From Enterobacter mori LMG 25706 (GTDB lineage: Bacteria; Pseudomonadota; Gammaproteobacteria; Enterobacterales; Enterobacteriaceae): a stretch of DNA of 64,000 nucleotides. Below, in pieces: positions 1-64,000 of this stretch; positions within the stretch are counted from its first letter, which is position 1; each line of letters opens with the position of its first letter. Where the stretch lies: assembly GCF_000211415.1 (NCBI RefSeq), contig NZ_GL890777.1:261330-325329 (forward strand). The letters run 5' to 3'. The notes under the pieces are model-generated. The model was not told where the DNA came from and ran no database searches. It was given only the letters and a program-made list of their open reading frames with translations. The position numbers and the translations under genes are program-made.

Positions 1-35
1 AAAACAAAACCCGGCTTGCGCCGGGTTTTGTTTTT
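1..35 (-). terminator. Rho-independent terminator of argS
   Basis: A GC-rich hairpin (AACCCGGC / GCCGGGTT) is flanked by A-rich sequence on the left and T-rich sequence on the right, directly at the argS stop codon. On the minus strand it is followed by TTTT and fits an argS terminator. The T tract on the plus side means it could also work in the other direction. Confidence 0.8.
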
Positions 36-1767
36 ACATACGTTCTACGGTTTCGATACCCAGGGTATCCAGACCCAGCTTCAGGGTCTTCGCCGTCAGC
101 TGCGCCAGCTTCAGGCGGCTGTTGCGAACCGCTTCGCTTTCTGCCGACAGGATAGGGCAGTGCTCGTAGAAGCCGGAGAACAGACCCGCCAGGTCGTACA
201 GGTAAGCACACATCACGTGCGGCGTACCGTCACGCGCCACAACCGTCAGCGTTTCTTCAAACTGCAGCAGACGCGCTGCCAGCTGCGCTTCACGATCTTC
301 GGTAATATTCACCGTGGCGTTCGCCAGCACGCTTTCGTCGATATTGGCTTTACGGAATACGGAGAGCACGCGGGTGTAGGCATACTGCATATAGGGTGCA
401 GTGTTGCCTTCGAATGCCAGCATGTTATCCCAGTCGAAGATATAGTCGGTGGTACGGTTCTTGGACAGATCCGCGTATTTCACCGCGCCGATACCGACAG
501 CGTTAGCCAGTTTTTCCAGCTCGTCGGCAGGCATGTCCGGGTTCTTCTCCGCGACCAGGCGACGGGCGCGTTCCAGCGCTTCGTCCAGCAGGTCGGAGAG
601 CTTAACGGTGCCGCCCGCGCGGGTTTTGAACGGCTTACCGTCTTTACCCAGCATCATGCCGAACATGTGGTGTTCCAGCGGTACGGAATCCGGCACGTAA
701 CCGGCTTTACGCACGATGGTCCATGCCTGCATCAGGTGCTGGTGCTGGCGGGAGTCGATGTAATACAGCACGCGGTCTGCATGCAGGGTTTCGTAACGGT
801 ATTTCGCACAGGCGATATCGGTGGTGGTGTAGAGATAGCCGCCATCCTTTTTCTGGATGATGACGCCCATCGGTTCGCCTTCCTTGTTTTTGTACTCATC
901 AAGGAATACCACCGTTGCACCTTCGCTCTCTACCGCCAGACCTTTAGCTTTCAGGTCTGCCACAATGCCAGGCAGCATTGGGTTGTAGAGGCTTTCACCC
1001 ATCACGTCGTCGCGGGTCAGGGTGACGTTCAGGCGGTTATAGGTCAGCTGGTTCTGGGACATGGTGATGTCAACCAGCTTGCGCCACATCTCGAGGAAGT
1101 ATGTGTCGCCGCCCTGCAGTTTTACTACATAGCTGCGCGCGCGCTCGGCAAAGGCTTCGTCTTCGTCGTAGTGTTTTTTGGCTTCACGGTAGAACCCTTC
1201 CAGGTCCGCCAGCGCCATCTCGCCTGCGTTTTCCTGCTGCTGTTTTTCCAGGTAAGCAATCAGCATACCGAACTGGGTTCCCCAGTCGCCCACGTGGTTC
1301 GCGCGGATCACTTTATGGCCGAGGAATTCATTGGTACGCACGGAGGCGTCGCCGATAATGGTGGAGCGCAGGTGGCCGACGTGCATCTCTTTCGCCACGT
1401 TTGGCGCGGAGTAGTCGATCACAATCGTCTGCGCCTTCGGCTGGGAAACGCCCAGACGGTCTGATTTCAGCGCCGCGTCAACGTGGCTTGCCAGGAACGC
1501 AGGCTCCAGGAAGATGTTGATAAAGCCCGGACCGGCGATTTCAGTCTTACTGGCAATCCCGGTGAGATCCAGATGCGTCAGTACCTGCTCAGCGAGCTGT
1601 CGCGGCGGCATGCCCAGTTTTTTAGCCACTGCCATCACGCCATTAGCCTGATAGTCGCCAAACTGTACTTTTGCTGACTGACGAACCTGCGGTTCGCAAT
1701 CCGCAGGCGCACCTGCGGCAATCAGTGCCTGACTGACTTTTTCTGAGAGAAGAGCCTGAATATTCAC
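34..1767 (-). CDS. argS: Arginyl-tRNA synthetase
   Basis: Class I aminoacyl-tRNA synthetase that charges tRNA-Arg with arginine in the cytoplasm. The 577 residues equal the E. coli length. The N-terminal additional domain is followed by the HIGH-type signature HVGH at residues 129-132 and the Rossmann catalytic core, with the anticodon-binding DALR-type helical domain at the C-terminus ending in GIETVERM. The start [10 protein letters not shown] is the usual family start. It is transcribed away from yecM with a 238-bp divergent spacer and ends in a hairpin terminator at the window edge. A long antisense ORF over it is a codon-usage shadow. Confidence 0.98.
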
Positions 1768-2005
1768 CTGGATACCTTACGTTTTTGGTGCGGGGGAACA
1801 ACGACCCGCGCCCGTTAAAGAATTTAGGGCGGGAGTATACTGCAAATGCCCTCTGGCGTCAGCATTGCGGGGGCTGAAGATAGTAAGAATCCAGGCTAAG
1901 AAGGTGTGCATAATCATGCAGTCGTAAAAACCCTTATTCTGCGGTTGGTCGAAAGAGGGGAACAGAGTAAATTAGCGGCTTTGCGACATGATAAGAGACT
2001 GACCT

Positions 2006-2566
2006 ATGGCGAACTGGCAAACCATTGACGAACTGCATGATATTTCCGCAGATTTACCGCGCTTCACTCAGGCGTTCACAGAACTTGCCACCCGCCTGGG
2101 TCTGGATATCGCACCGCTTGAGGCCGATCACATCTCTCTGCGCTGTCATCAGAATGCGACAGCCGAGCGCTGGCGTCGCGGTTTCGAGCAGTGCGGTGAA
2201 CTGCTTTCTGAGAATATCATTAACGGTCGCCCAATCTGCCTGTTTAAACTGCATGAACCAGTGCGTGTCGCGCACTGGCAGTTCACCGTGGTTGAACTGC
2301 CGTGGCCGGGCGAAAAACGCTATCCGCATGAAGGCTGGGAGCACATCGAAATTGTATTGCCGGGCGAGCCTGAAACGCTGAATGCGCGCGCGCTGGCGCT
2401 GTTATCGGACGCGGGCTTAAGCCAGCCGGGTATCTATGTGAAAACGAGTTCACCAAAAGGTGAGCGCGAGCGTTTACCCAATCCCACGCTTGCCGTTACT
2501 GACGGACAGGTCACGGTGAAGTTTCATCCGTGGACGATCGAACAGATCGTTGCCAGTGAAGCGTAA
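2006..2566 (+). CDS. yecM: VOC-family protein YecM
   Basis: 186-residue protein matching E. coli YecM (about 188 residues) along its whole length. It belongs to the vicinal oxygen chelate (glyoxalase-like) fold. Conserved stretches include DHISLRCH near residue 46, FKLHEP and HEGWEHIEIVLPG, whose His and Glu residues look like the metal-binding positions of this fold. The substrate is unknown in E. coli and nothing here identifies it. It lies between divergent argS and cutC, and cutC follows after 78 bp in the same direction, so the two may be cotranscribed. Confidence 0.93.
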   Translation: MANWQTIDELHDISADLPRFTQAFTELATRLGLDIAPLEADHISLRCHQNATAERWRRGFEQCGELLSENIINGRPICLFKLHEPVRVAHWQFTVVELPWPGEKRYPHEGWEHIEIVLPGEPETLNARALALLSDAGLSQPGIYVKTSSPKGERERLPNPTLAVTDGQVTVKFHPWTIEQIVASEA

Positions 2567-2644
2567 GAGTTGTGAGTTCAGGCCGGGACCGAAAAGGGAT
2601 GGCGTGACATGATGGTTCGTTGAGTGGAAATTAAGGAGGATTAA

Positions 2645-3388
2645 ATGGCGCTGCTGGAGATTTGTTGTTACAGCGTGGAGTGTGCCGTGACCGCGCAGGA
2701 GAAGGGTGCGGATCGCATTGAACTGTGCGCGGCACCGAAAGAGGGCGGGCTGACGCCCTCCTGCGGGGTGTTGAAGTCTGCCCGTCAGGCCGTCACGATT
2801 CCCGTTCACCCGATTATTCGTCCGCGCGGCGGTGATTTTTGTTACACGGCGGGCGAGTTCAGTGCCATGCTTGATGATATCGCGCTCGTTCGGGAACTGG
2901 GGTTCCCGGGGCTGGTAACCGGTCTGCTGGATGAAAACGGCAATATTGATATACCGCGCATGCGTCAGGTCATGAGCGCCGCGCAGGGGCTGGCCGTCAC
3001 TTTTCATCGTGCATTTGATATGTGTAAAGATCCGCTTCAGGCCTTTGAAACACTTGGAGAACTTGGCGTGGCGCGCATTCTGACATCGGGTCAGCAGTCG
3101 TCAGCTGAAAAAGGACTGCAATTAATTACGGAACTAAAAGCACATTCCGGTGTTCCAATAATCATGGCGGGCGCAGGAGTACGCGCCAGCAATCTGGAAC
3201 TGTTTTTAGACGCAGGGGTAGAAGAGCTTCACAGCTCGGCAGGTCAATGGATACCGTCACCCATGCGTTATCGCAATACAGGGTTGTCTATGTCGACGGA
3301 TGCTGAAGCGGATGAGTACTCACGCTACGGTGTAGATGGAGAGTCGGTTGCGGTAATGAAATCGTTGATTGAACGTCATCACGTGTAG
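2645..3388 (+). CDS. cutC: CutC family protein
   Basis: 247-residue TIM-barrel protein of the CutC family (E. coli 248). It begins [14 protein letters not shown] after a strong GGAGG ribosome site (AAGGAGGATTAA). Conserved segments are [20 protein letters not shown] [11 protein letters not shown], and VTFHRAFDM. It was named for copper homeostasis, but in E. coli the copper phenotypes have been attributed to the sRNA MicL encoded in the 3' end of the gene rather than to the protein. That arrangement is kept here. The biochemical role of the protein is unsettled. Confidence 0.95.
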
Positions 3389-3477
3389 CAACGTACCGAT
3401 TTTTACCGCGCATCATGTCGCCCAATATGATGCTTGCTTGTACCAGGCCCCTGCCAATTACACAGGGGCCTTTTTTT
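3168..3477 (+). ncRNA. micL: MicL sRNA, precursor in the cutC 3' end
   Basis: The cutC 3' flank matches my memory of E. coli MicL (RyeF): GCATCATGTCGCCC, GATGCTTGCTTGTACCAGG, then the terminator hairpin GGCCCCTG / CAGGGGCC with seven T (3446-3477). MicL is a sigma-E-dependent, Hfq-binding RNA that represses lpp mRNA. It is made as a transcript of about 300 nt and processed to about 80 nt, which would be roughly 3398-3477 here. A sigma-E-like promoter is visible inside cutC: GGAACTA at 3130-3136 and TCCAA at 3154-3158. It predicts a start near 3166 and hence about 310 nt, in agreement. The 5' end is inferred. Confidence 0.72.
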
Positions 3478-3488
3478 CTCCTTCATAT

Positions 3489-3586
3489 TTCAAGCCGCAG
3501 CTGCGTTGGCCGCCTCGCTCACCCCGGTCACTTACTGATGTAAGCTCCAGGGGATTCGCTGCGTTGCCGCCTTGCTGCAACTTGAA
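3489..3586. repeat. Imperfect inverted intergenic repeat (RSA-like)
   Basis: A 98-bp element with ends TTCAAG and CTTGAA. The arms are partly complementary: CAGCTGCGTTGGC on the left and GCTGCGTTGCCGCC on the right share the GCTGCGTTG word, and the middle holds CACTTACTGATGTAAG, itself a dyad. It resembles the repeated intergenic sequences of enterobacteria that carry GTCACTTACTGATGTAAGC. The name RSA-like is from memory. No coding capacity is apparent. Confidence 0.55.
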
Positions 3587-3615
3587 CTATTTCGGAGAAA
3601 ACGTGCTACGAGTAG

Positions 3616-3643
3616 GCCGGGTAAGGCGCAGCCGCCACCCGGC
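3616..3643. repeat. REP-like palindrome
   Basis: GCCGGGT, then AAGGCGCAGCCGCC, then ACCCGGC. This is the form of an enterobacterial REP (palindromic unit), with a 7-bp outer stem and an inner GGCG/CGCC stem. It lies 8 bp after the cmoB stop on the opposite side, next to the larger repeat. Confidence 0.75.
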
Positions 3644-3650
3644 TAAAAGG

Positions 3651-5798
<2,148 letters not shown>

Positions 5799-5850
5799 AC
5801 AAACTCCCTGTTATTTGGCAGATGGCACCTCTCTATGATAAGTGCCTTCC

Positions 5851-6669
5851 TCAAAAAAGAGAAGATTGTTGTGGAATAGAAGGGGCGCTGCCGACGGACG
5901 GTACCGCGGCCTGCAAGGCCTGCCAGAGAGCATCGACCAGTTCGGGAGCCTGGGCAATGTCGGGAGTGTGCAGGAAAAGATAGGGCGTGGTCGTTTGTTC
6001 CCATTTCGCTAACGTTTGCAGCCAGACGGCGAACATATCCTGATTTTGCTGCATGTTATCGCTGCCGATGAACCTGACCATTGGATTTTGCGCGGTCACG
6101 ATGGCGTGCACCGGAACTTTTGGCTTCTTGCGCTGGGCATCCACAATAGCCTCATTATGAGGAATTGCGCTGTGTACCGGGCGGCTATCGAGGATCACCC
6201 GGTTAATGGAACGTTCAAGAAGACCGCGATTGAGCGTGCGTTCGGCCTCACCTTTCGCAAAGAAGTCCTGGTGTCGGACTTCTACGCCATAGGTGAATTC
6301 ACGGGGCAGAACATCCAGAAACTGCCACAGCGCGGGCAAATCGCGTGGGCCAAAGGTTGCGGGAAGCTGGAGCCAGTATTGGCCAATTCGGTTGGCCAGC
6401 GGGGACATGCGCGTAAAGAACTCTTCGGTTAAGTCACCGCAGTTACGCAGCGCGGCGTTGTGGGAGATAGTCGCCGGAAATTTAAAGCAGAAGCGAAACG
6501 CGTCCGTGGTTTGTTCCCGCCAGCGCTCAACAATCTCTGCTTTGGGGAGCGCGTACAGCGTGGTATTACCCTCGACACAGTTGAAGTGTCGGGCATACTC
6601 TTCAAGGCTGGTGATGCCCAGACGCACCCATCTCGGGTGCGACCACTGGGGCAGGCCCACGTATATCAT
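5851..6669 (-). CDS. yecE: DUF72-family protein YecE
   Basis: 272-residue protein of the DUF72 family, predicted to be a TIM barrel. It starts [14 protein letters not shown] and has the family segments [14 protein letters not shown] and [11 protein letters not shown]. Function unknown. Its ATG overlaps the stop of yecD by 4 bp, so YecD and YecE are probably translated together. The Pro/Ser-rich tail matches the E. coli protein. Confidence 0.93.
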
Positions 6670-7232
6670 AAGGCGCTTAAAATCTCGCTTGTGCTACGTA
6701 CGCGACCGATGCGCGGGAAGATGTGGGTCATGCTGCCCTGATGCTGCTCCGCAGATGCCGCGCTGCAGGCATCTTCGGCGATCACCAGATTAAAACCCAG
6801 CTCCCAGGCGTTGCGGGCCGTTGACTCCACGCCGATGTTGGTGGAGATCCCGCACAGGATAATGGTGTCGATCCCGCGACGGCGCAGCTGCAGCTCCAGA
6901 TCGGTGCCGTAGAACGCGCCCCACTGGCGTTTGGTGACTTCGATATCGCTGTCGCGTTTGCCGAGCGAGAGAGGATATGTCCACCAGTTGTCCGGCAATG
7001 CGTGCGCGGCAGCCTGTGCGTCAACCGGCTGTTTCAACGCTTCGGCGAAATCCACTGACCAGCCGACGCGCACCATGATAACAGGCGCACCGCTGGCACG
7101 GCATTTTTCCGCGAGACGGGCCGCACGGCTGACCACATCGTCAGCGGTATGTGGGCCACCGGCAAAGGGGAGGATCCCTTCCTGTAAATCAATCACCACA
7201 AGTGCAGTTTTGGTGGCATCAAGTGTCAACAT
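6666..7232 (-). CDS. yecD: Isochorismatase-family hydrolase YecD
   Basis: 188-residue cysteine-hydrolase-superfamily protein. Two of the three usual catalytic positions are present: Asp15 in VVIDLQ and Lys101 in the EVTKRQ segment. The nucleophilic Cys of nicotinamidase-type enzymes (TNxCV) is replaced by Gly134 in [11 protein letters not shown]. EntB-type isochorismatases also carry a non-Cys residue here, so the protein may be a hydrolase of that class or may lack thioester chemistry altogether. Same length as E. coli YecD. It is first in a two-gene overlap with yecE and divergent from aspS. Confidence 0.92.
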
Positions 7233-7391
7233 AGTAACTCCAGTTAAATGAATAGCTTTGGCTACACCTTACGACGTGATGACCTGTTATCGGTCGGATA
7301 ATTTTGTTAATTTTTGTGAGAATACGCAACAAGAGTGCAGCAAACGAGCGTCAGGCCGCGCTTCTCTCTTATCGTCCGGCGGAATTTCCAG

Positions 7392-7397
7392 TATAAT
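7392..7397 (+). promoter_or_regulatory. -10 element of the aspS promoter
   Basis: A perfect TATAAT lies about 100 bp before the aspS start codon, in the 264-bp spacer between yecD and aspS. No convincing TTGACA is present at 17 bp. The start site is inferred, and it would leave a leader of about 90 nt. Confidence 0.5.
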
Positions 7398-7496
7398 AGC
7401 CGCCTTTTTTCATCCAGTTGTGACATACAGAAAGCTGCGACATCGTGGCCTGCAAGACAGGCGACAATCAGCCTGCGGCTAATTAAGGGATATCTC

Positions 7497-9269
7497 ATGC
7501 GTACAGAATATTGCGGGCAGCTGCGTCAGTCCCACGTCGGGCAGCAGGTTACCCTGTGTGGTTGGGTCAACCGTCGTCGTGATCTTGGTAGCCTTATCTT
7601 CATCGATATGCGCGACCGCGAAGGTATCGTTCAGGTGTTCTTCGATCCGGATCGTGCAGAGGCGTTGAAGCTGGCTTCTGAACTGCGTAATGAGTTCTGC
7701 ATTCAGGTCACCGGCACCGTGCGTGCGCGTGACGAGAAAAACGTTAACGCAGACATGGCGACCGGTGCGATTGAAGTCCTGGCGTCTGACCTCGTTATCA
7801 TCAACCGTGCTGAAGCGCTGCCGCTGGACTCAAACCACGTCAACACTGAAGAAGCGCGTCTTAAGTATCGTTACCTGGATCTGCGTCGCCCGGAGATGGC
7901 TCAGCGCCTGAAAACCCGTGCGAAAATCACCAGCCTGGTGCGTCGTTTTATGGATGACCACGGTTTCCTCGATATCGAAACCCCGATGCTGACCAAAGCC
8001 ACGCCGGAAGGCGCGCGCGATTATCTGGTTCCGTCCCGCGTTCATAAAGGCAAATTCTACGCGCTGCCACAGTCTCCTCAGCTGTTCAAACAGCTGCTGA
8101 TGATGTCCGGCTTCGACCGTTACTATCAGATCGTAAAATGCTTCCGCGACGAAGACCTGCGCGCTGACCGCCAGCCAGAATTTACACAGATCGACGTCGA
8201 AACTTCCTTCATGACCGCCGAGCAGGTGCGTGAAGTGATGGAAGCGCTGGTGCGCGGCCTGTGGAACGACGTGAAAGGCGTTGAGCTGGGTGACTTCCCA
8301 ATCATGACCTTCGCCGAAGCCGAGCGCCGTTACGGTTCTGATAAACCAGACCTGCGTAACCCGATGGAGCTGGTGGACGTGGCAGACCTGGTGAAAGCCG
8401 TTGAGTTTGCGGTATTTGCTGGCCCGGCTAACGATCCGAAAGGTCGCGTCGCGGCCCTGCGCGTTCCGGGCGGTGCGGCCCTGAGCCGTAAGCAGATCGA
8501 CGACTACGGTAACTTCATTAAGATCTACGGTGCGAAAGGTCTGGCCTATATTAAAGTGACCGAACGTGCAAAAGGTCTGGAAGGTATCACCAGCCCGGTA
8601 GCGAAATTCCTGAACGCAGACATCGTGGAAGCGATCCTTGAGCGCACAGGCGCACAGGACGGTGACATGATCTTCTTCGGCGCAGACAATAAGAAAGTCG
8701 TGGCGGATGCGATGGGCGCGCTGCGTCTGAAGCTCGGCAAAGACCTGAGCCTGACCGACGAAAACAAATGGGCGCCTCTGTGGGTTATCGACTTCCCAAT
8801 GTTTGAAGACGACGGTGAAGGCGGTCTGACCGCAATGCACCACCCGTTCACCTCGCCAAAAGACATGAGTGCGGCAGAGCTGAAAGCGGCACCGGAAGAC
8901 GCGGTCGCGAACGCTTACGATATGGTTATCAACGGCTACGAAGTGGGCGGCGGTTCCGTACGTATTCACAGCGGCGAAATGCAGCAGACCGTGTTTGGCA
9001 TTCTCGGCATTAACGAGCAAGAGCAGCGCGAGAAATTCGGCTTCCTGCTGGACGCCCTGAAATACGGCACGCCTCCACACGCGGGTCTGGCATTTGGTCT
9101 TGACCGTCTGACCATGCTGCTGACCGGCACCGATAACATCCGTGATGTTATTGCCTTCCCTAAAACCACTGCTGCCGCGTGTCTGATGACCGAAGCGCCA
9201 AGCTTTGCCAACCCGGCCTCTCTGGCTGAACTGGGCATTGAAGTGGTGAAGAAGGAAGAGAAAAACTGA
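7497..9269 (+). CDS. aspS: Aspartyl-tRNA synthetase
   Basis: Class II synthetase charging tRNA-Asp. 590 residues from [13 protein letters not shown], the E. coli length; the longer reading frame upstream is non-coding leader. An N-terminal OB-fold anticodon-binding domain covers about residues 1-110. Motif 2 is [18 protein letters not shown], a bacterial GAD insertion follows in the middle, and motif 3 is [15 protein letters not shown] near the C-terminus. nudB starts 1 bp after its stop, so aspS-nudB-yebC-ruvC reads as one transcription unit. Confidence 0.98.
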
Positions 9270-9270
9270 T

Positions 9271-9714
9271 ATGGCATATAAGCTTCCCGTTTCTGTCCTG
9301 GTGGTCATTTATGCAGAAGACACGAAGCGGGTGCTGATGTTGCAGCGGCGCGACGATCCTGATTTTTGGCAGTCGGTTACCGGCAGTCTGGAAGAAGGGG
9401 AGACCGCGCCGCAGGCCGCCGCGCGTGAAGTAAAGGAAGAGGTCGCCATTGATGTTGCTCGCGAGCAACTGACCCTGAAGGACTGTCAGCGCACGGTGGA
9501 GTTTGAAATTTTTAGCCATTTACGTCATCGCTATGCGCCGGGTATCGAACGCAATACGGAATCGTGGTTCTGTCTTGCGCTTCCCCACGAACGGGAGATC
9601 GTGTTCACTGAACACCTGACCTACCGCTGGGTGAATGCGGCGGATGCCGCTGCACTCACCAAGTCGTGGAGCAACCGGCAGGCGATTGAAGAATTTGTAA
9701 TTAACGCTGCCTGA
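9271..9714 (+). CDS. nudB: Dihydroneopterin triphosphate diphosphatase
   Basis: Nudix hydrolase that removes pyrophosphate from dihydroneopterin triphosphate, an early step in folate synthesis. 147 residues. The Nudix box begins at Gly38 (GSLEEGETAP) and continues to REVKEEVAI at 52-60, with catalytic Glu53, Glu56 and Glu57. The usual Gly near the end of the box is Ala59. The start codon is 1 bp after the aspS stop, implying coupled translation. Confidence 0.95.
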   Translation: MAYKLPVSVLVVIYAEDTKRVLMLQRRDDPDFWQSVTGSLEEGETAPQAAAREVKEEVAIDVAREQLTLKDCQRTVEFEIFSHLRHRYAPGIERNTESWFCLALPHEREIVFTEHLTYRWVNAADAAALTKSWSNRQAIEEFVINAA

Positions 9715-9741
9715 AAAGGCGCGCTCTTTGAGGATATTTTT

Positions 9742-10482
9742 ATGGCAGGTCATAGTAAGTGGGCCAACACCAAACACCGCAAAGCGGCACAGGATGCCAA
9801 GCGCGGTAAGATCTTTACCAAAATCATTCGCGAGCTGGTGACTGCTGCGCGTCTGGGCGGCGGCGATGCGGGTTCTAACCCACGTCTGCGTGCAGCGATC
9901 GATAAAGCGCTGTCGAACAACATGACGCGTGACACCCTGAACCGCGCAATCGCACGTGGCGTGGGCGGTGATGAAGACGCGAACATGGAAACCATCATTT
10001 ATGAAGGTTACGGTCCTGGCGGTACAGCGGTAATGGTTGAATGTCTGTCTGACAACCGTAACCGTACCGTAGCGGAAGTGCGTCATGCGTTCACCAAAAC
10101 CGGTGGTAACCTGGGCACTGACGGTTCCGTGGCTTACCTGTTCAGCAAAAAAGGCGTCATCTCCTTCGAGAAAGGCGACGAAGATGCGATCATGGAAGCG
10201 GCGCTGGAAGCCGGTGCAGAAGACGTGGTGACCTTTGACGACGGTGCTATCGACGTCTACACCGCGTGGGAAGAGATGGGTGCGGTACGCGACGCGCTGG
10301 AAGCGGCTGGCCTGAAAGCGGACAACGCTGAAGTCTCCATGATCCCGTCCACCAAAGCGGATATGGATGCAGAGACTGCGCCAAAACTGCTGCGTCTTAT
10401 CGACATGCTCGAAGACTGCGACGACGTGCAGGAAGTGTATCACAACGGTGAAATCTCTGATGAGGTTGCAGCGACTCTCTAA
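9742..10482 (+). CDS. yebC: YebC/TACO1-family protein
   Basis: 246 residues beginning [20 protein letters not shown], the hallmark N-terminus of the YebC/TACO1 family. Members have been described as transcriptional regulators and more recently as factors relieving ribosome stalling. Conserved segments include [22 protein letters not shown] and [14 protein letters not shown]. It is embedded between nudB and ruvC. A 307-codon antisense frame over it is a shadow. Confidence 0.96.
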
Positions 10483-10516
10483 TGAGAGCGTATAAATCCG
10501 TTACAGGAGACGCGTG

Positions 10517-11038
10517 ATGTCGATTATTCTCGGGATTGACCCAGGCTCACGCGTCACCGGTTATGGCGTTATCCGTCAGGTTGGACGCCAGCTAACCTAC
10601 CTGGGCAGTGGCTGTATTCGCACCAAAGTCGACGATTTGCCGTCGCGTCTGAAGCTCATTTATGCGGGCGTGTCGGAGATCATCACCCAGTTTCAGCCTG
10701 ACTATTTCGCCATTGAGCAGGTCTTTATGGCGAAAAACGCTGATTCGGCGCTAAAGCTCGGTCAGGCGCGCGGCGTTCCCATCGTCGCTGCCGTGAACCA
10801 GGATTTGCCGGTATTCGAATATGCGGCAAGACAGGTTAAGCAGACGGTGGTGGGCATCGGTAGCGCGGAGAAAAGCCAGGTACAGCATATGGTGCGTACC
10901 TTGCTGAAGCTTCCCGCGAACCCGCAGGCCGACGCCGCCGATGCGCTGGCGATTGCGATTACCCACTGTCACGTCAGCCAGAACGCGATGCAGATGAGCG
11001 AGTCGCGGCTTAATCTGGCACGAGGCAGGTTACGATAA
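10517..11038 (+). CDS. ruvC: Holliday junction resolvase RuvC
   Basis: Endonuclease that cuts Holliday junctions held by RuvAB. 173 residues from the ATG at 10517 ([10 protein letters not shown]), the E. coli length. A GTG immediately upstream at 10514 is in frame but gives an extra Met, and the site ACAGGAGACGCG is better spaced for the ATG. The catalytic acidic residues are visible: Asp in GIDPG, Glu in AIEQVF, and the Asp pair in [10 protein letters not shown] near the C-terminus. Confidence 0.97.
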
Positions 11039-11048
11039 TAAGAAATCA

Positions 11049-11075
11049 GGCTGGATAAACATCCAGCCTTTTTTT
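11049..11075 (+). terminator. ruvC terminator hairpin overlapping the ruvA LexA box
   Basis: The dyad GGCTGGAT-AAAC-ATCCAGCC is followed by seven T, a good intrinsic terminator 10 bp after the ruvC stop. The same bases form the SOS box listed separately. Confidence 0.75.
11051..11066. promoter_or_regulatory. LexA (SOS) box of ruvAB
   Basis: CTGGATAAACATCCAG fits the LexA consensus form CTG-N10-CAG and corresponds to the known E. coli ruvAB SOS box (recalled as CTGGATATCTATCCAG). It ends 53 bp before the ruvA start, with a possible -10 TATTAT at 11075-11080. This agrees with DNA-damage induction of ruvAB separately from ruvC. Confidence 0.82.
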
Positions 11076-11119
11076 ATTATGTCGCCAGTCAACATTTTTC
11101 CAGAACGCAGGAGCGTCAC

Positions 11120-11734
11120 GTGATAGGCAGACTCAGAGGCATCATTATTGAAAAACAACCCCCGTTAGTGCTGCTGGAAGTGGGTGGCGTGGGCTATGAA
11201 GTCCATATGCCGATGACCTGCTTCTACGAGCTGCCGGACGCGGGCAAAGAGGCGATTGTCTTTACCCAGTTCGTGGTGCGTGAAGATGCCCAACTGCTGT
11301 ACGGCTTCAATAACAAGCAGGAACGCACCCTGTTCCGCGAGCTGATTAAAACCAACGGCGTCGGGCCGAAGCTGGCGCTGGCGATTTTATCCGGCATGTC
11401 CGCTCCACAGTTTGTGAATGCCGTTGAGCGCGAAGATCCTGCTGCGTTGATTAAACTGCCGGGTATCGGCAAGAAAACCGCCGAGCGTCTGATTGTCGAA
11501 ATGAAAGACCGATTTAAAGGTCTGCACGGCGATCTGTTTACCCCGGCGGCTGACCTGGTGCTGACGTCCCCGGGCGCGCCTGCGTCGGATGACGATGCGG
11601 AACAGGAAGCGGTTGCTGCGCTGGTGGCGCTGGGCTATAAACCTCAGGAGGCCAGCCGTATGGTGAGTAAAATTGCCAAACCGGATGCCAGCAGTGAAAC
11701 CCTGATTCGTGAAGCGCTGCGCGCTGCATTGTGA
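11120..11734 (+). CDS. ruvA: Holliday junction branch migration protein RuvA
   Basis: Tetrameric junction-binding subunit that recruits the RuvB motors. 204 residues (E. coli 203) from a GTG start preceded by CAGGAGCGTCAC; no ATG fits the family N-terminus [10 protein letters not shown]. The helix-hairpin-helix pairs are [16 protein letters not shown] and [18 protein letters not shown], and the RuvB-binding C-terminal domain carries [20 protein letters not shown]. ruvB follows 8 bp downstream. Confidence 0.97.
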
Positions 11735-11739
11735 GGTAA

Positions 11740-12796
<1,057 letters not shown>

Positions 12797-12812
12797 ATCA
12801 GCGCCCTCGATG

Positions 12813-13598
12813 TTAATTAGCGGTTTTTTTCATCATACTGAAGATAAATAATGCCGCCGCACACAGCACCACTGACGGCCCCGCTGGCGTGTCATAGAAC
12901 GCCGAGAAGGTTAGCCCTCCCGTTACCGCAATCATCCCGATAATGACGGCCACACCGGCCATCTGCTCAGGCGTACGGGCGAAACGACGCGCGGTTGCCG
13001 CAGGGATAATCAGCAGTGACGTGATAATCAGCGCACCGACGAACTTCATCGCCACGCCGATGGTTAATGCCGTCACCAGCATCAGCAGCAGCTTCACGCG
13101 CTGCAGCTTCACACCGTCGACAAACGCCAGGTCCGGGCTGACGGTCATCGCCAGCAAATTACGCCACTGCCAGAGCAGAATAGCGAGCACCACCACCACG
13201 CCGATGGCGATAGAGATGAGGTCTTCCGGCGTCACGGCCAGCAGGTCGCCAAACAGGTATGCCATCAGGTCAACGCGGATATTCGACATCAGACTGACGA
13301 CCACCAGACCGAGAGAGAGGGCGCTATGCGCCATAATGCCAAGCAACGTGTCTATCGCAAGATGAGGGCGTTTCTCCAGCCAGACCAGACCGGCCGCCAG
13401 CAGCAGCGTCACCACAATCACCGCGTAGAAGGGATTCACGTCCAGTAGCAGGCCAAAAGCAACCCCTAACAGAGAAGCATGGGCCAGCGTATCGCCGAAA
13501 TAGGACATTCTGCGCCACACCACAAACGAGCCCAGCGGGCCCGCGGCGCAGGCAAGCATAATCCCGGCCAGCCAGCCGGGCAGTAACAGTTCAATCAT
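12813..13598 (-). CDS. znuB: Zinc ABC transporter permease
   Basis: Membrane subunit of the high-affinity ZnuABC zinc importer. 261 residues (same as E. coli) with about eight hydrophobic segments, typical of the cluster 9 / ABC-3 permease family. It starts [23 protein letters not shown]. Its ATG overlaps the znuC stop by 4 bp, so the two are co-translated under the shared Zur-controlled promoter. Confidence 0.97.
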
Positions 13599-14350
13599 GA
13601 GTGTCCGTTTCCCCGGCGCAGGACAATTCGTCCCTGTAAATCATGGCGGTGGTTATGATGATGGCGGTAAATTCCCAGCTGTTCTGCACCACGCGGGCCG
13701 AACATTGAGATGAACTCCGGGTGCATCGAGACCACTTCCGGCGTGCCGGAGCAGCAGATGTGATGATTCAGACACAGCACTTCGTCAGTTTTCGCCATCA
13801 CCAGATGCAGATCGTGAGAAACCATCAACACTGCGCAATCAAGCTCACGACGAAGCTGGTCGATCAAATCATAAAGCGCAACCTGACCGTTCACATCCAC
13901 GCCCTGGGTGGGTTCATCCAGCACCAGCAGCTGCGGGCTGCTCAGCAGTGCACGGGCAAGCAACACGCGCTGGGTTTCACCGCCAGAAAGCTTTTGTAAC
14001 GGGGCGTCGACAAGATGACCTGCCTGCACGCGTTTCAGTGCGGGGAGGATATCGGCCTTACGGGTACCCGGGCGTAGACGCAGAAAGCGACTGACCGTCA
14101 GCGGCAGCGTGGCGTCCAGGTGTAATTTTTGCGGTACATAGCCGATGCGCAGTTTATCTTCACGTTTGATAACACCTTCATCGGGGGCTACCAAACCCAG
14201 TACCACGCGCACGAGCGTAGATTTGCCTGCGCCATTAGGGCCAAGCAGCGTCAGAATTTTGCCGGGTTTTAGCTCCAGCGACACGTCAGAAAGGACGCGG
14301 CGCTGACCGAAAGATACCGACACATTTTCAAGAGAAACCAAAGTCGTCAT
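13595..14350 (-). CDS. znuC: Zinc ABC transporter ATP-binding protein
   Basis: ATPase subunit of ZnuABC. 251 residues. Walker [10 protein letters not shown] at residues 37-45, ABC signature LSGGETQRV, Walker [13 protein letters not shown], and the switch His in MVSHDLH. It is divergent from znuA across a 77-bp spacer with a Zur box. Confidence 0.97.
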
Positions 14351-14376
14351 GTCAATTTAAGCTTGCAGAAGTCAAC

Positions 14377-14397
14377 GAATGTTATAATATCACATTC
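14377..14397. promoter_or_regulatory. Zur operator in the znuC-znuA spacer
   Basis: A 21-bp near-perfect palindrome: GAATGT-T-ATA-A-TAT-C-ACATTC. Only one base pair breaks the symmetry. It matches the recalled E. coli Zur site (TGTTATAATATCACA core) and sits between the divergent znuCB and znuA genes, so zinc-loaded Zur would repress both directions. Confidence 0.88.
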
Positions 14398-14427
14398 CAC
14401 GCATTCATTACGATGATTAGTCGCATT

Positions 14428-15372
14428 ATGTTACATAAAAATACGCTTCTTTTCGCAGCATTATCCGCTGCGCTTTGGGGGACAACAGCACAAGATGTTA
14501 ACGCCGCCGTTGTCGCTTCGCTTAAACCGCTCGGATTTATTGCCGCCGCCATTGCTGATGGGGTGACTGAGACCGAGGTTCTGCTCCCGGATGGTGCATC
14601 CGAGCCTGATTATGCTCTGCGTCCGTCTGATGTAAAACGCTTACAAAACGCGGACTTAGTTGTCTGGATTGGACCAGAAATGGAAGCGTTCATGCAGAAG
14701 TCGGCGAAACAGGTACCCGATGCAAAACAGGTCACTATTGCCGAACTTTCTGGCGTAACGCCGCTGCTCATGAAAGGGTCAGATGACGAGGGTGACGAAC
14801 ACGACCACGATCATGCTCACGACGAAAAAGGTGACGAGCATCACCATCACGGCGAGTACAATATGCATCTCTGGCTCTCCCCAGAGATAGCGCGGCTCTC
14901 GGCGGTTGCAATCCATGACAAATTAGTGGAACTTATGCCGCAAAGTCGAGTCAAACTCGACGCCAACCTGAAAGCGTTTGAAGCTCAATTAGCTGCAACC
15001 GACAAGCAGGTGGGTACCGAGCTCGCACCGCTAAAAGGAAAAGGGTATTTCGTTTTTCATGACGCCTATGGCTATTACGAAAAACACTACGGCCTGACCC
15101 CACTGGGGCACTTTACCGTTAACCCTGAAATTCAGCCTGGTGCGCAGCGTTTACATGAGATCAGAACACAGTTGGTTGAGCAAAAAGCGACGTGCGTTTT
15201 TGCTGAGCCACAGTTCAGGCCAGCGGTCGTAGAAGCCGTGGCCAGGGGAACATCCGTGCGCATGGGAACCCTTGACCCGCTAGGTACGAACATCCAGTTG
15301 AGCAAAGCGAGCTATTCGCAGTTCCTCAGCCAACTGGGGAATCAGTATGCGAGCTGCCTGAAAGGAGATTAA
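14428..15372 (+). CDS. znuA: Zinc ABC transporter periplasmic binding protein
   Basis: Periplasmic zinc receptor of ZnuABC. The start at 14428 ([17 protein letters not shown]) gives a typical signal peptide with cleavage near residue 26-27; an in-frame ATG at 14413 would only add five residues. A mobile His/Asp/Glu-rich loop ([11 protein letters not shown] ... DEHHHHGE) lies around residues 118-143, as in proteobacterial ZnuA. The Zn ligands are His residues in the loop-flanking MHLWLS and [10 protein letters not shown] segments. Confidence 0.96.
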
Positions 15373-15387
15373 CGAGGAAGTGAATAC

Positions 15388-16707
15388 GTGCAACAGATAG
15401 CCCGCTCTGTCGCCCTGGCATTTAACAATCTGCCTCGACCCCACCGCGTTATGCTGGGGTCGCTTACAGTTCTCACCTTAGCGGTCGCCGTCTGGCGGCC
15501 CTATGTTTACCACCCGAGTTCTGCCCCTATCATTAAAACCATCGAGCTTGAGAAAAGTGAGATCCGTTCACTGTTGCCTGAGGCCAGTGAACCTATCGAC
15601 CAGGCTGCTCAGGAAGATGAAGCTATCCCGCAGGATGAACTGGACGATAAAATCTCCAATGAGGCGGGTATTCATGAATATGTCGTGTCGACCGGTGATA
15701 CGCTGAGCAGCGTGCTCAACCAGTACGGTATCGACATGGGGAATATCAGCCAGCTCGCGGCCTCAGACAAAGATCTCCGTAATCTGAAAATTGGTCAACA
15801 GCTCTCCTGGACCTTAACTGCAGATGGCGATTTACAACGTCTGACCTGGGAGATGTCCCGCCGCGAAACCCGCACCTACGATCGCACTGCAAACGGTTTC
15901 AAAATGACCAGCGAAATGCAGCAGGGCGACTGGGTTAACAGCGTGATGAACGGTACCGTCGGGGCGAGCTTTGTTTCCAGCGCGCGCGATGCCGGGCTGA
16001 CCAGCGCTGAAATCAGCTCGGTGATCAAAGCTATGCAGTGGCAGATGGATTTCCGCAAGCTGAAAAAAGGCGACGAATTCTCCGTGCTGATGTCCCGCGA
16101 AATGCTGGACGGCAAGCGCGAGCAGAGCCAGCTGGTGGGCGTTCGTTTACGCTCTGATGGCAAAGATTATTACGCGATCCGTGCCGAAGACGGTAAGTTC
16201 TACGACCGCAGCGGTACGGGGCTTGCGAAGGGCTTCCTGCGCTTCCCAACGGCTAAGCAGTTCCGTGTCTCCTCAAACTTCAACCCGCGCCGTCTTAACC
16301 CTGTCACCGGACGCGTTGCGCCGCACCGTGGTGTAGACTTCGCGATGCCACAAGGTACGCCAGTGCTGTCGGTTGGCGATGGCGAAGTGGTCATGGCAAA
16401 ACGTAGCGGCGCGGCAGGGTATTACGTGGCTATCCGTCACGGTCGTACTTACACCACGCGCTATATGCACCTGCGTAAGCTGCTGGTTAAACCTGGCCAG
16501 AAAGTGAAGCGTGGCGACCGCATTGCCCTCTCGGGCAACACCGGACGTTCAACCGGTCCGCATCTCCACTATGAAGTGTGGATCAACCAGCAGGCCGTGA
16601 ATCCGCTGACGGCGAAATTGCCGCGTACCGAAGGTCTGACGGGTAAAGATCGTACCGATTACCTGGCACAGGTCAAAGAGGTGATGCCACAGCTGCGCTT
16701 TGATTAA
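15388..16707 (+). CDS. mepM: Murein DD-endopeptidase MepM
   Basis: Cleaves D-Ala-mDAP crosslinks of peptidoglycan to allow insertion of new strands. 439 residues from a GTG start ([14 protein letters not shown]), with an N-terminal membrane anchor at about residues 20-38, a LysM domain at about 96-140 ([13 protein letters not shown]), and a C-terminal LytM/M23 peptidase with [14 protein letters not shown] and HLHYEVW zinc motifs. The short gap to znuA (15 bp) suggests partial readthrough. Prc, also in this window, degrades MepS, another endopeptidase of the same function. Confidence 0.96.
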
Positions 16708-16725
16708 GCCCTCTGTTTGTTAATG

Positions 16726-16759
16726 AAGCCGGCGTCTTTATGCGCCGGCTTTTTCTTTT
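16726..16759 (+). terminator. mepM terminator
   Basis: AAGCCGGCG / CGCCGGCTT hairpin followed by TTTCTTTT, 18 bp after the mepM stop and before the lpxM leader. Confidence 0.8.
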
Positions 16760-16826
16760 GTACGCAAGCGACTGCCTCGCTACACTATCTGAATATATTT
16801 TTGCGTCACCAGACCCTGGAACCAGC

Positions 16827-17798
16827 ATGGAAACCAAAAAAAACAATATTGAATACATTCCTGAGTTTGAAAAATCTTTTCGCCATCCGCGCAACTGGGG
16901 CGCCTGGCTTGGGGTTTATGCCTTTGCTGGCATAGCGATGCTGCCTGCTTCGGTGCGCGATCCCGTTCTGGGTAAAATTGGCCGTCTGGCCGGGCGTTTA
17001 GGCAAGAGCGCCCGCCGCCGCGCGCAGATCAACCTTTACTACTGTTTTCCTGAAAAAAGCGAGGCTGAGCGCGAAGCCATCATCGATGAGATGTACACCA
17101 CCGCGCCGCAGGCAATGGCGATGATGGCCGAACTGGCGCTGAAAGGGCCGGAGAAGATCGTCGACCGCGTTGACTGGAAAGGGCTGGAAATCATCGACGA
17201 AATGCGTCGCAACGACGAAAAGGTTATTTTCCTCGTGCCTCACGGTTGGGGCGTTGATATTCCGGCGATGCTGATGGCATCTCAGGGCCAGAAAATGGCG
17301 GCGATGTTCCATCACCAGGGTAACAAGATCTATGATTTTGTCTGGAACACAGTGCGCCGTCGCTTTGGTGGACGTTTGCATGCGCGAAACGATGGCATCA
17401 AGCCGTTTATTCAGTCTGTTCGTCAGGGTTACTGGGGATACTATCTGCCGGATCAGGACCACGGCCCGGAGCACAGCGAGTTTGTCGATTTCTTTGCAAC
17501 GTACAAAGCCACGCTGCCTGCGATTGGTCGCCTGATGAAGGTTTGCCGTGCTCGCGTGATCCCGCTGTTCCCGGTCTATGATGGTAAAACGCATCGCCTG
17601 ACCATTGAGGTGCGGCCGCCGATGGATGACCTGCTGACAGCAGACGATCGCACTATCGCGCGGCGTATGAATGAAGAGGTGGAAATTCTGGTGGGGCCGC
17701 ATGCCGAACAGTACACGTGGATACTGAAGCTGCTGAAGACACGTAAGCCGGGTGAAACAGAGCCGTACAAGCGCAAAGAGCTTTTCCCGAGGAAATAA
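16827..17798 (+). CDS. lpxM: Lipid A acyltransferase (myristoyltransferase) LpxM
   Basis: Adds the last secondary acyl chain to lipid A at the inner membrane, making hexa-acylated lipid A. 323 residues from [14 protein letters not shown], the E. coli length; the longer frame back to 16740 runs through the mepM terminator and is not used. The HX4D catalytic motif is HGWGVD at residues 139-144, and a hydrophobic N-terminal segment lies near 25-42. Family: lysophospholipid acyltransferase (HtrB/MsbB). Confidence 0.96.
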
Positions 17799-17805
17799 AA
17801 AACCT

Positions 17806-17843
17806 TCCCCTTACCCTATCCCTCTCCCCTTAGGGGAGAGGGG
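17806..17843. repeat. CCCTCTCCC dyad, lpxM/pykA convergent spacer
   Basis: A perfect 10-bp stem CCCTCTCCCC-TTA-GGGGAGAGGG (17820-17842), preceded by CCCTTACCCTAT. The same pattern (CCCTyACCCT, two bases, then the CCCTCTCCC stem, then GGGAGAGGG plus purine-A) occurs at the ruvB/znuB junction. It probably works as a convergent terminator or an intergenic repeat. Confidence 0.6.
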
Positions 17844-17851
17844 AGCGGATC

Positions 17852-19294
17852 TTACTCTACGGTCAGTACGCGAGTGGTATTGGTTGAGCCGATGGTGCTC
17901 ATCACATCACCCTGCGTCACGATGACGATATCACCGGACACCAGGTAGCCTTTGTCGCGCAGCAGGTTCACGGCATCGTGCGCGGCAGCGACGCCGTCAT
18001 TGGTGCTGTCGAAGTGAACCGGGGTCACGCCGCGGTACAGCGCCGTCAGGTTCAGCGTACGTTCGTGACGGGACATGGCGAAGATCGGCAGGCCGGAGCT
18101 GATACGCGAAGTCATCAGTGCGGTGCGGCCAGATTCGGTCATGGTGATGATGGCAGTCACCCCTTTCAGATGGTTGGCTGCGTACATCGCAGACATCGCA
18201 ATCGCTTCTTCCACGTTGTCGAACTGAATGTCCAGACGGTGTTTAGAGACGTTAATGCTTGGGATCTTCTCTGCACCCAGGCACACGCGCGCCATGGCGG
18301 CCACGGTTTCTGCCGGATACTGGCCCGCAGCGGTTTCCGCAGACAGCATTACCGCATCGGTACCGTCCAGCACGGCGTTAGCCACGTCCATCACTTCCGC
18401 ACGAGTTGGCATTGGGTTAGTGATCATGGATTCCATCATCTGGGTGGCGGTGATCACCGCGCGGTTCAGCTGGCGCGCGCGACGGATTAGTGCTTTCTGG
18501 ATGCCGACCAGTTCCGGGTCGCCAATTTCTACACCCAGATCGCCACGGGCAACCATCACCACGTCAGATGCCAGAATCACGTCGTCCATCGCGTCCTGAT
18601 CGCACACGGCTTCAGCACGCTCCACTTTGGCAACGATCTTCGCGTCGCATCCTGCATCACGCGCCAGACGACGGGCATAGTTCAGGTCTTCGCCGCAGCG
18701 CGGGAAGGAGACGGCCAAATAATCAACGCCAATTTGCGCCGCAGTCACGATATCCGCTTTGTCTTTGTCGGTCAGCGCTTCTGCAGACAGGCCGCCGCCG
18801 AGTTTGTTGATACCTTTATTGTTCGAGAGCGGGCCACCGACGGTCACTTCGGTGAACACTTTCATGCCCTGAACTTCGAGGACTTTCAGCTGTACGCGTC
18901 CATCATCGAGCAGCAGGATGTCGCCAGGCACAACGTCAGCAGGCAGACCTTTATAGTCGATACCCACTTTCTCTTTGTCGCCTTCGCCTTTGCTCAGGTT
19001 GGCATCCAGCAGGAATTTATCGCCGATATTGAGGAAGACTTTGCCTTCTTTAAAGGTCGATACGCGGATTTTTGGACCCTGAAGGTCACCGAGAATGGCA
19101 ACATGGCGGCCCAGTTTAGCCGCGATTTCACGCACTTTATCGGCACGTAATTTATGGTCTTCTGGCGTACCGTGAGAGAAGTTCATACGCACCACGTTGG
19201 CACCCGCGGCGATAATCTTTTCAAGATTATTATCGCGATCGGTAGCCGGGCCTAATGTAGTTACGATCTTGGTTCTGCGAAGCCTTCTGGACAT
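17852..19294 (-). CDS. pykA: Pyruvate kinase II
   Basis: Converts phosphoenolpyruvate and ADP to pyruvate and ATP; the AMP-activated isozyme. 480 residues from [15 protein letters not shown], the E. coli length (eight further codons upstream in frame lack a ribosome site). Conserved segments include the [11 protein letters not shown]-terminal site, [10 protein letters not shown] around the catalytic Lys, [12 protein letters not shown] and [11 protein letters not shown]. It sits next to hexR, zwf, edd and eda, all feeding pyruvate metabolism. Confidence 0.97.
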
Positions 19295-19408
19295 GTAATA
19301 CTCCGTTGACTGAAACAACTTTGGTGTTGCGTGAACATTAAATCGGCCTTCATCTGCCGCAAGGCAGCAAAGAGGGGACCGAATGCCGTAAGTCGTACAT
19401 CTTAGTTA

Positions 19409-20278
19409 TTAGGGAACATCGCTCTTTATAAGCAATTCTTTATCAAAACGCGATTCCTTGAGCGCTTCCTTGACACGCTTCAAGTTATCTCTGAATTTTG
19501 CACCCCTGCGCAAGGTAAAACCGGTCGCCAGCACATCAATCACCGTTAGCTGCGCCAGACGTGACACCATAGGCATATACATGTCGGTGTCTTCCGGCAC
19601 GTCCAGAGTGATGGCGAGCGTTGCTTCCCGCGCCAGCGGCGTGCCTGCGGTCGTCAGGGCAATCACCATGGCATCGTTTTCACGTGCCAGTTGAGCCAGC
19701 TCAACCTGGCTCTTGGTGCGCCCGGTGTGCGAGATCAGTACCACGACATCATCTTCGCTACAATTCATACAACTCATGCGTTGCAGCACAATGTCATCGG
19801 TATAAATTACCGGTACGTTAAAGCGGAAGAACTTGTTCATGGCATCATGCGCCACGGCAGCCGACGAGCCAAGACCGAAGAAGGCAATGCGTTTGGCCTG
19901 CGTCAGTAAATCGACCGCGCGATTGACCGAGCCCATGTCCAGCGACTGACGTACGTGGTCCAGCGTCGCCATGGCGGATTCAAATATTTTCGCTGTGTAT
20001 GCATCAACGCTGTCGTCTTCATCCACATTGCGATTAACATACGGGGTGCCGTTTGCCAGACTTTGCGCAAGATGCAGTTTAAAATCAGGAAAGCCGCGCG
20101 TTTCCAGACTGCGGCAGAATCGATTAACCGTCGGTTCGCTGACGCCCGACTCCTGCGCCAGAGCGGCGATGCTTGAATGAATCGCCTGAGCGGGAGAGGC
20201 AAGAATAACTTCGGCCACTTTTCGCTCGGATTTGCTAAGGTGTTCCAGTTGAAACTGGATTTTTTCCAGCATGTTCAT
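19409..20278 (-). CDS. hexR: HexR transcriptional regulator
   Basis: RpiR-family repressor controlling central carbon genes, responsive to 2-keto-3-deoxy-6-phosphogluconate. 289 residues: N-terminal helix-turn-helix (SVSEPTVNRFCRSLETRGF-type segment near residues 44-65) and a C-terminal SIS sugar-phosphate domain (FGLGSSAAVAHDAMNKFFR from about 135). Divergent from zwf, which carries a near-perfect HexR site. The effector enzyme genes edd and eda follow zwf. Confidence 0.95.
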   Translation of the reverse strand: MNMLEKIQFQLEHLSKSERKVAEVILASPAQAIHSSIAALAQESGVSEPTVNRFCRSLETRGFPDFKLHLAQSLANGTPYVNRNVDEDDSVDAYTAKIFESAMATLDHVRQSLDMGSVNRAVDLLTQAKRIAFFGLGSSAAVAHDAMNKFFRFNVPVIYTDDIVLQRMSCMNCSEDDVVVLISHTGRTKSQVELAQLARENDAMVIALTTAGTPLAREATLAITLDVPEDTDMYMPMVSRLAQLTVIDVLATGFTLRRGAKFRDNLKRVKEALKESRFDKELLIKSDVP

Positions 20279-20514
20279 TGTTAACAGGGCGCTCGTGGGG
20301 GTGGAAACGATTTCATTAATAGATGAAATCGAGATTCGATTTAGCCGATATTACCCCTGTGTTTTACTAAAGGGTAACAGTCGACAAGAAATGTTGTTGT
20401 TTTTTTTCATTACTTGATCGATGTCGGATTTTGCTGGGACCCTGTTGCGCAAAGAATCGACGTTTGTTGCGTCATTGCGCCATCGCTAACGTCTGAAGGG
20501 CGGAAAATCGCGGT

Positions 20515-20534
20515 ATCGCACGCGACGTTAAGCG
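20515..20534. promoter_or_regulatory. MarA/SoxS/Rob box upstream of zwf
   Basis: ATCGCACGCGACGTTAAGCG fits the AYnGCAC...AA marbox pattern and aligns with the E. coli zwf soxbox as I remember it (ATCGCACGGGTGGATAAGCG). It is about 100 bp before the zwf start and just upstream of the conserved TAAAAGCAGTACAGTGCA promoter segment. It would give superoxide-induced NADPH production. Confidence 0.65.
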
Positions 20535-20574
20535 CTAATGGTTTCAGGAATGACGTAAAAGCAGTACAGTGCAT

Positions 20575-20589
20575 TGTAATAAAATTACA
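20575..20589. promoter_or_regulatory. HexR operator of zwf
   Basis: TGTAATAAAATTACA is one base from the perfect palindrome TGTAATTAAATTACA that is the HexR consensus in gammaproteobacteria. It lies 46 bp before the zwf ATG. The HexR gene is 300 bp away on the other strand. Confidence 0.82.
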
Positions 20590-20635
20590 ACGATACCTGG
20601 CAGAAGCACCAGGTGATCTAACTGAGGAGAATGAC

Positions 20636-22111
20636 ATGGCGGTAACGCAAACAGCCCAGGCATGTGACCTGGTCATTTTCGGCGCGAAAGGCGATTTAGC
20701 ACGCCGAAAATTGCTGCCTTCCCTGTATCAACTGGAGAAAGCGGGTCAAATTCATCCGGATACCCGTATCCTGGGTGTTGGGCGCGCCGACTGGGACAAG
20801 GACGCTTATACAAAAGTGGTGCGCGAAGCGCTCGAAACTTTCATGAAAGAGAAAATTGATGAAAGTTTGTGGGACACGCTGAGCGGACGCCTTGATTTCT
20901 GCAATCTGGACGTCAACGACGTAAGCGCCTTTACCCGTCTGGGCGAGATGCTGGATCAAAAAAATCGCGTCACCATTAACTATTTTGCGATGCCGCCAAG
21001 CACCTTCGGCGCGATCTGCAAAGGTCTGGGCGAAGCGAAGCTGAACGCTAAACCGGCACGCGTCGTGATGGAAAAACCGCTGGGTACCTCGCTGGCAACG
21101 TCGCGGGAAATCAACGACCAGGTGGGCGAGTTCTTTGAAGAGTGCCAGGTCTACCGTATCGACCACTATCTCGGAAAAGAGACGGTACTGAACCTGCTGG
21201 CGCTGCGTTTTGCGAACTCCCTGTTTGTAAATAACTGGGACAACCGCACCATCGACCACGTGGAAATCACCGTGGCGGAAGAGGTGGGGATTGAAGGTCG
21301 CTGGGGTTACTTTGACCAGGCCGGTCAGATGCGCGACATGATCCAGAACCACCTGCTGCAAATTCTGTGCATGATTGCCATGTCTCCACCGTCTGACCTG
21401 ACGGCCGACAGCATTCGTGACGCCAAAGTGAAAGTGCTGAAATCACTGCGCCGCATCGACCGCTCCAACGTGCGTGAGAAGACTGTCCGCGGCCAGTACA
21501 CCGCCGGGTTTGCTCAGGGTAAAAAAGTGCCTGGCTATCTGGAAGAAGAGGGCGCGAACAAGTCCAGCAACACCGAGACCTTCGTGGCGATCCGCGTGGA
21601 TATCGACGACTGGCGCTGGGCGGGGGTCCCGTTCTACCTGCGTACCGGGAAACGTCTGCCTGCTAAATGTTCCGAAGTGGTGGTTTACTTCAAAAACCCA
21701 GAGCTGAACCTGTTTAAAGAGTCCTGGCAGGAGCTGCCGCAGAACAAACTGACCATCCGTCTGCACCCGGACGAGGGTGTTGATATCCAGATCCTGAACA
21801 AAGTGCCGGGTCTGGATCACAAACATAACCTGCAGACCACCAAGCTGGATCTGAGCTACTCCGAAACCTTCAACCAGACGCACCTGGCTGATGCTTACGA
21901 GCGTCTGCTGCTGGAAACCATGCGCGGTATCCAGGCGCTGTTCGTGCGTCGCGACGAAGTGGAAGAGGCGTGGAAATGGGTCGACTCCATTACTGAAGCC
22001 CGGGCAGCCGATCAGGATGCGCCAAAACCGTATCAGGCAGGAACATGGGGACCGGTCGCATCGGTTGCGATGATCACGCGTGACGGTCGCTCCTGGAACG
22101 AGTTTGAGTAA
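20636..22111 (+). CDS. zwf: Glucose-6-phosphate 1-dehydrogenase
   Basis: First enzyme of the oxidative pentose phosphate and Entner-Doudoroff routes, reducing NADP. 491 residues from [16 protein letters not shown] preceded by TGAGGAGAATGAC; a 74-codon upstream extension of the frame covers the promoter and operators and is not coding. The nucleotide-binding [11 protein letters not shown] is at residues 16-26 and the active-site motif RIDHYLGKE lies near 178-186. The 357-bp region upstream to hexR holds the marbox and HexR site. Confidence 0.98.
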
Positions 22112-22136
22112 CGGTCACCTCTAGCCCAAAGGTGTT

Positions 22137-22152
22137 ATTTTACCGGTAACAT
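22137..22152. promoter_or_regulatory. GntR operator upstream of edd
   Basis: ATTTTACCGGTAACAT differs by one base from the palindromic GntR site ATGTTACCGGTAACAT (E. coli edd, gntT). It lies 194 bp before the edd start, just after the zwf stop, and would make edd-eda gluconate-inducible independently of zwf. Confidence 0.82.
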
Positions 22153-22190
22153 GATCTAACACAGCTAGTGGCACATTTTTTAAACTTTTA

Positions 22191-22224
22191 AGCTCCGCGT
22201 GGATTCACCCGCGGAGCTTTTTTT
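22191..22224 (+). terminator. Hairpin between zwf and edd
   Basis: AGCTCCGCG / CGCGGAGCT stem followed by seven T. It is downstream of the GntR site, so it may attenuate transcripts started both at zwf and at the edd promoter rather than merely end zwf. Confidence 0.7.
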
Positions 22225-22345
22225 ATTACACTGCCGGAAGCGATTTTGCCCTTGAGCTCCGGACAGCAAGCGTTTCAGCGTTGTTAACAACTGCCAGCGA
22301 CTTTGTAAACTCCCGAGCCCAGACAAATAAATTAGAGGAGCTTTT

Positions 22346-24157
22346 ATGAATCCGACATTGTTACGCGTAACACAACGCATCATTGAACGCTCGAAAGAGA
22401 CCCGTTCCGCCTACCTCGCCCGTATTGAACAAGCAAAGAGTGAGACCGTCCACCGTTCGCAGTTGGCCTGCGGTAACCTCGCGCATGGTTTCGCCGCCTG
22501 CCAGCCGGGTGATAAAGATTCGCTGAAAAGCATGCTGCGTAACAATATCGCCATCATCACCTCCTACAACGATATGCTCTCCGCACACCAGCCGTATGAA
22601 GTCTATCCCACTATCATTCGTAACGCGCTGCACAGCGTAAATGCCGTGGGTCAGGTGGCAGGCGGTGTGCCCGCTATGTGCGACGGCGTGACGCAGGGAC
22701 AGGACGGGATGGAGCTGTCGCTGCTGAGCCGCGAAGTGATTGCGATGTCTGCGGCGGTGGGCCTGTCTCACAATATGTTCGATGGCGCGCTCTACCTTGG
22801 CGTATGCGACAAGATCGTCCCTGGCCTGGTGATGGCGGCGCTGTCATTTGGTCATCTGCCCGCGATTTTCGTGCCGTCCGGCCCGATGGCGAGCGGTCTG
22901 CCAAATAAAGAAAAAGTGCGTATCCGCCAGCTCTACGCGGAAGGCAAAGCCGATCGTCAGGCGCTGCTGGAAGCGGAAGCCGCCTCCTACCATGCGCCGG
23001 GCACCTGTACCTTCTACGGTACAGCCAACACCAACCAGATGGTGGTGGAGTTCATGGGGATACAGCTTCCTGGCTCGTCCTTTATCCAGCCGGATGCGCC
23101 GCTGCGCAAGGCGCTGACTGAAGCCGCGGCGCGTCAGGTGACGCGTCTGACCGGGAACGGCAACGACTGGATGCCGATGGGCAAAATGGTTGATGAGAAA
23201 GTCATCGTCAACGGGATTGTTGCGCTGCTGGCAACCGGTGGTTCAACCAACCACACCATGCACCTGGTCGCGATGGCGCGCGCGGCGGGCATTCTGATCA
23301 ACTGGGATGACTTCTCTGACATCTCCTCCGTGGTGCCGCTGATGGCGCGCCTGTACCCGAATGGTCCGGCAGACATCAACCACTTCCAGGCGGCGGGCGG
23401 CGTTCCTGTCCTGATGCGCGAGCTGTTGAAAGGCGGTCTGCTGCATGAAGACGTGAACACGGTGGCGGGCTTTGGCCTGCAGCGTTATACCCTCGAGCCG
23501 TGGCTGAACAACGGCGAGCTGGACTGGCGCGAAGGAGCGAGTGACTCTCTCGATCCTCAGGTAATCGCGACCTTCGAAAAGCCGTTCTCCCGTCACGGTG
23601 GCACCAAAGTGCTGAGCGGTAACCTCGGTCGTGCAGTCATGAAGACCTCCGCCGTCCCGGAAGAGAACCAGATTATCGAAGCGCCTGCGGTGGTGTTCGA
23701 AAGCCAGCACGACGTGCTGCCTGCCTTTGACGCGGGCCTGCTTGATAAAGACTGCGTGGTGGTAGTGCGTCATCAGGGGCCAAAAGCCAACGGGATGCCA
23801 GAATTACATAAACTTATGCCACCACTTGGTGTATTATTGGACCGCCGTTTCAAAATCGCGCTGGTGACCGATGGACGCCTCTCTGGCGCATCGGGTAAAG
23901 TGCCTTCTGCCATCCATGTGACCCCGGAAGCCTACGACGGTGGTTTGCTGGCGAAAGTGCGTGATGGTGACATGATCCGCGTGAACGGCCAGACAGGTGA
24001 GTTAACCCTGCTGGTCGATGATGCAGAGCTGGCAGCACGTCAGCCTCATATTCCTGACCTGAGCGCATCGCGCGTGGGTACCGGACGCGAAATGTTTGGC
24101 GCGCTGCGCGAGAAGCTGTCCGGCGCAGAGCAGGGCGCAACCTGTATTACGTTTTAA
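22346..24157 (+). CDS. edd: Phosphogluconate dehydratase
   Basis: Entner-Doudoroff enzyme converting 6-phosphogluconate to 2-keto-3-deoxy-6-phosphogluconate. 603 residues, an IlvD/Edd family iron-sulfur dehydratase. Cys residues expected to hold the cluster are visible in [18 protein letters not shown] and [13 protein letters not shown]. The start [16 protein letters not shown] follows AGAGGAGCTTTT. eda follows after 39 bp. Confidence 0.97.
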
Positions 24158-24196
24158 GACGACGTGTTTTTAACGATCTGGCGAGAGAAAACTCTG

Positions 24197-24838
24197 ATGA
24201 AAAACTGGAAAACAAGTGCAGAAGCAATCCTGACCACTGGCCCTGTCGTGCCGGTCATCGTGGTGAACAAACTGGAGCACGCTGTCCCAATGGCGAAAGC
24301 GCTGGTTGCGGGCGGCGTTCGCGTCCTGGAAGTGACCCTGCGCACCGCGTGTGCGATGGACGCTATCCGCGCTATTGCCAAAGAAGTGCCGGATGCCATC
24401 ATCGGTGCGGGTACCGTTCTGAATGCGCAGCAGCTGGCTGAAGTGACCGAAGCCGGTGCTCAGTTCGCTATCAGCCCGGGACTGACTGAGCCTCTGCTGA
24501 AAGCGGCAACCGAAGGTTCGATTCCTCTGATCCCGGGTATCAGCACCGTGTCTGAACTGATGCTGGGCATGGATTACGGTCTGAAAGAGTTTAAATTCTT
24601 CCCGGCTGAAGCCAACGGCGGCACCAAAGCGCTGCAGGCGATTGCGGGTCCATTCTCTCAGGTGCGTTTCTGCCCGACCGGCGGTATCTCTCCTGCCAAC
24701 TACCGTGACTACCTGGCGCTGAAAAGCGTACTGTGTATCGGCGGTTCATGGCTGGTGCCAGCGGATGCGCTGGAAGCCGGTGACTGGGATCGCATCACCA
24801 AACTGGCTCGCGAAGCGGTTGAAGGTGCGAAAAAGTAA
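24197..24838 (+). CDS. eda: KDPG/KHG aldolase
   Basis: Cleaves 2-keto-3-deoxy-6-phosphogluconate to pyruvate and glyceraldehyde 3-phosphate. 213 residues from [13 protein letters not shown] (E. coli length). The Schiff-base Lys133 is in [10 protein letters not shown] and the catalytic Glu45 in VLEVTLRT. It is also used in hexuronate breakdown, and the KdgR repressor that controls such genes is encoded at 46.5 kb. Confidence 0.97.
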
Positions 24839-24853
24839 GTTAATCGCAGCATG

Positions 24854-24881
24854 AAAAACGGGCCTTTTGGCCCGTTTTTTT
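24854..24881 (+). terminator. eda terminator, overlapping the purT end
   Basis: AAACGGGCC-TTTT-GGCCCGTTT hairpin with a T tract running into the purT stop codon at 24880-24882 on the other strand. An A tract on the left side allows bidirectional function between the convergent genes. Confidence 0.85.
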
Positions 24882-26059
24882 ATCCCTCTACCTTGACGTT
24901 CGCAGCGGCCGCTTTCGCTCTCGCCACGGCGTCGTCCACGTTATCCCCGGTGGCTAACGCTACGCCCAAACGACGGGTTCCATCGATTTCCGGCTTACCG
25001 AACAAACGGATCTGCAATCCTGCACCTACCGCTCCGTCAACGTTATCAAACGTCACGTTCCGGCTGGTCAACTCGGGCAGGATTACGGCCGATGCCGCAG
25101 GACCGTACTGGCGAATGCCGCCAACAGGCAGGCCGAGGAAAGCGCGCACGTGCAGGGCGAACTCGGAGAGATCCTGCGAAATAAGCGTCACCATGCCGGT
25201 ATCATGCGGACGAGGGGAGACTTCGCTGAAAATCACCTCGTCGCCGCAAACAAACAGCTCTACGCCGAAGAGACCATAGCCGCCGAGCGCCAGGACGGCC
25301 CTGCGGGCGATATCCTGCGCGCGCTCCAGCGCCAGAGCGCTCATCTGCTGCGGCTGCCAGGATTCACGGTAATCGCCGTCTTCCTGACGGTGGCCAATCG
25401 GGTCGCAGAAATGGACGCCATCCACGGCGCTAACGGTGAGCAGAGTGATTTCGAAATCAAACTTCACGACGCCCTCAACGATCACGCGACCGGCTCCGGC
25501 ACGACCGCCCTGCTGGGCATAATCCCACGCGTTATCCAGCGCGCTGCTGTCACGAATAAAGCTCTGTCCTTTACCGGAGGAGCTCATCACGGGCTTAATG
25601 ATGCACGGGTAGCCAATCTCCTCTACGGCCTGCAGGAATGCGGCTTTATCACCAGCAAAACGGTAGCTCGACGTGGGCAACTCCAGCTCTTCTGCGGCCA
25701 GGCGGCGAATGCCCTCGCGGTTCATGGTGAGCTTCGCGGCGTTGGCGCAGGGCACCACGCGCTGGCCTTCCTGCTCAAGAGTAATGAGCGTGGTCGGTGG
25801 CAATGGCTTCGATTTCCGGCCCGACAAAATCGGGTTTCTCGCGCGTAATCAGCTCGCGAAGGGCATCGCCATCCAGCATGTTAATGACATAAGAACGATG
25901 GGCAACATGCATCGCGGGGGCGTCGGCATAACGGTCTACGGCAATGACTTCAATGCCCAAACGCTGGCATTCAATAGCGACCTCTTTACCCAGTTCACCC
26001 GAGCCTAAAAGCATCACACGTGTCGCCGCAGGTCGCAGCGCGGTTCCTAAACGAGTCAT
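24880..26059 (-). pseudogene. purT: Formate-dependent GAR transformylase, frameshifted
   Basis: PurT makes formylglycinamide ribonucleotide from GAR, formate and ATP in purine synthesis (ATP-grasp family). Here it is split into two frames. The first, from [15 protein letters not shown] at 26059, is faithful to PEIEAIATD (residue 89) and then runs to a stop (HAHYS). The second continues the protein at [15 protein letters not shown] to the normal end. One extra base at 25792-25793 (plus-strand GG in CGTGGTC) explains it. Without that base the gene has exactly 392 codons, the E. coli length. Residue 80 is Gly where I expect Val, so a substitution sits beside the insertion. It may be a real null allele or a sequence error; purN would still supply the step. 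Confidence 0.9.
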
Positions 26060-26093
26060 AAAAATCCCCCTGAAAAAGTTGCGGGCAGTATAA

Positions 26094-26109
26094 ACGAAAA
26101 CGTTTGCGT
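26094..26109. promoter_or_regulatory. PurR operator of purT
   Basis: ACGAAAACGTTTGCGT matches the PurR box (ACGCAAACGTTTTCGT type, central AACGTT) and lies 35 bp upstream of the purT start. It places purT in the purine regulon and shows that the regulatory region of the broken gene is intact. Confidence 0.82.
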
Positions 26110-26230
26110 CTGTCTTGCGCGCGGGGTCTTTCATCGCACAACAATTTGCGCTTCTTTAGAGCAGGCAGACATTTCCTGACACCCACTCGCTTAGGCTGTG
26201 AGCAATATGCACGGTTAAGTGAGGGGAATC

Positions 26231-26884
26231 ATGTCAGGCTGGTTAAATCAATTGCAATCCATGCTGGGTCAGAAAGGTACATCCTCCGGCGCGCAGGGGC
26301 TCAGCAAGCTCCTGGTACCGGGCGCGCTGGGAGGACTGGCGGGGCTGCTGGTCGCCAATAAGTCATCGCGTAAGCTGCTGGCAAAATATGGCACTGGCGC
26401 GCTCCTGGCGGGGGGCGGAGCCATCGCGGGTACCGTCCTGTGGAACAAATACAAGGACAAAGTGCGCACCGCGCATCAGGGTGAACCGCACTACGGCGAG
26501 CACGTCTCCCCGCTGGATATCCGAACAGAGCGGCTCATTCTGGCGCTGGTGTTTGCCGCCAAAAGCGACGGACATATTGATAGCAAAGAGCGTGCGGCGA
26601 TAGAGCAGCAAATGCGTGAGGCCGGTGTGGAAGAGCAGGGGAGATCGCTGGTTGCACAGGCCATCGAACAGCCTCTCGATCCCCAGCGTCTGGCGCAAAG
26701 CGTGAAGAACGAAGAAGAGGCGCTGGAACTCTATTTTCTGAGCTGCGCGGCTATCGATGTCGATCACTTTATGGAGCGCAGCTACCTGAATGCGCTCGGC
26801 GATGCGCTGAAGATCCCTCAGGATGTTCGTGAGGGCATTGAGCAGGATATTCAGCAGCAAAAACAGACGTTACAGGCCGGGTAA
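26231..26884 (+). CDS. yebE: DUF533 inner-membrane protein YebE
   Basis: 217 residues from [16 protein letters not shown] (site GAGGGGAATC). A Gly/Ala-rich hydrophobic stretch covers about residues 30-72 ([33 protein letters not shown]), followed by an acidic-helical TerB-like domain ([23 protein letters not shown]) at about 95-217. E. coli YebE is a CpxR-regulated envelope protein of unknown role. In E. coli yebF and yebG lie between yebE and purT; here the gap is only 171 bp and neither is present. Confidence 0.92.
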
Positions 26885-26967
26885 TCATCTGATGTGGTCA
26901 TGTTTCGCTTGCATCATGCGCGTGTTTTGCCAACCTTATAGGGTGTAAAACTCAAAAGAATCATGAC

Positions 26968-29028
26968 ATGCCACCGAAAGCCCGACGTACTCCTTATGCG
27001 ATCACCACGCATGGTGATACGCGCATAGACCATTATTACTGGCTGCGGGATGACTCGCGTTCCCAGCCAGATGTGCTCGACTATCTGCACCAGGAAAACG
27101 ACTATGGCCGCAAGGTCATGTCCAGCCAGCAGGCGCTGCAGGATCAGCTGCTGAATGAAATGGTGCAGCGTATCCCCCAGCGCGATGTGTCTGCCCCCTG
27201 GACCAAAAACGGTTATCGCTACCGTCATATCTATGAGCCCGGCAATGAATACCCCATCTATCAGCGCCAGTCGGTGCTATGTGCCGAATGGGACGAATGG
27301 GAAATCCTGCTGGACGCCAACCAGCGTGCCGCTCACAGTGAATTCTATACGCTGGGCGGTATGTCGGTGTCGCCAGATAACGCCATTATGGCGCTCGCAG
27401 AAGACTATCTTTCTCGCCGACAGTACGGACTGCGCTTCCGCAATCTCGAGTCGGGGAACTGGTATCCGGAAATGCTGGAGAATATCTCCCCGGATTTTGT
27501 CTGGGCGAATGATTCTGAAACGGTCTACTACGTCAAAAAGCATGCGTCCACGCTGCTGCCTTATCAGGTCTGGCGGCACACCGTAGGGACGGATTCTGCC
27601 GATGATGAAATGGTGTACGAAGAGAAAGACGAGACGTTTTACGTCAGCCTGCACAAAACCTCATCGCGTCACTATGTGATTATTTATCTGGCCAGCGCCA
27701 CCACCTCGGAAGTCCTGCTCCTGGATGCTGAACTGCCTGATGCGCAGCCGCTCTGCTTCCTGCCGCGCCGAAAAGATCATGAGTACAATCTTGACCATTT
27801 TCAGCACAGTTTTTACCTGCGATCGAATCGCGAGGGTAAAAACTTCGGCCTCTACAAAACCAAAGTGCGAGATGAGCGCAAGTGGGAGGTGCTGATCCCC
27901 GCGCGGGAGCAGGTGATGCTGGAAGGCTTTACGCTCTTTACCGACTGGCTGGTGGTGGAAGAACGTCAGCGGGGGTTGACCAGTATCCGCCAAATCAACA
28001 GGAAAACGCGGGAGGTTGTGGGAATTGCCTTCGACGATCCGGCCTATGTCACGTGGATTGGCTTCAACCCTGAACCGGAATCGTCGCGCCTGCGTTATGG
28101 CTACTCTTCAATGACGACGCCGGACACCCTATTTGAACTGGATATGGACACCGGGCAGCGCCAGGTGATTAAACAGGCTGAAGTAAAAGGATTTGAGTCG
28201 GATAACTACCGCAGCGAACACCTGTGGGTGACCGCCCGCGATGGCGTTGAGGTGCCAGTCTCCCTAGTGTATCACAAGGCGCATTTTAACAAGGGCAAAA
28301 ATCCTCTTCTGGTTTACGGCTACGGCTCCTACGGCTCCAGTATGGATGCGGATTTCAGCGGTAGCCGTTTGAGCCTTCTCGACCGCGGCTTTGTCTATGC
28401 TATTGCCCACGTGCGCGGTGGCGGTGAACTGGGCCAGCACTGGTATGAAGAGGGGAAATTCCTGAAGAAGAAAAACACCTTCAACGACTATCTCGACGTC
28501 TGTGATGCCCTCATCGAACAAGGCTATGGCGACCCGACGCTCTGCTTTGGGATGGGGGGAAGCGCGGGCGGCATGCTGATGGGGGCCGTGATTAATCAGC
28601 GCCCTGAGCGCTTTAAGGGCATCATCGCGCAGGTTCCGTTTGTCGATGTGGTGACCACCATGCTGGATGAGTCCATCCCGTTAACCACGGGAGAATTTGA
28701 AGAGTGGGGGAATCCTCAGGACGAAATCTATTATCGCTACATGAAAGAGTACAGCCCCTACGATAACGTGGAGGCGAAAGCGTATCCGCATCTGCTGGTC
28801 ACCACCGGCCTGCATGATTCACAGGTGCAATACTGGGAACCTGCAAAGTGGGTGGCGAAACTGCGTGAACTGAAAACCGACGATAATCTGCTGCTGCTCT
28901 GTACCGACATGGACTCCGGGCACGGGGGTAAATCAGGGCGATTTAAATCCTATGAAGGCGTCGCGCTGGAGTACGCGTTCCTGATTGGCCTGGCACAGGA
29001 TACGCTGCCAGGCCGCGCAGAACGTTAG
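26968..29028 (+). CDS. ptrB: Oligopeptidase B
   Basis: Serine peptidase of the prolyl oligopeptidase family (S9) that cleaves short peptides after Arg or Lys, mainly in the cytoplasm. 686 residues, the E. coli length. The N-terminal beta-propeller covers about residues 1-400; the nucleophile Ser532 is in GMGGSAGGM (codon at 28561), with the catalytic Asp in [12 protein letters not shown] and His in [10 protein letters not shown]. Its stop codon (29026-29028) overlaps the exoX stop on the other strand. Confidence 0.97.
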
Positions 29029-29687
29029 GCGTCGCCCAGATAGTGCTTCAGCGTCAGGCGAAGCTCCGGGCTCATTCTGTCGAGGTTGTTATACAGCCAG
29101 CGCAGATAACCCGGATCTTTATCCGCCACTTCCGACACCGGTTTGCCGCGATATTTCCCAAAGGTAAAGGTGGTCAGTAACGCAGGGCGTCCGGTGATGG
29201 TTGCCATATCATCCGGCGTCCAGCCAGAGATATTCATAATATCAATCAGCAACGCGGCGGTGATATAGCAGTCATAGAGGGCGCGGTGATGGTGCAGCCC
29301 CTCGGGCGTCCTGACGCTGAGCTTGCGGGATTTATACAGCGCCATATTGCTGTATTTAATCCCCGGCCACAGTCGACGAGCCAGCTTCATGGTGCAAATC
29401 CATTCGCCCGGCATTTCCGGAAGAACGCGACGATCAAAGCTGGCGTTATGTGCGACATACCACGGGCTGCCGTAATAATGCGGTATGATCTCTTCAATCC
29501 ATGGCTTGTCCGCCACCATCGACTCCGTAATGCGATGGATTGCCATCGCCTGCGGACTTATCGGACGGTCGGGACGCACCAGGTGGCTCATCGGGTTGAC
29601 TATCTTTCCGTCAACCACATCGACTGAAGCCACTTCTACTATTCCGCCCTGCAGATCGCAGGTTTCGGTATCGATGACGCGCAGCAT
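29025..29687 (-). CDS. exoX: Exodeoxyribonuclease X
   Basis: DnaQ-like 3'-5' exonuclease (DEDDh family) used in mismatch repair and DNA repair. 220 residues. The first metal site Asp6-X-Glu8 is visible in [11 protein letters not shown], followed by [12 protein letters not shown] and [12 protein letters not shown] segments with the later Asp and His. The start MLRVIDTE agrees with the E. coli enzyme. Confidence 0.95.
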
Positions 29688-29711
29688 TGATCGCTCCTGA
29701 CCCTAAAACGC

Positions 29712-30362
29712 TTAGCCTAAAGGAATGATATCGCCTTGCCAACCCTGTCTGCCAAGAGATCCGGTTAAGAGCAGTTCGCCTTTGTCGGCGCGAACGATCA
29801 GCTGACCTTTTTCATCCCATAATGCACTGCCGCTGCGGGCGTTGGCCATCAATACCGCAATGGCATACTTATGCGCGAAGCGCTGCAATGTGCTGATGGA
29901 CTGCCGCCAGCGGTTATCGCCCACCGCCTGGCAGCTGGTAAATAACGTGGCTTGCGGATCGAGGTTAGGGGTGTCTGACTGGGTATCGATAATGGTGAGC
30001 TGTTTATCCCCCGGGATCAGGCTTGCCCCGCTTCCCTGAGGATAACGAAGGACAGTATCGAGATGGGGCGTGAAGAGGGCAAGTCCTTTCTGACGCTGGC
30101 CCTGATGAACGAGCGTCAGCCCTGCAATAACCGTTATATTGTGTGACTGCGCGGCGTGAAGGAGTGGGGCAAGCTGCAGATCGTCGGGCGGCGCGGGCAG
30201 GTCAGCCTCGCCGGGGCCTGTTAATGAGAGTTCAGGAAACACCAGCAACTGACACTGCTGTCGCGCCGCTTCGTCAATGAAACGGAGGTGGTGTTTTACA
30301 TGGCTATCCACACTGGGGTGCTGTGCGGCATATTGAGCTGCTGCAATATTCCATCGAGACAT
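29712..30362 (-). CDS. yobB: Carbon-nitrogen hydrolase-like protein YobB
   Basis: 216 residues from MSRWNIAAAQYAAQHP (six upstream codons are in frame but unneeded). Nitrilase superfamily fold: the catalytic Glu is likely in LLVFPELSLTG near residue 46. The usual Lys and Cys motifs are not clear to me; the Cys may be that in TLFTSCQAVG. It is similar to E. coli YobB, whose activity is not established. Confidence 0.87.
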   Translation of the reverse strand: MSRWNIAAAQYAAQHPSVDSHVKHHLRFIDEAARQQCQLLVFPELSLTGPGEADLPAPPDDLQLAPLLHAAQSHNITVIAGLTLVHQGQRQKGLALFTPHLDTVLRYPQGSGASLIPGDKQLTIIDTQSDTPNLDPQATLFTSCQAVGDNRWRQSISTLQRFAHKYAIAVLMANARSGSALWDEKGQLIVRADKGELLLTGSLGRQGWQGDIIPLG

Positions 30363-30472
30363 CGTGACTTCCTTATACACTGAGTCGCCGGGATTTAAGA
30401 ATACACCTAATTTTATAAGGGTTTTCTTATCCTGCCATAATCCGCGTAAGGAAGTGTAATGCGTCGTTAAGC

Positions 30473-30703
30473 TTATTTAACTTTAGGTTCGTACGGCAGT
30501 CGCGAGAGATTAACCGAGGCCAGGCGATGCGCAATCAGGCGTTCTCGAAACCAGTCGCGCAGGTGCGCGGGTTGTTCACGCTCGACAACTTCAGCCACGA
30601 TGGGCATGTTGTAGCGTTCTTTGAATGCCACGCCAGCGGCAGCGAGATCGACATTGACTTTGTCCATCTCGTCCTGAGGAAGGGCAGCCAGATTAATGTT
30701 CAT
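30473..30703 (-). CDS. holE: DNA polymerase III theta subunit
   Basis: Small subunit of the Pol III core that binds and stabilises the epsilon proofreading subunit. 76 residues from [20 protein letters not shown], the E. coli length; a 9-codon upstream extension in frame covers the ribosome site (AAAAGGAGAAGGTA) and is not used. The core [14 protein letters not shown] and [19 protein letters not shown] match closely; the N-terminal ten residues differ from E. coli. Confidence 0.95.
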
Positions 30704-30840
30704 TACCTTCTCCTTTTTATGCGGCGGCAACGTTACCGCGATTGGATGACGATGACAAGCGAAGGGAGGATGATCCTCGACTCGTTTATTATACAGCGTT
30801 ATTCTTTACCTTACAGGCATAACAAAAAGGAATGATTGTG

Positions 30841-31212
30841 ATGGATTTCTCCTCTTCCCGCGCGGTGCGCGCGCTCACTTTATTGATCGCGTCGGCAGTG
30901 ACGCCCGCCGTCCTGGCACATGCGCATCTCAAACAGCAATCCCCGGCGGCCAATACTCAGGTAGCGGCCCCGCAGACCCTTACGCTGAACTTCTCCGAAG
31001 GTATTGAACCGGCATTTAGCGGCGTTGTGGTGACCGACGCGCAACAGCAGGTGATGAAAACCGGTACCGCTAAGCGGGATGAAAAAGACAACGCCCGGCT
31101 GGTTGTGCCACTGGAACAACCGCTGGCGGCGGGCACCTATCAGGTGGACTGGCATGTGGTCTCGGTTGATGGCCACAAAACCAAAGGCAGCTATCACTTT
31201 AGCGTGAAGTAA
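30841..31212 (+). CDS. yobA: CopC-like periplasmic protein YobA
   Basis: About 123 residues with a signal peptide ending ...VTPAVLA and a mature N-terminus [12 protein letters not shown]. The first His after cleavage and the later [13 protein letters not shown] carry the copper ligands of the CopC family. AAAAAGG at 30824-30830 is too close to the ATG at 30832 and better spaced for the ATG at 30841 (or GTG at 30838). It is followed after 1 bp by the CopD-like yebZ, so it is a copper-handling pair. Confidence 0.93.
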
Positions 31213-31213
31213 T

Positions 31214-32083
31214 ATGCTGGCGCTGGTCTACGTGGCATTACGCTTCATCCATTTCGGCGCGTTGATGCTGATTTTTGGCAATGCACTCTACAGCGTCTGG
31301 TTTGCGCCGTCGTCACTGCAACGTCTGATGCTGAGACGCTTTCAGGCGCAGCAGAAAATGGCCGCGTTAATCAGCCTGGTGACCGCACTCCTGATGTTTG
31401 CGGTGCAGGGCGGAATGATGGGCAACGGCTGGCCCGATGTGCTGAGTACGGATATCTGGCGGAGCGTGCTGGGGACGCAGTTTGGCGGCGTCTGGCTGTG
31501 GCAAATCATTCTGCCCATCATCACCGCCGGTGCTGCGTGGCTGGCACCCCAAAAAGGTTCGCGACTGTTGCTGCTTGCGATGGGGCAATTTGTCCTGCTG
31601 GCGGGCGTCGGGCATGCGGCAATGGACGACGGGGCACCGGGGGCACTGCACCGCCTTAATCATGCGATCCATCTCCTCTGCGCGGCAACCTGGCTTGGCG
31701 GATTGTTGCCGCTGCTGTTTTGCATGCGTCTCTCGAGCGGACGCTGGCAGACGACGGCGGTCTATACCATGATGCGTTTTTCCCGCGTGGGGCACTATGC
31801 CGTGGCTGGCGTGATATTCACGGGTATCATTAACGCGCTGTTTATTACCGGCATCAATGTGCCCTGGCAGGCGGGCTACGTAAAAATGTTGTTGTTCAAA
31901 TGTGCGCTGGTGGCGTTGATGGTGGTAATTGCGCTGGCGAATCGGTATTTTCTGGTGCCACGCTTTCGTCCGGATGCCGGGTGGGAGCAAACCCTTTTTA
32001 TCAGGATGACACAGGCAGAAGTGGTGCTGGGCGCGTTGGTACTGGCCACGGTCAGTCTGTTTGCGACCTGGGAACCCTTTTGA
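31214..32083 (+). CDS. yebZ: CopD-family inner-membrane protein YebZ
   Basis: 289 residues with about eight hydrophobic segments and conserved His in [12 protein letters not shown] and [17 protein letters not shown]. It belongs to the CopD family of copper-resistance or uptake membrane proteins. It starts 1 bp after yobA and is followed after 16 bp by yebY, forming yobA-yebZ-yebY. The copper role in E. coli is inferred from the family. Confidence 0.93.
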
Positions 32084-32099
32084 CAAGGTTTAAAGACAT

Positions 32100-32438
32100 A
32101 TGAAAAAGACACTACTTTCTCTTTTACTGCTGGCCTGCACTGGCAGTGCGCTGGCAGCGCCGCAGGTGATCACCGTCAGCCGTTTTGAGGTGGGTAAGGA
32201 AAAATGGGCCTTCAATCGTGAAGAGGTGATGCTGACCTGCCGTCCTGGCCACGCCCTGTACGCGATCAACCCAAGCACGCTGGTGCAATACCCGCTAAAC
32301 GATACCGCAGAGCAGCAGGTTGCCAGCGGTAAGAGTAACGGACAACCGATTAGCATTATCCAGATTGACGATCCCGCTAAACCTGGCCAGAAGATGAGCC
32401 TGGCACCGTTTATCGAGCGCGCGGATAAACTCTGCTAA
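32100..32438 (+). CDS. yebY: DUF2511 periplasmic protein YebY
   Basis: 112 residues with a clear signal peptide ([19 protein letters not shown], cleavage after ALA). The mature part has two Cys (MLTCRPGH and the C-terminal Cys), able to form a disulfide. The family is restricted to enterobacteria and has no known activity; the link with CopC and CopD-like neighbours suggests a copper-related periplasmic role. A terminator follows. Confidence 0.92.
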
Positions 32439-32454
32439 CGCCAATGTTTCCAAT

Positions 32455-32493
32455 AAAAAACCGCAGATGCTAGCGAAAGCACTGCGGTTTTTT
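32455..32493 (+). terminator. Terminator of yobA-yebZ-yebY
   Basis: AAAAAACCGCAG / CTGCGGTTTTTT hairpin 17 bp after the yebY stop. Flanking A and T tracts permit action on both strands, so it may also stop the antisense RyeA transcript. Confidence 0.82.
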
Positions 32494-32524
32494 ACGTTTA
32501 ATGATGCTCCGACGCTTTTTTTCA

Positions 32525-32700
32525 GGCCACTTTAGCTGTGGACTGGAAAACCTGGCGTCGTCATCTATTCTTAAAAGGCAAGGCGACTTAGCCTGCATTA
32601 ATGCCAACTTTTAGCGCACGGCTCTCTCCCAAGAGCCATTTCCCTGGACCGAATACAGGAATCGTATTCGGTCTCTTTTTATCTGCATGAAAGTAAACGA
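32525..32700 (-). ncRNA. ryeA: RyeA (SraC), antisense to SdsR
   Basis: In E. coli a longer RNA, RyeA or SraC, is transcribed from the opposite strand across SdsR and the two are cleaved on pairing. The complementary sequence is present here by necessity; its transcription and ends are only inferred by homology, and the coordinates are approximate. Confidence 0.4.
32577..32680 (+). ncRNA. sdsR: SdsR (RyeB) small RNA
   Basis: The sequence GGCAAGGCGACTTAGCCTGC ... CTCTCTCCCAAGAGCC ... GACCGAATAC / GTATTCGGTC plus TCTTTTT matches my memory of the E. coli and Salmonella SdsR sRNA nearly base for base, and the length of about 104 nt fits. SdsR is a sigma-S-dependent, Hfq-binding RNA that represses porin ompD, tolC and mutS among others. 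A sigma-S type -10, CTATTCTTA, ends just before the 5' end (32565-32573). It lies in the 366-bp gap between yebY and the VirK-like gene. Confidence 0.9.
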
Positions 32701-32804
32701 TAAAATCCTGCTATCGACCTCTGCAGCGAGCACATTTCCTGTGAGCCTGGTTCAAACATACCACAACACGGCAGGCCAAAGTCCAGCCCTTTTTGACTGT
32801 TTTG

Positions 32805-33785
32805 TTAAATTCTTGTGCATAGTTGGCGAAAGCCCTCAGTAGTCTGGAAGCGAGAACTCATCGATCCCGCGATATCATCCAGCAGCTCGAAGCGGCGACG
32901 ATATTCAGCCCGCTTTTTACTGGCGATCTCTTCCAGTGATTTACGTTCCACCTGCAGGGGGAGTTGCCAGCAGAAAGGTGAAAGTTTACGGCCGTTAAGC
33001 GTTTCCCAGAATTCGTCGTAGCTGGCGTGGAAATGTCGACCTTTGCTCAGGCGATAGCGCAACGCGCGGAACACGTGTCCCTCATCGCTGACGGCGAAAA
33101 TGGCGTGAATATTCGCCTGTGCGGCCAGCTGGAAAATCACTTCCATCAGGACGCGCTTAGGGAACAGGCCGTGGCAGGCTCGGGTGGCCTGCTTGATCGC
33201 CTCCCGCGATACGTTGCGGCGCGGTCCCTGAAGTCCGCCAATGACCAGCACTGGCCGACCGTGGCTGCGCGCGACGCAAAACGTCAAGCTGGCGAGCAAG
33301 GTGTTATTGCTGTCATGGAGCCACAGCGTACTCTCGCCTTCACGCTCGGCTTTGCCGGCGGAGGAAGCATTGACGGTATAGATCACGTCGTTTTTTGCCT
33401 GAAATTGCACAATGCACTGCTCGTGCGGGCTCGTCAGGGCGTGGCCAAGATCGCTGTTCTTCAGGCTATCGATCCAGTGATAGTGACTGACAACAGCGTC
33501 GGCGCGATCGCCAGGACGCAGGCCGCGCATCAGGTACTGGCGGTGGGTTTTACTCGGTAACGTGATTTGCGATGCCAGCAGCCTGTCAAAATCATCGCGT
33601 CCTGATAGCGCGTCCAGCATGCGATGGGTGGAAGCGCGGAATAACAGTGAGCGCAGAAGAAATTTCAGCCGGTAGTCGCGCTTCTGCCAGATTGGGCCCG
33701 GAACGCGTTTTCCTTTCACCAACTCGGAGATGATATTTGTGCGACAGGGATACAGCACATCGTTTTGCAGGTGTATGTTAGACAC
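32805..33785 (-). CDS. VirK/YbjX-family (DUF535) protein
   Basis: About 326 residues of the DUF535 family, which includes Salmonella and Shigella VirK and E. coli YbjX. Family members are linked to PhoP control and to survival of antimicrobial peptides. Visible segments include FLLRSLLFRASTHRM, VSHYHWIDS, VIGGLQGPRRNVSREAIK and AIFAVSDEGH. I place the start at GTG 33785 because GAGAGG lies seven bases upstream; ATG 33800 adds five residues. It separates sdsR from pphA, where E. coli has no such gene. No transmembrane segment is seen. It is one of the few accessory-looking genes here. Confidence 0.85.
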   Translation of the reverse strand: MSNIHLQNDVLYPCRTNIISELVKGKRVPGPIWQKRDYRLKFLLRSLLFRASTHRMLDALSGRDDFDRLLASQITLPSKTHRQYLMRGLRPGDRADAVVSHYHWIDSLKNSDLGHALTSPHEQCIVQFQAKNDVIYTVNASSAGKAEREGESTLWLHDSNNTLLASLTFCVARSHGRPVLVIGGLQGPRRNVSREAIKQATRACHGLFPKRVLMEVIFQLAAQANIHAIFAVSDEGHVFRALRYRLSKGRHFHASYDEFWETLNGRKLSPFCWQLPLQVERKSLEEIASKKRAEYRRRFELLDDIAGSMSSRFQTTEGFRQLCTRI

Positions 33786-33952
33786 GTTAAGACCTCTCAT
33801 TCTATTTCGCTCTATTTTAGAGGGGCGGGAATAAGGGATTAATAGCCCGACGATCTTTATTTCCGTTTGGTTGAAGGTTTGTTTGGGTTGGAAAAAAACG
33901 ATGTCGGGACAGGATATTTTCTGCTGCAGCTATACTCTTTAAAGGAGGCATT

Positions 33953-34591
33953 ATGTATCAGAAAATAGAAGGTGACCGCTGGCGTCACGTCTGGGTTGTT
34001 AGCGATATTCATGGCTGCTATCAATGGCTTATGGACGCACTGAAGCGTCGACATTTCAATCCTTACGAGGATCTTTTGATTTCCGTTGGCGATATTATCG
34101 ATCGCGGCCCCGATTGCGTGAAATGTTTACAGCTTATGGACGAAAAATGGTTTCGGGCGGTGCGAGGCAATCATGAACAAATGGCACTGGATGCAATAGA
34201 AAATAATGATTTTGCGCTTTGGATGTCAAATGGCGGCATATGGTTTTCAGCGCTCGAAGACAAACGGAACGCTCTGAGGCTACTCAACGCGTGTCGGGAC
34301 TTACCGCATATTATTGAAATAACCTGCGCAAACGGTCTGAATGTTATTGCCCACGCGGATTATCCGGCAGAGGCGTACGTCTGGAACAAACCGGTGAGCC
34401 TGCAGCGTGTGCTGTGGGATCGTGACCGTTTAATGGGGTTTATGGTGGGTAAAGGGCAGGGGATCCAGGGGGCGGACCATTTCTGGTTCGGTCATACGCC
34501 ACTGGATAAACGCTATGACTTTAACAATCTGCACTATATCGACACCGGTGCGGTGTTCGATGGCTTCCTTACCCTGGTTCAGCTGCAGTAA
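33953..34591 (+). CDS. pphA: Serine/threonine protein phosphatase 1
   Basis: Manganese-dependent phosphatase of the PPP family. 212 residues. All three metallophosphatase motifs are present: SDIHG at residues 17-21, GDIIDRG at 46-52 and GNHE at 72-75, plus FGHTPLDKR near the C-terminus. E. coli PphA signals protein misfolding through CpxAR. Strong site AAAGGAGGCATT sets the start. Confidence 0.93.
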   Translation: MYQKIEGDRWRHVWVVSDIHGCYQWLMDALKRRHFNPYEDLLISVGDIIDRGPDCVKCLQLMDEKWFRAVRGNHEQMALDAIENNDFALWMSNGGIWFSALEDKRNALRLLNACRDLPHIIEITCANGLNVIAHADYPAEAYVWNKPVSLQRVLWDRDRLMGFMVGKGQGIQGADHFWFGHTPLDKRYDFNNLHYIDTGAVFDGFLTLVQLQ

Positions 34592-34596
34592 TAAAT

Positions 34597-34615
34597 AACC
34601 CGCCTTCGGGCGGGT
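34597..34615. terminator. pphA/yebV convergent hairpin
   Basis: AACCCGCC-TTC-GGGCGGGTT, a tight 8-bp stem between the converging pphA and yebV genes. The T tract is short on the plus side. Confidence 0.6.
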
Positions 34616-34625
34616 TCACTTTAGG

Positions 34626-34865
34626 TCAGGCAAGACGCAAGACCCAGGCATCGTTGTTACGGTCGTAATGCTCGCGGTAAAGGACTGAGTGTTCTCCATC
34701 AAGGATAGCCGGGACGCTGGTGTCGGCATCCCAGGCATCCAGTTGCATGCACAAATCCGGGTCGGATTTGCAGGGAATACTTAACGTTCGATCGCCTTGT
34801 GCTTCGCCGCGCAATTCTGCGTCGTCGATTTCAAAAGCGCCAATACGCACGCTGGTTTTCGTCAT
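34626..34865 (-). CDS. yebV: Small protein YebV
   Basis: 79 residues from MTKTSVRIGAFEIDDAELRG, matching E. coli YebV (78). The longer frame upstream runs through the promoter. Soluble, acidic, with DPDLCMQLDAWDADTSVPA as the most conserved part. Function unknown; in E. coli it is reported heat-responsive and followed by yebW, which is missing here. Confidence 0.92.
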   Translation of the reverse strand: MTKTSVRIGAFEIDDAELRGEAQGDRTLSIPCKSDPDLCMQLDAWDADTSVPAILDGEHSVLYREHYDRNNDAWVLRLA

Positions 34866-34969
34866 AGTGCTCTCCGGGTTCGTTGCAAAAATCTGGTATG
34901 ACCAGTACGGGCATCCATTTTTTAGCCTAGACAAGGAGAGCAAAATCGCCAGTAAAAAAATGCGCTTTT

Positions 34970-36412
34970 TTAGTCGGTGCGAGTGTTACCCGTAAACAAG
35001 CGACCATCACGAACCAGCTCGCGCGGATAATTATTTTTCAGCCGTGATCCGATCTTTTTCGCCAGCCCCAGCGGGAACCCCTGATAGGTGACAATGACCT
35101 CATCCTGGGACGGGGCGCTTTCAGGGTAAACATCACGGCCGCGATACCACTCTTCGGCTTCCTGATGCGTTAACTCAAAGGTGTTGTCGCTACCCGCCAG
35201 CGCAATAACCGCCTCGTGCTGCCAGCGGTACCCCTTGTTGTGTACTTCCGCCAGGCGGATACCGATACGGGAAAAGCGGACTTTACCGATAAGCGGCTCA
35301 ATGTGTGCCGGGAACAGCCATATCTCTTTATCACGTATCCAGAGGTGCAAACTCTCGTCCCAGACCAGCCCAACCCTGTTGGCGGCGGCTTCAAGCTGCG
35401 CGGCATCGCGACCTTTAAGCGGCGCAAACGGGAAATTGCCGACTTTGAATTTTGGTATTGGCAGGGGAGCCACCGCCTGCGTTTTACGCAGACGTGCGAC
35501 AAAGAACCCTTCACAGTCGTAAATTTGTGGGAACACGTGGAGGAAACCATCGGGCGTGGCCGCCTCATGTGCCGTGGGGAATAAGTCATTAAGGGGCAAG
35601 AACTCGACCGCATCGGGGTATTGCGCTTTCAACCACAGACAAACCTCTTCGTTCTCATCGCGGTTTAAGGTGCACGTTGAGTAGACCAGCGTGCCGCCGG
35701 GACGCAACGCGTGAAACGCACTCTCAATCAGCTCGCGCTGCGTGGCAGCGATATCCAGGTTGCTTTCCACCGACCAGTTTTTGAGTGCATCAGGATCTTT
35801 GCGCACCACGCCCTCGCCGGAGCAGGGAGCATCCAGCAGAATGGCATCGAATGCCTCCGGTAAGGCGGCACCGAATACGCGACCGTCAAAATGCGTCAGG
35901 GCCACGTTATGGATACCGCAGCGGCTGATATTGGCGTGGAGCACCTTCACGCGGCTGGCGGAAAACTCGTTGGCGAGAATTGCCCCGCGGTTGCCCATGC
36001 GTGCGGCAATCTGCGTGGTTTTTGAGCCGGGTGCGGCGGCGACATCCATCACGCGTTCGGGCGCGTTACCCTCAGCGAACAGGGCGGCAACCGGCAGCAT
36101 CGAACTCGCTTCCTGAATATAAAACAGTCCGCTCAGATGTTCAGCGGTGCTGCCCAGCGGTAAAGCGTCCTCGTCGTCGCGCTCGATCCAGAAACCTTCT
36201 TCACACCATGGCACCGGCGTAAGTTGCCAGCCATACGGCGACACCAGCGTCAGAAAATCGGCCACGCTGTTTTTGAGCGTATTGATGCGGATGCTACGAC
36301 GCAACGGGCGCTGGCACGCGGCGATAAAATCATCGAAGGAAAGATGAGAAGGAAGCGCCTCGCGCATCTGCGCCAGGAATTGTTCAGGAAGAAATACGGA
36401 GTTTTGAGCCAC
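34970..36412 (-). CDS. rsmF: 16S rRNA m5C1407 methyltransferase
   Basis: SAM-dependent enzyme that methylates C1407 of 16S rRNA. About 480 residues from a GTG ([12 protein letters not shown]), parallel to the E. coli start MAQHTVYFPDAF; an in-frame ATG at 36433 adds seven residues. Motifs: [17 protein letters not shown] for [14 protein letters not shown] with one catalytic Cys and YSTCTLN with the other (NSUN family), and a C-terminal PUA-like region. Confidence 0.95.
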
Positions 36413-36489
36413 GGGCACACCACAGGGAAACATTCAGGCGCGCAGTGTAACATAAAGGCTCCGGCGCGTTGACACCGGAGCCTTTCAGA

Positions 36490-39123
36490 TTAACGCGGCA
36501 GGGCGGTTCCCCATTCGCGCCACTCTTTGGGTTCACTTTCAAGGAGCAGGAAGTGTTTACCCGGCTGGGCTTTCGGTGCCAGCGGTGTACCCGGTGGCGT
36601 TGCGAAGGCGATACCGCCGCGTATGAACTGGTTAAAGGTACCGGTTTTCACCACGCCGCCCGTCAGGCCAAAGTCCAGTGAATATCCGGAGGCCAGCCAG
36701 AATACGGAGTTGTTGCGTACCAGGTGCTGGTAACGATCGCTAATGCGCAGCGCGACCATCACGCGGTCCGAAAGGGTACCCAGCGTCAGGCCCGTCACGG
36801 TGCCGACTTCAATACCGCGGAACAGCACCGGTGTACCGATGGAAAGTCCACCGGCTTCCGGGACTTCGACCACAATGCTCAGGCCATCAAGGTAGCGCGA
36901 GTCGGTAATCGTCGCTTCCTGCAGTTCAAAGTCACGACGGGCTTTCCCTCGACCGGCTTCAACGTTGATGTAGGGCTGCAAAATTGTGTCGAGATGCTCA
37001 ACGCCTGCGGCAGAAATCTGCGGCGTGACCACGGAGAAACGTGAGCCCGCACGGGCGAAGGTCTGTACATACTCCGGATAGAGCACGGCGGTGGCCCGCA
37101 CTTCATTGCGCGATGTGATCAGCGTTAGCTTCTGGATCTGCCCGATATCAATGCCCAGATAGCGAATTGGCATTCCCTCAGCCAGTTTCCCCGCATCGAA
37201 GGCATGGAGGGTAATCTGTCCGCCTACGGCACGCGCCGCGGTCTCAGACGGGAAGAGGATACGCTTATCCCCCTTGCGCATATCGCCACCCGCACCGGGC
37301 AGATTATCGAAGCTAATCGCACCGCGCAGTGCGCGGGAAAGAGGAGAGGCCTGCACGGTTAATCCGCTGCCGTTAAGCTGGACCTTCGCACCGCCTTCCG
37401 CCCAGAACACACTATTTGCGGTGAGTAGCTTGCGGTATTCCGGCTTGATATGCAGTTCGATATCAAAGGCGTCCGCGCGCGGACGTACGGTGATCACTTC
37501 CCCGACCTCAAACTTGCGATACAGCACAACCGAACCGGCCTGCACGTCTGGCAGCGTCTCGGCGCTAAGCGTCAGCGTGGTGGTCGGCAGATCGCTCAGA
37601 CTGTTTTCTATCGCCTTGTCCAGATTGGCATACAGGGGATAACTCTCCCGCACGGGGCCTTTATTGCCCGGCAGAATGCGGATCCCGCCGTTGACCCATT
37701 CGCTGGCGCTGGCGCCGAGAAACTCAACGCCGTCCAGACCGACCTTCACATCGACGCGGCTGTTCACTACAAACTTACTGTCACCATGCACCAAATCGCT
37801 GTACTGCGGATCGATAGCGGCCGAGAAGGTGACCCCTTTTCCCGACAGGGTGCGCTCCAGCACCTGGCCCACCTGCACGCCATGTAAGATCAGCGGCTGA
37901 CCGGCTTCAATGCCGTAACTTTCCGGGGCGTTAAGCGTGACGGTCACAACGCCGGGTTTTTGCAGCAGCGCTTTGTCCGCCGGGGCAATAACAAAACTGT
38001 TGCTGGGCTGCCCCTCTCCGGGGATAAGTTCAAAGGTAGCGCCCGTAAGCAGGCTGCTGATACTGGCATCACTCAGCGACAGTTTTGGACTGCGCATCTC
38101 AATACGCGTTTTCTCTCGCAGGAGATCGACCACGCTCGGATCAACGGTCATCTCACCGGTTACCGAACCGCCGGGATTGAGCGTCATTTTCGTGAGCTGT
38201 CCGACCTCAAGCCCTTGATACATTAGCGGAGTCGAACCGGCTTTCAGCCCTTTGGCGTCGGGCAGGGCAAGTTTCACGATAACACCGCGCTGGCTGTGGG
38301 CCAGATCGGCGTACAGTCCAAAGGTATCATCGGCTTTGGCAGGGCTGGACCCTTCCGGGGAATCGAAGGCAATAGCGCCATTCACCAGCGCCGCCAGGCT
38401 TTCCAGCTTCACTTTTGCACCGCTCAGGCTGACGTCCGCATCCACGCCGGACACATTCCAGAAACGGCTGCCTTTTTTCACCAGGTTAGTGAAGCGGCGA
38501 TCGATCAACACGTCAATGGTCACACCCTGTTTGTTCGGGTTGATGGCGTAATCGTAAACGCGACCCACCGGAATTTTGCGGAAGTAAACCAGCGAACCGC
38601 TGTTCAGTGAACCCAGGCCAGGTGCCTGCAGGTGGATCATCAGGTCGCCGTTATTGAGTCGGTACTTCGGCTGCGTATCGAGCGCTACAAAGTGATCCTG
38701 CGGCTCGCCTTTACCCGGCATCATGCCGATATAGTTACCGCCAACCAGGGCATCCAGCCCCGACACACCGGCGAGAGAGGCTTTCGGCGTCACCAACCAG
38801 AACTGCGTTTCGCTGCGCAGAGCATCCTGCATGTCAGATTTGATACTGACTCGCACCTGAATTTTGTTCAGCCCTTTTCCCAGCGTGATGTCCTGGACTG
38901 TACCGACTTCCACCCCCTGGAAGCGAACAGGGGTGCGCCCGGCGACGATACCGTCGGCGGTCTGGAAGTCAATGGTGACAGTACTTCCGCGATCTTCATA
39001 GCTCGTCCAGACACGCCAGCCCGCGATCATCAGGGCGATGACGGGCAGCAACCAGAATGGCGAAATGCGGCGTTTTGTTTTAATTCTCGCTTCAGTCGGC
39101 GAAGCGGGCGTTTCCTGACTCAT
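36490..39123 (-). CDS. letB: LetB, MCE-domain lipid transport tunnel
   Basis: Long periplasmic protein (formerly YebT or Mam7) whose hexamers form a tunnel for lipids between inner and outer membranes. 877 residues from [15 protein letters not shown], as in E. coli. One transmembrane helix lies near residues 20-38 ([17 protein letters not shown]). Seven MCE repeats follow; their recurrent cores are visible as [85 protein letters not shown] and [17 protein letters not shown]. It overlaps the end of letA by 32 bp. Confidence 0.96.
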
Positions 39124-40375
39124 GTGCATCCCAAAGTAAGCGGCTATCCAGCCATTCCACAGCAAGAATAGTCAATATCACCGCAGAGCCGAAATAAAAA
39201 GCTGCGGGTCCCATTGTAAAAGCAAGCAGCTGATCGCGATTGATGAGCGACATCATCAACGAAATCACGAACAGATCCAACATCGACCAGCGACCAATCC
39301 AGGTAACAAACCGCAGAAGCAGGATGCGTGTGCGCAGGCCCTGTTCGCATTTAAAATGGATGCTGATAAGTAACGTAAACATCACCACCACTTTGGTGAA
39401 CGGCACCAGGATACTGGCGATAAACACAATGGCCGCCACGCCCACGTTGCTGTGGGCGAGGGAGATAATCCCTGAAAGGATGGTGTCTTCCTGGCGCGCG
39501 CCATTCACGTAAATGATTGAAATCGGCAGCATGTTAGCCGGGATCAGGAATACCATGGAAGCAATCAACGCTGCCCAGCATTTTTGCAGGCTGTTGTTGC
39601 GCCTCAGCCTTAGCGGAATATGGCATCGCGGGCAGCGTCCCCGTGTATCCGGCAAGCCGGTGTAGTGACAACCTAAACAGACGCGCAGGTTTTCATCCGG
39701 ACGCGAGGCCGGGCGCTGGGGATAAAAACGCTCCCAAAGCTGCTCTACGTTCAGATGGATCAGCGTCAGAATACTGAGCAACACCAGGCAGATGAAAGCG
39801 AACAGCCCAACGCCGGGCTGCAAAAATGCGTAGTCCTGCACTTTAATTGACGCCACACCGACCCCGACCAGGTAGATGTCCAGCATGACCCACTCTTTCA
39901 GCTTATCGAGCATCAGCAATACGGGGCGCAGATTCATCCCAAGGATGTTACCAAGCCACAGATAGGCGATGGCGGCGACCAGAACCAGTGGCGCACCGAC
40001 GGTACAAAACAGCACCATTGCGGCGGTCAGGGGATCGCCCTGGCGCGTCATCTGCCAGATCCCTTGCAGCACGTTGGCATCAATACGCACGCCGAGCAGA
40101 TAAAGTTTCAGCAGTGGCTCGCTCCAGGCAAAGGGCATAAGCAAGAGCATTGTCACGGCCATGGCTGCCAGACGGGTCAACGACCAGTCCCGCCCGTCGC
40201 GGATTTTGGCGTCACAGCAGGGACAAAACGCACTTTGGTGCGATTTCATCTTCGGCAACATAAAAAGCGTATCGCACTGCGGGCAACGCTGATAATGTGC
40301 ACGAGGCAGGGCTTCACTTACCGTATGGATAGTGATCTTCTTTATCGGCGTAATTTTGGTTGTTTTTAAGGCCAT
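39092..40375 (-). CDS. letA: LetA, PqiA-family inner-membrane partner of LetB
   Basis: 427 residues (formerly YebS), the same as E. coli. Two PqiA-like halves, each with a Cys-rich zinc-ribbon motif ([11 protein letters not shown] and CPCCDAK first; CLGCHYTG and CPRCHIPL second) followed by about four transmembrane helices. It is thought to load lipids into LetB. The letB start lies inside its last codons, so LetA and LetB are produced together. Confidence 0.95.
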
Positions 40376-40507
40376 CAGCTGCGCACAAAAGTGTATTGTT
40401 GAAAGTTATATTAACTCATGAATTGATTGATCTTGAGCATGAGCGCATTTAATGCTTATTTTAATAGGCTATGCGGTAATTTTGTAAGACAACTAAGTGA
40501 TTGAAGA

Positions 40508-41005
40508 ATGAGCAAAACAGAATTCTACGCGGATCTCAACCGCGATTTTAAGGCATTGATGGCAGGTGAAACCAGCTTCTTAGCCACTCTGGCAAATACA
40601 AGTGCATTATTGTTTGAACGGTTGACCGAGGTTAACTGGGCCGGTTTTTACCTTCTTGAAGGTGAAACACTGGTGCTGGGGCCTTTCCAGGGAAAACTGG
40701 CCTGTGTGCGTATTCCGGTCGGACGCGGCGTATGCGGTACCGCGGTGGCCACCAACCAGGTTCAGCGCGTGGAGGATGTTCACGCTTTCGACGGCCACAT
40801 TGCCTGTGATGCGGCAAGTAATTCTGAAATCGTACTGCCGCTGGTAGTAAAAAATCAGATTATTGGCGTTCTGGACATCGACAGTACGGCTTTCAGTCGC
40901 TTTACGTCTGAAGACGAGCAGGGCCTGCGCGAGCTGGCGGCGAATCTCGAAAACGTTCTGGCAGCAACCGATTATCAAAAATTCTTTGCGAGCGTCGCAG
41001 GATAA
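40508..41005 (+). CDS. msrC: Free methionine-(R)-sulfoxide reductase
   Basis: GAF-domain enzyme that reduces free methionine-R-sulfoxide. 165 residues. The three redox cysteines are Cys66, Cys76 and Cys100 (LACVRIPVGRGVCG and GHIACDAAS), with the spacing known for E. coli MsrC. Divergent from letA; proQ follows 96 bp downstream with its own promoter (TATAAT at 41041). Confidence 0.95.
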   Translation: MSKTEFYADLNRDFKALMAGETSFLATLANTSALLFERLTEVNWAGFYLLEGETLVLGPFQGKLACVRIPVGRGVCGTAVATNQVQRVEDVHAFDGHIACDAASNSEIVLPLVVKNQIIGVLDIDSTAFSRFTSEDEQGLRELAANLENVLAATDYQKFFASVAG

Positions 41006-41101
41006 TCAACGGATAACGTAGCAATTACTGATAGCGTCATTATAATGTCGCCTGTTCATGCCTGCGCGAGTTGGCAACGTCCGTTGTAATCAGGAAATTT
41101 C

Positions 41102-41788
41102 ATGGAAAATCAACCTAAGTTGAATAGCAGTAAAGAAGTTATCGCATTTCTGGCCGAGCGTTTTCCTCAGTGCTTCAGCGCTGAAGGTGAGGCTCGTCCT
41201 CTGAAAGTCGGTATCTTTCAGGATCTGGTCGCGCGCGTTGAAGGTGAGATGAATCTCAGCAAAACGCAGCTTCGCTCTGCCTTACGTCTTTATACGTCTA
41301 GCTGGCGTTACCTGTACGGTATCAAACCGGGTGCAACCCGTGTTGATCTCGACGGCAACCCTTGCGGCGAACTGGATGAGCAGCACGTTGAACATGCGCG
41401 CAAGCAGCTGGAAGAAGCCAAAGCACGCGTTCAGGCACAGCGTGCCGAACAGCAAGCGAAAAAACGCGAAGCCGCTGCGGCAAATGGTCAGGAAGATGCG
41501 CCTCGTCGCGAGCGTAAACCGCGTCCAGCACCGCGTCGCAATGAGAATAGCGATCGCAAACCGCGTGCAGACAAGCCAGCAGCTAAAGCCCCACGCGCGC
41601 CTCGTGAAGAGCAGCGCCATACCCCAGTTTCTGACATTAACGCACTGAGCGTCGGTCAGGCTCTGAAGGTCAAAGCGGGTAACAATGCGATGGACGCCAC
41701 CGTACTGGAAATCACCAAAGACGGCGTTCGTGTACAGCTGACTTCTGGTATGTCAATGATAGTACGCGCAGAACACTTGTTGTTCTGA
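41102..41788 (+). CDS. proQ: RNA chaperone ProQ
   Basis: Global RNA-binding protein acting on sRNAs and mRNA 3' ends; first found as needed for ProP osmoporter activity. 228 residues: FinO-like domain at about 1-120 ([26 protein letters not shown]), a Lys/Arg/Ala/Pro-rich linker at about 125-175, and a C-terminal Tudor-like domain ([21 protein letters not shown]). prc follows 19 bp downstream and shares the transcript. Confidence 0.97.
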
Positions 41789-41807
41789 AACGGAGGCCAA
41801 GCCTGGC

Positions 41808-43856
41808 ATGAACACTTTTTTTAAGCTCACCGCGCCGGCGGGCCTGTTTGCTATAACAGGTCACGCCTTCGCTGTGGACGATATTACGCGTGTTGATCAA
41901 ATTCCGGTATTAAAGGAAGAGACGCAGCACGCGACGGTGAGTGAGCGCGTGACGTCGCGCTTTACTCGTTCGCACTATCGTCAGTTCGATCTCGATCAGG
42001 CCTTTTCGGCCAAAATCTTCGACCGTTATCTGAACTTGCTGGATTACAGCCATAACGTATTGCTGGCCAGCGACGTCGAACAGTTCGCTAAACGTAAATC
42101 CGACGTGGGTGACGAACTGCGCTCCGGTAAGCTGGATCTGTTCTACGATCTGTATAATTTATCGCAAAAGCGTCGTTTTGAACGTTATCAATACGCGCTG
42201 AAAGTGCTGGAACGTCCAATGGACTTTACCGGCAACGACACCTTTAATCTGGATCGCAGCAAAGCGCCATGGCCGAAAGACGAAGCCGAGTTGAATGCGC
42301 TGTGGGACGGAAAAGTTAAATATGACGAACTGAGCCTCAAGCTCACCGGCAAAGACGAGAAAGAAATTCGTGAGACCTTAAACCGTCGCTACAAATTTGC
42401 CATCCGACGCCTGGCGCAGACCAACAGTGAGGATGTTTTCTCACTGGCAATGACGGCGTTCGCCCACGAAATTGACCCGCATACCAACTATCTCTCTCCG
42501 CGAAATACCGAGCAGTTTAATACTGAAATGAGCCTGTCTCTGGAAGGTATTGGCGCAGTGTTGCAGATGGACGATGACTACACCCTGATCAACTCCATGG
42601 TGGCAGGTGGCCCTGCCTCCAAAAGCAAAGCGACTAGCGTAGGCGATCGCATTGTCGGTGTTGGTCAAACCGGACAGAACATGGTCGATGTGATCGGCTG
42701 GCGTCTGGACGATGTGGTTGCGCTGATCAAAGGGCCGAAAGGTAGCAAAGTTCGCCTGGAAATTCTGCCTGCAGGGAAAGGGACGAAAACCCGTATCGTC
42801 ACCCTGACACGCGAACGCATTCGTCTTGAAGACCGTGCCGTCAAAATGTCGGTGAAAACCGTCGGTAAAGAGAAAGTCGGTGTTCTGGATATCCCTGGCT
42901 TCTACGTTGGTCTGACCGACGACGTGAAAGTGCAGCTGCAGAAGCTGGAAAAACAGAACGTCAGCAGCGTGATCATCGATCTGCGCAGCAACGGCGGTGG
43001 GGCGCTGACCGAAGCGGTTTCCCTGTCGGGTCTGTTTATTCCGTCTGGCCCGGTTGTTCAGGTTCGTGATAACAACGGTAAAGTGCGTGAAGATGCCGAT
43101 ACCGATGGTGTGGTCTATTACAAAGGCCCGCTGGTGGTGTTAGTCGATCGCTTCAGTGCGTCTGCTTCTGAGATCTTTGCCGCGGCAATGCAGGACTATG
43201 GCCGTGCGCTTATCGTCGGTGAGCCGACCTTTGGTAAAGGCACCGTTCAGCAGTACCGCTCTCTGAACCGTATTTACGATCAGATGCTGCGCCCGGAATG
43301 GCCTGCGCTGGGCTCCGTTCAGTACACCATTCAAAAGTTTTACCGCGTGAACGGTGGCAGTACGCAACGTAAAGGCGTGACGCCGGATATCATGATGCCA
43401 ACGGGCACCGAAGAGACCGAAACGGGCGAGAAGTTTGAAGATAACGCGTTGCCGTGGGATAGCATCAATGCTGCGACGTTTGTGAAATCTGGCGACATGA
43501 CTCAGTTTGGTCCTGCGTTGTTGAAAGACCATAACGAACGCATCGTGAAAGATCCTGAATTCCAGTACATCCTGAAGGACATTGCGCGTTTCAATGCCCT
43601 GAAGGCGAAACGGAACATTGTTTCTCTCAATTACGCTCAGCGTGAAAAAGAGAACAATGAGGATGACGCAACGCGTCTGGCGCGTATCAACGATCGCTTC
43701 AAACGTGAAGGTAAGCCTCTGCTCAAAAAACTGGACGATCTGCCAAAAGATTACCAGGAGCCGGATCCGTATCTGGACGAGACGGTGCATATCGCCCTCG
43801 ACCTGGCGAATCTGCAAAAAGAGAAACCCGCAGTGCAACCGGCACCTGCAAAATAA
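41808..43856 (+). CDS. prc: Tail-specific protease Prc (Tsp)
   Basis: Periplasmic PDZ-serine protease that processes FtsI and degrades MepS with NlpI. 682 residues, the E. coli length. A signal peptide ends near GHAFA (residue 22). The PDZ domain is at about 240-325 (GIGAVLQMDDDYTLINS), and the catalytic dyad is Ser452 (middle Ser of FSASAS, codon 43161) and Lys477 (FGKGTV, codon 43236). It lies directly after proQ, and a terminator follows 7 bp after the stop. Confidence 0.97.
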   Translation: MNTFFKLTAPAGLFAITGHAFAVDDITRVDQIPVLKEETQHATVSERVTSRFTRSHYRQFDLDQAFSAKIFDRYLNLLDYSHNVLLASDVEQFAKRKSDVGDELRSGKLDLFYDLYNLSQKRRFERYQYALKVLERPMDFTGNDTFNLDRSKAPWPKDEAELNALWDGKVKYDELSLKLTGKDEKEIRETLNRRYKFAIRRLAQTNSEDVFSLAMTAFAHEIDPHTNYLSPRNTEQFNTEMSLSLEGIGAVLQMDDDYTLINSMVAGGPASKSKATSVGDRIVGVGQTGQNMVDVIGWRLDDVVALIKGPKGSKVRLEILPAGKGTKTRIVTLTRERIRLEDRAVKMSVKTVGKEKVGVLDIPGFYVGLTDDVKVQLQKLEKQNVSSVIIDLRSNGGGALTEAVSLSGLFIPSGPVVQVRDNNGKVREDADTDGVVYYKGPLVVLVDRFSASASEIFAAAMQDYGRALIVGEPTFGKGTVQQYRSLNRIYDQMLRPEWPALGSVQYTIQKFYRVNGGSTQRKGVTPDIMMPTGTEETETGEKFEDNALPWDSINAATFVKSGDMTQFGPALLKDHNERIVKDPEFQYILKDIARFNALKAKRNIVSLNYAQREKENNEDDATRLARINDRFKREGKPLLKKLDDLPKDYQEPDPYLDETVHIALDLANLQKEKPAVQPAPAK

Positions 43857-43863
43857 TCCCTCA

Positions 43864-43894
43864 ACAGGCACAAGACATTGTGCCTGTTTTTTTT
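43864..43894 (+). terminator. proQ-prc terminator
   Basis: ACAGGCACA-AGACAT-TGTGCCTGT hairpin followed by eight T, immediately after the prc stop. Confidence 0.9.
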
Positions 43895-43971
43895 AGTTCT
43901 GCTTCCTCTCGTCAAGCTGCTCTTCAATTGTGTAAAGTTGTGTCTTTCTGGTGACTTACACCCCTCGAATC

Positions 43972-43997
43972 CTTGAAAATAGCCACAATACCCATAC
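43972..43997 (+). promoter_or_regulatory. Heat-shock (sigma-32) type promoter of htpX
   Basis: CTTGAAA at 43972-43978, a 12-bp spacer, then CCCATAC at 43991-43997, fits the sigma-32 pattern (CTTGAAA, about 13, CCCCATnT). GTAAAGTTGTGTCTT at about 43932 resembles a degraded CpxR box. Both inputs are known for E. coli htpX. It lies about 50 bp before the htpX start. Confidence 0.65.
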
Positions 43998-44049
43998 GAT
44001 GTGGGTAATCGCATAGTGCGTTTTGTTAAACAGAGGTTAAAAGAAAATT

Positions 44050-44931
44050 ATGATGCGAATCGCGCTCTTCCTGCTCACCAACCTGGCGGTTATGGTGGTA
44101 TTCGGGCTGGTGCTAAGCCTGACAGGAATTCAGTCGAGCAGCGTTCAGGGTCTGTTGATTATGGCGCTGCTGTTTGGTTTTGGTGGCTCATTCATCTCAC
44201 TGCTGATGTCGAAGTGGATGGCGCTGAAATCAGTCGGTGGTGAAGTTATCGAGCAGCCACGTAACGATATGGAACAGTGGCTGATGAACACGGTGGCTCA
44301 GCAGTCAAAGCAGGCAGGCATCGCGATGCCTCAGGTTGCAATTTACCATGCACCGGACATTAACGCCTTCGCAACGGGGGCACGTCGTGATGCGTCTCTG
44401 GTTGCCGTCAGCACCGGTCTGCTGCAGAACATGAGCCGTGACGAAGCCGAAGCGGTTATCGCTCACGAAATCAGCCATATCGCGAACGGTGATATGGTTA
44501 CCATGACCCTGATTCAGGGCGTGGTGAACACCTTCGTGATCTTTATCTCTCGTATCCTGGCGCAAATCGCGGCAGGCTTTATGGGGGGCAACCGCGACGA
44601 AGGTGAAGAGAGCAACGGAAACCCGCTGATCTATTTCGCTGTTTCGATGGTACTTGAGCTGGTGTTCGGTATTCTGGCAAGCATCATTACCATGTGGTTC
44701 TCACGTCACCGTGAATTCCACGCGGATGCAGGCTCTGCAAAACTGGTAGGGCGTGAGAAGATGATTGCTGCGCTGCAGCGTCTGAAGACCAGCTACGAGC
44801 CGCAGGAAGCGAACAGCATGATGGCCTTCTGCATTAACGGTAAATCGAAATCACTCAGTGAGCTGTTTATGTCTCACCCGCCGCTCGATAAACGTATTGA
44901 AGCGCTGCGCAGTGGCGAATACCTGAAGTAA
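44050..44931 (+). CDS. htpX: Membrane protease HtpX
   Basis: Zinc metalloprotease (M48) in the inner membrane that removes misfolded membrane proteins with FtsH. 293 residues. Hydrophobic segments near 5-22, 34-52, 158-178 and 193-213. The zinc motif HEISH is at residues 139-143 (first His codon at 44464), with the third ligand in [12 protein letters not shown]. Two ATG codons in a row begin the frame, as in E. coli. Confidence 0.97.
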
Positions 44932-44944
44932 CGCGAAGACACCG

Positions 44945-44984
44945 AAAAAAGCCGGGCTGGAGAGTACTCCGCCCGGCTTTTTTT
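44945..44984. terminator. htpX/yebQ bidirectional terminator
   Basis: A6-GCCGGGC ... GCCCGGC-T7 hairpin between converging htpX and yebQ. It has T tracts in both readings. Confidence 0.88.
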
Positions 44985-46356
44985 ATGCCTTCACGCCGGG
45001 CTGGGTGACCCGAAGTCCGCTGATTATGGCCGCGAGGGTTGCAAGGAAGCCTGCGGTCAAGAGCGCAACGTGGTTACCATTCTGCCCGGCAAGGTTAAAC
45101 ATCAGCGCAACCAGTGCAGCACCGGTACTTTGACCCAGCAGACGCGCCGTACCGAGCATGCCGCTGGCTCCCCCGCTGCGATGGCGCGGTGCGGAAGTGA
45201 TAATGGTGTGGTTGTTCGGCGACTGGAACAGACCAAAACCCGCACCGCACAGGATCATGCGCCAGATGATATCCAGATCCGAAGGCGATGAGGGAAGCAG
45301 AGCCAGGGCAAACAAGCCGGTTGCCATCACCGCCAGCCCGATTGCACCCAGCAGTCCGGCATGCACGCGTTCGATCAAATACCCGGCCAGCGGCGCCATC
45401 ACCATCGTCGCCAGCGGCCATGGCGTTAACAGCAGCCCGGTTTCAACCTCAGAACGACCAACCACACTCTGCAGGAAGAAGGGCAGGGAAACCAGCGCCA
45501 GCATCTGGGCACAGAACGAGCAGATCGAGGTGCAAATAGACAGTGAAAAAAGGGGAATACGCAGCAGGTCTACCGGCAACAAGGGTACCGGCAGTGCAAG
45601 CTGGCGACGCACAAAGAAGAAACCTACAACCAGTAGAGCGGCAAGTTCTGCGCCGGTAAGCGCTAACGACTGACCCTGGGCAAACCCGCTCAGAGCCGTG
45701 ATGAGCAGGCCAAAGGTCAGGGCATTCATTATCGCACTGGGCAGATCAAAGCGGGGCATGGTGCTTTTCGGGCCATTACCAGGGAGATAGCGCAGGGCAA
45801 AGACGATTGCGACGATGCCGAGCGGCACGTTGATGGCGAAAAGCCATTGCCAGGAGGCGACAGAAAGAATGGCCGCCGCAATAGTCGGTCCGGCGGCAGA
45901 AGAGACCGCGACAATAAATGAGTTGATCCCCATACCGCGTCCTAAATGGCGCTGCGGGTAGATTAAGCGGATCAGCGCGGTGTTGACGCTCATCAGCGCC
46001 GCGCCGCCAAAACCCTGGGCAATACGGGCTATCGTCAGGGTATGCAGCGTATCTGAAAGGGCGCAGAAAAGTGACGTCAGGGTAAAAACCACCAGCCCGC
46101 ACTGATAAACCCGGCGATAGCCGAACATGTCGCCCAGCAAAGAGAATGAGAGCAGCGAAACCACAATGGCTATCTGATAAGCGTTGACGATCCAGATAGA
46201 ACTGGCGGGGGAAGCCTGCAGATCGCTGGCAATCGTTGGTAGGGCAACGTTAGCAATGGCACCGTCGAGAACGGCCATGGAAATACCGATGATAATCGTC
46301 GCAATAGCGCCGTAACGCTGGGGCAAAGGCAGACCATCGGAAAGGATTTTTTGCAT
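44983..46356 (-). CDS. yebQ: MFS transporter YebQ
   Basis: 457 residues with about 14 hydrophobic segments, of the DHA2 (EmrB/QacA-like) drug:proton antiporter family. Conserved segments are MAVLDGAIANVALPTIA in helix 1, LGDMFGYRRVYQ in loop 2-3 and RLIYPQRHLGRGMGIN. The E. coli homologue has no proven substrate. It is divergent from kdgR with a 178-bp spacer. Confidence 0.92.
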   Translation of the reverse strand: MQKILSDGLPLPQRYGAIATIIIGISMAVLDGAIANVALPTIASDLQASPASSIWIVNAYQIAIVVSLLSFSLLGDMFGYRRVYQCGLVVFTLTSLFCALSDTLHTLTIARIAQGFGGAALMSVNTALIRLIYPQRHLGRGMGINSFIVAVSSAAGPTIAAAILSVASWQWLFAINVPLGIVAIVFALRYLPGNGPKSTMPRFDLPSAIMNALTFGLLITALSGFAQGQSLALTGAELAALLVVGFFFVRRQLALPVPLLPVDLLRIPLFSLSICTSICSFCAQMLALVSLPFFLQSVVGRSEVETGLLLTPWPLATMVMAPLAGYLIERVHAGLLGAIGLAVMATGLFALALLPSSPSDLDIIWRMILCGAGFGLFQSPNNHTIITSAPRHRSGGASGMLGTARLLGQSTGAALVALMFNLAGQNGNHVALLTAGFLATLAAIISGLRVTQPGVKA

Positions 46357-46534
46357 TTTGGGTGAATAGCTCGGTAGGAAATTATTCTCAGGGTAACTAT
46401 TTTAGCACTGTTAATTCCGTTTTATGTCGCAGATTTGTAACGAAGTAAACGAGGATTGATTGCAGCTAGCATGACGGGAATTTATAATAAAAACCGGTTC
46501 TGATTTTTATAAAACACTCTCCATGAGGTGATAA

Positions 46535-47326
46535 ATGGCAATTGCAGATTTGGATAAGCAGCCAGATTCTGTTTCTTCCGTGCTGAAGGTGTTTGGCATC
46601 TTACAGGCGCTCGGAGAAGAGCGTGAAATTGGTATTACAGAGTTGTCGCAGCGTGTGATGATGTCGAAAAGCACCGTTTATCGCTTTTTGCAAACCATGA
46701 AGTCACTGGGCTATGTTGCGCAGGAAGGCGAATCTGAAAAATACTCGCTGACGCTGAAACTGTTCGAACTGGGTGCCCGTGCCCTGCAAAACGTTGATCT
46801 GATCCGCAGTGCGGATATTCAGATGCGCGAACTTTCTCGTCTGACAAAAGAAACGGTCCACCTTGGCGCACTGGATGAGGACAGCATTGTTTACATCCAT
46901 AAAATTGATTCCATGTATAACCTGCGCATGTATTCGCGCATTGGTCGCCGGAACCCGCTCTACAGTACCGCCATTGGTAAAGTACTGCTGGCATGGCGCG
47001 ACCGTGAAGAGGTGGAGCAGATCCTCTCTGGCGTGGAATACAAACGCAGCACGGAGCGTACCATCACCACCACCGATGAGCTATTAGCGGTGTTGGATAA
47101 AGTGCGTGAGCAGGGTTACGGTGAAGATAACGAAGAACAGGAAGAAGGGCTGCGCTGCATTGGCGTTCCTGTGTTCGACCGCTTCGGTGTTGTTATTGCT
47201 GGCCTGAGTATCTCCTTCCCGACGCTGCGCTTCTCCGAAGAACGCCTGCATGAGTACGTGGCTATTCTTCATACTGCCGCGCGTAAAATCTCTGAGCAGA
47301 TGGGCTATAACGATTATCCGTTTTAA
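46535..47326 (+). CDS. kdgR: KdgR transcriptional repressor
   Basis: IclR-family repressor of pectin and hexuronate catabolism genes, released by 2-keto-3-deoxygluconate. 263 residues: winged helix-turn-helix at about 15-75 (ITELSQRVMMSKSTVYRFLQTM) and C-terminal effector domain. Its metabolite pathway meets Eda, encoded at 24 kb. Preceded by TGAGGTGATAA and followed by a terminator. Confidence 0.96.
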   Translation: MAIADLDKQPDSVSSVLKVFGILQALGEEREIGITELSQRVMMSKSTVYRFLQTMKSLGYVAQEGESEKYSLTLKLFELGARALQNVDLIRSADIQMRELSRLTKETVHLGALDEDSIVYIHKIDSMYNLRMYSRIGRRNPLYSTAIGKVLLAWRDREEVEQILSGVEYKRSTERTITTTDELLAVLDKVREQGYGEDNEEQEEGLRCIGVPVFDRFGVVIAGLSISFPTLRFSEERLHEYVAILHTAARKISEQMGYNDYPF

Positions 47327-47340
47327 CCCCGGCAGGGATA

Positions 47341-47369
47341 AAAAAAACGCCGCATTTGCGGCGTTTTTC
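47341..47369 (+). terminator. kdgR terminator
   Basis: AAACGCCGC-ATT-TGCGGCGTTT hairpin with flanking A7 and T5 tracts, 15 bp after the kdgR stop. Possibly bidirectional, serving yobH from the other side. Confidence 0.88.
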
Positions 47370-47390
47370 ATGGATGCGGTTCAGCGATAT

Positions 47391-47630
47391 TTAGCCGTTA
47401 TCAATTACTACGGACGATTTACGCAGGACGGGGCAGTTGGTCAAACCGATGATCCCACTGTCCGAGTGGATGTACTGCGCAGTACTCATGCCCTGGGCTG
47501 TCAGATATTTACACTTGATACCTAAACCTGCGGCGTTTTCGGTGCTCCCCACAAGCACGCCATATCCGGTTAACAGAAGACCAGTCCAGAGAACGGCCAG
47601 TGCAATAATAGTTCGAATGATTAAATGCAT
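47391..47630 (-). CDS. yobH: Small membrane or periplasmic protein YobH
   Basis: 79 residues from MHLIIRTIIALAVLWTGLL, matching E. coli YobH. Two adjacent ATG codons follow AAAGAGGCA; the second gives the better spacing. One hydrophobic N-terminal segment (signal anchor) then a short domain with two Cys (GIKCKYLT and TNCPVLRK). Function unknown. Divergent from mgrB, as in E. coli. Confidence 0.88.
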   Translation of the reverse strand: MHLIIRTIIALAVLWTGLLLTGYGVLVGSTENAAGLGIKCKYLTAQGMSTAQYIHSDSGIIGLTNCPVLRKSSVVIDNG

Positions 47631-47722
47631 CATTGCCTCTTTATCGTTGTTGTCATGCATTTAGCCTAACCTGTTTACTCAGTGAAACAAGTGCACGATT
47701 CCGAAAAGAGTTTGATGAGGTA

Positions 47723-47739
47723 CAGTTAGACGCTGTTTA
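47723..47739 (+). promoter_or_regulatory. PhoP box of mgrB
   Basis: CAGTTA-GACGC-TGTTTA fits the PhoP direct repeat (TGTTTA-N5-TGTTTA), the second half being exact. A -10-like GATAAC/ATAACC lies 10-11 bp downstream, the class I spacing of PhoP promoters. It is 50 bp before the mgrB start. mgrB is PhoP-activated in E. coli and Klebsiella, forming the negative feedback loop. Confidence 0.68.
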
Positions 47740-47788
47740 AGATAGCCGTGATAACCTGGCTGCCTAGGGTCATAAAACGGAGAGTGGA

Positions 47789-47933
47789 GTGAAAAAAATA
47801 CGCTGGGTAATTCTGGTTATCGTGTTGGTGGCATGTGTGGTGCTGTGGACACAGACTATCAACGTGAATGTGCGATCAGGATGTACAGTTTTTTAGCGGC
47901 GTTTGCGCAATCAACAAGTTTATTCCGTGGTAA
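47789..47933 (+). pseudogene. mgrB: PhoQ inhibitor MgrB, frameshifted
   Basis: MgrB is a 47-residue inner-membrane peptide that binds PhoQ and damps PhoPQ signalling. From the GTG start the frame reads MKKIRWVILVIVLVACVVLW through TINV (residue 26), then one extra A at 47867-47868 (GTGAATG where GTGATG is expected) shifts it to NVRSGCTVF and a stop at 47894-47896, giving 35 residues. The other frame continues exactly with MCDQDVQFFSGVC and AINKFIPW and a TAA at 47931. Joined, they make 47 residues. The lost part holds both periplasmic Cys and the segment needed for PhoQ inhibition. Such a lesion should de-repress PhoPQ. A sequence error is the alternative. Confidence 0.92.
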
Positions 47934-48007
47934 GACGCATTTTTTCCTAAGGTCATTTCCTTCCTTCGCGCCAGTGGTAAAATGGGCGTTTTTATTGAGG
48001 TGGTGAA

Positions 48008-48298
48008 ATGGGTGAGTTAATGAATTCAGGGCTGCTAAATCTGGCATCCCTGATGGTCTCGTTGGTTATTCTGGTCGCTGGACTGGTCATTTGGTTTTTC
48101 GTCAACCGTGCCAGCTCGCGCACGAACGAGCAAATCGAGTTGCTTGAAGCGCTGCTCGATCAGCAAAAGCGCCAAAATGCGCTGCTGCGCCGTCTGTGCG
48201 AAGCAAACGAACCAGAAGAGAAAGAAGCCCCTAAAGAAGCGGTCGTCGCAGACAAAGAAGACGAAGACGACTTTATCCGTCTGGTGGCCGAACGATAA
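48008..48298 (+). CDS. yebO: Small membrane protein YebO
   Basis: 96 residues: one N-terminal transmembrane helix (about 10-35, LMVSLVILVAGLVIWFFV), then a charged helical region with EQIELLEALLDQQKRQNALLRRL, likely coiled coil, and an acidic Lys-rich tail. Matches E. coli YebO (95). Function unknown. Directly downstream of mgrB; the next gene starts 23 bp after it, probably in the same transcript. Confidence 0.92.
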   Translation: MGELMNSGLLNLASLMVSLVILVAGLVIWFFVNRASSRTNEQIELLEALLDQQKRQNALLRRLCEANEPEEKEAPKEAVVADKEDEDDFIRLVAER

Positions 48299-48321
48299 CC
48301 TGTTGCTCGCGGGAGGTGGCC

Positions 48322-49311
48322 GTGGTCTGGAAAAATCCCTGGTATGACCCCTCCCGGATCCATCATACGCCGAATGGCTTTCGCAATACTGCACCTGTAG
48401 GACATCAGCCCGGCGATGTAGAGCGCTGGCGTAAGGCGCGGAAAGCGGCTGGTTTACCTAAACCGCCTGCGCAGGGATATGACGATTTCATACGCCAGTG
48501 GTGGCAGCCTGTTGAGCTGAAACAGCCACAAGGCGACGGGGTCTGGTGGCTTGGACACGCTAGTCTGCTGGTGCAGATGGATGGCAACACCATTCTGACC
48601 GACCCGGTCTTTTCGCGACGCGCTTCTCCGCTTCCTTTTGCAGGACCGGTGCGCAAAACACCTCCTGCACTGTCTGTTGAACAACTTGTGCAGCTTGATG
48701 CAGTGGTTATCTCGCATAATCACTACGATCATCTCGACGGTGCAACCATTCGCCGTATCCTGAAACGTTTTCCAGACGTAATGCTGTTTGTTCCCTTAGG
48801 TCTGGCAGACTGGTTTCGCCGTCGCGGAGCCAGGCACATCGTACAACTCGACTGGTGGCAGAGCATAACCTGGCAAGGAATCACCCTGACAGCCGTTCCG
48901 GCGCAGCACTGGAGTATGCGTACCCCCTGGAACCGGAATCGTTCATTATGGTGTGGTTGGGTCTTTGAGGGACGAAAGCACCGCTTTTGGTTCAGCGGTG
49001 ATACGGGCTATTCGCCGGAGCTGTTAACGATACCCGAACGTCTGGGCAAAATTGACACCGCCGCGTTGCCGATTGGCGCCTATGCACCAGAATGGTTCAT
49101 GGCGGTCCATCACATGAACCCGCAATCTGCCGTGGCGCTATGGCAGCAGCTCGGCCAACCCCTGGCCTTTCCCATCCATTGGGGCGTGTTTGAACTGGCA
49201 GATGAATCCCTTGATGAACCCGTCCATGCGTTAACTCAGGCGCTGAATAATGTAGCACCGGTTAATAATTCCTTCAGGATACTGAAAATTGGCGAATATT
49301 TATCCTTTTAA
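48322..49311 (+). CDS. Metallo-beta-lactamase-fold hydrolase (NAPE-PLD-like)
   Basis: 329 residues from GTG 48322, placed six bases after CGGGAGG; GTG 48316 overlaps that site. The metal motif HNHYDH is at residues 132-137, with later ligands likely in AQHWSMRTPW, FSGDTGYSPE and the C-terminal FPIHWGVFEL. The layout WWLGHASLLVQMDG - TDPVFSRRASPLPFAGPVR is that of the UlaG/NAPE-PLD-like MBL group (COG2220). No signal peptide. The natural substrate is not known; phospholipid or phosphodiester hydrolysis is a family-based guess. E. coli K-12 lacks it between yebO and yobF. Confidence 0.85.
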   Translation: MVWKNPWYDPSRIHHTPNGFRNTAPVGHQPGDVERWRKARKAAGLPKPPAQGYDDFIRQWWQPVELKQPQGDGVWWLGHASLLVQMDGNTILTDPVFSRRASPLPFAGPVRKTPPALSVEQLVQLDAVVISHNHYDHLDGATIRRILKRFPDVMLFVPLGLADWFRRRGARHIVQLDWWQSITWQGITLTAVPAQHWSMRTPWNRNRSLWCGWVFEGRKHRFWFSGDTGYSPELLTIPERLGKIDTAALPIGAYAPEWFMAVHHMNPQSAVALWQQLGQPLAFPIHWGVFELADESLDEPVHALTQALNNVAPVNNSFRILKIGEYLSF

Positions 49312-49837
49312 ACAATGTGCGTAACAGTTGCATATATTTTGTATTTATAGCCCTTCAGGATTGTTTTATTTTTATCGAAACGTTTTGCTTGCCTTGTTTT
49401 GAGGCAGAGTCATAAAAATTTCATTATTTTGGTGCATCCAATTCTTTATTCACTGGTGGTTTTTAATGCAGTGTCTGTATGTTTATTATCATCAAATATG
49501 CATTGTCCGTTATCGATGCGTTGGAATGATTTGAGCATAAGTTTTCACAAAATGTTCTAACGCAATCAAGGTTCTAAAGAAAGTTGCCCCTGTATCTGGA
49601 CGGCAAGAAATGTATGGTCTATGGTAAAAAAGTCTTAGATAACAGCGCTTGCGGTAATAGCGCAGTGGCGGTGTAAAGAACACACGTTGTCCATGATCGT
49701 TGCGCATAAGTGTGCAGATCATACCAGGGCAGTGTTTGAATTTGTGCGGCGGATCGAGACACGTTTAAAAATGGCTTGCCATATTAATCGTTGTGTGTGA
49801 TAACACGTTTTGGGTCAAACGAGGTACAGTTCTGTTT
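49312..49837. other. 526-bp AT-rich intergenic region before yobF-cspC
   Basis: No convincing gene. The first half is AT-rich with many T tracts. The last 100 bases (GGCTTGCCATATTAATCG, TGTGTGATAACACG, CGAGGTACAGTTCTGTTTATG) resemble the E. coli yobF upstream sequence from memory, so the yobF-cspC promoter and leader probably lie here; a -10 like TATTAA is at 49782-49787. A 70-codon frame on the minus strand (49510-49722) has no recognisable features and no clear ribosome site. Confidence 0.5.
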
Positions 49838-49981
49838 ATGTGTGGCATTTTCAGTAAAGAAGTCCTGAGTAAACACGTTGTCGTTGAATACCGCTTCTCT
49901 GCCGAACCTTATATTAGTGCCTCATGCAGTAATGTCTCAGTTTTATCTCAGTCAAGCCTGCGGGCTAAGAAAACACTCTAA
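49838..49981 (+). CDS. yobF: Small protein YobF
   Basis: 47 residues, [14 protein letters not shown] to RAKKTL, matching E. coli YobF, a small protein accumulating under heat and stress. The longer frame upstream is leader. cspC begins 12 bp after its stop and the two are cotranscribed in E. coli. Confidence 0.92.
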
Positions 49982-49993
49982 GGAATTTTGCAA

Positions 49994-50203
49994 ATGGCAA
50001 AGATTAAAGGTCAAGTTAAGTGGTTCAACGAGTCTAAAGGTTTTGGTTTCATTACTCCTGCTGACGGCAGCAAAGATGTGTTCGTACACTTCTCTGCAAT
50101 CCAGGGTAATGGCTTCAAAACTCTGGCTGAAGGCCAGAACGTTGAGTTCGAAATTCAGGATGGCCAGAAAGGCCCAGCTGCAGTTAACGTAACTGCTATC
50201 TGA
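49994..50203 (+). CDS. cspC: Cold-shock-family RNA chaperone CspC
   Basis: 69-residue single cold-shock domain protein that binds single-stranded RNA and acts as a transcription antiterminator; it stabilises rpoS mRNA in E. coli. The RNP motifs KGFGFITP and DVFVHFSAI are present. Start [11 protein letters not shown] after AAGGAATTTTGCAA. Constitutive rather than cold-induced in E. coli. Confidence 0.97.
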
Positions 50204-50249
50204 TCGAACCACTGCTGACTGAAGTGCCTGGCGCTTCAATCTCAGATAT

Positions 50250-50279
50250 AAAGCCTCGCGTATCGCGGGGCTTTTTTAT
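50250..50279 (+). terminator. cspC terminator
   Basis: AAAGCCTCGCG-TAT-CGCGGGGCTTT hairpin (one G-T pair) followed by TTTT, 47 bp after the cspC stop. Confidence 0.85.
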
Positions 50280-50439
50280 TCTGTTATCTTTCAAAATATT
50301 ACCATTCCTCTTCTTGTTAGTAACTTGTTGCAAAGCTACGAGGTTATTAGCATTGTTTCCTCTCCTTCAGATCGGTTTTTCCCGTTAAATCAGGGCGTTG
50401 ATCAACAGCCCTGAGGCTCAGGCGAAAAAGAAAACCATA

Positions 50440-52140
50440 ATGACCACCGGAAACTTTACGCCGGCGCGTTTTGCTCTGCTTTGTTTTGCTATTTTTTGCA
50501 GTCTGGCTTTTTTGCTGGGGCGGGTGGCCTGGCTGCAAATCGTTAAACCTGACAATCTGGTTAAGCAGGAGGACATGCGCTCGCTGCGTGAGGTCGCCAT
50601 TGATGCTCCGCGCGGAATGATCGTGGATCGCGAGGGAAGGCCGTTGGCGGTGAGTGTGCCTGTCCGGGCGGTATGGGCCGATCCTAAAACGGTACTGGCA
50701 AAAGGTGGCGTAGGGTTTGACAACCGCTGGCAGGCGCTGGCCAATGCGCTGCATCTCTCTCTGAGCACGCTGTCGTCGCGAATAAACAGCAATCCGCAGG
50801 GACGGTTTATTTACCTGGCCCGTCAGGTCGATCCTTCACAGGCGCAGTGGATAGACAAACTCAACCTGCCGGGCATTAATTTACGCGATGAATCCCGCCG
50901 CTTTTACCCTGCGGGACATGTGGCGGCCAATCTTATTGGCTTTACCAATATCGATGGACAAGGAATTGAAGGTGTTGAGAAGAGTTTCAATACTCAGTTG
51001 ATGGGCAAGCCTGGCGTCCGACAGGTGAGGGAAGACCGCTATGGGCACGTGGTTGAAAATCTGACGGAAGTGGCACCCGTGCCTGCCCATAACATTCAGC
51101 TGAGTATTGATGAGCGTCTGCAAACTATCACCGAAGATGCGCTCGATAATGCGGTGGCGTGGAATAAAGCCGAGTCGGGGGCGTCGGTATTAATCAATAT
51201 CCAGACGGGCGAAATTCTTGCGATGGCAAGCTATCCGGATTTTAACCCTAATAATCGCGAAGGGGCGACGTTAAACGATTTCCGTAATCGTGCAATAAGC
51301 GATACCTTCGAACCGGGTTCGACCGTCAAACCGCTGGTGCTGATGACGGCGCTGCAGCAGGGGCTGGTGCAGCCGGACAGCGTGATTGACACCCACCCGT
51401 ACATGCTTGACGGGCACCGTATCCGCGATGTGGGTTACTACCCGGAACTGACGATGACCGGCATTCTGCAAAAATCGAGCGATACGGGCGTGTCACGCCT
51501 CTCTCTTGCGATGCCGGTCCAGCATCTTATTGATACCTACAGAAACTTTGGTTTCGGCACAAACACTGGCCTTGGCTTAACGGGGGAAAGTGCGGGGCTA
51601 TTACCACAGCGTAAATTCTGGAGCCAGCTCGACAGGGCGACGTTTGCATTCGGCTATGGCCTGATGGTGACGCCGCTTCAACTGGCGCATGTTTACGCCA
51701 CTATCGGTAGCTTTGGTCTTGAGCGTCCACTCTCTATTACCCGCATTGACCCTCCCGTTATGGGCCACCGGGTGATGTCAGAGGCGATTGCGCATGAAGC
51801 CGCACATATGATGGAAAGCGTTGCGCTGCCGGGTGGCGGCGGTGTTAAGGCCGCAGTACGTGATTATCGCGTGGCGGTGAAAACCGGGACGGCGAAGAAG
51901 ATTGATGACAGCGGGAAATATGTCGATAAATATGTCGCCTATACCGCTGGCGTTGCGCCTGCCAGCGATCCGCGCTTTGCGCTGGTGGTGGTCATCAACG
52001 ATCCTCAAAACGGCGCCTACTACGGCGGTGCCGTCTCCGCGCCGGTGTTCAGCGAAATTATGGGCAACGTGCTGCGTCTGGAGAATGTGAGACCGGATGG
52101 TCTACCGGCGGATTCTGACCACCTTATCGTCATGCGTTAA
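50440..52140 (+). CDS. Second FtsI-like transpeptidase (PBP3SAL type)
   Basis: 567-residue class B penicillin-binding protein, a paralogue of division transpeptidase FtsI. One N-terminal transmembrane helix (residues 10-30), a dimerisation domain, then the transpeptidase with STVK at 294-297, SSD at 346-348 (SSN in FtsI) and KTGTAKK from 481. Position beside cspC and rlmA is that of Salmonella PBP3SAL, which works at acidic pH and inside host cells. The ORF can be extended to a TTG at 50398, but [11 protein letters not shown] at 50440 is the first ATG. The canonical ftsI is in the dcw cluster, outside this window. Confidence 0.9.
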
Positions 52141-52208
52141 CCCTGGCGTTTATAACGCGGGCGAATAGCGGTACACTTCGCCCTTTGGTTTATGCCCCCG
52201 GAGTTGTC

Positions 52209-53024
52209 ATGTCCTTCAGTTGTCCCCTTTGCCATGCGCATCTGCTGCGCTCAGAGAAAAGCTTTACCTGTCCGCAGGGACATCAGTTTGATATAGCCAG
52301 GGAAGGGTACGTGAATCTTCTTCCTGTGCAGCACAAGCGCTCCCGCGACCCGGGTGACAGTGCAGAGATGATGCAGGCGCGCCGTGCGTTTCTGGATGCA
52401 GGACATTACCAGACTCTTCGGGACACCGTTGCGCAGGTGCTGGCGCATCGCCTGCCTGATAATGCTACCGCTGTGCTGGATATTGGCTGTGGCGAAGGCT
52501 ACTACACGGCAACGTTTGCAGAGATTGCCCGCGAGAAAGGCGCAGAGACTTTTGGTCTGGACGTGGCAAAAGTGGCGATTCGCGCGGCGGCAAAACGCTA
52601 TTCAGCCGTAACGTTTTGCGTGGCATCCAGCCACAGGCTGCCGTTTGACGACGCCAGCATGGACGCCATTATCCGCATTTATGCGCCCTGCAAAGCGGAA
52701 GAACTGGCGCGCGTAGTGAAACCGGGTGGCTGGGTGATCACCGTCACGCCAGGACCACGGCACCTGATGGAATTGAAAGGGCTGATTTACGACGAAGTGC
52801 GTTTGCACGCGCCTCACTCTGAACAGCTGCCGGGTTTTATACTGCAACAGGAACACACTGTGGCGTATGAAATGGAGCTCAAAGGGGAGGAGGCAGTAGC
52901 GTTGCTGCAGATGACGCCGTTCGCGTGGCGGGCAAAACCAGAGGTATGGGAAACGTTATCAAAGCAGACCGTTTTTCGCTGCCAGACTGATTTCAGTATC
53001 CACGTCTGGCAGCGCGAGGTTTAA
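52209..53024 (+). CDS. rlmA: 23S rRNA m1G745 methyltransferase
   Basis: Methylates N1 of G745 in 23S rRNA. 271 residues from [13 protein letters not shown] (eight codons upstream are unlikely). An N-terminal zinc finger uses Cys5, Cys8, Cys21 and His25; the SAM motif is [17 protein letters not shown] near residue 90. It converges on mntP and overlaps its end by 4 bp. Confidence 0.95.
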
Positions 53025-53587
53025 CCGGCGAAATGCGCCCAGAGGATTTGAGCGCCAATACCGATTAACACGATACCGCCTAAAATTTCGGCTCGCTTGC
53101 CCAGCAGCGGGCCGATAAACCGACCCACCATCATCCCCAGCGTTGACATAATCAACGTAGCGCAGCCGATGGCCAGTGCAGTTGCAATAATATTGACCTG
53201 AAGGAATGCCAGACCGACACCGACCGCCATAGCATCGAGGCTGGTGGCAATCGCCGTGGTGACCAGCAGCCAGAAGCCGTGGCGATGCTGTGGCTCATCA
53301 TCCTCATCGCTGTTACCGCGAAAACCTTCGATGACCATTCTCCCCCCCAGGAACACCAGCAGGACGAATGCAATCCAGTGGTTCCACTCCAGCACGAACT
53401 GGCTGGCGAGCATCCCCAGACCCCAGCCAATAAGCGGCGTTAGCGTTTCGATAGCACCAAAAATCAGGCCGGTACGCAGGGCTTCTGAGAATTTAGGTTT
53501 GTGGAGCGTGGCGCCTTTTCCGATGGAAGCAGCAAATGCGTCCATGGACATGCCAAAAGCAAGGAGGATCGTAGCGGAGATGTTCAT
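53021..53587 (-). CDS. mntP: Manganese efflux pump MntP
   Basis: 188-residue inner-membrane exporter of Mn2+ (formerly YebN), with six hydrophobic segments and conserved acidic residues in [15 protein letters not shown] and [11 protein letters not shown]. Start [12 protein letters not shown]; 13 upstream in-frame codons lie in the leader. A yybP-ykoY riboswitch, a promoter, a Fur-like box and two MntR-like palindromes lie in the 398 bp upstream, so its synthesis should rise with Mn at both RNA and promoter level. Confidence 0.96.
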
Positions 53588-53703
53588 AACAGCGTCCAGA
53601 CCGGGGATATCCATATGACACATCACTGCCCCCAGTAAACAGCAGTTGATGTATCTATGGTCTCGCCTGATCGCAACACACCTGAAATGTGCTGAAAGCG
53701 ATC

Positions 53704-53792
53704 CGTACGCGCCACGTTTTTCAACGAGTATGTTGACACGTACATTTCCTGAGAACAGGAAATCGGCTACTCCCCAACGACGGGCGCAACCT
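53704..53792 (-). ncRNA. yybP-ykoY manganese riboswitch in the mntP leader
   Basis: On the minus strand: GCGCCC, GTTGGGGAGTAGCC, then a hairpin ATTTCCTGTTCTCAGGAAAT, the conserved CAACATACTCGTTG core, and ACGTGGCGC closing with the first strand. The GGGGAGTAGCC and ACATACTCG words are signature parts of the yybP-ykoY aptamer, and E. coli mntP carries one. It sits 117 nt before the mntP start, leaving room for an expression platform around the ribosome site. Confidence 0.85.
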
Positions 53793-53806
53793 TAACATAT
53801 TTTGAG

Positions 53807-53835
53807 AATATAAAACAACAACGAAGCAGGCTTAA
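53807..53835 (-). promoter_or_regulatory. Putative mntP promoter
   Basis: Minus-strand TTAAGC (53835-53830), 17-bp spacer, TATATT (53812-53807). The predicted start near 53800 gives a leader of about 210 nt, close to the roughly 225 nt known in E. coli. The weak -35 suits an activated promoter. Confidence 0.55.
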
Positions 53836-53850
53836 TTTAGCTGCTTTTCT

Positions 53851-53869
53851 GATAACGATTTTCATTTAG
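53851..53869. promoter_or_regulatory. Fur-box-like site upstream of mntP
   Basis: GATAACGATTTTCATTTAG against the Fur consensus GATAATGATAATCATTATC: about 14 of 19 match. Centre about 60 bp before the predicted mntP start. Fur has been reported as a further input at E. coli mntP. Confidence 0.5.
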
Positions 53870-53919
53870 ATTTATGCGTGAAAATATCGTTAATAAATAT
53901 AAGTTAAGATGATGGGGGG

Positions 53920-53937
53920 ATATAGCAACGGCTATAT
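53920..53937. promoter_or_regulatory. MntR-like palindrome 1
   Basis: ATATAGC-AACG-GCTATAT, perfect 7-bp arms with 4-bp spacer. It matches the core ATAGC-N4-GCTAT of the E. coli MntR site (AACATAGCAAAGGCTATGTT, recalled). About 130 bp upstream of the predicted mntP start. Confidence 0.6.
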
Positions 53938-53960
53938 TGTCTGCACGCAAATATCGTACT

Positions 53961-53978
53961 TTATAGCCGATGCTATAA
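53961..53978. promoter_or_regulatory. MntR-like palindrome 2
   Basis: TTATAGC-CGAT-GCTATAA, perfect 7-bp arms with 4-bp spacer, 41 bp from the first copy and so on the same face of the helix. It lies 8 bp beyond the yobD stop codon. Confidence 0.6.
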
Positions 53979-53985
53979 TAATAAG

Positions 53986-54444
53986 CTATTGAGTTTTAAG
54001 GAGTAATCTGGAGATCTTTTCAAGGTCATCAATATTCTTGACCCGAATCAGCAGACGACGCTGCTCTAATTGCATCACCAATACACCATCTTCGGATAAA
54101 TTCATCTCTTTAATGCGGTTATATTCTATCCAGACATTGGCGAAGAAGAATCCGTGTTTTTTAAAAATGATTTTTGGCGAGCGGATCCAGAACAGGTAAA
54201 TCGCCATTAATGCCAGCGCACATAATAACCATGTGGTTAATAGTGCACCGTTGCTGGTCACGTTCTTGTAGATCAGAATGACGATCAGGCCCGCGAAGAT
54301 GAATCCATCAACGCGACCTCGTCGCAGAAGAGGAAGGGAAAGCAGCGTCTCGCCGTGGCGGCGGGGCATGATGAACTCGTCATAGATCGCGTAAGCCATA
54401 AGGGCAACAATAAACAAAACCAGTACGATGTCCGTGACAGTCAT
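53986..54444 (-). CDS. yobD: DUF986 membrane protein YobD
   Basis: 152 residues with three hydrophobic segments (about 3-20, 47-63, 70-87) and a C-terminal soluble part ([32 protein letters not shown]). Matches E. coli YobD. Always next to manXYZ in enterobacteria, function unknown. A hairpin terminator lies between manZ and yobD, so its expression is probably lower than that of manXYZ. Confidence 0.92.
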
Positions 54445-54456
54445 TCATCCTCCAGA

Positions 54457-54483
54457 TAAAAAGACCGGGGGCAAGCCCCCGGC
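54457..54483 (-). terminator. Terminator between manZ and yobD
   Basis: Minus-strand CCGGGGGC-TT-GCCCCCGG hairpin followed by TCTTTTT, 16 bp after the manZ stop. Confidence 0.8.
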
Positions 54484-54498
54484 GTATAGCATTGAAAC

Positions 54499-55350
54499 TT
54501 ACAGGCCCAGCAGACCGACAGCGTAGCCCGCGATACCGATGACGAAGAAGCCAACGATGATCCACAGCGGGTTCACTTTCTTACGCAGCAGCCACATACA
54601 GGCGAAGGTCAGCAGCAGCGGCACCAGGCCCGGCATCAGCTGGTCCAGAATCGTCTGCACGGTAGTCACACGCGTCTGACCATCCTGCCCGGTGATGGTC
54701 GATACCACCAGCGGGATGTTTACGTGCGTCCACTTGTTAACCAGTGCCCCCATCACAAACAGGCCGAGGATTGACGCCCCCTCGGTCAGTTTCTGCAGGA
54801 AGCCGCCGCCCATGTCCTTAACGATATCCACGCCTTTACGGTAGCCGTAAGCCACGCCGTAGTAACGGGTCAGCAGACGTACTGCGTTGAAGAGGATGAA
54901 GAACAGCAGTGGGCCAAGCAGGCTGCCGCTCATGGCGATACCGGCACCCAGTGCCGCGAAGACCGGACGAACGGTGCCCCAGAAGATCGGGTCACCGACA
55001 CCGGCCAGCGGGCCCATCAGGCCGACTTTGATACCGTTGATGGCACCATCGTCAATCTCTGCGCCGTTCGCACGCTGCTCTTCCATCGCCAGCGTTACGC
55101 CCAGTACGGGGGCCGCAACGTAAGGATGGGTGTTGAAGAATTCCAGGTGACGCTTAATCGCCTGACGACGTGCTTCGTTGTTTTCCGGATACAGGCGTTT
55201 GATTGCCGGTACCATGGAGAAGCAGAAGCCCAGCGCCTGCATACGTTCGAAGTTCCATGAACCCTGGAACAGGTTAGAACGAATGAACACGCCACGAATA
55301 TCACCCGGAGTGAGTTTTTTCTCAGTGGTAGTTTTTGTCATATCAACCAT
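54499..55350 (-). CDS. manZ: Mannose PTS enzyme IID
   Basis: Membrane subunit of the mannose/glucose/glucosamine phosphotransferase system. 283 residues from ATG 55350 (MVDMTKTTTEKKL), supported by AGGTGAG five bases upstream; a GTG three codons earlier is in frame. Family segment GPLAGVGDPIFWGTVRP is intact, with several C-terminal membrane segments. The IIC-IID pair is also the receptor for some bacteriocins and for lambda DNA entry. Confidence 0.96.
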   Translation of the reverse strand: MVDMTKTTTEKKLTPGDIRGVFIRSNLFQGSWNFERMQALGFCFSMVPAIKRLYPENNEARRQAIKRHLEFFNTHPYVAAPVLGVTLAMEEQRANGAEIDDGAINGIKVGLMGPLAGVGDPIFWGTVRPVFAALGAGIAMSGSLLGPLLFFILFNAVRLLTRYYGVAYGYRKGVDIVKDMGGGFLQKLTEGASILGLFVMGALVNKWTHVNIPLVVSTITGQDGQTRVTTVQTILDQLMPGLVPLLLTFACMWLLRKKVNPLWIIVGFFVIGIAGYAVGLLGL

Positions 55351-55362
55351 TTCGCTCACCTG

Positions 55363-56163
55363 CTAGTCCAGTTCGTTATCGAGATCGTTGTTACCAGCAG
55401 CCTGCGCTGGGGCACCCGCGACGCGGTTATATTTCGGGCTGAGCTGGATGTAGAGAATCGCCATCACTGCACCAATCACACCCAGAGCTACCAGGTTGAA
55501 GTTGGTGAAGGCGGCGGTCACGAAGCCGAGGTAGAAGAACGGCATCAGGTAGCCTGCGCGCATCATGTTGATGACCATCGCGTAACCGACCACCACGATC
55601 ATGCCGCCTGCGATGTTCAGACCGCCGGTGACCACTTCTGGAATGGCGTTCAGCATGCTCTGGACTTCACTCGTACCGACAGAAATCGCCACGATAACCG
55701 CCGGGATCGCAATACGCATCGCCTGCAGGAACAGGGACGACACGTGGATCCAGGATAGCGCCGTCAGGTTGCCGTTTTCGGCCGCCTTATCCGCCGCGTG
55801 CTGGAAGGCAACGGTGATGGTACGCACGATGATGGTCAGAACCTGGCCTGCTGCAGCCAGTGGGATCGCCAGGGCGATACCGGCACCAATACTTTGATGA
55901 CCGGCAATAACCAGAACGGTCGAGATAATCGACGCCAGCGCGGCATCGGGCGCAACCGCTGCACCGATGTTCATCCAGCCGAGGGCGATCATTTCCAGGG
56001 TACCACCGATGATGATACCGGTTTTCATATCACCGAGAACGGCACCAATCAACGTACAGGCCACCAGCGGACGGTGGAACTGAAATTCATCAAGTACGGA
56101 TTCCATACCCGCAATACATGCGACGACGAACACCAGCACAATCTGAAGAGTGGTAATCTCCAT
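55363..56163 (-). CDS. manY: Mannose PTS enzyme IIC
   Basis: 266-residue sugar channel subunit (same length as E. coli) with multiple hydrophobic segments, starting MEITTLQIVLVFVVACIAGMES. Family segment GMESVLDEFQFHRPLVACTLIGAVLGD is intact. It lies 47 bp after manX and 12 bp before the manZ start. Confidence 0.97.
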   Translation of the reverse strand: MEITTLQIVLVFVVACIAGMESVLDEFQFHRPLVACTLIGAVLGDMKTGIIIGGTLEMIALGWMNIGAAVAPDAALASIISTVLVIAGHQSIGAGIALAIPLAAAGQVLTIIVRTITVAFQHAADKAAENGNLTALSWIHVSSLFLQAMRIAIPAVIVAISVGTSEVQSMLNAIPEVVTGGLNIAGGMIVVVGYAMVINMMRAGYLMPFFYLGFVTAAFTNFNLVALGVIGAVMAILYIQLSPKYNRVAGAPAQAAGNNDLDNELD

Positions 56164-56210
56164 TGTACTTCTCCTATTGCATAAGCTTTATGTGAAAAAC
56201 CGGCGCGGGC

Positions 56211-57173
56211 TTATTTCCCAACTTTGCCGATCAAATCCATCATTTTCAGTTTCTGATCCGTGGAAACCTTACGGGCTTCCAGCTCAATACCGCGTGCATT
56301 CAGCTTGTTGAATGCCTCAATATCTTTTTCATCAACCGAAATCGCGTTGTTGACCTGCGTTTTGCCCTGACGGAAAGCCATACCACCAATGTTAACGGAG
56401 GTGATTTTCACGCCGCCTTCAACAATGCGCTCGACGTCTGTTGGGTTAGTGAACAGAAGCATCACGCGCTCGCCCGCATATTTCGGGTTGTTGTAGACGC
56501 GGATCATCTTGGCCACATCCACCACGTGCGCGGTAACGCCTGGAGGGGCAACCTGAGTCAGAAGGGTTTTACGTACGGTATCCGCAGCCACTTCGTCACT
56601 GACGACGATGATGCGGCGAACGTTGGTCTCTTTGGTCCAGCGTGTCGCCACCTGGCCGTGGATTAAGCGGTCATCAATACGCGCAAGGCCGATGACCATA
56701 TAATCGTTCGGGCCCATCGGTTTCGCTGGGGCGGCTGCTTTCGGTGCCGCCGCAACCGGGGCGGGTTTTTCAACCGGTTGTGCTTTCAGCGCCTTAACGC
56801 CTTCACGCCCGGTTTCTACCGCCAGGGCCACAAGCTCATCGAAGCTCGGGTTGTCGTCGCGCGCCATGAAGGTTTCCACCAGCATCGGGATATTCACCCC
56901 GGCGACAACTTCATAGTGCTCTTTATCGACGACAATGCGGCTGGCAGCATTAAACGGGCTGCCGCCCCACGTATCGACGAGAAACAGCACGCCTTTGCTG
57001 GTATCCAGCTTCGCGAGTTGAGCGTTGTACTTCTCTATCAGCGTCTCGGCGTTTTCACCGGGAACGAAATCGATCCAGCCGACGTTTTCCTGCTCGCCCA
57101 ACAGCATCTCTGCCGTCTTGAGTAGCTGCTCAGCAGCCCAACCATGTGTGCCTATGACAATAGCAATGGTCAC
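56211..57173 (-). CDS. manX: Mannose PTS enzyme IIAB
   Basis: Cytoplasmic phosphotransfer subunit. 320 residues: IIA domain with phosphorylated His10 (VIGTHGWAAEQ), an Ala/Pro-rich hinge at about 131-153, and IIB domain with phosphorylated His172 (RIDDRLIHGQVATRW). First gene of manXYZ. A palindrome fitting Mlc/NagC and a CRP half-site lie upstream. In E. coli the mRNA is also repressed by SgrS. Confidence 0.97.
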   Translation of the reverse strand: MTIAIVIGTHGWAAEQLLKTAEMLLGEQENVGWIDFVPGENAETLIEKYNAQLAKLDTSKGVLFLVDTWGGSPFNAASRIVVDKEHYEVVAGVNIPMLVETFMARDDNPSFDELVALAVETGREGVKALKAQPVEKPAPVAAAPKAAAPAKPMGPNDYMVIGLARIDDRLIHGQVATRWTKETNVRRIIVVSDEVAADTVRKTLLTQVAPPGVTAHVVDVAKMIRVYNNPKYAGERVMLLFTNPTDVERIVEGGVKITSVNIGGMAFRQGKTQVNNAISVDEKDIEAFNKLNARGIELEARKVSTDQKLKMMDLIGKVGK

Positions 57174-57290
57174 TTGCTACCTCCTTTTATTATCATTAAT
57201 ACGCCTGTCGGGCAGACGTACTGAGAATCGTATTGGCGAACCGAATCGATTCAGATAAGGGTTAGAGTTAAATTAACTAAGACTTCCGCG

Positions 57291-57319
57291 AATTATTTTA
57301 GACAGTGAAAAAATAATTT
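57291..57319. promoter_or_regulatory. Mlc/NagC-type operator upstream of manX
   Basis: A 29-bp interrupted dyad: AATTATTTTA on the left, AAAAAATAATTT on the right. The TTATTTT...AAAATAA layout is that of the overlapping Mlc and NagC sites of E. coli manX. It is 118 bp before the manX start. Confidence 0.6.
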
Positions 57320-57340
57320 ATGTGATGAAGATCCGTAATT
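57318..57340. promoter_or_regulatory. CRP-like site in the manX-yoaE spacer
   Basis: TTATGTGATGAAGATCCGTAATT has an exact left half TGTGA and a poor right half. manX is CRP-activated in E. coli. The assignment is tentative. The remaining part of the 461-bp spacer up to yoaE holds only the overlapping small ORF. Confidence 0.4.
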
Positions 57341-57437
57341 TAGCTTTCGCAATGCAGAAAATTCTCAACACAAATTTAGTCTTATTGCGTTTTTGCAAAA
57401 GAACGTAAATCTTTGCGTAAAACCTGTTATCTCTGAT

Positions 57438-57647
57438 ATGTTTAGCCTCCGTTTAATTGTTCAGGAGTACAGGGCTACAGCCCGCTATATGGACCGTCAC
57501 CGACGTCAGTCATCTACCAGGCCATTCCGCGCCTTTTTCGCCGGCGATCCTCGCCAGAACTCGTCTCTGTTTGCCTCTGTTTTGCCCACATTGAGTGGGG
57601 CACCGTTTTGTCATTCCTTTAGCAGGAGCTTGTCATGGAATTCTTAA
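57438..57647 (+). CDS. Possible upstream ORF overlapping yoaE
   Basis: A 69-codon frame ([18 protein letters not shown] ... SRSLSWNS) whose stop TAA at 57645-57647 lies inside yoaE, 13 bp past its ATG at 57635. The frame can extend to 57393. I recall a small ORF, yoaL, at this place in E. coli, but cannot confirm identity. Arg/Ser-rich, no signal peptide. The yoaE ribosome site AGGAG is inside this ORF, so translation of the small ORF could open it or block it. Confidence 0.5.
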
Positions 57648-59194
57648 TGGACCCGTCAATCTGGGTAGGATTGCTCACGCTGGTCGTACTGGAGATCGTT
57701 CTCGGTATTGATAACCTGGTGTTCATCGCCATCCTTGCTGACAAACTGCCGCCAAAACAGCGTGATAAAGCACGTCTGATTGGTCTGTCGCTGGCCTTGA
57801 TCATGCGACTGGGCTTGCTGTCCGTCATCTCGTGGATGGTCACGCTGACCAAGCCACTGTTCTCCGTGATGGATTACACCTTCTCCGGTCGTGACTTGAT
57901 CATGCTGATCGGGGGGATATTCCTGCTCTTTAAAGCGACAACAGAGCTACACGAACGGCTTGAAAACCGGCAGCATGATGATGGTCATGGTAAGGGCTAT
58001 GCCAGCTTCTGGGTCGTGGTACTGCAAATTGTCGTGCTTGACGCGGTCTTCTCGCTGGATGCGGTTATTACCGCAGTCGGTATGGTGAACCACCTGCCGG
58101 TGATGATGGCGGCTGTCGTCATTGCGATGGCGGTGATGCTGCTGGCGTCGAAACCGCTGACGCGTTTCGTGAACCAGCACCCAACGGTTGTCGTGCTGTG
58201 TCTGAGCTTCCTGCTGATGATTGGTCTCAGCCTGGTGGCAGAAGGCTTTGGCTTCCATATTCCGAAAGGCTACCTGTACGCCGCGATTGGTTTCTCGATC
58301 ATCATTGAGCTGTTTAACCAGATTGCGCGCCGCAACTTCATTAAGCAGCAGTCAAACCAGCCGCTGCGCGCCCGTACCGCTGATGCGATTCTGCGCCTGA
58401 TGGGCGGTCGTCGCCAGGTGAGCGTGCAGTCTGATAGCGAGAGCCGTAACCCAGTTCCGGTCCCTGAAGGGGCGTTTGTTGAAGAAGAGCGCTACATGAT
58501 CAACGGTGTGCTCTCCCTGGCCTCCCGTTCCTTGCGTGGGATAATGACCCCGCGCGGTGAAATCAGCTGGGTGGATGCCAACCTGAGCGTTGACGAGATT
58601 CGTCAGCAGCTCCTCTCTTCACCGCACAGTCTGTTCCCGGTGTGCCGTGGCGAACTGGATGAAATCATCGGCGTGGTCCGTGCCAAAGAGATGCTGGTGG
58701 CGCTGGAAGAGGGCGTCAACGTGGAAGCCATTGCGGCCTCGTCGCCTGCGATTGTCGTTCCGGAAACGCTGGATCCCATCAACCTGCTGGGCGTGCTGCG
58801 TCGCGCACGCGGTAGCTTCGTTATCGTCACCAACGAATTTGGCGTGGTTCAGGGTCTTGTCACGCCGCTGGACGTACTGGAAGCGATTGCGGGGGAATTC
58901 CCGGATGCGGACGAAACGCCGGAAATCGTTGCGGACGGCGAAGGTTGGTTGGTCAAAGGTACTACTGACCTGCACGCGCTCTCGCACACGCTGGGGCTGG
59001 AAAATGTCATTAACGATGAAGAAGACATTGCCACCGTGGCAGGGCTTGTGATTTCGGTTAACGGTCAGATCCCACGTATCGGCGATGTGATTGAACTGCC
59101 GCCGTTGCATATCACCATTGTCGAAGCCAACGACTATCGCGTTGATATGGTGCGTATTGTTAAAGAGCAATCTGCACACGACGAAGAAGAGTAA
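57635..59194 (+). CDS. yoaE: TerC-CBS-CorC membrane protein YoaE
   Basis: 519 residues: N-terminal TerC-like integral membrane domain (about 1-230, with [15 protein letters not shown] and [17 protein letters not shown] carrying conserved acidic residues), two CBS repeats (about 305-425, [14 protein letters not shown] and [20 protein letters not shown]) and a C-terminal CorC/HlyC transporter-associated domain (about 440-515). Likely metal-ion related by family. Start after TAGCAGGAGCTTGTC. Confidence 0.94.
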
Positions 59195-59200
59195 ACTTTT

Positions 59201-60799
59201 TTAGCGTAACGGCATTAAGGGCACGATGTGTCCATTGTGATGTGCTGGCGGGGGAGAACTTCCCGCCAGCCATTTCGGAAACTCCCGCAGCGGCATTGGC
59301 CGCGCAAAGAAATATCCCTGCAAAATATGCACCCCGTGGCGACGCAAATACCGTGACTGTTCCTCGGTTTCTACCCCTTCCGCTACCAGTTCAATATTCA
59401 GCCGCTGGCCCAGCGCAATAATGATATCCGTCACCGTTGAGTTTACGGCATCGGTCCCGATGGCAGTGGTAAAGGATTTATCAATTTTCAGCACGTCAGG
59501 ATGGAGCTTTTCGAGCCAGGAGAGCGAACTGTTGCCGGTGCCAAAATCATCAATGGCAAGCTTAACGCCTTTTCGATGCAGCTCGCGCACTATGCGGTAA
59601 TCCACGTCCCTGAGGGCATCGCGCTCCGTAAGCTCAACCACCAGCTGCTGGGCCGGGTTTGCACTGAACCACGATTGATTCAGATCCTGCAGCAGGGCGG
59701 CGTGGCGGAAGTGGCTGGCGGCCACGTTAATACCGATATGAAAATCGGACGTGGCGGGGAAGTAGCCTATCTGACGTACCGTTTCGGTGATGACATAGCG
59801 GGTGAGCGGAATAATCAGGTTGTGTTCTTCTGCCAGAGGAATAAATACGTCCGGCGAGATCCACCCCTGACGAGGGTTATTCCAGCGCAGCAGGATCTCA
59901 ACGCCGACGCAATCCTGGGTGCGGGCATTGACCAGAGGTTGGCAAAACAGCTCAAATTCCCGCGCCGCAAGCCCCATGTTTATTTCCCATGTAAAGCTCA
60001 TTCGACGCGCGGTGGCAAGCCAGGCAATGTAGCCCAGCAGTAAGCTCAACATTAGTGCCAGCGGCAATTGTGTCGGCAGATTTTTGAGTGCTATTGAGCC
60101 TGGACCCGGCCCGCTCACGGTAATGCTGAAGGGGTAGCGCGTTGATGCCAGCGACAGAAGCACATCGCCATCATCAAAGGTCAGGGTATCCGTAACCTGC
60201 TGACCGTAGCGCAGGTAATGATTACCGACAGATAAACCCCCACCGGTAATCAGTGGTCGCTGCGGTTCAAGGATCATTCTGGTGAGAAGGTCGATATTGA
60301 CAACCTCCATCACCCCGTCCTCGCCGTCACCTGAGGCCGGATACCACTGAATGAGGATCGGGCTGCCCTTCAGCAACCACTGGTCGGTCGACAATACCAG
60401 CCGGGGTTCTTGCGCGGGAAAAATCGGCAGGAACGTGCTTGCAGGCACGCTGCGTGAACCGAAAATACTCGAGCAGTAGAGAAGTCCATCTTTAATCAGG
60501 GCAATCGAGCGGACGGTCTGCAGAATGGCCGCCTGCTTGCGTAATACCAGTTGTGCCTGGCTGCAGGGCTGTCCAACCTGGGCCTGTAGTACATCGCGTC
60601 GATTTTCCAGTGAAAGCAGCACTTTTTCGAGGGAGTGTACCGTATGGTCGGCAAAATTCTGGATGCGCTCCTGATTGACGTTACGCTGCGAAATAAACCG
60701 AATGCCCAACGTCAGGATGAGCGTAAGGAGCGCAACCGTGACACAGACGATAACGCGTTTTCGGCGATAATCTTTAATGATCGCTTGTGCTTTTTGCAT
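59201..60799 (-). CDS. pdeD: c-di-GMP phosphodiesterase PdeD
   Basis: Membrane EAL protein (formerly YoaD) that hydrolyses c-di-GMP. 532 residues from MQKAQAIIKDYRRKR, equal to E. coli; 59 further upstream codons are in frame but not used. Two transmembrane helices (about 16-36 and near 240-255) flank a periplasmic CSS domain (LLYCSSIFGSR). The EAL domain has EILLRW in place of EALLRW, with NVAASHFR, ELTERDAL, DDFGTGNSSLSWL, KIDKSFT and EGVETEEQ motifs intact, so activity is expected. It converges on yoaE, 6 bp between stops. Confidence 0.94.
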   Translation of the reverse strand: MQKAQAIIKDYRRKRVIVCVTVALLTLILTLGIRFISQRNVNQERIQNFADHTVHSLEKVLLSLENRRDVLQAQVGQPCSQAQLVLRKQAAILQTVRSIALIKDGLLYCSSIFGSRSVPASTFLPIFPAQEPRLVLSTDQWLLKGSPILIQWYPASGDGEDGVMEVVNIDLLTRMILEPQRPLITGGGLSVGNHYLRYGQQVTDTLTFDDGDVLLSLASTRYPFSITVSGPGPGSIALKNLPTQLPLALMLSLLLGYIAWLATARRMSFTWEINMGLAAREFELFCQPLVNARTQDCVGVEILLRWNNPRQGWISPDVFIPLAEEHNLIIPLTRYVITETVRQIGYFPATSDFHIGINVAASHFRHAALLQDLNQSWFSANPAQQLVVELTERDALRDVDYRIVRELHRKGVKLAIDDFGTGNSSLSWLEKLHPDVLKIDKSFTTAIGTDAVNSTVTDIIIALGQRLNIELVAEGVETEEQSRYLRRHGVHILQGYFFARPMPLREFPKWLAGSSPPPAHHNGHIVPLMPLR

Positions 60800-60929
60800 G
60801 AACGGTCGCTCTGTAAGCCACCAGCCCCAAAAGCCGGACGCAACAGAGAAAGTGTAGTGGGGATTACATAATGAGACGAGGCGTGACGTTAAAATTCGCC
60901 CATCCGTTGCAGATGGGCGAAGGGAAGTA

Positions 60930-62294
60930 TTAGTCGCACTGAACCTTAATGGCCAGACCGCCTCGTGAGGTTTCACGGTATTTGGCGTTCATGTCCTTGC
61001 CGGTTTCGTACATGGTTTCGATCACTTTATCCAGTGAAACGCGAGGTTCACTGGTACGACGCATCGCCATACGGGAGGCGTTGATCGCTTTCACCGAGGC
61101 AATGGCGTTACGCTCGATGCAAGGCACCTGCACCTGGCCTGCCACCGGGTCACAGGTCAGCCCCAGGTTATGCTCCATGCCGATTTCAGCCGCCACGCAC
61201 ACCTGCTCAGGGCTTGCACCCAGCAGTTCCGCGAGGCCAGCCGCCGCCATGGAGCAGGCTACGCCCACTTCACCCTGACAGCCCACTTCCGCGCCAGAAA
61301 TTGAGGCGTTCATCTTGTACAGCGCACCGATCGCACCCGCCGCCAGGAAGTAACGGATGTAGATATCCGCCGTCACCGGTTCGATAAAGTGGTCATAGTA
61401 GGCCAGTACCGCTGGCACAATACCGCATGCACCGTTGGTCGGCGCCGTCACGACGCGGCCACCGGCGGCGTTCTCTTCGTTAACCGCCAGGGCAAACATG
61501 TTCACCCAGTCAACCACGTTCATCGGATCGTTAGAGAACTTGTCCGTCGTCACCAGCATACGGCGCAGCGCGGAGGCACGGCGCGGCACGCGAAGTGGAC
61601 CCGGCAATACGCCTTCGGTATTCATCCCGCGATCGATACAGGCACGCATGGTTTGCCAGACGTTTGCAAAATAGTCTTCAATCTCTTTCTTGCTGTGCAG
61701 CGCCAGTTCGTTCTGCATCACCATGCCGGAAAGCGACAGGCCGGTCTCTTTGCAGTAGCCCAACATCTCGGTAGCAGATTTGAACGGGTAGGGCACGTTA
61801 ACGTCGCCTACGCTGTCTTTGCCAAAATGTTCTTCATCAACGATAAAACCGCCGCCGATGGAGTAGTAGGTTTTGCTGTAGATCTCTTTTTCGCCGTTCC
61901 ACGCATGGATGGTCATGCCGTTTTCATGCAGCGGCAGGTTGTCGCTGCGAAAACGCATGCCGTCATCCTGCGGGAAATCCACTTCGTGCTGGCCGTTAGC
62001 CAACAGCAGGCGACCGCGCGCTTCCACGTCGCGGATAAATGCCGGAATGGCATCAATATCAACGGTGTCCGGCATATTACCTGCCAGACCCATAATAATG
62101 GCGATATCGGTGTGGTGGCCTTTACCCGTTAATGACAGCGAACCGTAGACGTCTACGGCAACACGGGTAACGCTTTCCAGTAATCCTTTTTCGACCAGAT
62201 CATCGACGAACTGTTTACCGGCCTTCATCGGCCCTACAGTGTGGGAAGAAGACGGACCAATCCCCACTTTGAACATGTCGAATATACTAATCAC
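60930..62294 (-). CDS. sdaA: L-serine deaminase I
   Basis: Iron-sulfur L-serine dehydratase forming pyruvate and ammonia. 454 residues. N-terminal [19 protein letters not shown], and cluster cysteines in [10 protein letters not shown] and [12 protein letters not shown] (11 apart). Activity is strictly limited by cluster assembly and oxygen. Separate transcription unit between pdeD and nudL. Confidence 0.97.
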
Positions 62295-62478
62295 TTTTAC
62301 ACTCCTGACAGGGTTACCGGGGTTCCAGTAACGATGTTATAACTGCGCATAGTGTAAGAGGGAACACCAACCTCGGCTTAACTATTCACATGAATTAAAC
62401 TAATGGTTAACGATGGTTTTGCTAATAGCGCGACAGCGATCGCAAACCTGCCAGAAAAGGGTGGAATGTAAAGTATAG

Positions 62479-63057
62479 TCAAGGTTTCAGGCCGATCCGC
62501 AACGCCAGCTCACGAATGATGCCCGCCGTCATGCCCCAGACAAAATAATGCTGATACCAGGACAACCACACCCGATGCTCATGTCCACGACGCTGAATAT
62601 CCAGCGGGTGATAACGGCTCAGTCGGAGGGCTTCCTCCAGCGGCATTTCAAACACCGCAGAGACTTCATCGACGCTGGCATGATACTGAAGATCGGGGGG
62701 AATAATGCCGACCACCGGGGTGACCTGAAAACCGGTGACGCTGTCGACAGGGGGTAATACGCCAACGATCTCGACGGCTTCTGGTGGAATCGCGACCTCT
62801 TCCTGTGCTTCCCGCAGCGCGGCGGCAATCAGCGACGCATCGGTGCTATCCACTGCGCCGCCCGGAAAGGCGACCTGACCGGCATGTTTACGCATATGCG
62901 GCGATCGCTGGGTGAGCAGCAGGCCCGGCTGTTCGCGCCGCACCACCGGGATCAGCACCGCCGCCTGACGTTGATTCAGCGCTTCACGGTTCACCGCAGG
63001 TCGCAAAAGCTGAAAGCGCGACAAAAAATCATCCAGCGTCAGGTTCTCTTTTTCCAC
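62479..63057 (-). CDS. nudL: Nudix hydrolase NudL (CoA diphosphatase-like)
   Basis: 192 residues, the E. coli length, of the Nudix CoA-pyrophosphatase subgroup. Nudix box [25 protein letters not shown] at about 66-90, preceded by the subgroup motif [21 protein letters not shown]. Physiological substrate uncertain. Its start is 3 bp after the pabB stop, so it is cotranslated with pabB. Confidence 0.94.
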
Positions 63058-63060
63058 CCG

Positions 63061-64000
63061 TCAGGTCTCCAGCTGTTGAAGGATACGGTTAACTTTATCA
63101 AAGGTTTCCTGATATTCCGCATCGACCTGGCTGTCGGCCACAATGCCGCCTCCTGCGGAACAGTACAGATTCCCGTCGCAGGCGGTTAGCGTGCGGATAG
63201 TGATACTGGTATCCATGGTCCCGCAAAGGCTCACATAGCCGATGCTGCCGCACCAGGCGTTGCGGCGGTGCGGCTCCAGTTCATCGATAATTTCCATCGC
63301 CCGCACTTTGGGGGCGCCGGTGATTGAGCCTCCCGGAAACGCGGCGCGGAGCAGATCGCAGGCGGTGCGCGAGGCGGGCAGCTGTGCGGTGACGGTGCTG
63401 ACAAGATGATGTACCGCCGGGAAAGGCTCGACGACGAACAGTTCGGGCCCGCGGACGCTGCCCGGCACCGCGACCCGGCCAATATCGTTACGCATCAGGT
63501 CGACGATCATCAGGTTTTCCGCGCGGTCTTTCGGGGAGACGGCGAGTTTTTCCGCCTGCTTGCGGTCGGCCTCGGGATCGGCAAGACGCGGCAAAGTGCC
63601 TTTAATCGGACGGGTTTGAATCGTGCCCTCGGCCAGATGAATAAAACGCTCGGGCGACAGGCTGAGGACCGCTCCCTGTTCCAGACGCACAAACGCGCTG
63701 AAGGGCGCCTTATTGCTGGTATTAAGACGGGTAAATGCCTGCCACTCATCTCCCCGGTATGTCGCCTGGAAACGTTGGGCGAGGTTGACCTGGTAGCAGT
63801 CACCGCTGTGCAGATACGCCTGAACGCGCGCGAATTTTTCGGCATACTCCGCTGCGCTCATATTTGAACGCCAGTCGGAGGTCAGCGTGAACGGCCCAGC
63901 AGGTGCAGGCTGTTGCCCCTCAAGCCACACCAGACGCGCCTGTACGTCACGATGGCTTAGCAGGGAAACCGTTTTTTTCTGGTGATCAACAATTAATGCC
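63061..64000 (-). CDS. pabB: Aminodeoxychorismate synthase component I (3' part)
   Basis: Converts chorismate, with PabA-supplied ammonia, to 4-amino-4-deoxychorismate for p-aminobenzoate and folate. The last 312 codons are in the window; the N-terminal 140 or so residues lie beyond 64000. The chorismate-binding domain is intact: QVNLAQRF, PERFI, TRPIKGTLPR, AENLMIVDLMRNDIGRV, AAFPGGSITGAPK and ITIRTLTA. NudB, also for folate, is at 9.3 kb. Confidence 0.96.
   Translation of the reverse strand, partial: ALIVDHQKKTVSLLSHRDVQARLVWLEGQQPAPAGPFTLTSDWRSNMSAAEYAEKFARVQAYLHSGDCYQVNLAQRFQATYRGDEWQAFTRLNTSNKAPFSAFVRLEQGAVLSLSPERFIHLAEGTIQTRPIKGTLPRLADPEADRKQAEKLAVSPKDRAENLMIVDLMRNDIGRVAVPGSVRGPELFVVEPFPAVHHLVSTVTAQLPASRTACDLLRAAFPGGSITGAPKVRAMEIIDELEPHRRNAWCGSIGYVSLCGTMDTSITIRTLTACDGNLYCSAGGGIVADSQVDAEYQETFDKVNRILQQLET

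What the first reader, a model, noticed from the sequence alone, without database searches (positions are those of the whole stretch)
47789..47933. Single-base frameshift inactivates mgrB
The sequence shows two frames that join perfectly if one A at 47867-47868 is removed: 26 residues upstream plus 21 downstream make the 47-residue MgrB. As written the product ends at 35 residues with an unrelated tail and lacks the conserved periplasmic MCDQDVQFFSGVCAINKFIPW-type end. Known: MgrB represses PhoQ, and its loss in Klebsiella raises PhoPQ and lipid A modification, giving polymyxin resistance; the effect in Enterobacter is less uniform. The PhoP box upstream is still present, so the feedback wiring is intact but the repressor is broken.
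Basis: partly seen in the sequence, partly recalled or inferred. Interest (0 to 1): 0.85.

Follow-up and report, generated by a model that had tools for sequence, protein, structure and literature searches.

The report
Split mgrB gene, probably assembly error
The gene for a small brake on a bacterial stress sensor is cut in two by one extra base in this Enterobacter-like draft genome; the lesion is of a well-known kind linked to polymyxin resistance, but the same draft shows extra bases in several other core genes, so it is more likely a sequencing or assembly error than a real loss.

Summary
mgrB lies at 47789-47933 in two frames: a GTG-started 35-residue product whose first 26 residues are MgrB, and a 21-residue stretch (47868-47930) that is the MgrB C-terminus. 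It is the only MgrB match in the genome. All 59 other genus genomes with a match cover the 29-position model in one frame; the 60th ends its contig before the gene. The two halves differ from the nearest relative by 0 of 78 and 1 of 66 bases. If real, the lesion is of a known kind: E. coli MgrB cut to 29 or 34 residues does not repress PhoQ (PMC8404706), and mgrB loss raises colistin resistance in Enterobacter (PMC7699182). Against it being real: over 1.18 Mb compared with that relative, 11 of 882 ORFs are in two pieces with an indel in this draft, all 11 by extra bases, including purT in this window; the reverse test gives 2 of 871. TolQ is whole in 60 of 60 other genomes, broken only here. 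Cruder counts were balanced. I put over-call at 0.64 and real loss at 0.32. Reads would decide. Low interest either way.

The parts
47789..47896 (+). mgrB, first reading frame: GTG start, 35 aa; residues 1-26 are MgrB (cytoplasmic end and membrane helix), the last 9 are out of frame
   Evidence: NF007635 positions 1-26, 34.4 bits, below cut-off
47868..47933 (+). mgrB, second reading frame: the 21 C-terminal residues with both conserved periplasmic cysteines, and the stop codon
   Evidence: NF007635 27-47, 49.1 bits; PF13998 9-29, 50.7 bits
47866..47868 (+). place of the frame break, between codons 26 and 27; this draft is one base longer here than the nearest relative, in a run of two
47723..47739 (+). 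PhoP-box-like direct repeat CAGTTA-N5-TGTTTA, ending 49 bases before the start codon
47391..47660 (-). yobH, upstream neighbour (open frame as listed)
   Evidence: PF13996
48008..48298 (+). yebO, downstream neighbour
   Evidence: PF13974
24880..26134 (-). purT, also in two frames in this draft, one extra base near 25793; comparison case for the artefact reading

Best explanation
The gene is an otherwise normal mgrB, with a PhoP-box-like element, of an Enterobacter-like genome, and the frame break is most likely an extra base put in by the sequencing or assembly of this draft. In that case the organism makes an ordinary 47-residue MgrB and its PhoPQ feedback is intact. Shown: the two frames, the absence of other decay, and a one-sided set of extra-base frame breaks in other genes of this draft. 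Inferred: that the mgrB break belongs to that set.
For: Three stretches (1.18 Mb of this genome) were compared with the nearest relative G034, 96% identical at this locus. Of 882 comparable ORFs open in G034, 19 are in two pieces here; 11 of these carry a frame-changing indel, and all 11 are extra bases in this draft. In the reverse test 7 of 871 are in two pieces, 2 with indels. 11 of 11 at even odds has p = 0.001; even odds is the background, since one-base differences over the first stretch are 192 extra and 199 missing. Nine of the 11 match a protein family. In six (purT, yccS, pqiA, RNase T2, DUF520, Usp) the break lies inside the family match; for a TolQ/ExbB-family gene the genus comparison places it inside the gene. 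TolQ is whole in 60 of 60 other genomes and broken only here. YccS and PurT are in two frames here. This draft has 96.8% completeness where 56 of 60 others have 99-100%, and it has N-filled gaps. The two halves of mgrB differ from the relative by 0 of 78 and 1 of 66 bases, so the break is very recent or not there.
Against: Cruder counts do not show the one-sidedness: ORFs with any out-of-frame columns were 26 of 307 here and 26 of 300 in G034, two-piece or truncated ORFs 10 of 309 and 8 of 307, though 19 of 325 and 9 of 324 in the second stretch. Isolated one-base differences within ORFs of 60 aa or more are 39 extra and 28 missing, p = 0.22, noncoding 12 and 13. PurT and YccS are not perfect everywhere else: G011 and G045 (PurT) and G037 and G043 (YccS) have one in-frame stop in the match, G001 is shortened in both, and G006 has a gapped PurT match in one frame. 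Three of the 11 broken ORFs are doubtful as genes or as breaks, and the break in the PutA-like ORF lies past its matched domains. The mgrB site is a run of 2, not a long homopolymer, with no N gap within 27 kb. mgrB is a gene in which real loss is often selected. No reads could be seen.
Confidence: 0.64

Rival explanations
1. A real, recent one-base frameshift inactivates mgrB. The cell makes a 35-residue membrane stub without the periplasmic end; PhoQ loses its feedback inhibitor, PhoP output rises, and PhoP-driven lipid A modification (arn operon) makes the cell more polymyxin resistant.
For: Single MgrB match in the genome. PhoQ (487 aa) and PhoP (224 aa) are full length and 99.4% and 99.6% identical to the nearest relative. 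One PMT-family match; that ArnT belongs to this family is recalled, and the match was not typed further. In E. coli, MgrB cut to 29 or 34 residues shows no detectable repression, and C28, D31, F34, G37, C39 and W47 matter individually (PMC8404706, passages). Lack of mgrB gives colistin resistance in an E. cloacae isolate (PMC7699182) and raises L-Ara4N and survival in E. xiangfangensis (PMC9832134, passages). One strain with an mgrB frameshift and unchanged phoP and phoQ had an MIC above 128 mg/L after polymyxin exposure (PMC11955652, passages).
Against: The break fits the set of extra-base breaks in this draft, including genes whose joint recent loss would be strange (tolQ, purT). None of 59 other genus genomes with a match is broken over the model.
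Confidence: 0.32
2. The frameshift is real but leaky: the out-of-frame stop at 47894-47896 begins with the last of six T (47889-47894), and slippage there would bring the ribosome or polymerase back into MgrB's own frame, giving a little hybrid protein with altered residues 27-35.
For: Read directly from the sequence: the end of frame A, GTT TTT TAG, overlaps TTT TTT AGC of frame B.
Against: The T run encodes the conserved Phe-Phe in relatives, so it is there for another reason. The hybrid would still lack C28, D31 and F34, individually important in E. coli MgrB (PMC8404706). No stimulating element was looked for.
Confidence: 0.02
3. A functional shorter MgrB: the 35-residue or the 21-residue product works in this species.
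For: Both frames are open.
Against: All 59 matching genus genomes cover the model in one frame and 79 of 80 named loci have a continuous frame of at least 47 residues. In E. coli neither MgrB cut to 24, 29 or 34 residues nor the periplasmic peptide alone inhibits PhoQ (PMC8404706).
Confidence: 0.02

Closest known systems
MgrB (NF007635 / PF13998), PhoQ-inhibiting small membrane protein
   Same: The two pieces match complementary parts of the family; GTG start as in the 59 relatives' loci; neighbours yobH and yebO; PhoP-box-like element
   Different: Two frames instead of one; the frame that starts at the GTG lacks the periplasmic end
Acquired mgrB frameshifts, deletions and insertions in polymyxin-resistant Klebsiella and Enterobacter
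   Same: Same gene, same class of lesion, same expected consequence if real
   Different: No phenotype and no reads are available here, and the draft shows other extra-base breaks
Extra-base (over-call) errors in draft assemblies (class recalled, not from a call)
   Same: One-sided extra bases in conserved genes, no other decay in mgrB, lowered completeness
   Different: The mgrB site and most of the 11 broken ORFs have runs of 2-3; only two have a long run (seven)

Membership tests
MgrB | Sequence match to the family over its cut-off | tested here: met
   C-terminal piece over cut-off in PF13998 (50.7 vs 27) and NF007635 (49.1 vs 40); N-terminal piece below the NF007635 cut-off (34.4 vs 40) and without a Pfam match
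MgrB | One continuous frame of about 47 residues | tested here: not met
   Two frames as written; one frame over the model in all 59 other matching genus genomes
MgrB | Two conserved periplasmic cysteines in the frame that starts at the GTG | tested here: not met
   They lie only in the second frame; their importance is from PMC8404706
MgrB | Place next to yobH and yebO with a PhoP-box-like element | tested here: met
MgrB | Represses PhoQ | not testable with these tools
   Needs a reporter assay
Real acquired mgrB inactivation | Lesion present in the reads of the isolate | not testable with these tools
   No reads. An exact search for the junction in genome contigs gave 0 matches, but own or very near records may be left out there
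Real acquired mgrB inactivation | Polymyxin resistance of the isolate | not testable with these tools
   No phenotype data
Assembly over-call | Same class of lesion recurs, one-sidedly, in unrelated core genes of the draft | tested here: met
   11 of 882 ORFs in two pieces with an indel, all extra bases, against 2 of 871 in the reverse test; TolQ, PurT and YccS genus-wide; cruder counts were balanced
Assembly over-call | General excess of extra one-base differences over missing ones | tested here: inconclusive
   39 extra vs 28 missing in ORFs, p = 0.22; 12 vs 13 noncoding; 192 vs 199 over the first stretch
Assembly over-call | Long homopolymer or gap edge at the site | tested here: not met
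   Run of 2; nearest N gap about 27 kb away

The most novel reading that the evidence does not exclude
The frameshift is real and the allele is not fully null: slippage on the six-T run at the premature stop yields a trace of a 47-residue hybrid MgrB, so that the strain is a weakly braked PhoPQ variant rather than a clean knock-out.
Probability: 0.02. Interest if true: 0.45.

Novelty: already known. Interest (0 to 1): 0.14.

Why it matters
If real, it would be one more case of mgrB loss, a documented chromosomal route to polymyxin resistance in Enterobacter. If an artefact, it is a caution: resistance predictions made from mgrB in draft genomes need read support, and a look for one-sided frame breaks elsewhere in the same draft can tell when to distrust them.

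Tried and rejected
Other copies of mgrB: the whole genome has a single match. The genus genome without a match (G040): its homology to this locus stops at the end of its contig, so it says nothing about loss. Old pseudogene: rejected, because the two halves differ from the nearest relative by 0 of 78 and 1 of 66 bases. Loss shared with the nearest relative: rejected, G034 is intact (L033). A broken sensor system that would make mgrB irrelevant: PhoP and PhoQ are full length. The family model PF18583 for ArnT rang in none of the 14 control genomes and was not used; PF02366 was used instead. A one-base difference upstream near 47721 was considered as a second local error, but frame-changing indels in noncoding DNA run at 3.37 per kb between these two genomes, so it is ordinary.

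The first frame comparisons mixed in N gaps, start-site drift, compensating indels and ORFs without family support; their counts are given under evidence against. One search drops ORFs with N. Of its 19 breaks here, 8 have no indel and are not counted as frameshifts. Of the 11 with indels, three are doubtful: a 132-aa and a 363-aa ORF without a family (the first overlaps a longer frame that is open in this draft), and a UPF0149 ORF whose family match starts after the break. A fourth, the PutA-like ORF, is broken past its matched domains; only its residues from about 300 on were scanned. One of 80 named loci (L116, Yokenella) gave no frame with my search pattern and was not followed up. The organism could not be named: the six best named loci are 82-83% identical over 3.7 kb, five of them labelled Enterobacter and one Lelliottia. 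Literature searches found the lesion class well described; PMC10350281 was seen in passages only, and the listed papers not named in this report in the listing only.

Full report
What is there. The window holds mgrB between yobH and yebO. The GTG-started frame (47789-47896) gives 35 residues; its first 26 match the MgrB family model at positions 1-26 (34.4 bits, below the cut-off of 40), and its last nine are unrelated. The next frame (47868-47930) holds the remaining 21 residues, positions 27-47 of the model (49.1 bits). The genome has no second MgrB match.

Is it unusual? In a genus-wide search of 61 genomes, this one included, 60 match. The 59 matching relatives all cover the whole 29-position model in one frame, and only this genome covers positions 9-29. 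The one genome without a match, G040, ends its contig before the gene. In 59 relatives' loci read directly (some genomes twice) the frame is continuous and has a GTG at the expected start. Of 80 named loci, 79 have a frame of at least 47 residues; one gave no frame with my pattern and was not followed up. The nearest relative, G034 (96% over the locus), is intact and differs by no base in the first half and one base in the second. The break is therefore very recent, or not real.

Regulatory context. A PhoP-box-like element, CAGTTA-N5-TGTTTA, lies at 47723-47739; 13 of 14 relatives printed have its equivalent at about the same place. PhoP (224 aa) and PhoQ (487 aa) are full length and 99.6% and 99.4% identical to those of G034. 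One PMT-family match and two EptA/EptB-type N-terminal domains are present; these were not typed further. So the sensor that MgrB would restrain is there.

If real, what it would do. In E. coli, MgrB cut after residue 24, 29 or 34 shows no repression, the periplasmic peptide alone shows none, and C28, D31, F34, G37, C39 and W47 are individually important (PMC8404706, passages). Deletion of mgrB in E. xiangfangensis raises L-Ara4N on lipid A (PMC9832134, passages). A clinical E. cloacae lacking mgrB is highly colistin resistant and becomes susceptible when it carries mgrB; deletion in ATCC 13047 expanded the resistant cells by Etest, while broth microdilution saw no difference (PMC7699182, first of three parts). 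An mgrB frameshift was among the changes after polymyxin exposure in carbapenem-resistant E. cloacae complex strains (PMC11955652, passages). The 35-residue product would thus be a null or nearly null allele. This is a known kind of lesion.

Is it real? I could not see reads, so I asked whether this draft breaks other genes in the same way. Three stretches of the genome (384 kb including the window, 400 kb and 400 kb) were compared with the matching stretches of G034. Of 882 comparable ORFs of at least 100 aa that are open in G034, 19 are in two pieces in this draft. Eleven of these carry a frame-changing indel, and in all 11 it is an extra base or two in this draft. In the reverse test, 7 of 871 are in two pieces and 2 carry indels. 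Eleven of eleven at even odds has p = 0.001, and even odds is the background: 192 extra and 199 missing one-base differences over the first stretch. Nine of the 11 have a family assignment: purT, yccS, pqiA, a PutA-like ORF, a UPF0149 ORF, and RNase T2, TolQ/ExbB, DUF520 and Usp family ORFs. In six the break is inside the family match, and the TolQ break is inside the gene by comparison with the genus. The UPF0149 break may lie upstream of the true start, and the PutA-like break is past the matched domains.

Genus-wide checks. TolQ is full length in 60 of 60 other genomes and broken only here. YccS is in two frames only here; of 59 others with a match, G001 (78% completeness) is shortened and G037 and G043 have one in-frame stop; G054 has no match. 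PurT is in two frames here; G001 is shortened, G006 has a gapped match within one frame, and G011 and G045 have one in-frame stop. A wild strain with fresh insertions in tolQ, purT, pqiA, yccS and more, with no deletion-type breaks found, is hard to believe; a draft with occasional over-calls is easier to believe. The lower completeness (96.8%; 56 of 60 others have 99-100%) fits.

Results against the artefact reading. Cruder counts are balanced: ORFs with any out-of-frame columns 26 of 307 here and 26 of 300 in G034; split or truncated ORFs 10 of 309 and 8 of 307 in the first stretch, though 19 of 325 and 9 of 324 in the second. These counts include N gaps, start-site drift and compensating indels. 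Isolated one-base differences in ORFs of 60 aa or more are not significantly one-sided (39 extra, 28 missing, p = 0.22), although that mask includes many ORFs that are not genes. The mgrB site is a run of two, and no N gap is within 27 kb. mgrB is also a gene that is often lost under selection. I therefore leave real loss at about one in three.

Verdict. Most likely an over-call in a draft assembly (0.64); otherwise an ordinary, already known kind of mgrB inactivation (0.32). The rating 'already known' holds for the kind of lesion; if the over-call reading is right, the break is not a real feature at all.

Noticed in passing
24880-26134 (-): purT is split into 119- and 315-residue frames by one extra base near 25793; likely the same kind of draft error.
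   Followed up: yes
G000:C4:498286-498831 (tolQ), G000:C4:769786-771946 (yccS): tolQ and yccS of the same genome are also broken by an extra base; pqiA by two.
   Followed up: yes
L182:6249-7538 (-): A phage-type integrase gene (PF00589 and an Arm DNA-binding domain) ends 70 bases before the phoP start codon; the sequence just upstream of phoP is alike in G034 and G021 and different in G017 and G024.
   Followed up: partly
47889-47896: A run of six T overlaps the premature TAG; slippage there would return to the MgrB frame (read).
   Followed up: no
50398-52140 (+): An FtsI-subfamily penicillin-binding protein (NF011685) of 580 aa as listed from a TTG start, downstream of a cold-shock domain gene at 49988-50203 (PF00313); not compared with any other ftsI of the genome.
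   Followed up: no
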